Shown piece by piece: positions 1-64,000 of a stretch of DNA of 64,000 nt. The notes below the pieces were generated by a model. That model was given only the letters and a program-made list of their open reading frames with translations, made no database searches and was not told the origin of the DNA. Source of the DNA: Phorcus lineatus (lineage: Eukaryota; Mollusca; Gastropoda; Trochida; Trochidae); the NCBI GenBank assembly GCA_921293015.1, contig OV121081.1:29267158-29331157 (forward strand), read 5' to 3'. The position numbers were made by a program, and so were the translations under genes. Position 1 is the first letter of the stretch. Each line of letters starts with the position of its first letter.

Positions 1-637
1 AGACTTCAATATCTCATCTGAAGGACATTTTATTGTTGCTATCGGTTATTTAAATCATATTTCTGAACTTTGAACTTCCTTGTTTTAATCTTTAAGTAAC
101 ACTTCCATGTCCACAATAAATGTTTATAGACTTACGGAGTATGTTTCGTAAAGTTCTATTCGAATATGATACGCGCTAAAGTTCCGTATGTACAAACAGA
201 AGTCCAAAACATCAAACCCGACTTTAATTTATCCATCCTTAAGTGTCAGATATTGTCCGATATAGGAAAGTTTAACGTTTGAAAGGTACTTTGTGCAGTT
301 TAAGTAAGACAAATATGATCTTTATATTGTCCCCATATCAACTCATAAACTCGTTTCAGCAACAGTACGAACTTCATTTTAACTCATAAACACCATTAGC
401 AACGTTTGACATAATTTATTTTAAAAAATACTGTGTCAATTCGATTCATTATCATATAAGATTTTAAATAAGATTAATAAATCTCTTTTATATTAACCAA
501 CATTCACAAAGTATATTGAAAACAAATAATAAATACAATGCTTAATCCTACCTGTTATTTGAACTGAATATAGGTAAGTACGAGTATACTCGTGACAATC
601 AGCTGATCAGTCCGCTATATGCATATCTTAGATACAG

Positions 638-755
638 GTGAGTCAAGGTGTTGGAGATATTATATCAGTGTACAGGTATGCGATGCACTGACACTGTGAG
701 TCAAGGTGTTGTAGATACTACCTCAGTTTACAGGTGTGCGACGAATGAACATCGC
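638..755. repeat. Two-copy tandem duplication, about 58 bp unit
   Basis: The phrase GTGAGTCAAGGTGTTG occurs at 638 and again at 696. The following bases also match closely, including the TCAGTNTACAGGTNTGCGA part. This gives two diverged copies with a 58-bp period. Confidence 0.7.
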
Positions 756-1564
756 TGACACCAGATCTGAAAAAAAATCACAGTAATATACCGCACTTGG
801 AGAATGCAGTTAGTTGTTGATATGTGATCGTTTCTCAAACGGGTAAACTGCACTGTTTAAGTGCTTACATCGAATCTGAGAGAATATAACAGTATAACAC
901 GTTGAAATGTAATTGGTTTTCAAAGGGGATAGACTCTGTTTAAATACGGGAGTTATTCACACAACTATAAGCATGGGTAAACGTTTGCATTTTCTTGATT
1001 AAAACATTAAATCAGAGAGATTTACTTGGTATTTCATATGACTCTTATACATATCCAAACACCGATTATGATAATATTCATCTCACATACCCATCCCATA
1101 TGACAGTAATAAGCTTTAGATGAAAGTAAAAAAAACACCCTTATGGTGATATCGAAATCGCACTTTATGTTATAAAATATATTATATTACTAATAATCAT
1201 GTACACGGAACTATGATTTTGGCTTCGGTACATAACTGACCGTTGTCATTTATTTGAAATTTGGGGATGAATGTCATAGCCGATTGGGATGAAAATGATC
1301 ATAATTGGTGTTATGGAAGGGAGCGGATTATTTGTTAATAGTTTGATAGTTGTATTAAATCTTATTATAATTAGTTGAAGGCGAAGCGACGGACTGAATC
1401 CAAACTCACAAACTCACATTATATAAGAGTGAACTTGATTTAAGACCCCTAAAGGCAATCCGAAAGAATGTGAATCAACTAAAGAGCAAATATTAAAATG
1501 TATTTTGTGAGACATTGTGGTATCAACTATTTATTTCTATTGAAAGGATTGATAGTTACACATG

Positions 1565-1840
1565 TAAATCATCATTATCATCATCAACATAACCATTATC
1601 ATCAGTATCTACATCATCATTATCATCACCATCACCATTATCATCATCATTATCATCATCTTTATCATCAACATTACCATCATGATCAGTATCAACATCA
1701 TCATTATCATCATCATTATCATTATCATTATCATTATCCTCATCATCATCATCATAATCATCATCATCACCATTACCATCATTATCAACATCATCATTAT
1801 CATCACCAGCACAATCATCACCATCATCAACATGATCATC
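1565..1840. repeat. CAT/ATC trinucleotide microsatellite
   Basis: About 275 bp of near-continuous CAT, CAC and TAT triplets. It gives poly-His, poly-Ile and poly-Asp/Met open frames in several frames on both strands, the mark of a triplet repeat rather than a gene. Confidence 0.95.
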
Positions 1841-2888
1841 ATTGTTTTTGTTGCTGTTGGTTGCATTTTTTGGTTTTGTTTTTTTGGTAGTCATCATATT
1901 TATCATTCTTGAGCCTTCAGTTTCTACTCAGACAGCTTTCGTGATTGATCTTTATTCAGGTGAATTCTGGACAAATATACGAAATTTGTCTGCACACAAT
2001 TCTAATTTCTAAATTTAAATAATTATAACATATAATTGCAATTTTTAATTAAAAAAACCGCGTGCTTGAGAAACAAGGAAGTAGAATTCACCACTTAATT
2101 TCCCAAATAATACTGATAGCTCATCCGGAATATTAAAAAATGCTGTACATTGGATTATTATGAAACATTTTCGTTCTTACACTCGCTTATCTCGCTACGT
2201 AATGTTTAGTTGTCTAAAGAGTTGTATAGATACAACATGATTTTGAGCATATTTAACGTAGTGTAATTCTTATTCCTTTACTGTCTCTCAACTTCAACTT
2301 TAGCTATGTTTCCTGTGCAAAAAATTATATTTTTTCACAACTGTCTATTGATTGTTTCAAGTGTATGTATTAGACTATTTAGTGTGTGTAATAATTATTT
2401 TTAATTTTATTCTTAACACTATTATTATTACTATTACTATTATTATTATGAATAAAGGATTATGAATTTTCTTTACATATAGGTTTTAAAAATGACACGA
2501 TAGTGACCACTGAAGAAGGAAGTGGAGATTTATTAAACAATAAACAATAGCAATAAACTGCTTTCTCTCAGTAACAATATGCCTTCTCATGTTTTATTGT
2601 GAAGACGAGATATAGCGTGCGCACACCTTTCTGTTTTGACAATGGAATGAACAAAATATTTCAAAGTAAAACTTTTTAATAAGCAAAGCGTCCATTGTCC
2701 TGAGTCACACCTAGGACTTGACCTTTAACATCACCTTTTAGATAAGGAAGCGAGTATTATGTTTTTTAATTTTAGACGTAGGTGTTACAATTGGAGTCAC
2801 TGACAAGCGTTTGATGGAGATGAAGCCTAGCTAATATCTGAAATCCTAGGAAATGTTTCATTACCTAATTTGGACACAGTAATAAACA

Positions 2889-3009
2889 ATTATATATATA
2901 TATATATATACACAATATTTGAAAAAGAGTTCACAAGTATACAGTATTATATATTCAAAGACAAAAAATGACAAAAAATGACACATAGCCATCATGTCAT
3001 TTTTTGTCT

Positions 3010-3044
<35 letters not shown>

Positions 3045-3072
3045 CATATATATATATTATATTATATATATA
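2889..3072. repeat. AT dinucleotide runs flanking a perfect hairpin
   Basis: TA runs at about 2890-2911 and 3017-3072 bracket a perfect 24-bp inverted repeat. The left arm is 2950-2973 and the right arm 2995-3018, with a 21-nt loop; the core is TTCAAAGACAAAAAATGACA and its complement. A second partial copy of the AAAAAATGACA phrase lies in the loop. It could be a small palindromic element inserted in an AT microsatellite. Confidence 0.85.
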
Positions 3073-3810
3073 ATTATTTTTTATCGTTGTTGTTATTATT
3101 ATCATCATCATCATCATTATTTACTTGTAGACATCTAAATGGGACGTGCAACTGACACTTCTCCACATTTCTCGATTTTAATTGAAAACAAATAAATGTT
3201 AAATATTTGGAATTATGATAGATAAACATCGTGATCCTTTATACTCAATTCAATGATTTTATCTTATATCAAAATATTAAATAAACACCATGGATTGATG
3301 ATGGACCGCGTTAATTACTGATCCTATTTGACTCACTTTTATTAAATGTATAGCATAATTACACTTAGTTGTGAATGATAATGTTTGAGGACTACATGAT
3401 ATTTAGATTAAGATAATCAAAACTATATTCAGAACAATTCGAAATCATTGAAATCTTTGTAATCTTACCCATCCCACTTGATTACATATTTGAAATAATA
3501 ACATTGTTAAGATTTCATTATAAGGTTTCTATTGTGCCTTCATATAGAATAGTATCATCCCATACGTATAGAGTGTCCATCTTCATAACAATAAGCTTTA
3601 GAACAAACATGTCTCGCCTTACTAAAGTCATCCTTTAATCATCGCCCATACTTATACTATACACCTTATACGTATTGTACAAATTATGGTATACGCCATG
3701 ACCTGTCTTGCCTTTGAGAAATACTCTGGTGTTATATTACAGTGATATAACTGATTTCAAATATCTCCGATAATTTCTGAACGAGTGTGGAGTACAATCC
3801 TTGGTTAAGA

Positions 3811-7071
<3,261 letters not shown>

Positions 7072-7098
<27 letters not shown>

Positions 7099-7330
7099 TG
7101 AGGTCATCCTAACTATAGATTTGTGTGTTGAGGTCATCCAAACTACAGAATTGTGATGAGGTCATCTTAACTATAGAATTGTGTGTTGAGGTCATCCAAA
7201 CTACAGAATTGTGATGAGGTCATCCCAACTATAGATTTGTGATGAGGTCATCCAAACTACAGAATTGTGATGAGGTCATCCTAACTATAGATTTGTGTGT
7301 TGAGGGCATCCCATCTATAGAATTGAGATT
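7072..7330. repeat. 28/30-bp minisatellite overlapping the claudin-like stop codon
   Basis: Nine head-to-tail units start with GAGGTCATC at 7072, 7100, 7130, 7158, 7188, 7216, 7244, 7272 and 7302. Unit lengths are 28 or 30 bp, mostly alternating, because one version carries TTGTGTGTT and the other TTGTGAT. That suggests a 58-bp higher-order unit. The first unit contains the last nine codons and the TGA of the claudin-like gene; the rest lies in its 3' UTR. Confidence 0.95.
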
Positions 7331-7344
7331 AAGTTGTCCAAACT

Positions 7345-8292
7345 TTGTTGTCCAGAACTGTGATGAGGTAATTGTGAACGTAGAATTGTGAAATCATTTT
7401 GTGTTAGGATATTGATGAGAGCACGCCAGTTACTAAATTGTTTCAACACTACAGATTGTTATAAGGACATTTTGACTTGAGCATTGTGAATCATTTCGAC
7501 TTGAACATTTCGAAATTATTTAGAGTATAGAATTGTGATGATTTCATATTATGTACAAATATGTGATGATTTTATCCCGACTAAAGGGTTGTCTCCCTTA
7601 CTTAAGAATGATGATGAGGATATGACGTTGCTCCGACTTAATACTTGAATAGAGTGCATCCTCACTGAAGAATCTCAACGTCATCCCGAATAGAGAATAT
7701 CATTCTCTTCCAACAGAGGGAACTCCGTCATGAATGCCTAAGTACAAGAATTTATCGGCGGAGCTACCTCTGTCGGGAGATAATGAGTGAATAGTTGTGA
7801 CATCTTATTTTGTTTGACGCCGACAGAATTGTGATGAGGTCTTTTTGACTGTAGAATTATGAAATCATTTCGTCTGAAGAATTTTCATGTGGTCATCCAA
7901 ACTACAGACTAAGGACATTTTGACTTGAGCATTGTGAAATCATTTCGAATATAGAATTGTTATGATGGCAATTTTTCAGAATTATAATCATATCATTTTA
8001 TCTACAGATATGTGATGATTTCCACCCGCAAAAAGGATATTCTCTCTTATTTTAGAATAATGATGACGTTGACGTTGTTCCGACTTGTCGAGCCATCTTT
8101 CATAAGTGGTTTCAAAGTATTCTCGAATCAAGTGCATTTCTACTACAGTATCTCAACGTTCTCTAGCGTTCTCTTCAAACAGAGGGATCGAACTCCGTCA
8201 TAAATTTCTATACTAGTAATGATCTGCAGACCTCCCTCTTTCGGGAGAGAATGAGAGAATAGTTGAGAAATCTAATTTTGTTTGACGTCTAC
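7345..8292. repeat. Large direct duplication, about 475 bp unit
   Basis: 7345-7822 and 7823-8292 are diverged tandem copies. Shared landmarks in the same order are AAGGACATTTTGACTTGAGC, TATGTGATGATTT, ATCTCAACGT, TTCTCTTC-AACAGAGGGA, AACTCCGTCAT, TCGGGAGA-AATGAG and TTTTGTTTGACG. It follows the minisatellite directly, and its opening GTGATGAGGT phrase resembles the minisatellite unit. It probably lies in the 3' UTR or just past the claudin-like gene. Confidence 0.8.
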
Positions 8293-8544
8293 TACCATAA
8301 TGCCGTTGAAAATGCTGAAGCTAAAGCAAATAGTAGCCAGCACTGTTCACCATGATCATGATGCTGTTTTTCTCTGTGCTAAGTGATGTCTGTGTGGTTT
8401 GGGAAGCATCTCAAACACCTTGATTCCTGTCTTCCATTGGTTGATGTTTTCATTTCTTCATCTTTGAAAGGTTTTAGAAATGTTATCATACAGCAGGGAT
8501 TTAAGGATTAATTAATGTATATATAATAGCTTGGCTTGCTTTGA

Positions 8545-8550
8545 AATAAA
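8545..8550 (+). terminator. Candidate polyadenylation signal of the claudin-like gene
   Basis: AATAAA, about 1.45 kb past the stop codon and after the duplicated block. No earlier good candidate was noticed. This would give a long 3' UTR, so the assignment is tentative. Confidence 0.4.
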
Positions 8551-8949
8551 ACAAATTCATGAAAACCACGTAGTGTTTCATTATTGAGCCATAATGATCG
8601 AAGCGTACGTAAAATATTATATTCACGGCCCTGTTCACTAAGGTTCTAGGACAACACTTGGTTCACAATAATTATTGTTGAATATTTTCTTTGAAATATG
8701 AAAATATATATGCATATAAAACAAATCTCTAGTCCCCTTTTTGTTTACAAGTAATCACTATTTTGTATATCATAAATTATTATCCGATGTGTATATACAT
8801 GTATTTATCCTTCATTTATATTCAATGTTGTACATATATCGTGCTTTCTATTTATAACGTAGTTAAGAACTTAATCTAGACTTCATTGATGTTATACATG
8901 AAATACATCTTGAGCATCAATTGTAACAAATTGAAATTAAAATGGTATA

Positions 8950-9265
8950 AACGTTGCTGTTTTTTGTGGTGGTATGTGGTCTTGTACAAAGCTCAGTTGA
9001 TCGCCATCAGTGAACTTCAGCAACATCGGGCGCGGCTTGCCGGGTGGGCAAGATACTTAGTTTGAAAAATGCCTCTGTTCACCAGCAGGAAATGGCAACC
9101 TGGTAAAGCAGTGTGTTGGTGGTGACCTCCAAGCGACAAATGTGTGACCTTGGCTTAGACCAGAAAAGGTTGGTAGCGCCTTCAGCATGCACAAGTGGAT
9201 GGACATGTTCGCCATATAAATACACACATAATTATTGTTTTCATTACAGATTTTCTGGTACAAGG
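8950..9265. repeat. GC-richer island, possible old transposable element fragment
   Basis: This block is clearly richer in G and C than its flanks. It contains an open frame of 68 codons on the minus strand (9057-9263) that I do not recognise. There are no terminal repeats I can see. It may be a degraded SINE or other repeat, or an unannotated exon; I cannot tell which. Confidence 0.3.
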
Positions 9266-9715
9266 TTTAGCAACGATTGACGGCCAATGGTTTACATTTA
9301 CTTGCAAAATATAAATAATATTTAATATATAAAAATATATTAATATGGTTTAACAATAAGCAATTTATAAATGTCGAAGTCATTTTACCAGGTCCTTTTA
9401 ACTTCTATTACAAGAAACGACAATACGAGTAGATACTTCTTATAGACATTCGTCGATCTTTGAAAGATTTGATTTTGATATAAAAATACATAATTAAACT
9501 TTACATTACTAGAGTAAATTTGATTGAACTTTACTTTAATAACACTTTCTTTGTTTACACTTTTGTATACAAAAATAGTAGCACCTCTAAATTCAACAAC
9601 ATCGCATGTCTTCATTAGTGAAGGACCATATAATTTCAAGTGGTGAGTTGACTAAGGTTTTATTCTGGTCATGAAGTTGAGTTATATTCGTTACTGACGG
9701 CTGTCATGAATTCAA

Positions 9716-10035
9716 GCAACGGGTTACTGATATCTTAACTCAGGAATGGAAGTCTTCCTTACAATGCAGTAGTAGATATGAATGTTATTCATTTTTAGAA
9801 TTCATTTACAACCAGAAATATACTTAACTAATGACTGCTCGCTTTACGTCGTGATATGACAAAACTACGTATTGGCATGGCCAGATTACAAGTTGAATTT
9901 GAGCGATACTGTGATTTTATTAGAACAATGAGGTTGTGTAAAGTATGTGATTTAAATATGGTTGAAGATGAATTTCATTTTGTTATGATGTGTCCAACAT
10001 TTAGGAACCTTAGATTTAAATTGACCATTTATTTG
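9716..10035 (+). pseudogene. Remnant of a non-LTR (LINE) retrotransposon ORF2, C-terminal end
   Basis: 9716-9830 reads like the connector after the reverse transcriptase (QRVTDILTQEW, then YSFLEFIYNQKY), with stops at about 9830 and 9853. After a one-base shift, 9856-10030 reads TKLRIGMARLQVEFERY. It then gives the zinc-knuckle pattern seen at the end of many LINE reverse transcriptases: CKVC, EDEFHF, MMCP (C-x2-C, H, C). Stops and the frameshift show it is dead. The upstream reverse transcriptase and endonuclease are absent, as expected of a 5'-truncated copy. Family identification is from memory of the motif. Confidence 0.7.
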
Positions 10036-10883
10036 TATCCCATACCTTTTGCTTTTGCCTGCTCTTGCACTCCCACCAAACACGCCCAGTAGCATTACTG
10101 GTACCAACACAATTCCTTATTCTAGCTTTCTAAATGTGATACGTATATTGATATTGTCAGTTTGGATGCTGGTTCAAAAAGGTGTGCCGGTAAATATTGA
10201 CTTACCACTTTACAATTTCATTAAGCGTTTTTACATTTTACGTCCCTTTTAAATTCAATGAGGTTGCAATTTTGAGCATTAAAATTTTGTGCCCAGATTG
10301 TGGTTGGTCTTTCTTGTTAATTAATTGGCTATATATGTTCATGCTTGACTGGGCATCAATACCAATTCAAGCAAAGGAGTAAATTGCACCCGTGTTCTTT
10401 CATTTGTCTTGTTGCCAGTCAACATCACTTATGCTACGAGAAAAAACCTTTCTAACCAATGCGTCCTTGAAATCATGTCCCAAAATCGTTTTGGGTGTTT
10501 AACATTTTCTCATTTAACTCAACCTCTAGAGGGTTTCACTAAGAAGGATTACTTGAACCGAGGACAAAATTAAATTGTTTTCAGCACACCTATTCAGTAA
10601 GTAAAGAGATTATTAGTTCAAACAGCAGTCCAATTTACCACGAGACATGGTGACCTATCCTCCTGTGTCAATGACGTGATATTGGCCCCGCCCCCTTTGA
10701 GCCCAACCCCCTTCACCCCTTGTAGCTAGGACAAACACATCACGTTCCGTGTGGTCTGTCAAACACGTTAAGTGCAGGGTTCACACGAAGGTTTATCACC
10801 TTTACGACTAGCCTGTCAGTTAGTCTTCACTAGCAGTTCTTTTAGTCAAACCCTTTCAGTTCATCGTTCAATATGTCGCCCAG

Positions 10884-10916
10884 ACCGGAAACTAAGATAA
10901 AATCTTAGTTTCCGGT
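10884..10916. repeat. Perfect 15-bp inverted repeat with 3-nt loop
   Basis: The arm ACCGGAAACTAAGAT at 10884-10898 is complemented exactly by 10902-10916, with loop AAA. It is a compact, perfect stem in an otherwise unremarkable stretch. Confidence 0.9.
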
Positions 10917-10919
10917 TAA

Positions 10920-13235
10920 TAAGACTATTGAGATTGTTTTATGAAAACGAAGACAGCTTAGTTGTTCCTTTTGATAAATTCTGACTGAAAATTGTTGACA
11001 AAACTTTTATTCTTTTCTAAAACTTTTCAAGAGACTAAACGTCAGTTTGCATACCATCCGGAAGAATTGAACAATCTACCTATCTGTGATCTGAGGCACC
11101 TTAAAATCTATAGACACACTAAAGTTTAACTACTTACTGCCTTAACATATTTATATATATTGGAACCCATTATCTGAAATAGTTTAATGTCTTTTATTTT
11201 TTCCGGGCCTTTCCCTTGTTGGGTGCAAAGGTTCCACAACCGGTAGCTCAAGTATAGTACGTTAGTTCTTGCAGTTTGTGCCAGGTTTGAATTGAACAAG
11301 GACTCAAGAACGTTCAAGAATTCGCCCTTAATATAAACCTTAGTATAACAATTGAACATGTTTTCATTATCTGAATGACATGAATTTCTCTGACTTCTTA
11401 CAAAGCTTAACAATGTTGTAGAATTTTATCATACATTTTATACAGTTATATATTTTTACAAATGACTGTTTTCTATCAGAAAGAAAACAGCAAGATTCAA
11501 AGATTTATATCAAGTTTGCTTGCAAGCTGAAAACTTTCCTTTTCCCTAAACAAACTTTGTGAACAACTCCGCCTTCCCCATTGTAACTGTTAAGCGTTAA
11601 AGAGCACCTTTGAGATTGATATTAGACGCTATATAAATTAATGATTTTATCAACAACAACAACAGCAATAATAAGGAATAAATATTAACATCATTATCAC
11701 GATCATCATCATTTGAGAACAGCAATCAACATAAGTTTTCTATGAATATCGCATACATAGACTAGAGTTAGTCTAGGTGAACCGTCAAGGTGAACGTCAT
11801 GCGCATTTGCAAATACCTGCCCAACTGCATGCTCAACTTGCATACATGTACATCACCTGACACCCTACATTAGCTACTTTCATATATTGCTATGAATTGT
11901 ATGTGACAGATTCAGTTAGGCACGGGCATAAAGCATGTTTCTATTTCATCATTTTTGTAATAATCATACGACTCTTTAAACGTTTTATTTTGTCAGGCAA
12001 AACTTATTCTTCGTTTAGAATATTTTTTACAAATTAACGGGTTGTCGGTCTTTGTTTTGTTTTTTTGTGATCAACGAAATGCAGGTATTTCGTGTTTTCT
12101 CTCGTGAACTTATCATTTGTAAGGTAAATTTTATTCTCGCTTGTGAATCACCTTTTAGGTATCTTTAAATCATAAAAGGCACCAATGCACGTATTTTCGC
12201 GCTCACTATGTCTATTTCAGGGCATTCTAATACATATGTAAGCTATTCATGCAATAAAATAAAACAAAGATATTCTTAACATTTGACCTGCACATAGCAA
12301 TGAAAAGATTTAGTCAGCTGAAACCACTAAGTAATATAAAAAATCGTAGAAGTCATTTGTACACAAAGCTCGAAACATTGATGGTTGAAAACGGTTGAAC
12401 TAGGAATAGGTCGAGCTTCCGAATATATCTTAATCTCTAAACTGAAAATAGTAAATAAATCTGCCTCTTCACAGCGTCACGGGCGAAACGAAAAGATTTC
12501 AACCTCTTCTCGAAAATGGCGAGTCTATCTCGATATGTTTTTACCTTGCCGCGGGAAGATATGTCTGTACCGTCATCGATTTACCATTATCAGTAAAAGC
12601 ACTGTTGTTACCTAAACGATAATGCGGATTTATTTCACTCTTGCATTTATTATTTCTAGTCTTTTGAATTAACCTGATTACTTACATATATGTATATACC
12701 AAATAACTAATATGATATATTACCTGAGTGCGAATCGCTTGTAATATCCAGAGAAATGTATTATCCATGTATCATTTATATGTAAAAGATCAAATGAAAC
12801 ACTATATCGCGAAATAAACATGTTAACGTTTATCCTTTTCTAGAATGGTTTCCATGAAAAAGATGTCACGAATAAACTAGGAATGTTTTACAATGTACGC
12901 AAATAGATAGTTTCGGCGAAGATAACGAAGTATTAATGGCGAGTTAATCTAGAGGTGAGATTGCGGTGTGAACTTGACCGAGTTTGTTTCCCAAGACTCG
13001 AATGAATGCAAAGGTGTGATATGACCTTCTACCTGTCGCGTACACAGGTCACAAACCCGCCAGGTAGCAGGAAGGTAAGGACAGGTGATGCAATTCTTAA
13101 TGTCATTGATGGCGACTAAAGTGTAGACCGCGATACAGAAATACGTTTTGCAAAAACTTTGGTTTGCGTTTTAAGCAGGCATTTTAGACCAAATAGTGAC
13201 AAGAGTAGTAGTATAGTTTTATAAATCCCAACTTT
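10920..13235. other. Gene-free stretch
   Basis: No coding exon, RNA gene or element with terminal repeats could be supported. Short open frames (for example 11126-11413 minus and 12385-12615 plus) lack recognisable domains and have the AT-rich composition of their surroundings. CAT/AAC triplet runs occur near 11650-11710. Confidence 0.5.
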
Positions 13236-13237
13236 AA

Positions 13238-13397
13238 TTCAAAATTCCTTCAGTGCTCATTAGTTAGATTTATCAATACAATACTTTTGATATGTTAAAT
13301 TCCCTTTCCCCTTCCCCTTCCCAAACCCACTTTAAAAAATTCCCTCACGGCTCATTAGTTTGATTTTATCAATACAAAATTTTTGATATTTTAAAAT
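13238..13397. repeat. Two diverged direct copies, about 95 bp apart
   Basis: AAAATTCCTTCAGTGCTCATTAGTT with the following TTATCAATACAATACTTTTGATAT recurs about 95 bp later as AAAATTCCCTCACGGCTCATTAGTT with TTATCAATACAAAATTTTTGATAT. A CCCTTTCCCC pyrimidine run lies between them. Confidence 0.75.
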
Positions 13398-13650
13398 CTT
13401 AACATTGGTTTGTGACTAAATTGTCTTAATCAAAATATCCTTCAATAACATATTTTTTTCTGAGAGTCGAAGTCCATCTGAAACTCGACATTACACAAGT
13501 AACAGAATCAAGTTTATTTAATACCTAAGAGACATTTTGATTTATTTAGTAGGCTATCTATGAAAATGATAGGTAATATGATTATATTATAATAAATGAT
13601 ATAAAATCCTCACGGTGTCACAATGTCAAACCAGCACTTTCTTTGATTCT

Positions 13651-14125
13651 TTAAAGAGCCACTCCGTGAATTGTCGGAGTAATATATGCCAAACTTAATC
13701 AATCTTGTCATTTGATCGCGAAGTATCGACTGTTACCAAAAAGAAACAATATGTGACAATAGTGAAGTGACAATATGAAGGTAGAACGTCGCAATTATGA
13801 TCGAAAACTGGACAGTGGCGCACGTTAGATAGTCAAACGTAATTTGGAGTCTTTTCTAAAACAGCTAGGAGGGCAGTTAGGAATTGATAGTGTTTGTCAG
13901 GTTATATAGATAGTATATCCATATCTATTTGACGTGATATCTACACCTCTGTGCATTTATAAGGCTGTTTTTAGACTTTCATGGAAAACCAGTATTTGTC
14001 ATATATATATGTCTTTTGGACATGAAAAGTTAAGATGTTTTGATTTTATATATCACCATATATGACATTAAGGTTCGTATCAAAGGTGAATAATATGTTA
14101 TGAAAATCACTGAGTGGCTCTTTAA
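13651..14125 (+). mobile_element. TTAA-flanked MITE, copy 1 (475 bp)
   Basis: It begins TTAAAGAGCCACTCCGTGA and ends in the complement, GAGTGGCTCTTTAA. Internal landmarks shared with the two other copies are ATATATGCCAAACTTAATCA, TTTGATCGCGAAGTATC, CAATTATGATCGAAAAC, GGACAGTGGCGC, CTATACACCTCTGTGCA-type text and GGTTCGTATCAAAGGT. TTAA at both ends may be the target duplication, leaving terminal repeats starting AGAGCCACTCCGT. It has no open frame of note and is non-autonomous. The right terminal repeat here has one change (TGAGTGG for CGGAGTGG). Confidence 0.9.
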
Positions 14126-16415
14126 ACTCGTTAAGTATATCTTCTTGCTGGGACAAATTCATCCTCGATAATCGTTGGTTTTGGTGGCTAATGATCGGCA
14201 TGTTAACCCGGATAAAAAAAGGACATACTACAAAGGATGTATTAATTGCTTAACTTGATGGATTAATTGCTTAAATGATAAATTCATTAAATGCTTGTAC
14301 ATTTTTTCTTGGATTTTTTCTTTGCCCATTAAAGCGTAAAAAATAAAAGATATGAAAGCTCATGTATAAACATACCCATTACTCATTATGCTTATAGTAT
14401 AATGATTTGATATACATATTGAAAAAACGTGATATGAGGCAACTTCGGGAACCTTCCGGCATTTCTTCCGATCCACTAGTGACACGTTTATATATAGGAG
14501 TGCCGTTGGATTTGTAGACTAACGATTAAACACTGAAGTGAAATTGCGGTTGATAAATCTAAAATTTGAAAAATAAAATTGAATTGAAATGAGACAGCGT
14601 TTTGCTTTCATTTTCTTCTTATAAATTGGATTAGGCTTTTATCTTAATTTCGGGTCCGGCTTACAGACTATGGCGGTTGCCATTATTGAATAGGTTATAT
14701 TACTCTCTATAGATTTATAAACCATGCATCTATCATACCCGAAAGGTCAATTTTTAAGGTTTATAGATCGAATAACTAATCAAAAATTCATTCATAGCAA
14801 AGTAAAAAACAAAACCAAGTAGAACGAATGTACACCTGTATACTGCAGCGTTGATGCTATCTTAGATAGTATGTATAACTGCTGTTTATTGTACGTCATA
14901 TTTGTTTCGATATCCTTCTTTGCCAAAATAGTTTGGCATGGATTATATATTATTCAATAAAAGTGGTTTACTAGGAAAAATTCTAGATGGCGTTTAGGAA
15001 TTCTAATTCTCATAGAAGAACTTGCATTAATCAAAATTTACTTTAGTGTAATATAATGTAATATTGTTGACCCTTGGCCTCAGATGCACGGAAAACCAGT
15101 AGATTTCTACTTTGAATAAGATGTTAGTATTTTTTATTCTCATTTCCTTACTCCTGCTCTGCAAAGAATGCAACTAAACATGAAAGTATATTTTAATATA
15201 TTCTCCTGGATCTATTTCCTTCATATAAACATATAAAAATCATAACAAATGCTGGAATTATAGGCTAACATTTCTTCGACCTTTCATAACACGAATAACA
15301 GAGACATTATACGACAGAGAGTTTATTATACAACTTTCATATTTCATAACAAAGGAACACTGCATAGGATTGTATAATGTTTATTTGGTTAACACATTTT
15401 TTTTAAATATTCCCCCGAAAAGTGCAGGAAACCATTTCCTGAAAAGCAAATTACAAACATTACGGCATGTGGTATTTGTGCACTTCCATGCCATGTTTGC
15501 ACTTCCGTAACTGTTTCAAATTGTAAGATGTTTATTAAGACAACAGAATGACCCGAAAGATCACACTCTGGCTATCTATTGTATATCATACACGGGTTAT
15601 CACATGAGGTATTCATCCCTCGTGTTTTAATATCATCGTAGCCTGTCTGCCCGTCCCCTATTCGTTATGTTCATTCATAAAGAAAATGTAGCACGATTTC
15701 TTAATTAAATCAATTGATCTTACGAAAAGGGTGAATGACAATCGCTATTAATCAATGCCCAGATCTCTTTAATGAACATACTAACTTCGGTAAGACTTCG
15801 CGAATCCAAAATGATTTTAAAATGTTCACACGAAAATGGACACATGCGGTATTCGCTTGATAAGGGATACCTTTTTCTCCGATTAGGAATTATCCGGTAG
15901 ATCGTACAAAGATGTTTTACCTTCTTAAAGATTACATTTGGAATTAATTAATATTTGATAATAATAATTCTTTTAAATAAAAAAAACTACTGCTGAACGA
16001 AATATGATGGACCAATTTTACACATTATATCTTATAGATACATAAATTGCTTGTCACACAATCGAACTGAAATATGGTACTGATCAATGTCTAAATTGTG
16101 GTTGCATAGTTTTTGAAAAATTCATTCAATTATAGAAAACAATGAGAAGTGAATCATTTCGCCACAAGTGAAAAAGAATAAATAAAGATTAATCATTGGT
16201 AATTAGTAGGTATAAATACATATATTTAGCATTACAGGTTCTAAATTTAGAAAATATGCAATAATCAACGCAATCACAAAAAGGCATATATAAAGTCCTT
16301 TTCATTGACTCTCAACCGAAATTTGATTTGTCTCCTGAAAAGTAAATTTAGAACAAATTTCCAACGTCCCTATTCAATATTTGCTTTTAAAGTCTTCGTA
16401 TATGACACATAACAA
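14126..16415. other. Gene-free stretch
   Basis: AT-rich non-coding sequence. I see no long open frame, RNA gene or bounded repeat that can be supported. Confidence 0.5.
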
Positions 16416-16419
16416 TATG

Positions 16420-17245
16420 ATTTACAGAAACTTATTTAACTCTTAAACCCCTCAACGAGCTTAGGTACATTCTGTGGGTTTAACGCGTTAAATAGGGATT
16501 TCTTTATACAAATTTACACACATTTATACGTTTTACAGAGACAAATTTTAGTCTAATTCCCAGTCACATTCCGTGAGGTGCACGCTTTAAGAATGGCTTC
16601 TTTATACACATTGAAACAAAGATATTGGTTTTACAAAGACTAATTTCAGTTCAATAAGCAACCCCCCATCAGAATCACACAGTCACATTTTGTGATGTGC
16701 ACGTGATAATAAAACCTTTTTACAATGAAATTAACACACAGTAATAATTTTTTACAGAGACTAGTTTCAGTCTTACTCCAATCAACACTTGAAATCATAT
16801 TTTGTCAGTTGTACAAAGGACTCTTTTCACATATTGACAAAAAAAATACTTTTTACGGAGACTAATTTGAGTCTGATTCGCAGTCACTTTCTGTGAGGTG
16901 TACGCGTTAAGGACTTCTTCATACACATTGAAACACAGTTATTTGTTTTACAGAGACTAATTTCAGTTCAATAGGCAACCACCCATCAGAATCACACAGT
17001 CACATTCTGTTATGTGCACGTGATAATAAGACCTTTACACAATTAAATTAACGCACAGTAATACGTTTTGCAGAGACTAGTTTCAATCTTATGCCAGCCA
17101 ACGCACTCGAAATAATATTTTATCACGTGAAAATGTTAAAAAAGACTCTGTTATACATATTGACACACACAAATAAGATTTACAGAGACTAATTTGAGTC
17201 TAGTACCACCCATCCCACTCGCTGAGGTGCACGCGTTAACCCTCA
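16420..17245. repeat. Satellite of about 105 bp units with three-unit (ABC) higher-order structure
   Basis: The anchor TTTACAGAGACTAATTTCAG recurs at about 16423, 16533, 16631, 16752, 16853, 16947, 17067 and 17180, so there are about eight units of 94-121 bp. Every third unit is much more alike (spacing about 315-327 bp). A-type units carry GTGAGGTGCACGC and CTTCTTTATACACATTGAAAC. B-type units carry CAATAAGCAACC, CATCAGAATCACACAGTC and GTGCACGTGATAATAA. C-type units carry a CTAGTTTCA anchor followed by TTGTACAAAGGACTC or its equivalent. A first unit, at 16423, is more diverged. Confidence 0.9.
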
Positions 17246-19765
17246 GTGTTGAATGTATGCCGAGCACAGCTGTGAACACTGTTTTTACAGATGCGCCACA
17301 ACGTTGTTGTAATGTCACATAAAGACATGTCTTACAATCTGCACGTTCCTGTGCCGCAATACTTACTAATGCACTCACTAACAGGTACGTCATGTCAATT
17401 TTACGGAAATAACAACTGTATACACAGCGTGGGAGGTATATTTCCAGGTATATAGGGGAACATTTTTTTTAAAATTTTACTTATGCGCTTTGGGTTAAGT
17501 AGAAGTGTATTATTTACAAATAAAAAGTGAAATTGTTTTTTAAATATATGTATCACCCTAGTAAAATACGATATGTTCATATTACGTTGCATTATGTTAT
17601 TTGCAGGTGCGTGTTTCATTTGTATTCATGAAATATGTAAAATTCCTCCATGATAAATACATAAAATCTATTTTGAAAATTTTATGCCATCATTGACTTT
17701 GACATCTCTGTAAGGAATGGCTCGACTTTTTACTGTGAATTTTTGTGTTTTTGTTGTTGAGGCAAGACTTGAATCAAAATCTGTCTGGGTGTCTTGTTTG
17801 TAATTGCTGATTTACATGAAAAACTGCAGATGAGGTCTAGTTTCTATATTCGGGGCGATACTATTATTTAATCTCATTTCAATTTGATAAAACGTTTTGA
17901 ATAATTGTTTGTCTGAATTTTGTCATCCTTAAATATATGATAGTTAATATGATGTGTCAAAATTCATCAAGGTTTAATGTATAACCATCTTAATATGATA
18001 CATGATACTGAGACCTTTTCCGCCACATGTAAAACTAGCAACAAATTATGCTATTTAAAAAATGTTTACATTAAGCAAAATTTCAGTAAATTTCTTTTCA
18101 GTTCTTTATCAAGTTTTTACTTAGATATTTTGTGAAGGATATTGAGCAGTGTTAAAAGACTTACAATACGTTTATTTCTTTGAAAATATTCTTAAAAGAA
18201 AATCATTTATCAAATATTTTAAAAGATGATCAAAAGAAATTTGAGCTCGTTACATAATCTTGTTTTTCTAGAGGTTGTGTTTCGGACTAGAGTGAAATTA
18301 AGGGTAAAAACACTACAACTAGTTTTTTTGGTTAAGATAAGCTATAAGCACTCACTTTTGTTTTAAATCGACGCAATGAAATACTTATCATTATTTACAA
18401 GTGACTTGTAATCAACATTGAAAAAGTTGAGACGGCCGAAGTGGCTTTAAGTTTTTAAAATCTATGGTCATTTGTGTACAAACAGTAAATATATGGACAG
18501 TTGGAAACACGCAATGTGTGAAGCTTTGGAATTTACTTAAACTCTAAACTGAGAATTAAGGATGAAATATTGTTTATTTTAGCAATCTCGTTACTAAATC
18601 GATTTGAAATGTAGTTTATTGGATTAAGATAGCCGATTTCACTCTTCTGGCTCTAAGCAAAACTTGAATATTTCCGATATCGTACTTCATGCGGATTTAA
18701 TGCAGCATTGCATTAAATACTTCCGGTCTTTAAGAATAAACTTTATGGCATAAAACGTACATATTTAGTAAATAACTTACGAGATAGATATCCTAAGTGA
18801 GGATCGTTATAAATATCGAGAGATATGCATTGTGTGTGCATTCGTTGTATATATGAAATATTAGTGTGCGCTAGTGCCTTTAATTTTTTTTAAATCTTTT
18901 TGTTTTTTAGTTTTTGTTGATTAGACCTAATTGTGATTAAAACTTAGAAAATGCAAGCGCTTATGTTCGTCACTGTACATAAGAATAAGAAAGTAGTCCA
19001 TATAGCATACATCTGTATACATGTTTATAAACGCCACGATATTATTTCCAGATTTTTTCATGTGTGTGTGCATGTGTTAACGAACACACAACTGCAAAGT
19101 CAACATAAAAGAAACTAACATAGGATGGCGCAACGGAAATACTTTTACTGCACAATCATCTTGAAAATCAATTCTGCTAAAAATAACACTTCAAAGTTAG
19201 GATGACACGAATTAGCCCTCTGAAAAGAAGTTTAACGAATATGAAAGATCAAGAAGGGGTGAAATATATTTAGATAAAAGTTCTATCATATATTTGCAAA
19301 ACAAATAAATTTTGAAAATTAATTCAAAGAAATTATGCTTAAAATAGGGTGACATTATATAGCCTTCAAAACGAAGTTTTAATGAATTTGTAAAATTCAA
19401 GATAGAACGAAATGATTTTTCATCTTCTGTCAAATGATTCAAATATTTCAAATCTAAAGAATATCTCAAATTTGATCTGATATTGCTTCACTCCGTTACG
19501 CAGATTAATGTCAAATGTTAATTGTCAAATATCGTTATCTTTGAAAAATTTATTTGACTAAAATCTAAAGATATGTTGACACAATGCACGCTAGCTGAAC
19601 CATTTTCACTTTATGAACAATTTGTAAAGACCAGAAAATGAAAGGTATGCAAAATATACCGAAAAAATTCAATGGTCTGAAAATCAGCAAAAATAAATAC
19701 ATCTTATCCTTTTGATAACGATGCAAGATTTTAAATCGAAACATCGCCATTTAAGAATAAAGAAA
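17246..19765. other. Gene-free stretch
   Basis: No supportable gene. An open frame at 17151-17393 (minus) overlaps the end of the satellite and has no recognisable domain. The rest is AT-rich non-coding sequence. Confidence 0.5.
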
Positions 19766-19769
19766 TATT

Positions 19770-19995
19770 CATCCATATTCTCTCCAAAAGGGATAGTTCA
19801 AGACGAACTGCTTGCTGAACCTCTGTTTGAATACAAGCATTTCTTGGGCTTTCAGAAGATCCAGCAATAGCAACACAAACTATCACCGAAATTTCAGCCA
19901 ATGAAAACGCTTTTTGCATTGAAAGCTTGGTTGTCGTCACTGAGGCCCATGTCACTATTCAGTGTTCTGTCAAGAAGAAGTGTTTTAGGGGAGAG
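19770..19995. repeat. Dispersed repeat family R1, copy 1 (diverged)
   Basis: It shares ordered landmarks with 34915-35250 and 60766-60990: CTCTCC near an edge, TTCAGAAGATCC, TTTCAGCCAATGAAAACGCT, then GTTGTCGTCACTGAGGCCCATG. Copy boundaries and terminal repeats are unclear. It could be a SINE or a degraded DNA element. Confidence 0.55.
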
Positions 19996-20374
19996 AATGA
20001 TCCATGAAATAGTGTTTATTTTTACTTTCAACTTTGACTCAAAAACCTTAGACGGTCAAGATTGAGTGCGGAAAAAAATCAATCTTATATAAAACCAATC
20101 ATAATTGGGTTGTTTTTTTTATAAATAAACTATATCGTAAAAAAATGCCTTTCTCAGATACTACCCATGCAACTTTAAAATTAGTGTATTTGCTAGTTAG
20201 GCCAAAATATAACTTTTCCTCGTTGCTTGTAAGCAAAACGTCAGACAGACATCCAAAGAATGGATTCAATTTTAGCATTAAACGCCCTGAATATTTGAAT
20301 ACTAAACATTATGAAGTGACAACCACGAAGTGTTCACAGTTCTTACGTTTGTATAGTACAAAGGTCATAAACGA

Positions 20375-20614
20375 TTACTCCTGACGCACCCAGTAAGTTC
20401 CCCATTGAACCCGCAGAGGATAGTCGGTAAACAGAATATTTATTCCGACACAATTGCGCAAGTGAAACTGTTTCCTCGCGTCAAACGGTCGACCGGTGTT
20501 CACTTTACATAAGCCGTCTATTGATTTCCGATACGCGCCGCATCTCAATGAGTCTTGCGTACTTGTATGAATATCCTGCGGTTTACATCTGTCTGCCTTT
20601 GGGCTCAGTAACAT
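20375..20614 (-). CDS. Unrecognised open frame in a GC-richer island, possible exon
   Basis: This 79-codon minus-strand frame begins at an ATG and has a base composition clearly richer in G and C than the flanks, like the true exons in this window. It includes four cysteines, in the contexts DRCKPQ, LRCGAY, GLCKVN and LRNCVG, and ends GTYWVRQE before TAA. I do not recognise a family and see no partner exon nearby. It ends about 850 bp upstream of the TMEM205-like promoter. It could be a small gene, an exon of a gene I failed to join, or a fossil repeat. Confidence 0.25.
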   Translation of the reverse strand: MLLSPKADRCKPQDIHTSTQDSLRCGAYRKSIDGLCKVNTGRPFDARKQFHLRNCVGINILFTDYPLRVQWGTYWVRQE

Positions 20615-21390
20615 AATGTTGTCATAAAAATCAATGATGTCATTTCAGTGAAAATAAGTAGAACTTTATCTCCGGATATAAAAAAACAAATATTAATTAT
20701 TATTGTTTTAGTTTAGGTAATTTTACTGTATTAACTAATAAAGTTATTTCATCCGCAGGATTTTGTACTTTGATTCGATAAAAGTTTACCAACTACTTTC
20801 TGCATTTTTCACAATAGACTTATTTGCATCGAAACGGACAAGACCTTTCCATTTCTCAGAAGTACTCAACAAGACAGACTTACGAGAAAAAACACCCAGT
20901 TTTAAAAACAAAACAGAGTTATCAAAATTGTATTTTTAGTAGATAAGTAACAACAGTGGTAAAAAAAAGCCGTCAATGAAATATCTGATATAACAGATAA
21001 ACTGTTCCCGTTATATGTAAATTAGAGAAAAAAATTAAAATCACATTTTGTAAAATTTCTCAAGGACACAAAAACAAAGCTGGTCTCAATTGCATCATTA
21101 CCTCCGTCGTCCTAAACAGAAAGGTATCTCGGTCCCCCAGCTATCACCCTAGTCCCCCACCCCCCTATCCCCTTACCCTCCCCTTACTGAAAGTGTGACT
21201 CCCTGCACGTAGACAGGTCACCTTCCCGCTTGCCTAGTTGAAAAGTTCCACTAACCTGAATAACACTGTAACACTTGTACATGTTCTATCTTCCCATTGA
21301 CGCTTTAATCATGAGAAGGGAAGTAACTCCAACGTTGCGCTGGAAAAATGAGTTTACTGTATAGAGCATTGAGGAGCAAGGAATGCCGTA

Positions 21391-21456
21391 ATTGGTGACG
21401 CCAATCCGCGCCTCGACCAATCAAAATGGAGACGATAAAATCTGCGTCTATATATA
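21391..21456 (+). promoter_or_regulatory. Core promoter of the TMEM205-like gene
   Basis: An inverted CCAAT box (ATTGG, 21391-21395) and two forward CCAAT boxes (21401 and 21417) are followed by a TATATATA box at 21449-21456, about 70 bp before the start codon. A C-rich tract lies farther upstream (about 21135-21190). Spacing is right for transcription starting near 21480 with a short 5' UTR. Confidence 0.6.
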
Positions 21457-21526
21457 TTCACGCACATGTCTGGACGAAAAGTCAGATCGAGATATCTATC
21501 AAATCGAGAAGTCTTTCAAAGTGAAG

Positions 21527-24500
21527 ATGGGCAAACTAGAGAAAATAAGGTAAGACCCTTTGATTTTACTATACATTTTTGTGTGATTATAAATGTAGTA
21601 TTAATGTCTCTTTATATTTTTGTCCGGACTGGTTTTGCATTGTATATTTTAGTTGAACACTTTCCCGCTTTTATTTCGTTTCTAATTTTCCCTTCCAATG
21701 CGTATATTAATATTCAAGTTATTGGTTATGGCTAGAAGAGATTTCTTCAGTTGCTGGGGGTTAATCTACGGAAAAGGCTCTTTCACCCTCGAGGGTCACC
21801 CGTTTTACGAACCATTCAAAACACCCCTGAACCCCCCCTCCCCTTATTGGTCCGCCACTGATTTAATGATGTTTAACCGTCAGTGTGCTATGTACCGTAT
21901 TCAAATTATGGTTCAATTTTTGAATTTTTTTTGTCGCCAGAATAAGCCTGTCAATCAGACCGAAAAGATAAAACATAATCCTAAACAAATCTTCAAGGAG
22001 AAAAGAGGTTATGAGTACAAGTTTGAAAAAAAAGCGAGGGTTATATTTTTATTTCAAATTTGTTTGCGAAATTTTCTTTACAAAGATAAACTTTATTCGA
22101 CGCAATAATAAGAGACTTACTTGACGCTCCAACTACAATTATAACATTCTTTCACAGAATTCCGCAGTTCCAGTATTTCTCTGTGAGCGTGCTGGTGATA
22201 TTCCTAAGTTTCTTACTCTACCCCAGCAAGCGACGTATGGAACCCCACAACACTGTACTAGGAATGGTTCACCTGGGGTGCTGGGCCGCGCAGTATGGTG
22301 CGCAGTTGTGGGTCACACTCGTGGCAGGTGAGTTTCATATCATTCTCATAAATTCTCCCACAATTATTATTCTCATCCAATTGTATCTACATTAAATGGA
22401 CATTGAACTAGTTTAGTACGTGACACTCTTTGTTTTTTTAAAGATCGCATAAGTTAAAAGTTGACAAGGACGTTTTTAACGAAAAGTACAATTTTTTACT
22501 GAAAATTGTAATGCTAGTAATATTGGAATACGTCTTGATTTCTATTTTAAAATATGATATTACACCTGGCATGTACTTTAAATTTAGAAAATTTATCTGA
22601 ACACATGCACGCCAAAAATATAAGTTTTATGATAGTTTTTCTAGGGTTTTAACCAATATGCATGAAAATTGGACGTGTGAATCCATAAGGCTCAAGTTTG
22701 ATAACTATAAAAACCATTAATCGTCATATATTTGGAATCATTTTATGAAAATGTTAACCTGAGTGAGAGTTGAATTTTGAGATTGATGCTGAATTTTTAA
22801 TTCATATCATGACAAATGGTATTAAGGCACTGATCAAGCCAAACTTTCGTCAGTAACACACTGTTCTTTAAAGAGACTGTAGCGCGTTTTTAAAGATAAA
22901 CGAAAATAAATTTTAGCAATTCCGAGCCAATGATTTATAATAAAAAGAAGCGGTTTAACATGAATTTACCATAATCGGTTAAAGAGCCACTCCGTAAGTT
23001 GTTGGAGTCATATATGCCAAACTTAATCAATGGTGTCATTTGATCGCGAAGTATCTTTAAAGTACACTTTAAAGCTTATATGTTTTTTACAGTGACAATA
23101 TGACGGTAGAAAGTCGCAATTATGATCGAAAACCGGACAGTGGCGCGCGTCAAATAGTCAAACGTAATTTTGGAGACTTATCTAAAACAGCCAGGAGGGC
23201 AGTAGAGAGGTGATAGTGTTTGTTAGGTTATATAACTAGTATCCATGTATATTGGACATGATATCTACACCTCTGTGCAATTATAAGGCTGTTTTTAGAT
23301 TTTCATGGAAAACCATTATTTGTCATAAATATGACTTTTGGATATAAAAAGTTTTGATCTTTTGATTTTCTATCACCACATATGACACTTAGGTTCGTAT
23401 CAAAGGTAAATAATATGTTATGAAACTTACGGAGTGGCTCTTTAAGCTATGCGAATCCATTTCCCTACTTAAATCATTAAAGTGTGTTCACACAAAAATG
23501 GCCACCAGTGGTTTATGCTTGATACCTGATTATTTCCTCTACAATTACAAATGATGGGGTTGAGTAATCAAATGTTTAAACCCTCTGTAGATAATACATT
23601 TGGCGTAGAACATTGTTTTTCAAGTGCAATTTGAAGAAATAAATCTATTAAAAACGTGCTACTGCCACTTTAATATCTCTAGAATTATTTAGATGTCCTA
23701 TTCAATATGTTTCCGCTCTATATGTTTCAGGTTTGACGATGTTCTACAGTCTCCCCCGCCACATGTTCGGCCAGGTTCAGTCGCGTCTCTTCCCCATGTT
23801 CTTTCTATGGAGTCTGGTGACGTCATGCATTATGCTTGGAACCTTCGTTATACAGCATCCCTGGGAAACCCTCCACCCCACACAACTCATGCAGGTAAGG
23901 GTGTATCATTCTACTCATGAACCTTATGACTAAAGTTTGGAATCGGTCTGAACATAGCAACCCTGTTCCGAATAAAAGTTGTAAAATATTACCAGCATAC
24001 GAACTCGTCAGGTAAAAAGGAACGAGCCGAACGAGTTCATTTCACATTTGTTATAACGTTTCGTATTTTTATTTCGGTTTTAATCTGACTATTTTTTAAT
24101 AACTGCGATATAATGTTGCGACACTATGGATCTGGTTCTGATTTTTCTGGTGAATTGACTACAAAATTATCGCTTTCCGTTACAATTTTAACTAGTGTCA
24201 GTGAAACAGTCAACTTAATCTAAAATTAAATTATTCGGCTGATTTCAAGTTGTTGGATAGACTACGTAGGTTAGAAATGAGCGATGGAATACTGGGGTTT
24301 ATCATTTAAATGACATAGTGGTCAAGGTAGTAATTGGTTGAGACGAGATACCGTATGGTCACTTTGATTAATAATTGGCTCTATCAGGAACCAATGTCCA
24401 CTGTGCATGGCATTGAGAGTAATTTTGTTATTTGAAAACATTTTTGAAAGTTATAATTTCATGATAAATAAATTACTTAAATGAGTTCGTTAAAATCAGG

Positions 24501-25013
24501 TTTATCTTATTTCATTATCTAAGTTTATATTTCATTTGTACCGGTGATATAAAATATCAACCTTACGAAAGACACTCCATGAAATAAGATTTGTATTTGA
24601 CATACTCAAATAAGAATCCTCTATGCATTTTGTAATTTTGTAGACTTCATCAATGACTGTCAAATATCTCATACCTAAACGCGTTGGTTGTCATCTTCAA
24701 CTAAACATATTATTCCTTCTTCCAGGTATCAATGTTAGTCACAGGTCTAATCGCAGCCTCCCTCAACTCGCTCATCCTCGCACCTGTTATAGTGAACGCC
24801 ATGTTAACAACTTTCACCATGGAGGTTGATGCGGGTATTGGTGACGTCATCGGGTACGCGGATATGAAAGAGATGAAGAAGATACCCGAGTACCTGGCTG
24901 CGTACCGGACATTCAGACGGTGTCACGGAATGAGCGCGTTACTCACTCTCACCGGACTCGTTGCCAACACGGTACATCTCTACTACATCGCGGCTCAGTG
25001 TCTTCCCTTGTAA
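21527..25013 (+). CDS. TMEM205-like membrane protein (4 coding exons)
   Basis: Exons 21527-21549, 22158-22327, 23731-23894 and 24726-25013 join in frame (phases 2, 1, 0) to 214 residues; human TMEM205 is 189. Exon 1 encodes MGKLEKI plus a split codon. Recognisable family blocks are MVHLGCWAAQYGAQLWVT, SLPRHMFGQVQSRLFP and the C-terminal FRRCHGMSALLTL; human TMEM205 has MVHL, MWVTFVSG, LPRHTFGLVQSKLFP and RYHGLSSL at the same places. There are about four or five hydrophobic segments: residues about 11-23, 36-60, 77-100, 120-145 and 190-210. The family carries DUF4149. The human protein has been linked to cisplatin resistance and secretory vesicles; the molecular function is uncertain. Another frame in exon 1 (ATG 21466) cannot be joined to the family frame. 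Confidence 0.92.
22979..23445 (+). mobile_element. TTAA-flanked MITE, copy 2 (467 bp), in TMEM205-like intron 2
   Basis: Starts TTAAAGAGCCACTCCGTAAG and ends CTTACGGAGTGGCTCTTTAA, a perfect 20-bp palindromic pairing of the ends. The internal landmarks match copies 1 and 3 in order. It lies between coding exons 2 and 3. Confidence 0.95.
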
Positions 25014-26091
25014 CGTCAACTCAGTGTAGGATGTGTCAACAGATAAAGAAAGGTTTGTCAGGAGGATTCTTGGACATTTCCAGAGCAGTGACCACCCTTT
25101 TAACGTCTAGCACTCAAAGTATAGATAGACCCATGAAATCAACCATGACAAAGAATAGAAACCCGAGGAACAGTTTGGACGTTCTTGGAACCTTCGTCCA
25201 AGTGACTTCAGAACTTACCAAAAGTTTTAGAATGTTGGTTTTAGATTGATGCTTTGCACAACGATTAGATTTAAATCTCTTGATATTCAGGGGAGATTTA
25301 ACGTTCGAATAGATATGTAACATGTCTGAACGTATATGAAATCAACGCCATGACGTCGGATGTACAACTGAGCTTAAGACAGCACGTAGTGGTTGTTTTG
25401 TTAACATGTACAATTTGATAGACTATGACAAGGCAGATATTGTGATGACGACAGAATTTGAGGTGTTGTCAAGTTCATTTGAATGGACGCTTATCAAGGG
25501 CATTGAATAACATTTTCCAAAGAACAAATTCTTTTGATATTTTTGACAAATTTATATCATATTTATCAATCATCATTATACATTGTAAATATTATCATAG
25601 TATGAGAGGAGTATTTATGTGTGTAATTGTGGTAATGAATCTCGCTTTTGTGTATGAATTATGAATATGAATTTTGTTTATGATTCCATTTTTAGTGATA
25701 TGTATATCAATAATTCAGACAACATATGTGATGTGGTTAAACATTCGTTGTTCAACAGGTCATGTTTGATTCATATGTGATATTGCAGTATTAACAATCC
25801 ATAATACGAGTGATATGGTGACATATAAGTGTCAATATTCTACTTGTGATATTACATTATTTTCCATGACAATTGTGATACAATGTTTATAAATAAATTG
25901 AATGTTGTTAACCCTTGCCAACATATGTACATGTTCCCGTGCATCGTCAATGATCTGAAGTTATTGGTTCTCTAACGAGTGTTATTTGTTGTCCGTTTAC
26001 CTTCTACCTCTATTTGTTTAGTTTTACATTTCTTGTAAATACTTACATTTATGAAGGCACTACTGAGCCCCTTGTGGTACTACAGAATAAA
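25014..26091 (+). other. Probable 3' UTR of the TMEM205-like gene
   Basis: No other coding sequence is supportable here. AATAAA occurs at 25892-25897 and 26086-26091, either of which could be the polyadenylation signal. The short frames 24920-25249 and 25458-25664 are shadows or AT-rich noise. Confidence 0.45.
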
Positions 26092-26329
26092 TGAACTCAA
26101 ACTTACCTATGTTTTATCGTTCTATTTGGAAATGGGATCAACACAACTCGTATAAAATGGTATCTCATCAAATATCTAATTTAGTGCATATGGGCGGCAG
26201 TAAGCTTGACACATTGAAGTCTAAAGTTGAAATTTTGCAATCAATAATATGAGATTGCAATTTACACGGATATTCAATATTTTGTTAAACATTATATGCG
26301 ACTGGACGGTATTGAATGCAGATGAAAAG

Positions 26330-27075
26330 TCTACAAATAAAATGGAATATTATGGAATATGGCATATAAGATATAATGGTATTGAATATGCCATATAAAT
26401 CATATCCTTGTTTTACATTGTTATGCAAAGCAAAGCCTTGTCTGAGTACGGTATGTTATGGTAAGATATAGTATGATATGATATGTGATATGATATGGTT
26501 GAGTATATGGCATGTAAATAACCTTTTTTTTAATGGGGGAGGGTTATGTAACCTTTCAAACACTACCAGCTTAATCCAAAATTACATTCGTCCTTCCAAT
26601 CAGAATCCTGACTTTATACTTCTTTATCGTCACTATAGAATATTGATAGTGATATGGCATGGTATAGAATAGTATTGTACAATGTATGGCATGGTATGAA
26701 AATGCAATGGTATGGTATGGTATGTAATGGTATGATATGGAATGGTCTAGTATGGAATGGTATGGTAAGGTATGCAATGATAATGTTATGGTACGGTATG
26801 GCATGGTAATGGTAACGGTATGGTATAGTATGGTCTGGTATAGTATGGTATGGTATGGTATGGTATGGTATGGTGTGGTGTGGTGTGGTGTGGTGTGGTG
26901 TGGTGTGGAATGGTAATGGTAATGGTATGGCATGTTAAGACATGGCATGAAGATAGTATGGTAGGGTATTGTAATGGTATGGGATGATACTGTGGGGTGA
27001 GGTGTGGTTAGGTGTGGTATGGTATTGTATGGATGGTGTGATACGGTGTGGTTTAGTATAATAAAGTAAAGTATT
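26330..27075. repeat. TATGG pentanucleotide satellite with a TGGTG sub-block
   Basis: Degenerate TATGG/TGGTA pentamers run for more than 700 bp. The most regular parts are about 26690-26760 and 26840-26870. A homogeneous TGGTG block occupies about 26870-26910. A non-repeat insert of about 110 bp sits near 26520-26640. The minus-strand frame rich in YHTIPYHT is a translation of this repeat, not a gene. Confidence 0.9.
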
Positions 27076-27079
27076 TAGT

Positions 27080-28050
27080 ATGTCAAAGTTACAATAGAAC
27101 TCCATTAACTCCATTGAATTTTCTGTCTGGTCTTTGATATTTAGCAATGAATATTTCCTGGGAAAATACCTTAACTGAAAAGGCATGTTCAAATACCCTT
27201 CTTTCTTAAGTTAGATTTCTTATGACTTTGATAGGCCATTTAGAAACTGTGAGACTGTCCGAATTCTTGAGTAGCTAGGTTGTGATCCGATTTGAAACGG
27301 GAGTGGTATTAAGTTGATTGGACAGATATTATCTTCTGACGCGAATAGCCTGACTTGTTAGCACTCCGTTCTAGTGGACAGAGGTCACAGAAGGGGCAAA
27401 ATGAAAATGTTACATGGGAACTCTTGACGCTGGGGTGGTTATAGAGTACAAGGTTTATGCACTCAAGATAGTTGTTCTTTGAATGCTCACGTTACATAAA
27501 ACGAGATACAGCAACATTTATAGTCTAACAATTAGACTCTGAAATGAAAAATGCATCAGTTAATCGAAAAATTCAAAAACTTTCTTTTAAAAGAAATGAA
27601 AAGGAGACTGAAATTTCTTCATTTTTAGAAATTTCCTGAAATCAAGCTTTAAAGTCTTTTCATAGACTTGCTAAGGCTTCTACCTTATTTCAGGGTCTGG
27701 CCTATTGACTACAATATTTAGTACATCATTAATTTTCTGCACCGATAATAATTTCTCTATATCACTAACTACCCGCACTCCGGTAATCTACCATGTAAAT
27801 TATTTGGAAAATATACAAGTATTCAGGTTATAACCTAGGAGATATCGTTTTGACAGTAGATTTTGAACATGCCCTGCTACAGTCAAAGTCATGACATCAC
27901 AATTGTTTTATATCATCAAATAATGACATAACAACGCTATGACGTCATAAACATGACGTCACAGTGCTAAGATATCGATGCATTAGGAATCTTAGGGTAG
28001 TGTTCAGAAGTTAACATTTTCACGGAATCGAAATGTAAATGATTGATAAA
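27080..28050. other. Gene-free stretch with paired CRE-like sites
   Basis: No coding sequence can be supported. Two perfect TGACGTCA octamers sit at 27940-27947 and 27954-27961, 14 bp apart, in a stretch that repeats TGACATCA, TGACATAA and TGACGTCA-like words from about 27890. Confidence 0.5.
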
Positions 28051-28051
28051 T

Positions 28052-28185
28052 AGAATCTCACCTTTGTGTCATCTGATATCAAATATATCAACACTCGTTG
28101 ACAAAAGTAAAAATATCGGATATTTGTAACTTTAATTAACTCGTGTTGATATCTTTGATATCAGAAGACACCTGGGTGAGATTCT
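28052..28185. repeat. Foldback element, about 134 bp
   Basis: The end AGAATCTCACCTTTGTGTCATCTGATATC is matched by the complement of the other end, GATATCAGAAGACACCTGGGTGAGATTCT. Pairing continues inwards through the ATCAACAC/GTGTTGAT parts to a centre near 28118. Arms are about 50 bp with a few mismatches. It is probably a small MITE; no target duplication was clear. Confidence 0.8.
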
Positions 28186-28189
28186 GTAC

Positions 28190-30240
28190 ATACCTTAGAA
28201 TACCAAATCTGAGTTCGAAAACTCTTGCTATAGTGCCTTTAAGGTCAAAATTGCACATATTACAGTCTAGGTTGTAGACCATTTTAGACAGGGTTACCGA
28301 ATACTGAATCTCTTTCAGTGTCTTTATTATTGGGTTTAAGTCAGTTAATCAGCTGTCGACATCCATGTTAAAGGGGAACCGTTGTAACACCGTAATGTTT
28401 GACTGTTTTCCTCCAATTACTCAGATGACCGTTTTTAAACCAAAAACAAATCCCAAGATAATTTGTGAAGAGTGTATTGTTTTTTCTTCTTTTTTAACCT
28501 CGGACAAACGATTTGATAAGTCGGTAATGAATCGGTCGAATATCATTAATTCATTAATTAAACAAGAACGTGTTGCGAAACTTTTCTCCAGTTGTATATA
28601 TGGTAACAAGTCTTTGAATCAATATAAAACATTTCAGTACAAGATAAAGGCATGTAGAGTAGAGCCATAGACTTTTTCTTGCTATGTCAAATATGTCTTA
28701 ACATTGACAGTTGTTATATGAAAGATACTGAGAGCACGAAAGAGTTGGAAGCGAAATATTGAAGACGTTAGATTCTAAGTAAAACAAGAACAAAATATTT
28801 CAACATTTTATTAATACAGGTGTTTGTGCACTAAACTAAAATTCACAAGATAACTCAATCTTAAATTGTCCAATCCATCTCATTATCGACACATGCTACA
28901 AGAACGAGAATAAGAGCACGTAATGGTTTGAATTGGAATCAGGTGTTCTAGACGTTAAGGACCCCATGTCTGCTTCAAGGAAACAAATGAGTAAGATTCG
29001 GCTCCATTGAGCTTGAGTAGGCGGCTTGGTTTGACAGTTCTGATTAGGTCAGTACGCTATACACTTATTGACCTACAGGTCGTCTCGTAAACATTCTACA
29101 TGCAAAAACTTCTACCAAACTCTTAGATGAAGAAATATAATTTAGCATGCTTTGAATCTAAAAAAAATACGTTTGTAAAATGACTTCAATTTAAAATCTC
29201 TTTCTTTTTAAGGATAGAGTTATCAAAATATATGACTTGATAGGAAATGAATGAATTTGATGACAAAAGGAAATGACATGAATGGAAAAATTACTTAGAC
29301 AATAAAGATAACTCAACCAGCACTTTTTGGCAAAGAGTAGTTGACATTTAAACAAAATTTACATGTAATTTTATTTAATTGCATATGAAATTTATTGTAT
29401 ATTAAATGTATATGAAAATTAATGTCACAAACACTTAAAGACCCCTCTGAAACTCAAGTCCAAGAACCAGTGTACATGGTTCGGAACAGCCATTGTAATT
29501 CGGAAAATTTACTGTCGTTGTCTCTTATATTCGACTATATAAACGACAATGGTTAATCGAGTCTTGCCCTCTCTAGTAAATAATAAACATTTCCTATAGA
29601 TCAAAAGTATAAATAGCATAAACTTGCTATAGCCATTAAAGTGCGTCATAATCATTAAATCGTTAATAGCCTTACATATCGATATTGTTAAGGATGATAA
29701 TCCATAATTATTTAAACGTCATTCTTTTAGTTGTAAATGAAAAACCATATAGAGATGTTGATACATCATCAAAACTTTAATAGACGTCATATAACTACTT
29801 GTCGTTTAGAAGTTAAATTAAGTACCAGTAATTCAAGTAGACGTTCAAATCAACCTATTCCTAAAAGACTATCTGCCAGCTTTTAAAAAATAACGTCGTT
29901 TTTCGTTTCTTTCATATTGTTGTTTATTTTCGTATAAAACTTGATTTAGCAACATACGATAAACCTTCAATTCGTTGTTCAGTGTAAAAGTGACAGCCAC
30001 GCATAACCTGACGATGTGTAGTATAATTTTTTGTTTAGGTCCACTTTTTGCTAACATTAAATCAAGGACTTTTATTATAGGTCCTTGATTAGATAAAAAT
30101 AAATAACAATAAAAGATGAATTCAATTCTCTTTTCAAAAGTTTTCAAAAACAAATTTATTCTACTAACAGGTGATACACATTTAAATAATTTCAAATCTT
30201 ACGAGTCCTACGGCACACGTCTGATCAGCTGCTGTTCATA
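28190..30240. other. Gene-free stretch
   Basis: The open frames at 28365-28670 (plus, 101 codons) and 29869-30195 (minus, 108 codons) have AT-rich composition and no domain I recognise. I do not call them genes. Nothing else could be supported. Confidence 0.45.
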
Positions 30241-30244
30241 AGAC

Positions 30245-30680
30245 CTAGTGACCTCACACTGACCACTCACATGGTTTCCGGAGATAGACAGGTCAAAGAG
30301 CTAAGCAAAGACTGTTAGCTGGGCTTTGAAAAGAAACATGATGTTGAACTGTGATCCAAGATTTAAATACGAAAATGGGGCCATTAAAAACTCCGTGTTG
30401 TAAGGAGCTTGGTCAATCTCATTAAAGTACTTTCCACGATAAGATCTCAATGACTAAATGGTTATGAAGTAGCTCTGTCCAGGCTTCTTTCAGAGTGACC
30501 GGAGGAGTGACCATGGCATTGCGCCATACACAGAAGTCATTGACCGCACTCGGCTAGATAAAACCATGTGACTTCATGAATGGACATATCTTTGACCAGC
30601 AATCAAGAGACTGACACCAAGAGTTGACCATGTTGTAAGAGAGCGGTCAATGACTTGACCGAGAACCCTTAGTCTGACCA
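30245..30680. promoter_or_regulatory. Cluster of TGACC/GGTCA motifs
   Basis: Twelve TGACC or GGTCA pentamers lie in about 430 bp: near 30248, 30258, 30291, 30411, 30496, 30508, 30541, 30592, 30624, 30645, 30656 and 30674. TGACC/GGTCA is the half-site core of many nuclear receptors. Under equal base use about one would be expected, and fewer in AT-rich DNA. It lies 2.1 kb upstream of the GABA-B receptor start. It could be an enhancer or merely a decayed tandem repeat. Confidence 0.35.
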
Positions 30681-31071
30681 TCATTTGCACACTGTGATGA
30701 TAGAACTTAACTTGCTAAACTATAAGTTCATTCGATCACTTAAAAAAGTGTTTGTGTCAGACGTAAATATTCTAAGTATGATATATTGTTTATCTTAGAT
30801 ATCAAATGGAGACAAAAGACATCAGAAGAATCCAATCATTCTCCTACAGTATCTTAAGATCACCCTTGAACAAATTCCGTACACAACTATTGGGTTTTAA
30901 TTTAGATACTTGTAAGTACGATTCCGGAACGAATTACTTGTATATAAGATATACAAAGAACGACAACATATACTAGTTAATAACCAATGTAAAAATATAC
31001 ATGTACAAAACGGTTTTTGTGTTTTGTCCCGAAAATGAAATGGATATGGACGTAGTGATAGGCGTCCACTA

Positions 31072-31355
31072 CGAGGGGTGATTGATAAGTAGTAATCATA
31101 ACACGGAACGAGGGAATTCAGATCAATTGCATATATTTTTTGAAATATTCGCTTTTAATACAATACATTGCTTTATAAAGGTTCTGACTTTGGTGTACAG
31201 TAACTGATCCACAGCGGCAATGACGTATTCGTCGCTCCGGAATAGTTCGGACATTTCTTCAAATCCCAAAGAACATACTAGTACATATGCAAAGCGTGGC
31301 GCCATGGCGTTGCATGGCTTTCTATTAAGACTCACTACTTATCACTCACCTCTCG
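31072..31355 (-). mobile_element. Internally deleted mariner-family element
   Basis: Terminal repeats CGAGGGGTGATTGATAAGT and, at the other end inverted, CGAGAGGTGAGTGATAAGT match over 22 bp with two changes. TA flanks both sides (31070-31071 and 31356-31357), the target duplication of mariner/Tc1 elements. Inside, the minus-strand frame 31123-31335 includes EEMSELFRSDEYVIAAVDQL. It resembles the C-terminal part of mariner transposases as I remember them. The catalytic region is gone, so this is a non-autonomous deletion derivative of 284 bp. Confidence 0.75.
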
Positions 31356-31359
31356 TATA

Positions 31360-32720
31360 TGACAGTGATAGGAGAACAGTAACAAGACATAGTAACCTCT
31401 TGAACTATGATCGCATGGAGCGTTCATCAAAAAGTAACATGAAATTGGGATTTATCAATATTCTATACCCAAAAAGTGACATTTAACATCTTCTACAAAG
31501 TCCTATACGATTTTGAACATGGTGCAGTTGGGAACTTTGGACTCTGAAAAAGTGAACAATGAATAATACAAAAAGGAATTACATAAAAACGGCTAACCAA
31601 GTGACTTCGAATCGATGTTATCTGCCAAGGCCAAATGAAATCATTTACGACTTGTACCGTCGGGACAAGAGATTGTCACCATGTCACTTAGAAGTCAAGA
31701 ATGATCTAATGTTAACACTTCAGAAAATATATTACACTGATAAGGATGAAGATCAATCGAATAGTTTTCTGTTTTACTTGCTGATTATCGACTCCGTTAG
31801 GTCGGAACCTGACACAGTGGCAATTAACACCTGCAGTAGCCCAAACAACCTCAGCACTCACTCGTAAATATCTCCTTCACTTCGTTTATATTGGAAGGTT
31901 ACAACTCGTTGGTAGAGACGTTTTATGCATTGTCTCCGCTAGTTCGAGTCCTGAAGAGTTTCCTGAATATGGTGTTGTAAGCATTTCTATGATTTGATCT
32001 TCCTCAAGACGGACCATTTGCGTGTTTTTATCCAGTTGGAGTCTATTTTCGTTAGAAAGGAATGCGTTCTGAACCTTTGGTAATTAAGGAACTGGGAAAA
32101 AGTGGATTGCGATGTGTGTTGTAAAGATTCCAAAGTGATGTTTGACAGTTGAGCTATTGTAGGATTCTTCGCCGAAGTACCCGACAAATGTTTTGAATAT
32201 TTTAAGAATTTGGTTTAAAACTTTCGATTTACAAAGGTTGTTATTTCGCTCAAGCTTACATACAGACGATACCACGCCCAAGTACCAAAGAAGTGTTATG
32301 GACATTTAAAGAGTTCTGTTTAAAAGTTCTGATTGACAATGGCGATATTTTCGCTCATACGGAAATGGGATTTTGCATTTTAATCAAAACACAAGTTCCG
32401 AAACTCGCCATTGAGGTAATGGAAAAACACAAAAATGTATTAGATAGTTAGAATTAAAACTCATGACCACTAAACAACTGAACATCGAGCTATTCAAGAA
32501 AACAGTGGCAATGAATACGACGTTACGGTGTTGATACGGACAGCAGTAGAAACACAACAGGGGTATCATATGCACCCTTATTGTGTTGGTATATGCAATT
32601 GACAATACCGAAGAACACTAATATGCCAAATCAAGAGGAGAAGGCAGATCGTAAGTTGAAGAAGTAGACTAGTTTAATAAGATGTGAGTACAAATGGCAA
32701 CGACACCGCAACATTTGAAT
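31360..32720. other. Gene-free stretch upstream of the GABA-B receptor gene
   Basis: The open frame 31559-31867 (plus, 102 codons) and smaller minus-strand frames have no domain I recognise and no splice context. No RNA gene or bounded repeat was seen. A 5' non-coding exon of the receptor gene could lie here. Confidence 0.4.
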
Positions 32721-32726
32721 ATGTCA

Positions 32727-32742
32727 TGACGTCACTTCCTGT
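32727..32742 (+). promoter_or_regulatory. Composite CRE/ETS-like site upstream of the GABA-B receptor start
   Basis: TGACGTCA (32727-32734) is followed immediately by CTTCCTGT, an ETS-type core, about 57 bp before the ATG. CREB binding has been described for mammalian GABA-B receptor subunit 1 promoters. That this site works is inference. Confidence 0.4.
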
Positions 32743-32790
32743 ACATATGATGTACTTTCCTGACAAGTAATTTGAGCGATTCTTAAACTT

Positions 32791-35700
32791 ATGTCCAAAA
32801 TGAAGTGGTTACTGTTAGTGTTGTTTCTTGTATACGGCGTCAATGTAAGCACACAGGAGAAGAGGATACCACTGACTATAGCAGGATTCGCTGACATCAA
32901 CGTATCAGAGAACGGATGGTCCTCAGCCGGTGTGGTCCCCGCTATAGAACTAGCTCTAGAGGACGTCAACAAGAGGGAGGACATCCTGCAAGGATATTAC
33001 CTTAAATGGAGCCTGCTGGATTCGGAGGTAACTTCATGTCTTTCACTAAATATGTCATCAAGTAATCAAGCTCTAATTTAGAAATTATAATAAAAGTTTG
33101 AAACAGTGAAGTGAATGTGAAGGATCCGCCATGTTTTCACATTAATAATTTCTTTGGCATAATGTTACATTTTGAAAAAGGAAAACACGTTATTTATTGA
33201 CAAGATTGAAATACAGGGTAAGTTAATGTTTCAAGAATGATCTTCACTAGTTTGGTTTGGACAGAAATGTCTTTCGAAGTTCAATGAATAGTAATTTGTA
33301 CGCGCAGCTGAGATGGCGTCCTTGCTTTGTGTAGAATGATATAATTTCTTCTGAAGTAAGAAAAGTTGTACTGCAATTGTTGATCAACATAGTATGTCTA
33401 TGGGATTTCCAAAAGTGATGACTCACTTTTAGCCAGGTACTGTACATGTATATGTATATGCCTGTTCGATGTTCCTTTCAACACAAGACAAGTCGAACCT
33501 ATTGATATATTTTGATATAACTTTATTACCACTATCGTCTGACGTCGGTTCACTTTTCCCGTGATGTCCAGTCTCTTACTTAAATTTCACTTTGACCTCG
33601 TTGTCCGTGGCAAAAATTCATAAAAGTATCCAGTTCGATATCAGTACTTTTACGTCAAAGGAATCCTGACATTTGATGCAAGGACTCTTTTGCAAACCTC
33701 CTTTAAACATGCCTAAATAAAACCTATCCTAAATTTTGCTTCATTTTCGCAAGGACCAAGCGATATCTAAGTTAGGTATTACCGTGATTTTCGAGTTGTA
33801 TCGGGACATACAAGGATCGTTTGTTCCTGAGGCAGTTCTCGCCCATTCGCCCTCGGACTGGCCTTGCGATCAAACTGTTCTTATATTTCGGGATAACATG
33901 ATAGTAGCTATTAAAGACAAATCATTTCACAGTATAATACATCGATCCTTTTTTCGTGCTCCATGCAGTGCAACCCTGGCCTGGCCGTGAAGCTGTTATT
34001 CCAGCACATCAGAAACGACCCCCCAAAGCTGATGATTCTAGGGGGAGGTTGTTCTCCTGCCACAGAGCCCGTAGCAGAGGCGGCCAAGTACTTCAGTCTC
34101 ATACAGGTTACTTAGACAAACATACAGTCTCTAAAAATGTATTCTTTAACAAATCATAATGTGTCTTTTTTATATACATGCCTCAGAGAAATGTTTTCTT
34201 CAGTTCTGTTCACCTCTAGACGTGAATTTCGAGAGGTTTAGTTTAGGGGGGATTAAATGTTAAAATATTATTAACAAAAGTCTTGGCGTTAGATTTTCTA
34301 GATTTTCGAAGATCTCTTAGCACTAAGATAGTCGTAGGCCAATGTTGATGTACAGTACTTACGGCTATATGTTAGTGCTTAGACAGCTTCGAAAATCCAG
34401 ATCTTCGTAACTATGAGCTTTCCTCAGATCTATAGCGAATTTTATATTTAAATGTTTACCTAAACTAATCATCAATAGGAGATGTTGAAAGCAATGGAAT
34501 CATTTACTAATATACATCAATTTGCAGAAATATTGTCACAAATTTCATGAAACAGACCTCTTTTTGTAAGTTATGGGCTATAGTGAAATGTTAATTGAAG
34601 TAAAGTATTTGTTTCACTTGTTCATAGTTTCAAGAGGCAATAAATATTATAAAGCATGTATAAAGCTCTGTACGTAACAGTGTTACATTTTGGATCACAT
34701 TATCTGCAATGGTACAAATTCTTTAACTTAATCGTGTCGAGTCCTTTGCCGGATTCAAACGTACACCCTCAGATTCAGGCATTTAACAAACTCGCTTCAT
34801 CCGCCTTGACCCCTGTGTGATCCAAATGCAACAGTTTTCACAATCTAACTAACTTGTATCTCTAATCATTCTGTTCTTTTTGCTGTTACCTTTTCAAAAT
34901 GAAATTTTGTCATTCTCTGCCCACATCGCCACAGAGGTAGCTCCGTTATATTTTCCAATACGAATCTTTGTTTCATACGAACTATTCTTCGGCTTCCAGA
35001 AGATTCCCCTGGCAACATGAACTGCATTACAATATTTCAGCCAATGAAAACACTGCATCCATAGATAACCTATTTGTTGTCACCGAGTCCTATGCAATGA
35101 TGTAGTTGCTAAAGAAGGCAAATGTGTTCTGTAGCTAAAGATTCAAGGTGTACACTCGAATAAAGTTTAGCTTTCCGAATGACATGGAAATAACAAGCGA
35201 TATGAATGATCATTAGTGAAACGGCGTCGCTGATTGCACAACTTACTTTGATGGCTGTGAATGAGTTGAAATTACTCTATTATAAGAACTTTACTCTGTT
35301 AAACAATACCCAAAAAGTAATAGTACTCTCTTATTCAGGTTGGATATTCTCCAGCCTCGGCCTCGCTGTCCAATCCAGCGCGCTTCAGAAACTTCTTCCG
35401 GACATGCCCAGAAGCGACTTCCCGTAATCCGTCCATTGTGACGCTCCTGAACTACTACAAATGGCATAAGGTCGCCACGATCACGGAATATGTGCCAAAC
35501 CTAAGTTTGGTAAGTGGTATAGAAGCAGTATTGCTCTGTTCCAACCTTAAAGGTTATCTACGGCAGATTCGCCGAGCCTTTGGAATTTAAAACCCGGTTC
35601 TATTGATTCAAAACCAAACGACCTTGTCTCTGCGATAGAAAACACCGAATGGCATCAATTGATTAAAAGAAGTTTCAAAACATAACTTTTTGGAGAAGCA

Positions 35701-38700
35701 TCAAGATATTTAATCATTGGTTGTATCTACTCAAAGATTTTTGTAGGACGGATCTCCTTCATAGTGCTTGGCATCCTTGCAATAAAAGTCTTATCATAAT
35801 TTTAACCTATGAATATAGAACACTATGTTCAAATCGTAAATTTGTTGAAAAGTATCGAAATCTTAAAACTATGATCTATTCTTAACTTTCGTTAACTTTC
35901 GTTAACTTTCGTTAAATTTATCGATACATTAAACCACGTTCAAATCGTGACGTTTATAATCAGCATTGCGACATCATGTCAAAACGTAACAGCGAGTATT
36001 GAGATCCAAACACATAATTAGAGTATTTTCAAATCTTCACCTTGCAGGATGGAATTATTTGTGAATAAACTTTTGTGATAGTATTTTACCTTGACCTAGT
36101 TTAAAACTCCGGAAATTGTTTGCGACTATTTTATTTCACCTTCAAGAGATTTCCACACAACTAGATGAAAATAATATTCTCTCCATTTTTGCCTATGTCC
36201 TCCAGTCGACAACAAATCTACACGCTGTTCTGAGGCAAAATAACATCACCTTACTGCTTGCCGAAACCGTCACACAAGACCAGTCACCATCGATTCCTCT
36301 CGACAACATAGAGGTAATGTAGTTATTGCATAAACCACTATTTTGGCTAGTATTTTACAATATATGACGAAAGGAACTGGTATCATTACGTCTAAATCAC
36401 AATCAAGCGAAATAGATATATTAAATACAATTTGAGACGGCAAATGCTTGACTTATGGTATCCATCGAAGTGATCTTTCTCTTAACGTTTCTGTAATGAC
36501 ACTAAAAATCTGATCATCCATAGGTAAAACTTTTTTAAAATACGATGCAAGGCTTTTGTAGCGGCTTATTAGTATTGCTGTTACCATTAACCATTTTTTA
36601 GAGATTTGAAGTTAACATTGACAGTAATATATGATAAATACCAAAGTTTACATTACAGGAGAGAGATGCTAAGATCATCATATTCAACGGATACGAAGGT
36701 GCTGCTAGGCGCGTATTCTGTGAGGTAATTACCTTGAAACCCATCTCAAATGAGAGCCATTTCCAGTTTCAGTTTGTGGATATTTCTGATAACTTTTTAA
36801 AAGGACCGGATGAAAGTTGTATTGGCTAAGGTGTAAGGATGTTTATTTTCTAAGGATCGTTGGTCAAAACAACTTAACACTAAGGTTAACCTTAGTGCAA
36901 TGTTGAAGGATGGCACTAAGGCTACCTTAGTGATTTAAGGCCACCTTACTATAGTGTTTTGTGCAACGGGACCCTAAGAACATTTTAATAAAACATCTCC
37001 CATTGAATGGAAGACTATTGTGTCATGCTAAATGTGTCTTGTATTAGTTTCTGTGGGTAACGGTATTTGATGGCTAAAACAACAGTAAGCCTTTGTCCAG
37101 AAAAACATCCAAATCATATACATGTAGTTCCGAACCATTCAGGAGAAGTAAGTTGCTTTCCCACTTGATACCAGGCATTATAGGGATAAAACCTCTGGTT
37201 CGTCCCTCTTGCAACTCATTTGCATCTCCTGAAACCAAATTTACACGCCCTTTTTAATCATATAATCACTAGAAATGTAAGCCATTTACATATTGGTCAA
37301 ATTTAACATTTTTTTGTTTTTAAGACCAGAAATGAGACAGTAGGATATTGCAACTATTGCAGATCCAAAAGAGGATCCTAAACATGACAATGTTGCCATT
37401 AATAAATAAATAATAAAGTTAATAATAGTGTTATATATAGTCAAAAGACTGCATAACTTAACCATTAACAACTGATTGACAAGGTATACAAGAAGAAGAT
37501 GTACGGTCCCCATTACCAGTGGCTAATACCCGGATTCTATTCCGCGGGGTGGTTGGACGACAAGGACACCGGAACGAGCTGCACGGTGTCGGAGATCAAA
37601 ACGGCCATCAACAAGGCTCTCAACATCAAACATCTCCCTTACGACACTTCCGGCTACCCAACTATATCCGGGATGGTAGGCTCGCTGTAGATACTTGAAC
37701 GACGTTAAGCCAATGGAATGGACAATCGACAAAAATGTGCAAAGTTCGAAAGGATATTCTGTAAAAGGTCCATCTGACTTAACACTGATAGGTTCATTGG
37801 TCAAACTTTGCATGCATTTGCAACAAAGTGTCGCCTGGGAGTGTACAGATTGCAATGATATTTTCGCGATAACCACGATGATATAGTTACGTCATGTAGC
37901 GGTAGTCTGAAGATCTAGCAACTATCATTCAAAAATAGTATCAAGTACCAACATCAATTTCAGGCTACGAACAATCAAAAATTCTTATAATTATCTCTTT
38001 AGATGAAATCGTATTAAGACAACCTTTAAGGGGAAATAACATGAAAAGCATTTTTCTACTTTTCATTGACGTTTGATAGGATCGTATCTGTACATGTAGG
38101 CGAAAAGTGACATTGGTGTTGATGAGGGAGAATTTAATTAAATCTAGCAACATTTATTTTATCATCAAAATATTATTTTGAATTATGCATAGGAATTGCC
38201 TTTTTTGGATATAAAGCAACTACGTATCCTTTAAACAACAATCTTAATTCTGTTAAAACTTATCCACTGGGAAAAAAATATCTAATCGACTAACCTCCCC
38301 TGTTGACTTCAGACCTACAAGGAGTACGAGGCACGGTACCGGAAGCGGGCTCAAGAACGAGGCTACCCGGAAAACGACTTCCACACCTACGGCTACGATG
38401 CCGTATGGGCTATAGCTCTGGCTCTGAACGACAGCATTCCTAAACTGCAGACACTTGTAAGATTCTTCAAATAGCCCTCTTTAAACGAGCAACACTATTG
38501 CCAATAATGGTTGTCAACCCCAACAAATAATTTGGAAAATTTAAAAAAGATCGCTTTACAGCTGTTACTGTTGCATTTTTTGGACCAAACGAGTTCAAAT
38601 TTTTTTTTAAATTACAAATTAAAAAAACAATTACAAGGCAAGGTACTGTATATCTTCTTTATTACATTTGTCGCTAGCAGAAATACTTACCAACTTTGAA

Positions 38701-39673
38701 ACATTGCAAGTTTACATATATATCCTTTAATTACTTTTGTAGGAAAACTATATAACGATATGTTAGCATATGACTATTTGCATTGACAGAGACGATATGT
38801 TAACGTATTCAACTGATAACGTAAAGCGCAACACCTTACGTTATAAGGGCAAGGTAGAATATGGGTTATCCTTGGTCGGTATGGTCCAAAACATGTTTTA
38901 TGTGGTTCATATCTGAACTGTAAGCTGGCAATAGTATACCGGTAGTCGATCGACAACCTACATCCGAGCTGTAATAATTCTTTCAATGTCCGGGCTCTCT
39001 GAACTGGTGAATGGTCATCTTGCGTAAAGAAATGGTTTTGAACACCATCCGAGCATTTGTTAACAACGTGGTTTTAATTAAGTTTCTGTTTGGCGCGCCA
39101 ATGAAGGTACCGTTTTCAACTTCAAGATCAGCTTAGCCGGTTTAAAAAGGTCCAGCCCATGTATGAACAGACCACACTTTATAATCTATGATCTAAAGGA
39201 GAATTCTGTCGATGTATTTTTTGGAAGGAGACAATCATGTTACCATTGCATGATTATATACATTTTGTAAGAGAACCCTTTTCATACAATATTTTAATTG
39301 TAACGAGAAAAGTTACGATTCCTTTGCATACTAAGTAAATTCGGGAAGAATTCATAAAGTTGCAACCATTATTGGCAAAAGTAATTTGTGGCGTTAAACG
39401 ACCGTTCATTAAATAGATCGGTATTACATTGTTTTGAATGGGGGAGTTTTGGCCTATAGCATTAATATATCATTGGTAATACATATGGACATCTGAACGT
39501 CAAAGGGTTGTCTTTGTCACATATACTTGTCGGCTAGAAACTTCTATGACGTCACGTACGCAGGATTAGAATTTGCATTGAAAATATTATTTCTAGGCTG
39601 AAAAGACATTTACACATGTGCACATTCGGTATATATGAGAAATACTACTTTACTTTTTACAAATACGTAAGCT

Positions 39674-39740
<67 letters not shown>

Positions 39741-42700
39741 CACAAATTAAAAAGACATGGTAATTGTTGATAAAACATTTAAGCATGTTCTCTGTCTTCA
39801 TCCTACCCCATAGTACACCCATTGGGAGGGCGAGGACGTTAAGGGCCCGCTAAAACTGGAGGATTTCAACTACGCCAATTACTACGCCTACATCTTCTAC
39901 CACGCCATGAACAGCACCAGCTTTCATGGCGTCTCCGTGAGTGAAACCCTTGACGTCATGTTCATAACTTTCCGATTTGACATACCTTTCGTTAGTATAC
40001 CATTAAGTGGTATTTCTAAAAAAGAATTATTTCAAACTCGTTATGAACGGCAGGGACCGTGATATATAAAAAAAATTAAATATTAGAAATGCGTGTTTCT
40101 TTAGTAATCACACGAATATCACAAATCCGCGGCATCTGTATGGTATCTACAAGTCATATTTTAGATCTCGTCAGAAAAAGGGTTAAATAAATGTTATCGT
40201 GTCTTCATTTAGACGTCCTTAGTTTAAACCACTCAAAGTTACGTTCTTCGTTTATATTTTGTTACAGCAATTATTGTATGTACATGACCTTTGAAAATAG
40301 GAATGAACTGATTTTGCTGTTCACAAGGAATGTTTTATTGTTTTAATCTCCGATTATATTCTGCAATTTAAAGCCAAGATTATCAAATTCCGAATAAAAA
40401 ATGTAAAGAATAAATGACAAAGCATTCTCTCTCAACTGAGTTAGCTCCGTCATAAGGTCAACAATGTAATTTTGAATAATAAGTATGTTTCATTATGGTT
40501 TTTAAGTATTCAAAAAGGAATGAATAAAAAATCCAAACAAATCACGCAATATTGTTAGTTTCTAACTTATTTCAACATCGAATATTCGGGATAAAGAATG
40601 AGAACTGGACATCCTTGACCCCGTTTCACAAAAAATCGTAAATCTACGTATACGTCTAAAAGATACGTGCAACAAAAATTTACGTTTACGAGTAGCGAAC
40701 TTGCCTTTCAGAAAACTACACGTAGATTTGATACTAAACTACGTTAAGCGTAGATTACGTGTGGAACGTTCCTTTTTTAAAAAAATTAAAACGTTAACAA
40801 ATTTGTTTTTTAATAACAAGAAAGGAGACATGGTGTGAAAATACATAATACGTTCGTAATAAATTCACTTTTGAAATAAAAACTTGACGGGGGCATCCAG
40901 TCAAAGAAATTTAATCCATGAAGTAGGAAGACGGTCTCAGTCACATTACTTCCATTCAAAAATTGATTGTTTACATAAATTGACCATCTGATGAAGGAGT
41001 ATGCATCATTTTCATAAGATAGAAGTTGTACTTCAGAAAATCTTGTTTTTTTATACTAAACATCAATTATAGATTTGAGATATACACTTATGACTTTCAT
41101 TTCGGTTCGCTGTTTGAGTTCTGTGTAATGTTTGTTCTTCAAGGGTCATGTAAGGTTTGACCAGTACGGAGACAGAAATGGCTTTGCGACACAAGTCTAC
41201 CAGTTTCAAGGTGGGTGCTTCACGGTATATGATGAACTCCTTTCATTTCTTTTCATGAAACACTTTCATATGGCGGCAAGAGTTACTCCCCTTTATCAGC
41301 CATTGCCTCACTATCTCTTTGACAACACCAGACACTCTAATTGTAATTTTATATATAAAACACACTTATTTATTGAAAATACAACGTTTAAAAATTATTC
41401 ACCGGGATCACATTATATTCACAAAGAGGTAAAGTTAACACCAAGAGGTGTTCATTGTTACATAGGTGACATTTAAATGGTATAACACAGCCTATAATTA
41501 TCATTACAAGGTATCAAGTGAAGTAAGTTTATTTAAGATAAAATCAACATGATGACTGATAGAATACATAAAGGCTATTACGTGATGAAGTATCTCATGT
41601 GTTTAGAGAAACTAGATTTAATATCTGTATAACATGAGCGAGAGCGAGGGTTATATGCAAATTTGCACATGAGCTGAAACGATCGTTGCTTGGTGAAAGT
41701 GATATGTGTACATGATGTTTGTTACTTATGTCAAATAGGTCAATACTTATGTTTCACCATATTGGTAATAAACCTTACATCTGTCTGCAGATGGGGTGGA
41801 TGTTCCCGTTGGCATCTACTTGTTTGGTGAACTTAACATCTATAAAAGAAGCCCGCCTAAATGGCACGGTAAATTATTTCATTATTACAGCAATGAACCA
41901 TTTGTCGAACAGAGCTACTCAAGTCATATTTCTTACCACCTAAACTCTGTAACAAGTGGAGCAGTTTCTTGGATAGACATACTGACTCGTGTTATTTTTC
42001 GTTCGAAATAATTAGTCTGTTTCCGTGACCGTTGAGAAGACTGAAGTCCATTCACATGTACGGCACTCACATTTTGAAATACCCATATAAGGTTTGACGT
42101 TATTATTGACGAGAAGATAGGATTCAAGTGGCCTCTAAAGGCAGAGAAGTTAAGGAACAGACTTACCCAAACTAACTCACTCCTGTTTTCCCCTTCGACG
42201 TGTTTCGTCACCTTTCTAGATCTGTTCTTAAAAGAATTTACGAGCCTATTGTGAAAAACCTTGATTGATCATCCACATAAACCAAACATCATTTTATGTG
42301 AATGGAGTCTCTACGAAACATCGTCGCTCACACATAAAGCTTTTAACTATAGAGATATAAACCGATAGCGTATTCTTTGGTCCTTCAGGTGTTGGTCCCC
42401 CGTCTGACAGCCTGCTGCGGGTGTTGACCCGGGTTCAGATCAATCCGACGCTGTACCGCAGTGTGTTCGCGCTCTCCGTGTTCGGGGTCTTGCTGGGTGT
42501 TGGTTTCCTCGTCTTCAACATCACCCACATGAATTACAGGTTACAGGGACTTTTGACTAAGCTTCTCGATTAAAAATGACCTGAAGAAGTAGGTTAAGCA
42601 GTGACCACGATTCTTAAATTTGTAATGTAGTTATGTACAAGTTATGTAGAAAGGTTTTCAAAGGATGGCAGAGAGGGAAGGGTTGGGTTCGAACCCAAGA

Positions 42701-45700
42701 ACAAATCGATCCTGATCCGATCAACCATCCCCTTCTCCCAACCCCATCCGCCTTGTTTCATTGTTTTTTTAATCGAGACATATTGATTGATTGGTTGACC
42801 CTACCATATAGTAGCACAATTAGGAAAAAAGTTTGGATCATCTTCTTAAAAAATCATTAATTAATTTTTGTTCATAAATTAAGATCTACCTTCACTTTGC
42901 AGACACATTAAGATGTCGTCGCCAAGGCTTAACAACTTGATTGTTCTGGGTTGTATCCTCGGCTACGCCTCTGCTGCTGTCTTCGGACTGGACTCACGGC
43001 TTGTTCCGGCCGAACATCTACGTTACGTTTGCTCTGTGCGTCTTGGTTATAAATCCTTGCTCTGAAACCTGACGTGAACTTAATTATTGTAGAACAGTAT
43101 ATTTTTTTCAATATTGTTCAACTTCAATAACACCTCTTCAAATTTCAAATTAACAAAACAAGTTTATATTGAAAGGCATGTTGATTATCCGTAAAGAAAA
43201 ATTTGTTTTTATATATCAAAATACCATATGCACTTATTTAGTTCAAGTATTCGACTTATACATCTTCATCCCAAACTACGAGAAAATAGACGTCACCTTG
43301 CACGTTGATTCGCTGATAAACGAACAAATCTCTTACATCATGTTCAGAAACCGAAATTCCACGTCGATGTACACTTGTCGTAGACATGTATTAACCGGAA
43401 CTTTATACGGTCATTTTTTTTGACACGTTAAAATAATTCGAGTAAAGGGAAATGGTTACGCTTAGCTTAACCTTTGTTAATTCGTTTTAAAAGTCCGCTT
43501 CTTGATTAAAAATAATTGTTCTTCAGTTGCTAACATTTATTTTCCTTTTCGTAAGATCACTTTATTTCCTTAGGAAAATGTGCTTTAGTGCCTTTACATA
43601 GATTTACAGTAAATATTTACATACCCGTCACCGCAGGCGTGTTCAGGACTGCTTCTCCTCGCATTTACCTGCGCCTTCGGGGCCATGTTCGCGAAGACGT
43701 GGCGTGTGCATGTCATCTTCACCTCCCGTGTCATTTCTCTCAAGGTGAGTATACACCCATGGTTTCCGAACAGACTAATAAAGCTGTTTCCTACCACTCC
43801 ACTACATGTCAGCCATATTTTGCGCTCGTTTCAAAATCCGCCCGATCTATCTAAGGTTTAGTAGGGAGATATTTATGGATCACGGTTTGCATTAGGTCGA
43901 GAGGCTCTACCTGCAACCCCATTGGATAGGTTCAAATGACGTATGATCAGGTTGCCCATAGATTTGACACAAAGCAACTAAATTTCCAAACTTCGTTTCA
44001 TTTACGGAATATTTCTCGACAAATACATTGGTATATAGGTTACCAGTTGTTTTAGCGATAGTTGTCCAAATCACCTTTTTTCCTTTTGAAATATTCGTCA
44101 TTCATTGACATGATTAAAAGCATATTATGATTAAATCAACATTTTTCGAAGAAGGTGAATACTGTCTTGTTGAAGGACGAAGTCTCACAAACACTTTCCT
44201 TGACACCTACATTAAATTCTATAAAAGTAAATATAAGTAAACTCTACATCCGGTAACCATCTTGGCTCCCATAGAAGACACTTGAGACATTTCTGTCATG
44301 TTTATGTGAATGTAAGTGAATAAACAACCGATGAACCAACTGCAGGTTCTGAAGGACGTCCATCTCATCACGTTTGTGATGGTTCTGGTGTTGATCGACC
44401 TGGTCGTCCTCCTGCTCTGGAACTTCGTCGACCCCACCACGACCTCCGTCAAGATCATCCGTGTCCAGGTAAAACCCGTCTGGGACACGGTCTAATTAAA
44501 TCAAATCATCGCTGATTGGGTAGAGCTAAAGGTCACTTGATATACTTGACAAGATAAAATCGTGAGCGTAAACAATACGACACAACGAGAAAGGTTTTTA
44601 AGTAACGCTATATGTAAGCTAAACCTCCAGGGAAAGTATAGCTTCTTGCAACAGATATCACTTCGTTCGCACATAAGTAAAACTGGTTACTTTTGTATCT
44701 GTTGCGAAATAAAAAATAATTACCTTTGGGTAAAATGATACGATGTATTACAAATGCTACCACTAATTCGCTTCCCAAGGAGACGAACGTGTCGTTGCTG
44801 ATTACGGAAGTGGAGCAGTGCACGTCTCAACATCAGTTCTACTGGGTGGGAGCCATATATGTGGAGAAGGGTCTTATGCTCATCTTCGGACTCTTCCTCG
44901 CCTACGAAACCAAACATGTCCACGTTCCCGGACTAAACGACTCCAGGTCAGACCACCTTCTCACATTTCGAAAATACTTTGATGACTTCCTATTACCCGG
45001 CAAAGCATTACTTTTATGGCTAATCTAAGCCCTATTGCTTTGGCCAAATTCGCAAATATAATGCAGTGCCCTCATCGGCAATAAATAGTAACCTATATGA
45101 GATTCCTATTAGGACTGTGAAGTTCAGGTGCAGTCCGCTGAAGAGTCGAAAAATAATGAGTGTCGATATGCAGCAAGGTTTGAATTATTCAATGTTGTGA
45201 CTGGCACGAGATATGTCATGATCGGTTGGTGGAACGGCACTAAACCCAGAACAGTTTTCTTTAGATGGAAACGTCTTTGTGTAATTCATAAAAAAATACC
45301 ATTACTTGTGTCACCTGTTCAACGATTTAGGAATTAGAAATTTTTCATCCTATACATGTTTGAGAGACATTTAGAACTTAGTTGTAGAGATGACAATACT
45401 TCCGACTGTTTATTTTTTCGTACATAACGTACAGTCTCATTCAACAGAGGCTACTCACAATATTTCCTCCACTTAGCCTCTGCTATAAGTTGGCGAGTCT
45501 TCACGTATTTTGTTTGAAAATTGCACACGCACACCGTTTTTGTAAATCATTCAAATATCATTCTGTATCGTAAAAAATATCTGCGAATGAGGCAGGTGGA
45601 GGTACACAGGTCTTCTCGATAGTTATGGGAATACACCGATTGTTCACTTTGAAACAACATCGATTTTTCCAATACTAATTCCAATTGCAACCAATCAGGA

Positions 45701-48274
45701 TGTTTGCATTGCTTGCCGAGAAATTGATCTACCCGAGATAACCTGGTCAAAATGATTTGCGGAGCCTCTTCGGACAGAGAATGTGTCACGTATTGACATA
45801 TCTGTTTATTCAAACATTATATAGGATCATTCAAATTATTCTGTATTAAGAAAATGCTGTCATTTTGAACCATTCGCTGAAGCAGAGACGAGGTCTCTCA
45901 CAGTCTACTTCTATGTTGATACAGATACATCGGGATGTGCGTGTACAACGTGGTGGTGATGTGTGTGGTTGGTGTCACCATCAACCTGGCCCTGGCGGAC
46001 CAGAAAGATGTTGTGTTCGCCTTCACCTCCGCCTGTATCATCTTCTGTTCTACAGTCACTCTCTGCCTTCTCTTCATACCCAAGGTAAACAAAATGTCTT
46101 ACAGCGTCTGGAAACTTGTATGTTTCATCTCGTTAAGTAATAGACTCGACTGGGAGTTGATAGATTGAAGATAAATATTTGCATGATACAGTTGACAATA
46201 CATTATTCAGTAAACAAATATGAAAGTTACATGCTGTAAAGTATATATATATATATGTTTCAAATATGCACACGTCGTAAAAAAATTGGAGCGCTCAATG
46301 AATTCCGCCTGAGGGAGCATTAATTTAGCTTTTTAAATTTTGGACACAATTCTTGAAAATATATGAAAATCAACACCTGTACTAAGATGCGTTTCTTTAA
46401 CTTCGTGCTGCTCCATTGGACCTTTCACATTCCAAAGTGTCTACCATTTACAGACCTTTTCAGACTTCAAATGAGAAATATTTAGCTTCATCGCTTATTG
46501 GCTTGAGTGCGAAGGTCACTTGAATTGACCCCTATAAAGCAGTACCCAGATCGGAAACGCAGCAGGTTACGAGTGTAAAGTTCTATCAGATGCCTAGAAT
46601 ATAAAATGTCAGAAAATTTATACGAGCCTTAAATTCTATGACAAAGTATGTGGGAAAGTTATGATTAGCTATAAGGACGAATGGTAGTCTTTTCTGTGTT
46701 TGGTTGTTGCTGGTAGGCTTTGAGTCTGGTGTCTGTTTGACCTAAGACTTAAAGGCTTTTGATAAATCGTCATGGTTCAAACTGAAAAAAGTATCTTCTT
46801 TATTTGAACATCTGAAAATGTTGTGTAACTTAACTGCTAGCAACATTTTGATGCTACAACACTTGACTCAGATGAACTCAATAATAGCTAACCAGTTTGA
46901 AACAAGTTCTCCAAATACTCACGTTAGCTCTTTAATTATGGGCGGCGGGTTTCCTCTTCGCGGAAAATAAGTTACACCTTTATTGAGATGATGTTCAACA
47001 GATCAGAAGACTACACCTGGACAAGATGGACAACGTGTGCAATGCAGATACCGGACAGGACGTTGACCAGACCCGGAACAAGAGGCTTTTCTCGTCCACT
47101 TTCCACTACACCCTCGAGCAGATCACCAAACTGGTCTGTCCAGCTGTTTCTATCTATTGTTTTCTGTCTGTGGTTCCGTTTGTCTTTACTTTGTTTATCT
47201 ACTCATATCTATCCTTATCTGTTCTTCCATTCTAATATGTCGCTGTATATCTTAATGTTTCTCAACCATTTTTTCTGTCTGTGTTGGTCTGTAATGAATG
47301 TCTCTCTGTGGTTCTGTATGTCTCTCTTGTCGTTTCCATTGCTCGGTGGTTTATTGTTTGGTATTCAGTACTGGCGATAGGTTTCTCGGAATTCAACTCC
47401 AGAAATTGACATGTTCTCCAAATTTACAGGAATTTTTCTTTGAAAACAGTTTATCATATTTCCAGAGGCATTTTGCATTTTTTAAAACTTGAATCTGGTA
47501 TTTGCCAAAATATAACTTGTGCTTTTTCAAATTCAAAAGCATATTCAGCATTTTATATATTCATCCCAAAAACAAAGGCAATATTTGATTTAAACAATTA
47601 ACATATGGGGAAGCAAAATTTTCTTAAAAATTATACATTTTTGGCATTTGAATATTACGATGCTCCATGACAATTTAAGTTTGATTCTTGTTAGAGACAT
47701 TCCTTCACGCGCAACTCTCGTGTCTCCGAGATGACCGAAGTACCTCCCGACTTCCGGAGCAGCACTGAAACAGCTCTTGCCGAGAAACTGTTGCAGGTAT
47801 AATTTTAATAAACCTACCCATTAGACCTATTGAAAATGAAGTGGAGAGTGTCGGCAAGTGCTGTTATATTCTTTAATTTCTTAAACGGTGTACATAATTG
47901 ACTATAAAGGAAGTAAATAAATTCCAACTGGATACATCTTCAACAATCTTATTTCTTGTTCTATATTTGATATCGTTGATAATTTATATAAATCATAATA
48001 AAAATATATCCCTCTTGATATGTTCTTCAAATTTTATAAATCAGATTTCGTTTATATTCTTAACATTTTCCGCCCACAGAAGGAGCGTGAACTGGTCACG
48101 ATGACCCGCCGTGTTGAAGAGCTCGAGATTTATCTTTCCCGTCTCAACCAACAGGGGCGCCGGAAGTCACGTGACAGCCTCTTTCACACTCTCGCCACAA
48201 CCTCGATTCTGCGAACTGGAGAAAAGGCGGAACAAAGCACCATTCCTAAATTTGAACCGCAGATGTTGTACTGA
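32791..48274 (+). CDS. GABBR2: Metabotropic GABA-B receptor, subunit 2-like (19 coding exons)
   Basis: Class C G-protein-coupled receptor. Exons: 32791-33027, 33969-34106, 35339-35509, 36206-36313, 36659-36724, 37484-37675, 38313-38456, 39814-39936, 41144-41210, 41791-41868, 42389-42539, 42903-43035, 43637-43744, 44346-44468, 44780-44946, 45925-46084, 47002-47133, 47695-47796, 48080-48274. All junctions keep frame and give 864 residues. Layout: signal peptide (1-22), Venus-flytrap domain to about 440, seven helices about 465-722, then a cytoplasmic tail with coiled coil. Subunit 2 type is supported by KMSSPRLNNLIVLG, CAFGAMFAKTWRVH, VPGLNDSRYIGMCVYNVVVM and IIFCSTVTLCLLFIPK, all closer to vertebrate GABBR2 than GABBR1. 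The conserved cysteines before TM3 (YVCS) and in loop 2 (VEQC) are present. In the family, subunit 2 couples to Gi/o and pairs with GABA-binding subunit 1. Weakest points: the acceptors of exons 4 and 15 and the weak donor of exon 17 (GTCTGT). Confidence 0.93.
34295..34410. repeat. Imperfect foldback repeat in GABA-B receptor intron 2
   Basis: TCTAGATTTTCGAAGATCTCTTAGCACTAAGATAG is matched by the complement of CTATATGTTAGTGCTTAGACAGCTTCGAAAATCCAGA about 30 bases later. Arms are about 37 bp with several mismatches. A similar ACTAAGG palindromic text occurs near 36880-36960 in a later intron. Confidence 0.65.
34737..34818 (-). repeat. tRNA-like sequence, possible SINE head
   Basis: On the minus strand a 75-80 base stretch has an approximate pol III B box (GTTTGAATCC) preceded, at about tRNA distance, by GGCGGATGAAGCGAG, loosely like an A box. 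The cloverleaf ends do not pair convincingly, so it is not called a tRNA gene. Confidence 0.3.
34915..35250 (+). repeat. Dispersed repeat family R1, copy 2, in GABA-B receptor intron 2
   Basis: It shares with 60766-60990 TAGCTCC, CTTCCAGAAGATTCCCCTGG (in varied form), AATGAAAACNCT, CATATTTGTTNTCAC and CTATGCAATGATGNAGT. Its right part (GAAACGGCGTCGCTGATTGC) appears inverted at about 61125-61161. It ends close to the exon 3 acceptor at 35338. Confidence 0.7.
35881..35920. repeat. 10-bp tandem repeat
   Basis: GTTAACTTTC is repeated nearly four times in a row in GABA-B receptor intron 3. Confidence 0.85.
39676..39738. repeat. CT microsatellite before GABA-B receptor exon 8
   Basis: About 31 CT units end 75 bp upstream of the exon 8 acceptor (39813/39814). 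A separate short pyrimidine stretch (TCTTCATCCTACCCCATAG) also precedes the acceptor. Confidence 0.95.
40617..40765. repeat. Imperfect palindromic repeat in GABA-B receptor intron 8
   Basis: Starts CCCCGTTTCACAAAA and contains self-complementary words such as CGTAAATCTACGTATACG, CTACACGTAGATTTG and CGTAGATTACGTGT. It looks like a degraded foldback element. Boundaries are uncertain. Confidence 0.45.
42389..46084 (+). other. GABBR2: GABA-B receptor exons 11-16: seven-transmembrane region
   Basis: Residues 442-722. TM1 is in exon 11 (SVFALSVFGVLLGVGFLVFN). TM2 is in exon 12 and TM3 in exon 13 (after the conserved Cys of YVCS). TM4 is in exon 14 (LITFVMVLVLIDLVVLLLW). Loop 2 and TM5 are in exon 15 and TM6-TM7 in exon 16. 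Exon 12 must end after TGC TCT at 43035, using donor GTGCGT, because the following exon then aligns without a gap. The intracellular loop Lys/Met/Ser-Ser-Pro text is the part linked in mammals to G-protein coupling by subunit 2. Confidence 0.9.
47002..48274 (+). other. GABBR2: GABA-B receptor exons 17-19: cytoplasmic tail with coiled coil
   Basis: Residues 723-864. Exon 18 starts at 47695 (acceptor TTGTTAG), which reads RHSFTRNSRVSEM; other phases stop quickly. The heptad-like stretch around LAEKLLQKERELVTMTRRVE and the following ELEIYLSRLNQQ spans the exon 18/19 junction. It corresponds to the coiled coil through which vertebrate subunits pair. The tail is shorter than in human GABBR2 (941 residues in total). 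It ends FEPQMLY. Confidence 0.85.
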
Positions 48275-48800
48275 TGTATACATTTGCTTGCAATCTTTTA
48301 TAGGATGCAGCTTTGGCAATATTTTCTAAGCTTCATAGCTTTAGTGATTAACTCTTATTTAGCGTTACGCAGTTTTGAGCTTTGAGAAATGACACTTTCT
48401 GCATACAGGAAACTGGTTGTTTTCAATGTTGCTGTAAGTTATGGTATCTGATTGGCTTGGGGATTTAAGGGCTTCATGGTGATTAAACACAATATCGGGT
48501 ATACGATCCGAGATTCCTTTTTTACTACATCTTGGATCCATTGGTGGCTCGACTCGATATTTCAGAGTGACACAGGGTATGGTTTAAAACATTTGTAGGT
48601 GGCCTTGATAAGAGACAAAATACCATGTGTCCTAACTTTAATTCAAATCACCTTTCTAAAATTACATCTTTATCTCTGAAATGCAAACAAAATTACGACA
48701 TTTTCATTTTCGTCCGTTCGCGAAAAACAACTATGTACATGTTTAAAGGTATAACGTGAAAATTCTGCGTACCAAGTACATGTATATAGTTAAATGAGCT

Positions 48801-48806
48801 AATAAA
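48801..48806 (+). terminator. GABBR2: Candidate polyadenylation signal of the GABA-B receptor gene
   Basis: AATAAA about 530 bp after the stop codon, in GAGCTAATAAACAC. Confidence 0.5.
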
Positions 48807-48839
48807 CACTACCATTATATATTTATCGTTATGTCAGCC

Positions 48840-48960
48840 TAGTTTCCAAAAGTAAGTTTGAGTCGCAGACATGTGCCACTGTCCAGTCTTCGACCATAAA
48901 TCTCGACGTTAACCTGTTTATTGTCACTATACTGAACTTAAAAGCGTTGAGCTTATTTTC
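48840..48960 (-). mobile_element. Diverged fragment of the TTAA-flanked MITE family
   Basis: On the same orientation as copy 3 it reads AGTTTCCAAAAGTAAGTTTG, then TGCCACTGTCCAGTCTTCGA, CATAAATCTCGAC and TTGTCACTATACTGAACTTA. These match in order the internal part of copy 3 (AGTCTCCAAAATTACGTTTG, CGCCACTGTCCGGTTTTCGA and so on). No terminal repeats remain. Confidence 0.65.
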
Positions 48961-49806
48961 AGAAATAACCACTACTCGATTAAATAGCACCATTTATAAA
49001 GTTATAAAGTTTCTGTCCTTGTCAACTCCTTTTGCTGACCTTAATTCAAATATGAGTTCTACACTAGGATATCCAGCAAAGCAATCACATGTCTTCCTTC
49101 TTGCATAGCTATCCTAAACAAAGTGCTCTAAAACACTCTATACAGTTTGTCTATGGCGAACTGTGTATAAAGAACACAGGGTAGAGCTAAGACAGACACA
49201 AAATAATAGAGAAGTCAGAGTATATTTTTCACACGATGAAGGCTATCTGATTACTTATTGGAAGAAGACGGAGCCAATAAAGGGAGATAATAAGATTATC
49301 GGGTGTACCCTACAATGGATTCAGGGTAATTATAGAAGTTTATTGTCACGTGTACCCTAGATTATCGCGGATGGGCGCTCGTGAAAATGACAAAGAATGT
49401 AAGGTGGTGATAAAATAACTTTTCACCATACAAATTGTTCTCAATCAAACCGGTTAGGTGACAAATAACCATTAACGTTGCCCTCCATGCATATTGGTGT
49501 TTCATTTTCAAAGTATCATATGCTCTGATCATTATAAACCAAAATATTAGCTGTTGTACTGTATATCATATATTTATCCTATAAATCAATTTTGCTGAAA
49601 GTCTATCTGATCAAATGACGCAAAAGCATTGAATTAAATGAGATTAAGCCTTGTTTTGGGCTTTTCCATCAGAGACTCCTTCATCACTCAATTAAACACC
49701 ACAAGGTGCCCAAACCGCCATAGATCGTCTTCGCTGATGTTCGTTCATTCAACCGCGTTCATTTATGTGCGCTTCATAAACATTCCGACATCTCCACCCG
49801 TAGCAC

Positions 49807-52800
49807 TTAGGATGACGACAAGTCGTACTGCGGTTCGATCCCCAACCCGCCGAACCTCTTCAGAAGACCTCCGGCTTTCTGTGGCAGTAATCTGGTGGCA
49901 AAAAGGGTATCAAATATTCTATAGGCAAAGAAATATAGCATGAGACACTGTAGCTTTCAAGGAGTTTCAAATCTTTTTTCTCTTAAGGAAGAAGGCAACC
50001 ACATAATATTATAACTAAGGTATTTCCCAGGGAGATTACCCCTGGGGTAAACCCCCCCTAGGAAAACAATTACAGGACATGTGCGTCAACCTTCAAAGTG
50101 AACCTCATACCTCTTACATTACTGACTCGCACCTCCCACCTGCGACAAAAGCCATAAGCCTATATGGTCGTTTAAGCCGGATGAATTAAAAATCAGTCGA
50201 GCCTTCTGACGTACCACTACTCCAAACAACGGAATATAGGCATTTAAAATTCGATTGACAGTTCCTTCCTCAAATCCGCTGCGTCCTTAACATTAAGAAT
50301 ACCATTTAAAACCTAACGTTCCTTCACAAAGAACCAAATTGATGTCTGAATTTGAAATTATTTACTTACACGCTAAGCTTCACCATGAAGCCGAGTCTTT
50401 TCGGTACATAGACAACCTTTTCTCCCCTCAGCATACCGTCTATGGATGCAAGGGCAGTCTCTTTGGGCGTCAAGGGTTTGTTGAATCTACAGACAGGAAC
50501 TTACGTACCTGAGCCACTACCGAAAATCCTCATAAACTGATTCTCCACTCTACATACACTATATCCTTACTCTGTATTTTCGCGAATGAATATAACAAAC
50601 AGTGGCAGATCCAGGGAATTTACGACAATAAAAATGTGCGATTTTCGATTGGATGAAAATGTAGATGGTCTCCGTTTTGCAAAATTTCCTGCAATGAGAA
50701 ATGTTGACCACTTGTAAAAGAGGGTATGTGGGAAAACATTACAGACAGGCCCGTTTCATCAATTTTAGGAGTGTGGGGTTGGGATGTTCAAAGTGATTGT
50801 TTTATAGGACTTTCACGCTTTTCATATAGGTTTTTGTGCTGCAGAAGCCATGTCTACTTTTATTTTAATTACTTTAATTTTGGCCCCTGTTACTTCGGAC
50901 AAGTGAGTAACAACTGTGGGACGAGAATGTTCTCTCCCATAACCTCTTTTATTTCGACCGGGGAGATGTGCGGTTTATGATGGACCTGTTGGATTTATAG
51001 AATGTATGGCATGTGTTTTCACAATTTGGACGAACCTGTCTTTGATATATTTGACGAGCCCGGTGTCGACAAATGCGGGACACACGACTGTTGTCTTCAC
51101 TCCTGTTTTCCCAAGAGCCTCTATCTCTTCACCCAATGCCTCCGTGAACCCGAACACAGCGTACTTTGACGAGCTGAACAGAAGTTGTTAAAAAATATAT
51201 AAAATAACAAGGAAAATTTTACATAATGTGCACATGGTTCTTTGATTATTGTGCAATATGATAAATATACTTGCACCGGTATTTGCACTGTTGAAGATAT
51301 ACGTCGAACATCAACACATTTATCAATGACAACTATTTACATATCAATGAGTATTTAACTTTGACGTATTATTATGAGCACAGGGTAGAGATAAGACAAA
51401 CATAAGCATTTTTTCGATTGTACAGCAATTGGGTTGCGCAACAGAGATATATAACCACTTTTCCCTCATCTCTGTTGCGCAAGCCTTTTGCGCTACAATT
51501 CGCTTATAGTATAAATATGACATGATACATGTTCAACTGAAAGTAAAGAAAGGGAAAAGTTGTTCTTCCAGTAGTAATGATACGACACTGAAATAAATGA
51601 AGGCAATATCATTTATTATTGATAACATTTCAAATCTTCTACCTGCCATTGTGGTAAAGAAAATCAGTTTACCATTCTTGGTAAAATCTTTTATAAATTA
51701 TGGATTTCGTCTTATCTTGTACCGAACCCCGATGACATTTCGCCATTACCAGACAACCTTCGGTCGATCAGAAGAAAACCTGGTTAACCGTTATTTCTTC
51801 GCCGCGCAACCCATTTGCGCTGCAGCCCGCCTGTGCTCTCACCTATAGTCGACAAGGAAGGCGAAGCCTGATTTAGCTGTTCCTGATGCTATGTTGAGGA
51901 TGTGTCCACAGTTGGCCTCTAGCATAGCTGGCAGGAACTCCTTCACCGTCTGTAAGAGTAAATTAACTATCACACGTCACTTCATCACAGGGACGTGTGT
52001 CCCTTAGAAATAGCTTTAGAAAGACATATGCCTATCGACCCTACCCTACTATATATTCGTTAATCGCTTGGAAATAACTGTAGAAAGACATATATATGCT
52101 AAAAGACATTAATTACCTTAGATGGATACATATACAGTCCATGGTTGAATAAAGATGTTGCTGAAACCCCTCGAAAAAGGATACACACTTTTCATTTCAA
52201 AATACATTATCTAGCCATGCGATCCAATTAAAAAAATCTAAATGGCTCTTAATTAGTCATGAATGTTAAATGATGGTTAGTGGGGACTGTGTTTATCATC
52301 CTTTAGTACTTGGTGTATAGAAAGCTCGCTGTGCGGGAATGAGGATTCGGGCGACATAGGCTTCGGACTACAACTGGGTACTTTGAAAGAGAAGAGAAAT
52401 GTAGGCCACCTGTAACATGGTTACGTGGGAAGAAATTACTTGAGTAACTTCTGTAGAGCGAGAGTGTATAACTAACGTCTCACCCAGAAGTGCGCCAGTG
52501 TGTTGACATCAAAGGTCCTCTTGATGTGTTTATCCTGCATATCCAGGAGGGGTCCCCCGTACAGGATGCCCGCATTGTTGACCAGCACGTGGACAGGGCC
52601 GACCTCACGCAGGACCTGTGTCGCCACCTTGTGAACGCTTTCTGCACTACTCACATCACACACGTACGTGTATACAGTGGCTCCCAGATCTCGGGCTTCA
52701 TCAGCCGTTTCTTCATTGTTTTTCTGTCACAAAAACAATAGCAGTTTATACACAAATAGACTAACATCACATTTTGTTTGAAAAGAAGCTAACCAAAAGG

Positions 52801-53689
52801 TTTCTTTATGTATATATAAAACACCCCCCTGGATTCATGCCTTCAAGTACACGACAAAAAGCTTTTGCTATTCTTATTACGATTGGGTTCTACAATGAGA
52901 ATATCAATGCTCTCGACATGTTCGCCGTTTTAAAAGCTGTAGTTCTAATCTCTTTGTTTTTGTTTATTACTTTGTTATTATGAGATTCAAAGTGCATAAA
53001 TGTTCCTGGTTATCAGTGTATTGTCTCAGTTTATTTAAATTGAAGTCTTTCAAATGTATAAAGGGGATTAATATAATTGGTATAGCAGGTTAAACCCATG
53101 GAATGATGCGTAAAATCAGTGTAAATAAATATATAAACGATATAGGCATGGTATTCGACGAGAACTCTCAAAAGTGTTATTACTTTCATTACCAAATTTA
53201 TTCATCAAAGGTAAGGTTAGGACGATCACTTTATGAACGTAATGTTAATATCGATGTCACCTTGCTTGAGCAGATCATATCATGGAGTTATTCTAAACAC
53301 ACATAAGGATGGTTTAAAGTGTTACTTCACAAAACTCATTAGTGAAATTTCAGATTTCATTTTCACTGTTAAATGTTAGTAATTAACCTTTTAACTAGAC
53401 GCATGGCTCAAAATCAGTTGTTGGGGTTAACCATTGATTAAACAGTGAGAGAACAAATATTTTACTAGTCTCGTACCTTGTTGATGTCCCAAAGTACGAG
53501 GGTAGCACCAAGACGAGCAAACTCCAATGAAAACTCCCGTCCGATGCCGTGACCGGCTCCTGTGATCAAAACCTTCTTACCACTTACATCTTCTCTGGCA
53601 GGCGGAAATATCCACCTGAAAATCGCCTCTATGTAATAGTAAACTATTGTAAGCCAGAGGACGAGGATTTCCCACAAGGACACCTTCAT
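49807..53689 (-). CDS. Short-chain dehydrogenase/reductase, SDR16C-like (6 coding exons)
   Basis: Minus-strand exons: 53689-53477, 52723-52484, 51949-51843, 51173-51036, 50486-50370 and 49891-49807. They join with GT-AG introns and matching phases into 299 residues, the usual SDR16C length. The start is the ATG at 53689; the frame extends upstream but only from a GTG. An N-terminal hydrophobic anchor (about 5-25) suggests ER or lipid-droplet attachment. The Rossmann fold is intact: TGAGHGIG (43-50), Asp68 after strand 2 (NAD preference), CDV, NNAG (120-123), Asn145, Ser173, and Tyr186/Lys190 in YSSSK. The catalytic Tyr codon lies at the exon 3/4 junction. Relatives are retinol dehydrogenases such as SDR16C5 and HSD17B11/13, which act on retinoids, steroids or other lipids; the substrate cannot be told here. 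It lies convergent to the GABA-B receptor gene and is a paralogue of the partial gene at 62091. The weakest junction is the exon 4 donor (GTTCGT). Confidence 0.93.
51434..51482. repeat. Perfect 15-bp inverted repeat in SDR intron 3
   Basis: TTGCGCAACAGAGAT at 51434-51448 and its exact complement at 51468-51482, with a 19-nt loop. TTGCGC-like words recur near 51485 and 51805-51820. Confidence 0.85.
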
Positions 53690-53699
53690 GTTGCACAAT

Positions 53700-53870
53700 G
53701 CAGTAGTTGCACGACAGCGTAGTTGCACGCCGGAGTTTACTATTATGTTAGTTGCAACTCAAAGTGGTTGCACATAGGAGACGTGGCACGCCGGAATGGT
53801 TGTAGCAGTAGTTGATCTTTAGATTAGTTGCACCCGGCAATGGTTGCAAGCTTCAGATTTAAGTTGCAAC
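53700..53870. repeat. GTTGCA-rich repeat just upstream of the SDR gene
   Basis: AGTTGCAC or GGTTGCA/AGTTGCA words occur about eight times in 170 bp, with CACGCCGGA twice. It covers the region immediately upstream of the SDR start codon at 53689, so it would be 5' UTR or promoter DNA. Confidence 0.7.
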
Positions 53871-54824
53871 CTCCTCTGTTTATCTGTGTGTTCACTCGGT
53901 ATGTGGCTTCGTATGAATAGATGAACTTATCAACGTTGATACCCTTACTGCACTCGGTATGTATGGTGTATAAAGGTACATTGTAGGGGGGCCTATATCT
54001 TTTTACCCAGGGTCTAGGTGATATGTGGAGTAGCGTTATCAGATATAACGTCTGGTCATAATTGCTGACTGCACAAATAAGTGATACAATATATAACGTA
54101 CCAGAGGTCAAAATGTTGGTTGCTTTAAGATCACTGTGACTTTTATTCATTTGAAATTCTTAAAAGAATAAATTCAGAATACAATAATAACTAAATTAGT
54201 GTGGTACGAGGAAATTGAAGAAATAGATGCAGGTTAAACTTCAGAGTTGAAGATTTACGGTAAAACAAAACCAATCGAAAAGTTTTCCTGATTTATCACT
54301 ATACCTTGTAATGACCAAATAAACAAATGTAAAATACCAAACTGACAGTATTTAAAAGCTGCCAGCAGAAAACTTTGGCATCAAATGATTCTCTTAACAA
54401 AAGCATCCCTCCCTATATGCATTACAACTTTTTCTCGATCATTTTTTCCCCACCAGTGATGCTTATATCAAACTGACTTAAGATAAGATTTACAGAAATT
54501 CAAAAAAGTTTAGCAAGTAGCCTAAATCATTCATTTTATGACCTTGAAAAATTACCCAAGGTTTCGAAATTCGAGTAGTGTATAAATGTTCCCTTAAATA
54601 ATTCTTGGGAGAAACTTTACATAAAATCGATTCATTGTCTTCAAAGAGATCGCATTGACTAGAACTTGTGTAGCATGTAAAGGATTAAAAATTCTCACAA
54701 AGTGACGTCGATCTGATGTCATCTGATGATAATTTTAACACTGTGCTTGAAACAATAATGTAAGACAGGCGTGTGACCAAGAGATACTTAGTTTTTCATC
54801 ACCACAAACAGAAAAACAAAAGTT

Positions 54825-55155
54825 GAAAGAATTGGTCCTGAGGATGTTCGAGCAGCAACGAATACCGCACAGACCTACAATCATGTTTGCACATGTCATT
54901 ACTCAGGATGAAACCTGGGTTAACAAATTTGATTCAGAAAAAAACGCCAAGCAGGCACTTGAATTACCCACGTTATGTCACCGAAACTAGAAACATATTT
55001 TCTTCGCCCTACCTAATTTCTAAATCTCAGGCTTCTTTCTCTTCCTGCGACTGAAAACAAAGCACCATGGCCATGCATTTGAGATCGACGAGAACGCCAT
55101 TACGACAATAGAGGAAGGGAAGAGAGAGTTCGTATCCCAGTATAGGAAATATTTT
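54825..55155 (+). pseudogene. Mariner-family transposase remnant
   Basis: HVITQDETWVNKFDSE (from about 54892) matches the block around the second catalytic Asp of mariner transposases (usually DETWV). About 130 bp on, in a different frame, FFLFLRLKTKHHGHAFEID (about 55031) and then TTIEEGKREFVSQYRKYF match the block after the third Asp (usually DFFLFPKLK). Between them lie stops and a frame change, so it is dead. It is the intact-domain counterpart of the kind of element deleted at 31072, but probably a different lineage. Identification is from memory of the family. Confidence 0.75.
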
Positions 55156-55780
55156 TGAACTTTTGTTCACAGCACACAATGTTAATCAGTCTGTGTACAA
55201 TTTCGGGGCACAGTGAAAACCTCATGGAAGTTGAGATACGTTTTGGTTGCAGGATGAACTCAGAAATAGCACCATCTATAGAGTCCATTTAACCATTAAA
55301 CAACAAAAGGGAAAAACATGTGACATGGAGATTATCTTTTCAATAAGTAATAGTAATATAAGTAATATTTTGATCACAAATAGATAATGAAAGACCTGAA
55401 TTTGTTGCATACCTATTTTAAAAGTTATTTTAACGTTATTGGTGATTCAAGTTATTTGACAAATTTCCATAATTGGCACTCCTTGCAAATTTTGTAAATT
55501 CATCGTACTAATATCAAGAGATGCTGACAAACTGTCAGCTATTGTGGAACTGTAGATTCAAAATCCTTGCAAAAGTGTTTTGGCTTACGCACAGGAAGCA
55601 GTCATCATACCTCAGACTAGCTACGAAATACCTTCCATCTATTAAATACAAATATTTTTAAACATTTTGAATACGAATTTAAATGTCTATATGAATTAGA
55701 TAACGCATTGCATTGGATAACCGAATATTGAAATGAAACAAAATTATTTTGTTTAAATTGTGGAATAGTCTCGACGAAAA
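55156..55780. other. Gene-free stretch
   Basis: AT-rich, with no supportable gene or bounded repeat. The minus-strand frame 55100-55288 overlaps the mariner remnant and is a shadow. Confidence 0.45.
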
Positions 55781-55794
55781 TATCTGTTACCCAG

Positions 55795-55950
55795 TAAGCG
55801 CCGGGTTTCGGCTTTCGTCATTTCCGGCGGCGTAAGCCGGATAGTGCACCGGATTACAAATCAAGTAAAGCCTCATTTCCGGCATAAAAATCACGTGATC
55901 TGAGGACAAACCAATAGGCAAGATGGCGATTTTTTAACAATTCACGCGCG
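55795..55950 (+). promoter_or_regulatory. TATA-less promoter-like block before the THAP gene
   Basis: TTTCCGGC occurs at about 55829 and 55880. The complementary GCCGGA and CCGGAT occur between, near 55845-55855. CACGTGATC is at about 55893 and AAGATGGCG at about 55920, 37 bp before the ATG. ETS-type (CCGGAA/T), E-box and YY1-type (AAGATGGCG) motifs together are typical of TATA-less promoters of broadly expressed animal genes. The block is GC-rich compared with its flanks. Confidence 0.5.
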
Positions 55951-56147
55951 AAAAATATGGGTGTAAAACGCTGCGCTTGGGGCTTATGTAACAGCGATTC
56001 TCGCATGTACCACAAGGCTTATATGTCTGGGGTAACTTTCCTTAGGTTTCCAAAGCCTAAAAGTTATCCTGAGAAATGCGATCGTTGGATTAGGGCTTGC
56101 TCACGTGCCGATGGCTTCGGAAGAGATCGCATCACAAAAGACACATA

Positions 56148-56750
56148 CAGTGCTGTCGGGTAAAGCTACGCACCTAAGAGATAGATGTTCATTCTTCGGG
56201 AAAAAATACAGTATATGGGATAAAAAAACCACTTCATTGTTAAAGTTTAGAGCTTCACTGATAATATTAATGTAAAATATTCATGCTGAAATGTGTTTGT
56301 CAGTGACACTGAAAGTTTTCCAACGACTACCCCCCTATTCCCGTAGGTGGTCACGTGTAGGCTAAAGATACGCACGCGGGGTTTGAATGCACCATACACT
56401 TCCAATATTATGATTTTGATAGATTTTTAAACTGTTTTCTGAAGTCTAGGTTAGGACAGACTGATAGTCGGATCAATACTTTGGTTTCCAATAACATTTG
56501 TTATGTGGGAAGGAAAACTGTTTGATTACGATATGTTTTCTAGGAATTTTGTCAGTTTTTACCGATGTTTTGCCAATAATCAACAATTAAGTCCTTTTTA
56601 CCTTTTCAAAAATGTCATGATTACTTTTAAATTGCCTTAAGATGCATAGACATAAATTTATTACAAGATAACACTCATCCTGCTTTACTAGGTTAAGTTT
56701 TGTGCGAGTGCGTATCTTTATCCGACGCGTATCTTTACCCGACACGGCTG
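56148..56750 (+). mobile_element. TA-flanked MITE inside the THAP coding exon (603 bp)
   Basis: The left end, CAGTGCTGTCGGGTAAAG, matches the complement of the right end, CAGCCGTGTCGGGTAAAG, and the pairing continues through TACGC. TA at 56146-56147 and 56751-56752 is the likely target duplication. Subterminal repeats of AAAGATACGC occur on both sides. It has no transposase frame, so it is non-autonomous; TA duplications point to a Tc1/mariner-type mobiliser. The left end contains GGGTAAAG, a possible splice donor. No acceptor at the right end gives back the THAP frame from that donor. Confidence 0.85.
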
Positions 56751-59092
56751 TATGTGTGCTCTTTGCATTTCGTTGGGAAGAACGGCCCAACTTTTGAAAA
56801 CCCAGATCCACTTCCCGCTATTGCAGGGCCTTCGGAAATAAAGTTGTCATCGCAGAACAAGCGTCAAGCACCGAAGGAACCACCTACTTCGACCACAACA
56901 AAGGCGAAGAGGAAGAAATTGGCGATTCCAAGTTCAACTTATGCTAATGTATGTATCTTAATTTTTATTAAACGTGCAAAATATTCTGTAGAATTTGAAA
57001 TCTAGGTATTACACCTTAGATTTTGATCTAAATAAATTTAAATCAACGTTTTAAACGAGTATAGATTTATTTATAAAGGTTGATTTTTATTCAGAATTCA
57101 TATGTCTCAAAATGAATTTGGTTGCCAATTCAACATTGAAATTACTTGTTTTTCTTATGTTGATTATTCACTTAAATTACCTTGTGTATTAATTGATATT
57201 TTCAGCCATCAATTGAAGATGACACAGGCCATGCTGAAGAAGGGGAAATAATGAACGACCACATGCAACAGGAATCTAAAGTAGCTTCCTTTTTTTTAAT
57301 ACAGTAATATGATAATTTTGAGCTAATGATACAGCCTAAATTCCAAATCAAATATTTAATATTGACTTGGTGTAAAAGTTCATAAGTAATTTGTTATGAA
57401 TACATTGATCACCATATTACAGTAAAATATGATCAGTTTAACATTAAACCAAAGAAAAGAGGGACACTTTAAGTAGGTAAAATACATTTCATTTTGTTTG
57501 CTAAATTATGTTTTAAGTTTGTCATGGAATTGTTAAGATCTGCTTTACAATATGTTTGCATTTCAAATCAAATACGTGATGTAATTCAATATTTCTACAG
57601 CATTCCTCTGAAGACCACAACTACAGTTGCCCACAACACTTGTCTACCCAGCCCCCCAACCTTGTGGCAGGTAAAGTCAAACTATTTTGAGTGACATCTG
57701 TCAAATAATTGATAGAAAGATGTTCAAATTGGAACACAGAATATTATCTATTTCTGATTTACAGATCTATTGTTTTGTTAATGATATATTTTTCCTTTAT
57801 TTTTCAGATAAAAGCACTGAGGGGACTGCAGAGGCAGAGATAGCCTCTAAGTCATCAGTTTGTAATGCCTCAACACAGACTTGCATTGATGCTACACACC
57901 TTGCTGACTATAGTGATCAGTGTTTACAAGATCCTCACCTCCTCAAGAGGCATTTGACGGTCAAAGACATCATGAAAGATGACATGTCATGTAAATTTTA
58001 CACTGGTGTGTAGTTTTCTTATTTGCATTTTACCTTATTAGTAATGAAAGAAATAGTAAAGAGACAGCGACAAAAGATTATTAATCAAATGTTATGACTT
58101 TAACAGATAGGTGGCTGATTGCATTAAATGGTCATTTGAGATCCAATTAACTTGTATAGTCATGCCAACTCTTAATATTTTACATTATGTATCATAATTA
58201 AGTTTCAGTAATTGGGGCATGCAAATTGTTCTACATTGTACAATTTTTCCTCCCTAATAGCAACTTGAACATTCGTATTGTTATACTGAACTGATAAAAA
58301 AAATAATTTTATTTTTCCCTAACAGTCAATAATTCTTGATGAAATGACGGTTTTGAAAATATTTGTCAATGTGTCCTTGACAATCAGACTTTGTCCCTTT
58401 GAATTTTATTTCTCAAAATATATTTCTTTCTCCTGTCTTACAGCTTTATTGTCACCATTCTTGAAAACAAACTCAGCATATCACCAGAATATATATTTTA
58501 CATTTTCTTTTATATTTCTTACACAATGTACTAGGTTGGTGATTATCTGCTAGATATTATGACTTTCATTTCGATCAGTTATGTATACTGATATTCTTAC
58601 TTTTCAGGTATTGCAAATCTACAGTTACTGATGCTTCTTTTCTCCTTGCTGAAAGATAAGGCAGAAAGACTGACACTGTGGAAGGGAGAAGAGACATTGG
58701 TGTGTACTAACGCTTGTGAAAATATTTGAAAATTACGAGGAAAGTAGATAAAGCGCCCATTTTTCACCTTAGAGGCAAGAGTCGAGTCTCATACAAAAAG
58801 ACACTTAAAGATGGGAGTCGTTATTTCTTGTTATGCGCTTAGCATTAGAATGATAGAACAGGGACATGAATGAGGCTGCATTGTGGCTGAATTGAACACG
58901 CTTACAAACAGTTATAAAACATACTTTTACTGAGGACAATAAAGCATTATTATTGGTAGCATTATTATGAAACTTTCCTTCAATATTCATTACTCCTAGC
59001 ATTGTTGTGTCATTGACCTAATGACATGATATGTCAGTTAAGTTCTAAATGATTTCAAAGCTTTGTGAGGTCATTTCTTAAGTACAAAATTT

Positions 59093-59218
59093 TTATGGAT
59101 AACAACTTCTGTAATCTGAGAGTGCGACATTTTCGACAGATTCTTGCATGCTTGAAAACGATACAAGTATCTGTGTCGAAACATCGCACTCTCAGATTAA
59201 AGAAGTTGTTATCCATAA
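59093..59218. repeat. Foldback element in THAP gene intron
   Basis: The left arm 59093-59140 and the right arm 59170-59218 pair over about 47 bp with few mismatches (core AATCTGAGAGTGCGA). GGTCATTTCTT occurs on both sides (about 59069 and 59267) and might be a distant direct repeat. Confidence 0.85.
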
Positions 59219-60326
59219 GTTTTTAAAACTTTTTTGCTTCCCAACTTCTAAATGCCACTCAAAGAAGGTCATTTCTTGATGACATAATAGCATAAGATTA
59301 TTTTATTGTAGCAGTATCTACAATGTACACATTGATTGTAGATTTTGCTCAGTTTCACCAAAGAAAAAATACTTCAGAGGCAGTTTTGATTTATATGATG
59401 ATGATGAATAAATTGTGTATAAAACATGTGCTATGTTGAAAATAATATATTCTTTTCACATTTCAGAATTTTTCAACACTGATGCATGATGGACAAGTTC
59501 GTTCACTGAAGACATTTGAAGGATTTCTTCTTACAATGGTTCGTCTTCGTCGCGGAATAGACACGGAGCATATAGCTGATTCTTTTGGCATTTCTTGTGT
59601 CACTGCTAGTAGATGCTTTCGCATTTGGTTAGAATTTATGTCCCGAGAGTTAACATTCTTGATCCAATGGCAAAATCAACAGCAAGTGAGGTCATTTGTT
59701 CCAAAATCATTTAAGCATTTCAAGAAGACAATTGCAGTAATTGATTGTGCAGAATTTTTTGTTCAGAAGCCTTCGCTATCTTGTCAAAGAAGAACATGGT
59801 CTCACCATAAAAGTCACAATACTTATAAAGCTCTCGTTTCCATATCTACCAACGGATCCTTCAACTTTGTATCTGACTTATGGACAGGATCAGTGTCAGA
59901 AAGACGCATTACACAAGAGTGTGGATTTCTCGACTTGTTAAGGAATGGTGATGATATTATAGCTGATCGTGGTTTTCTGATTCGAGATCTTGTGACTCTG
60001 AGAGGGGCTACCTTGAATATACCACCATATGCCCATGGAAAACAGCTCACCAAGGCAGCAGTTGCCAAGTCCAGACGCATAGCCAGTGCCCACATTCATG
60101 TTAAATGTGCCATAGCACGATTGAAAGAATTTAAGATTCTTCAAGGTATTTTGCCTTCAAAATCCATGGACGTATTGACTAGAATTGTTAGACTTTGTGC
60201 ACAGCTGTGTAACTTGGATGAGACCCTGGTGAAGTAATGATTATCGAAGATAAACAACCAGACGCAGTTAAAAGAAATTCTAATTCCTTATGTGCTGTCA
60301 TGATATTGTCATATGGCCAATTTGCA

Positions 60327-60332
60327 AATAAA
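60327..60332 (+). terminator. Candidate polyadenylation signal of the THAP gene
   Basis: AATAAA 90 bp after the stop codon. Confidence 0.5.
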
Positions 60333-60765
60333 TATGAAACTAAAGTGCCGTTTTTCACAAATGTGCATTAGATGAGCACAAACCAAAAGGTGTGAACATG
60401 ATGAAGTTAATGCAACATTACAGTTGGTACATGTCACTATGAAAATTCAATAACTTTGAGGGGATAAATCATGTCCAGGTTGAATGTTCTTGCAAATGCA
60501 AAACAATTGTGAAACGCCTGCTATTTCTTGAGCTATCTCTATACGTAGATAAGTTAGATGCAAATAAAAAGGCCATTATATATAATGTCTCAAGTTCAAA
60601 TATTTGAAAAAAGTTTGGGCGAAACATAATATTTGTAAAGAAAAAACTCAATCCTTAGAGTCATGGCTTTTAAGTTGTCCGGATTAAAAAGACTCCTACA
60701 CTGTGTCAAATCATGGTTGGATTAAATGACCAGAGAGCACTAATCAATGTTGTATATTCCCTGCT

Positions 60766-61235
60766 GATCCATTCTCTCCCCATAGAGATAGCTCCATCAT
60801 TAATTCCTATACAACCTCTGTTCTAATATGAGCTCTCCTTGAGCTCTAGGCAGATTCTCCTGGCGGCAAAACATTGCAACATAACTACCTTGCAATGAGC
60901 CAATGAAAACGCTCCATGCATGGTTAACATATTTGTTATCACACAGGTCTATGCAATGATGCAGTCGCTAAATGAGTCATTTACAGAGCACAAATTGCCT
61001 CTGAAGGCAAACTTAAATAAATTTAGGGTCAGCTCCATTTTCTCCCAAAAGAGATGGCACTGTCATTAATACCTATACAAAAGTTTCTGGGCCTAGAAAT
61101 GTAGAAACCTGATTGACTGCAATCAAAGTTAGTTGTGCAATCAGCAACGCCGTTTCAAAGGTTATAATTCAAATTGCCTAAGTTATTTCTGTAAGCTTTC
61201 GGAAAGCTATACTTTATACGAATATATGCACCTTG
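60766..61235 (+). repeat. Dispersed repeat family R1, copy 3 (compound)
   Basis: 60766-60990 matches 34915-35110 in order (AGATAGCTCC, CTGGCGGCAAAACATTGCAAC, GCCAATGAAAACGCT, CTATGCAATGATGCAGTCGCT). A second start of the same repeat follows at about 61038 (TTCTCCCAAAAGAGATGGCACTGTCATTAATACC). From about 61125 to 61220 the text is the inverse of the right part of copy 2 (complement of GAAACGGCGTTGCTGATTGC and AGCTTTCCGAAAGC). So this is two nested or joined copies. Confidence 0.7.
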
Positions 61236-61239
61236 CGCT

Positions 61240-62090
61240 TTGAAACCACTTTACAAAACACATACGCCTCATTTATAAACTGCATCACTGCATAGTCATG
61301 ACTGCCAGAAAATTGAGAAGAGCTTTTATATTATAACAGAGGTTGTTTAGGAATTGATGCAGAGCCAGAATGCTCGACAAAAGATTCTAAAAAGTTTACT
61401 GCCTTTGGTAAGCCGTAAAAGGAACTTAGAACATAAGGCTTTGCCAAAAACAACTTTATTTAAAAATTCATACAAAATTTTTTTTTGCTATGTCAAGCAA
61501 AGAAATAAACCATTATGGATTATGATTGAGCAGAAAAGTAAGCGCTTTAAGTTAAATGACATTGAATGAAACTAGTTATTCACATAAAATTTTCAACCGT
61601 AACAATTATATTGTTAATGAGTCAAGTCCTCTATCTGACATGGCTTTTTGTAAGGTAATGTCGTATGCCAACGCAACCCATTTAACCTTGAGATCAAGCA
61701 GCCATGAAATAGTTCACCCGTCCAGAGATGAACTTCATCCTTTGTTGTTGAACTTAAACTCATACTGGTCAACTGAGTTAGGCTCTACCAGAAGATTTCA
61801 GTGACATCTAATAGTTTACTTTTAGAGACAGGGTGACATAAGGATGGTGTCTCTTACTAAATGCCTTTTTCCATAAAAGAAATGTAACAATTGAAAGACG
61901 AAAAACAATCATTTGAATGACAATGGATGAAAATGATGACGACAAGAATGATAAAAATAAATAATTACAAGGCATTTCATCTCAATGATAGAATCATACA
62001 GATGATTAAGAAACCTCAATGAAGTAGCATGTAAATTATGATACAAGGCCCATAGGTGTACAACAAACTGGAACGTACAACAAAGCCTGA
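61240..62090. other. Gene-free stretch downstream of the second SDR gene
   Basis: The short frames at 61354-61804 (plus) are not recognisable and have the local AT-rich composition. This should include the 3' UTR of the minus-strand SDR gene ending at 62091. Confidence 0.45.
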
Positions 62091-62550
62091 TTACTTGTCT
62101 TTTGGGTTGTATTGAGGGTCGATTCCCAAACCTCCAAACTTCTTCAAGAGGGGAGCACATTTGGCTGGCATCAACCTAGAAAAAAAATTTGAGGGATGAG
62201 TTATTTAGATTGAAATACTGATGAACATTATACAAAAATATATATTGTACTTGTGAATCGATACTAGGATACATCAGATTCAATGATAGTACAACTTACT
62301 TACATTGCATATAACCACAATTGTGTATTTCTAGCCCAGAAATTGCACTTGTAACAGAGGAAACTTTGGAAGACTTACCTTTACAAGGAGAGAATAGCTG
62401 AACCTTGGCGCTTGATAAGTTTGAGAGACTTACCCCTGTATTTTCTCCAGGAACCAGAGTCTTCGAGGAATGAGAACAACCTTCTCTCCCCTCAGCATTC
62501 CATCTATAGCGGCTAGTGCCGTCTCTTTGGGTGTCAGCAGTGGGCTGAAC
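62091..62550 (-). CDS. Second SDR16C-like dehydrogenase, last two coding exons (partial)
   Basis: Minus-strand exons 62550-62434 (117 nt) and 62175-62091 (85 nt, ending TAA) have exactly the lengths and phases of the last two exons of the complete SDR gene at 49807-53689. They encode [39 protein letters not shown], and then LMPAKCAPLLKKFGGLGID with tail PQYNPKDK. This is the C-terminal helix and tail of the SDR16C fold. The catalytic exons must lie to the right of the window; I found none in 62551-64000. It is a tandem paralogue, differing from the first gene at many residues, so the duplication is not recent. Confidence 0.9.
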
Positions 62551-62572
62551 CTGGGACACAGTGATATATATA

Positions 62573-62722
62573 GACAATAACTAACGAGTGACGGGGAATG
62601 ACAGATTATCTTTCCCGAGTTATAATAATTTCGTAATTCTCGAGCCTTGGCGAGAGAATTACACAATTAATATAACGAGGGAAAGATAATCTGTCATTCC
62701 CGTCACGAGTTGGTTATTGTTT
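62573..62722. repeat. Foldback element in intron of the second SDR gene
   Basis: The left arm CGAGTGACGGGGAATGACAGATTATCTTTCCC pairs with the right arm GGGAAAGATAATCTGTCATTCCCGTCACGAGT. Weaker pairing extends outwards (GACAATAACTAA with TTGGTTATTGTT). An inner palindrome GTAATTCTCGAGCC/GGCGAGAGAATTAC forms the tip. It starts only about 20 bp from the splice acceptor at 62551. Confidence 0.9.
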
Positions 62723-62724
62723 AT

Positions 62725-63520
62725 ATTACCTATATGATTTTAAAAATATTGAAACTCGAATATGATAGAAATAATCGTTCCTCTTTAAAGGATTAGGGTT
62801 GCGAATTTCAAAATTCATACGCGTGTGCTGTGGTTTTGCTTGACACTTACCTACGCACGGCTAAGTTGTAATTTGTGAAAAAGTTTCAAAATAATAGCTA
62901 AAAGTAGTTATTTTTGAACGTTTATTATAAACGTTTATTATTTTCATAACCGTCATTCAAAATAATTACATTTCACAGTTTTGTGTTAATTTGAAGAGGT
63001 CAGCGACGCACTACAGTAATACTACAAGACGGCTGAACTCGTGACGTAACTTATGACACTGTGACGTCATAGCCGCTCGTGTCTATGACGTCATTACGTT
63101 AGAACGGAACCAGGCGCTTCTTCGCGACTGTTAGCGTGATGAAGAACTGATTCAATAATTGCTAATTTCTATGCTTTCGTGCAATGTGGCAGGCTTATTT
63201 CACGTTGTTTGTGGCGGCACATCTGAGAAATGTCGACTGGCAACTACATGGAATAAATAAACATTGTTAAAATTCAGTCTAAGGGTAAACAAATTACCAG
63301 TCGGGACAAGTTTGAAAGATGATTGAAATAGTCCCGGCACTACGTTCTTTTTAATTGGTTCACAACAACCAATCAAATGCTAAGAAAATGTGTAACTCCC
63401 GTGTGACTTACAGGAAAAATATTACCCTGTGTCCATCTTCCCATATGGGTAATATAATGGGGTAACCAACAGACAACCAATCTAACACGGAAGAAGGGTG
63501 CTTGTCTCCCCTTTACCAGA
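62725..63520. other. Non-coding stretch with CRE-like sites
   Basis: No exon of the second SDR gene could be found here. TGACGTCA occurs at 63062-63069 and 63085-63092, with GTGACGTAAC just before at about 63041. It is either intronic or in the upstream part of that gene. Confidence 0.45.
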
Positions 63521-63968
63521 TTAAAGAGCCACTCCGTGATTTTCATAACATGTTATGTACCTTTGATACGAACCTTAATGTCATATGTGGTGATATAAAA
63601 TCAAAACATCTTAACTTTTCATGTCCAAAAGACATATATATGACAAATACTGGTTTTGCATGAAAATCTAAAAACAGCCTTATAAATGCACAGAGGTGTA
63701 GATATCACGTCCAATATACATGGATACTAGATATAACCAAACAAACACTATCAACTAACTGCCCTCCTGGCTGCTTTAGATAAGTCTCCAAAATTACGTT
63801 TGACTATTTGACGGGCGCCACTGTCCGGTTTTCGATCATAATTGCGACTTACTACCTTCATATTGTCACTGTAAAAAACCAATAAGCTTTAAAATATGTC
63901 TTTAGGTAGATACTTCGCGATCAAATAGTTTGGCATATATGACTCCAACTCACGGAGTGGCTCTTTAA
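63521..63968 (-). mobile_element. TTAA-flanked MITE, copy 3 (448 bp), inverted
   Basis: Starts TTAAAGAGCCACTCCGTGAT and ends ACTCACGGAGTGGCTCTTTAA. Read on the minus strand, its landmarks follow the order of copies 1 and 2 (ATATATGCCAAACTA, TTTGATCGCGAAGTATC, CAATTATGATCGAAAACC, GGACAGTGGCGC). It has small deletions relative to copy 1. Confidence 0.95.
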
Positions 63969-64000
63969 CTGTGAATGTAATACTTGCAATCTCAGTGGCG

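Follow-up and report, generated by a model that had tools for sequence, protein, structure and literature searches.

A TA-flanked MITE within the THAP exon of an ISL2EU-type transposase copy in the gastropod Phorcus lineatus

Transposons of the ISL2EU type (PHIS superfamily) combine THAP, HTH and DDE domains and duplicate AT within A|AT|T on insertion, and most candidate autonomous elements also carry a YqaJ partner (PMC4482050). Tc1/mariner-type MITEs (Stowaway-like and Tc1-related) are non-coding elements of high copy number with short inverted ends and a TA duplication. PMC9635669 gives CAYATATRTG as the Tc1 target consensus, and PMC4561436 describes the footprints that Stowaway-like MITEs and mariner elements leave on excision. 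Introners carrying terminal inverted repeats are known from other eukaryotes, some of them adding codons (PMC9860276). PMC10027918 reports recruited factors among THAP genes that have DDE_Tnp_4 parts.

Here we analysed a 64,000-nt stretch of Phorcus lineatus DNA (contig OV121081.1), called the window below, in which a THAP coding exon is split by a short element. All coordinates without a locus name are positions in the window. The reading we prefer, with a probability of about 0.88, is that a young Tc1/mariner-type TA MITE, moved in trans, inserted in exon 1 of a degenerate ISL2EU-type copy and truncated its protein, which is an ordinary case of one transposon inserting in another.

The insertion in exon 1 and its reading frame

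Coding exon 1 opens with the ATG at 55957, and a splice donor follows directly after 56948. Its first part (55957..56145, + strand) comprises 63 codons of N-terminal THAP, with a weak Pfam match, and its second part (56751..56948, + strand), placed by frame reading and by paralogues, starts from Tyr64 and holds the CSLH of the THAP motif. Between them lies the non-autonomous MITE (56148..56750, + strand), with the ends CAGTGCTGTCGGGTAAAG and, inverted, CAGCCGTGTCGGGTAAAG, and a maximal stop-free stretch of 61 codons. The two copies of the target-site duplication can be read directly, the left TA at 56146..56147 and the right TA at 56751..56752 (neither assigned to a strand), and exactly 603 bp lie between them, the size given in the first-pass annotation.

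Uninterrupted translation from the ATG yields 64 native residues (...KDTY), then S-A-V-G and a stop, so the four extra codons described earlier were found again. When 605 nt (the MITE and one TA) are removed, exon 1 becomes 387 nt, or 129 codons in phase 0, joins the next exon, and forms with the five downstream exons a single 530-codon frame over six exons with its stop at 60235-60237. The earlier statements that removal restores both the frame and the splice phase, and that the rest of the gene is open, therefore held. Judged from the truncated frame, loss of function at the protein level would be expected.

The first-pass annotation had offered a second outcome, in which splicing takes the MITE out of the transcript, making it a new, introner-like intron. 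Like introners, the window MITE is a short repeated element in a coding exon, and the codon-adding introners with terminal inverted repeats cited above provide a precedent. In addition, the frame stays open with 104 in-frame pairs of GT-AG or GC-AG sites. On a generic splice-site matrix not trained on this species, the highest sums are 5.8 with a GC donor and 2.1 with a GT donor, values that lie between the 0.6 and 13.8 that bound the gene's own five inferred introns. However, the best-scoring pairs end at 56826 and so lose the CSLH part of THAP, and both sides of the THAP break are kept in just 3 of the 104 pairs, whose sums are -7.3, -13.0 and -16.4. Exact restoration of the exon is possible in three registers, with the boundaries TA..TG, AC..GT and CA..TA. 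None of these is GT-AG, GC-AG or AT-AC, and by the bases at the junctions the element cannot be a precisely spliced intron of any of the latter three types. In contrast to introners, the window MITE thus lacks canonical exon-restoring boundaries, and its in-frame pairs that keep THAP score poorly. We consider splicing of the element very improbable, and this part of the earlier proposal was abandoned.

The empty target, ACACATATGTGT (ACACA-TA-TGTGT), has perfect palindromic symmetry around its central TA and includes CAYATATRTG. Across 23 copies of the element the base preference is weak, with A just before TA in 13 of 23 and T as the third base after TA in 15 of 23. All five palindromic pairs are present in the window target and four in that of L002, while the other 21 copies have 0-3. 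The Tc1 consensus is thus present in the window target, but a Tc1 preference is not borne out family-wide, since a clear palindrome is seen in the window and L002 only.

A family of near-identical elements

The two ends of the MITE match at 20 of 24 positions over the first 24 bases, as terminal inverted repeats. The 20-base 5' end, TACAGTGCTGTCGGGTAAAG, has 242 exact copies in the genome (123 forward and 119 reverse), and a reversed control pattern has 0. A genome search for further copies, proposed in the first-pass annotation, was run with a query without the element's first 52 bases, and 40 of 985 candidates were scored; among these best 40 of 985, the window copy and 39 others are near full-length and 96-100% identical over the queried part. 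With 242 exact 5' ends, no coding capacity and near-identical copies elsewhere, the earlier description of the element as a MITE is well supported.

We aligned 27 of the 39 other near full-length copies (L002-L028). Both ends are intact and TA stands on both sides in 22 of 27, so the ends of the element do recur at other TA sites, with the same TA/TA flanks as in the window. The remaining copies are L018, which has TT instead of TA on both sides, and L006, L014, L026 and L028, which are altered or cut at an end. A further locus, L071, consists of two MITEs head to head, each with TA on both sides. One of the aligned copies, L002, lies about 50 kb from a paralogue of the window gene (L060, below) and was considered as an event shared with the window; it was rejected, its flanks differing from those of the window. 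As a separate observation, a tandem GCGTATCTTTAYCCGAC occupies 56710-56743 of the window MITE, with an inverted partial copy near 56360, and these may be repeated transposase-binding sites.

The mobilising transposase would be of Tc1/mariner type, as judged from the TA and the end sequence only; CAGTGCTG resembles the Tc1 end. The window MITE shares with Tc1/mariner-type MITEs the TA duplication, the short inverted ends, the non-coding interior and the high copy number, but differs from them in that no autonomous partner was found at the five loci searched for one, namely the head-to-head pair L071 and L072-L075 (4 of the 11 loci where the 20-base end is followed by a variant base). A Pfam scan of seven open stretches in L071-L074 gave no transposase family. 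L072-L075 carry relatives of the MITE that are 70-85% identical to it. Two of these, L074 (C41:1512647-1514300) and L075 (C41:2699637-2701300), are each 70.5% identical to the MITE and have identical first 60 bases, flank included, which suggests a duplicated segment. In L072, an open stretch (1284-1649, + strand) within about 0.8 kb of the MITE relative matches the CAF1 family of ribonucleases (PF04857, 3.4e-20).

The divergence of the 28 copies from the majority sequence of the 27 ranges from 0.3 to 2.7%. Relative to the majority, the window MITE carries 3 substitutions and 2 inserted bases, every one of them also present in L002 and L003. Since it has no private difference from its subfamily, we infer that the insertion is very recent, in line with one of the alternatives raised earlier. 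If the 603 bp are taken as unchanged since insertion, divergence per site is at most 0.5% (95% upper bound), or about 2% of the intron branch length of the gene (about 0.25 per site). An insertion that is still polymorphic, with an empty other allele, would be compatible with the preferred reading, and we see the chances as even: the lack of private mutations in the window MITE and the youth of the family speak for it, but the assembly shows one allele, and no second allele was seen in 74 contigs, the next best scored exon 6 match being 84% identical.

The host copy and its uninterrupted paralogues

Downstream of the insertion, all on the + strand, coding exons 2 (57206..57280), 3 (57601..57670), 4 (57808..58005) and 5 (58608..58699) were placed by the joined frame and the introns of paralogues, and exon 6 (59467..60237), which includes the stop, carries HTH_Tnp_4 and DDE_Tnp_4 with a Lys at the third catalytic acid. 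Exon 6 matches DDE_Tnp_4 at 2.9e-39 and HTH_Tnp_4 at 2e-10, both above the Pfam cut-off, and a PHROGs search with this exon gave no match. The first THAP piece, cut by the MITE, reaches an E of 0.00048 and 21.3 bits against Pfam THAP, under the gathering score of 23.9, and the uncut exon 1 of two paralogues, L059 and L060, scores above it (37.2 and 34.1 bits). Within intron 5 there is an inverted repeat (59080-59231) with arms of 53 nt at 83%.

Two relatives in the genome, L062 and L063, are ISL2EU-like elements of about 5.8 kb with a YqaJ ORF on the opposite strand. Their common sequence spans TAAT-AG to CT-ATTA between unrelated flanks, with an apparent AT duplication within A|AT|T, and they deviate from ISL2EU in ends that start AG, while GG is usual. 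Because of the domain match and because L062 and L063 fit the ISL2EU layout, the "THAP gene" can be assigned to a transposon family; by its THAP, HTH_Tnp_4 and DDE_Tnp_4 domains it is an ISL2EU-type transposase. The window copy itself departs from described ISL2EU elements, as it has lost the third catalytic acid, and neither YqaJ nor element ends were found with it.

For YqaJ, tblastn with an ORF that is YqaJ by Pfam gave no match within the 64-kb window, and gave matches in L059, L060 (partial), L061, L064, L065, L066 and L068, with none in L067. Transposon ends were sought in 50000-55956 and 60238-64000, where no convincing pair was seen (the longest is 15 nt and AT-rich). DNA homology to L059 has its outer limits at 55877..60770 (+ strand) and consists of five pieces, the MITE being a break within exon 1. 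It begins 45 nt inside the left end of L059 and ends at 60770, so that the window copy lacks the left 45 nt of L059 and the greater part of its YqaJ side.

Several other features were noted around the gene. A short open stretch at 54751-54987 (+ strand) has no Pfam match and contains HVITQDETWVNKFDSE, which resembles the mariner transposase motif. Just beyond the end of the L059 homology, 60798-61359 holds MITE-like inverted repeat pairs (32 nt at 91% and 46 nt at 74%). At 62594-62701 there is a hairpin whose 53-nt arms (87%) are separated by 2 nt, and inverted ends of 22 nt (95%) with 404 nt between them, perhaps another small element, lie at 63521-63968.

When exon 6 was used as a query against the same genome, 148 of 316 candidates were scored as matches, one of them being exon 6 itself, and the best other scored matches are 84%, 83% and 68% identical. 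Ten gene regions (L059-L068) were compared around the MITE position. In L059 and L060, the sequences homologous to the two flanks of the MITE run on without interruption, with the alignment break at TA; exon 1 reads GACACTTACGTGTGC in L059 and GACACTTATGTGTGC in L060. Both have complete 530-codon frames and five introns at the same places as the window gene. These uninterrupted copies with the break at TA, together with all five shared intron positions, argue that the observation is not a product of chance. L061 is also uninterrupted at this position, the homology of L062-L066 spans it, L067 matches a short piece only and L068 has no match there. Among the copies examined, the MITE insertion is specific to the window copy.

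Decay, selection and the order of events

The catalytic triad reads D, D, K in the window copy, and D, D, E in all 29 relatives examined (of 147 other scored matches). Among near-invariant DDE columns, 8 of 61 are changed in the window against 0-2 of 57-58 in ten other copies (pooled Fisher p 6e-5), and the same test with the nine closest copies gives 13 of 116 against 0-6 of 103-109 (pooled Fisher p 5e-6); since the columns are common to the rows, these pooled values are a guide only. The ratio of nonsynonymous to synonymous changes in the DDE part is 31:19 on the window branch versus 9:26 on the other branches together (p 0.0018). Because of the Lys in place of the catalytic Glu, the lack of a YqaJ match in the window and the lack of convincing ends, the host copy was very probably no longer able to transpose by the time the MITE arrived. 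At most about 8 coding changes are expected since the arrival of the MITE, so most of the decay of the host copy should be older than the insertion, and from its relative age the catalytic Lys likely preceded it as well. The earlier claim that the element "kills the gene" therefore stands for the frame, which is truncated, but not for an active gene: the host copy being already transposition-defective, the MITE mainly ended a frame that was very probably unable to support transposition.

The coding sequence was also examined with respect to a different history, in which an exapted, non-catalytic host THAP gene was under selection until a recent knock-out by the MITE, perhaps on one haplotype only. 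The MITE aside, the 530 codons contain no stop or frameshift, all splice sites are kept, and three length differences from the paralogues are each a multiple of three. Branch omega is 0.34 (bootstrap 0.24-0.52), compared with 0.25 for the paralogue pair, and the window value is the higher one in 266 of 300 resamplings. In simulation, the probability of no stop is 0.22, 0.05 and 0.02 for an assumed 40, 80 and 120 neutral changes. Over the first 90 residues, the window copy has changes in 2 of 43 invariant columns (positions 87 and 89) against 0-2 of 33-43 in other copies, and replacements are not in excess (6:5 versus 9:4, p 0.68). Taken at the codon level, the intact frame and the omega of 0.34 are more conserved than expected for a long-dead copy. 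However, the branch omega includes the time as an active transposon, when selection also acts, and selection on the transposon before it became immobile would leave the same mark as exaptation. The DDE part is relaxed on the window branch, as the 31:19 ratio indicates, and the contrast between THAP and DDE is not significant (2/43 versus 13/116, p 0.36). We therefore regard an exapted gene as unlikely. Still more doubtful is the fuller version, a host-recruited non-catalytic THAP-DDE protein that was freed of its transposon ends, held under coding selection, and is now being lost through a segregating MITE; if it were true, intact and MITE alleles of a recruited THAP-DDE protein could be compared in living populations.

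Under the preferred reading of a transposon inserted in a transposon, for which the exact empty site in two paralogues, the exact ends, the TA duplication, the abundance of the family and the identity of its sequences were observed, a young non-autonomous, TA-inserting MITE would have been moved in trans by a transposase not found at the loci examined. It would have landed in exon 1 of a degenerate ISL2EU-type copy, at the palindrome ACACA-TA-TGTGT, and duplicated the TA. The predicted protein would then stop inside the THAP domain, its 64 native residues being followed by 4 foreign ones.

In summary, the locus is a clean and roughly datable instance in which one DNA transposon has disrupted a second, and paralogues preserve the empty site. 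It also calls for caution, in that THAP-DDE genes should not be called host genes before the catalytic residues and the paralogues have been checked. Given its youth and abundance, the MITE family may still be mobile and could serve as a marker in this species.
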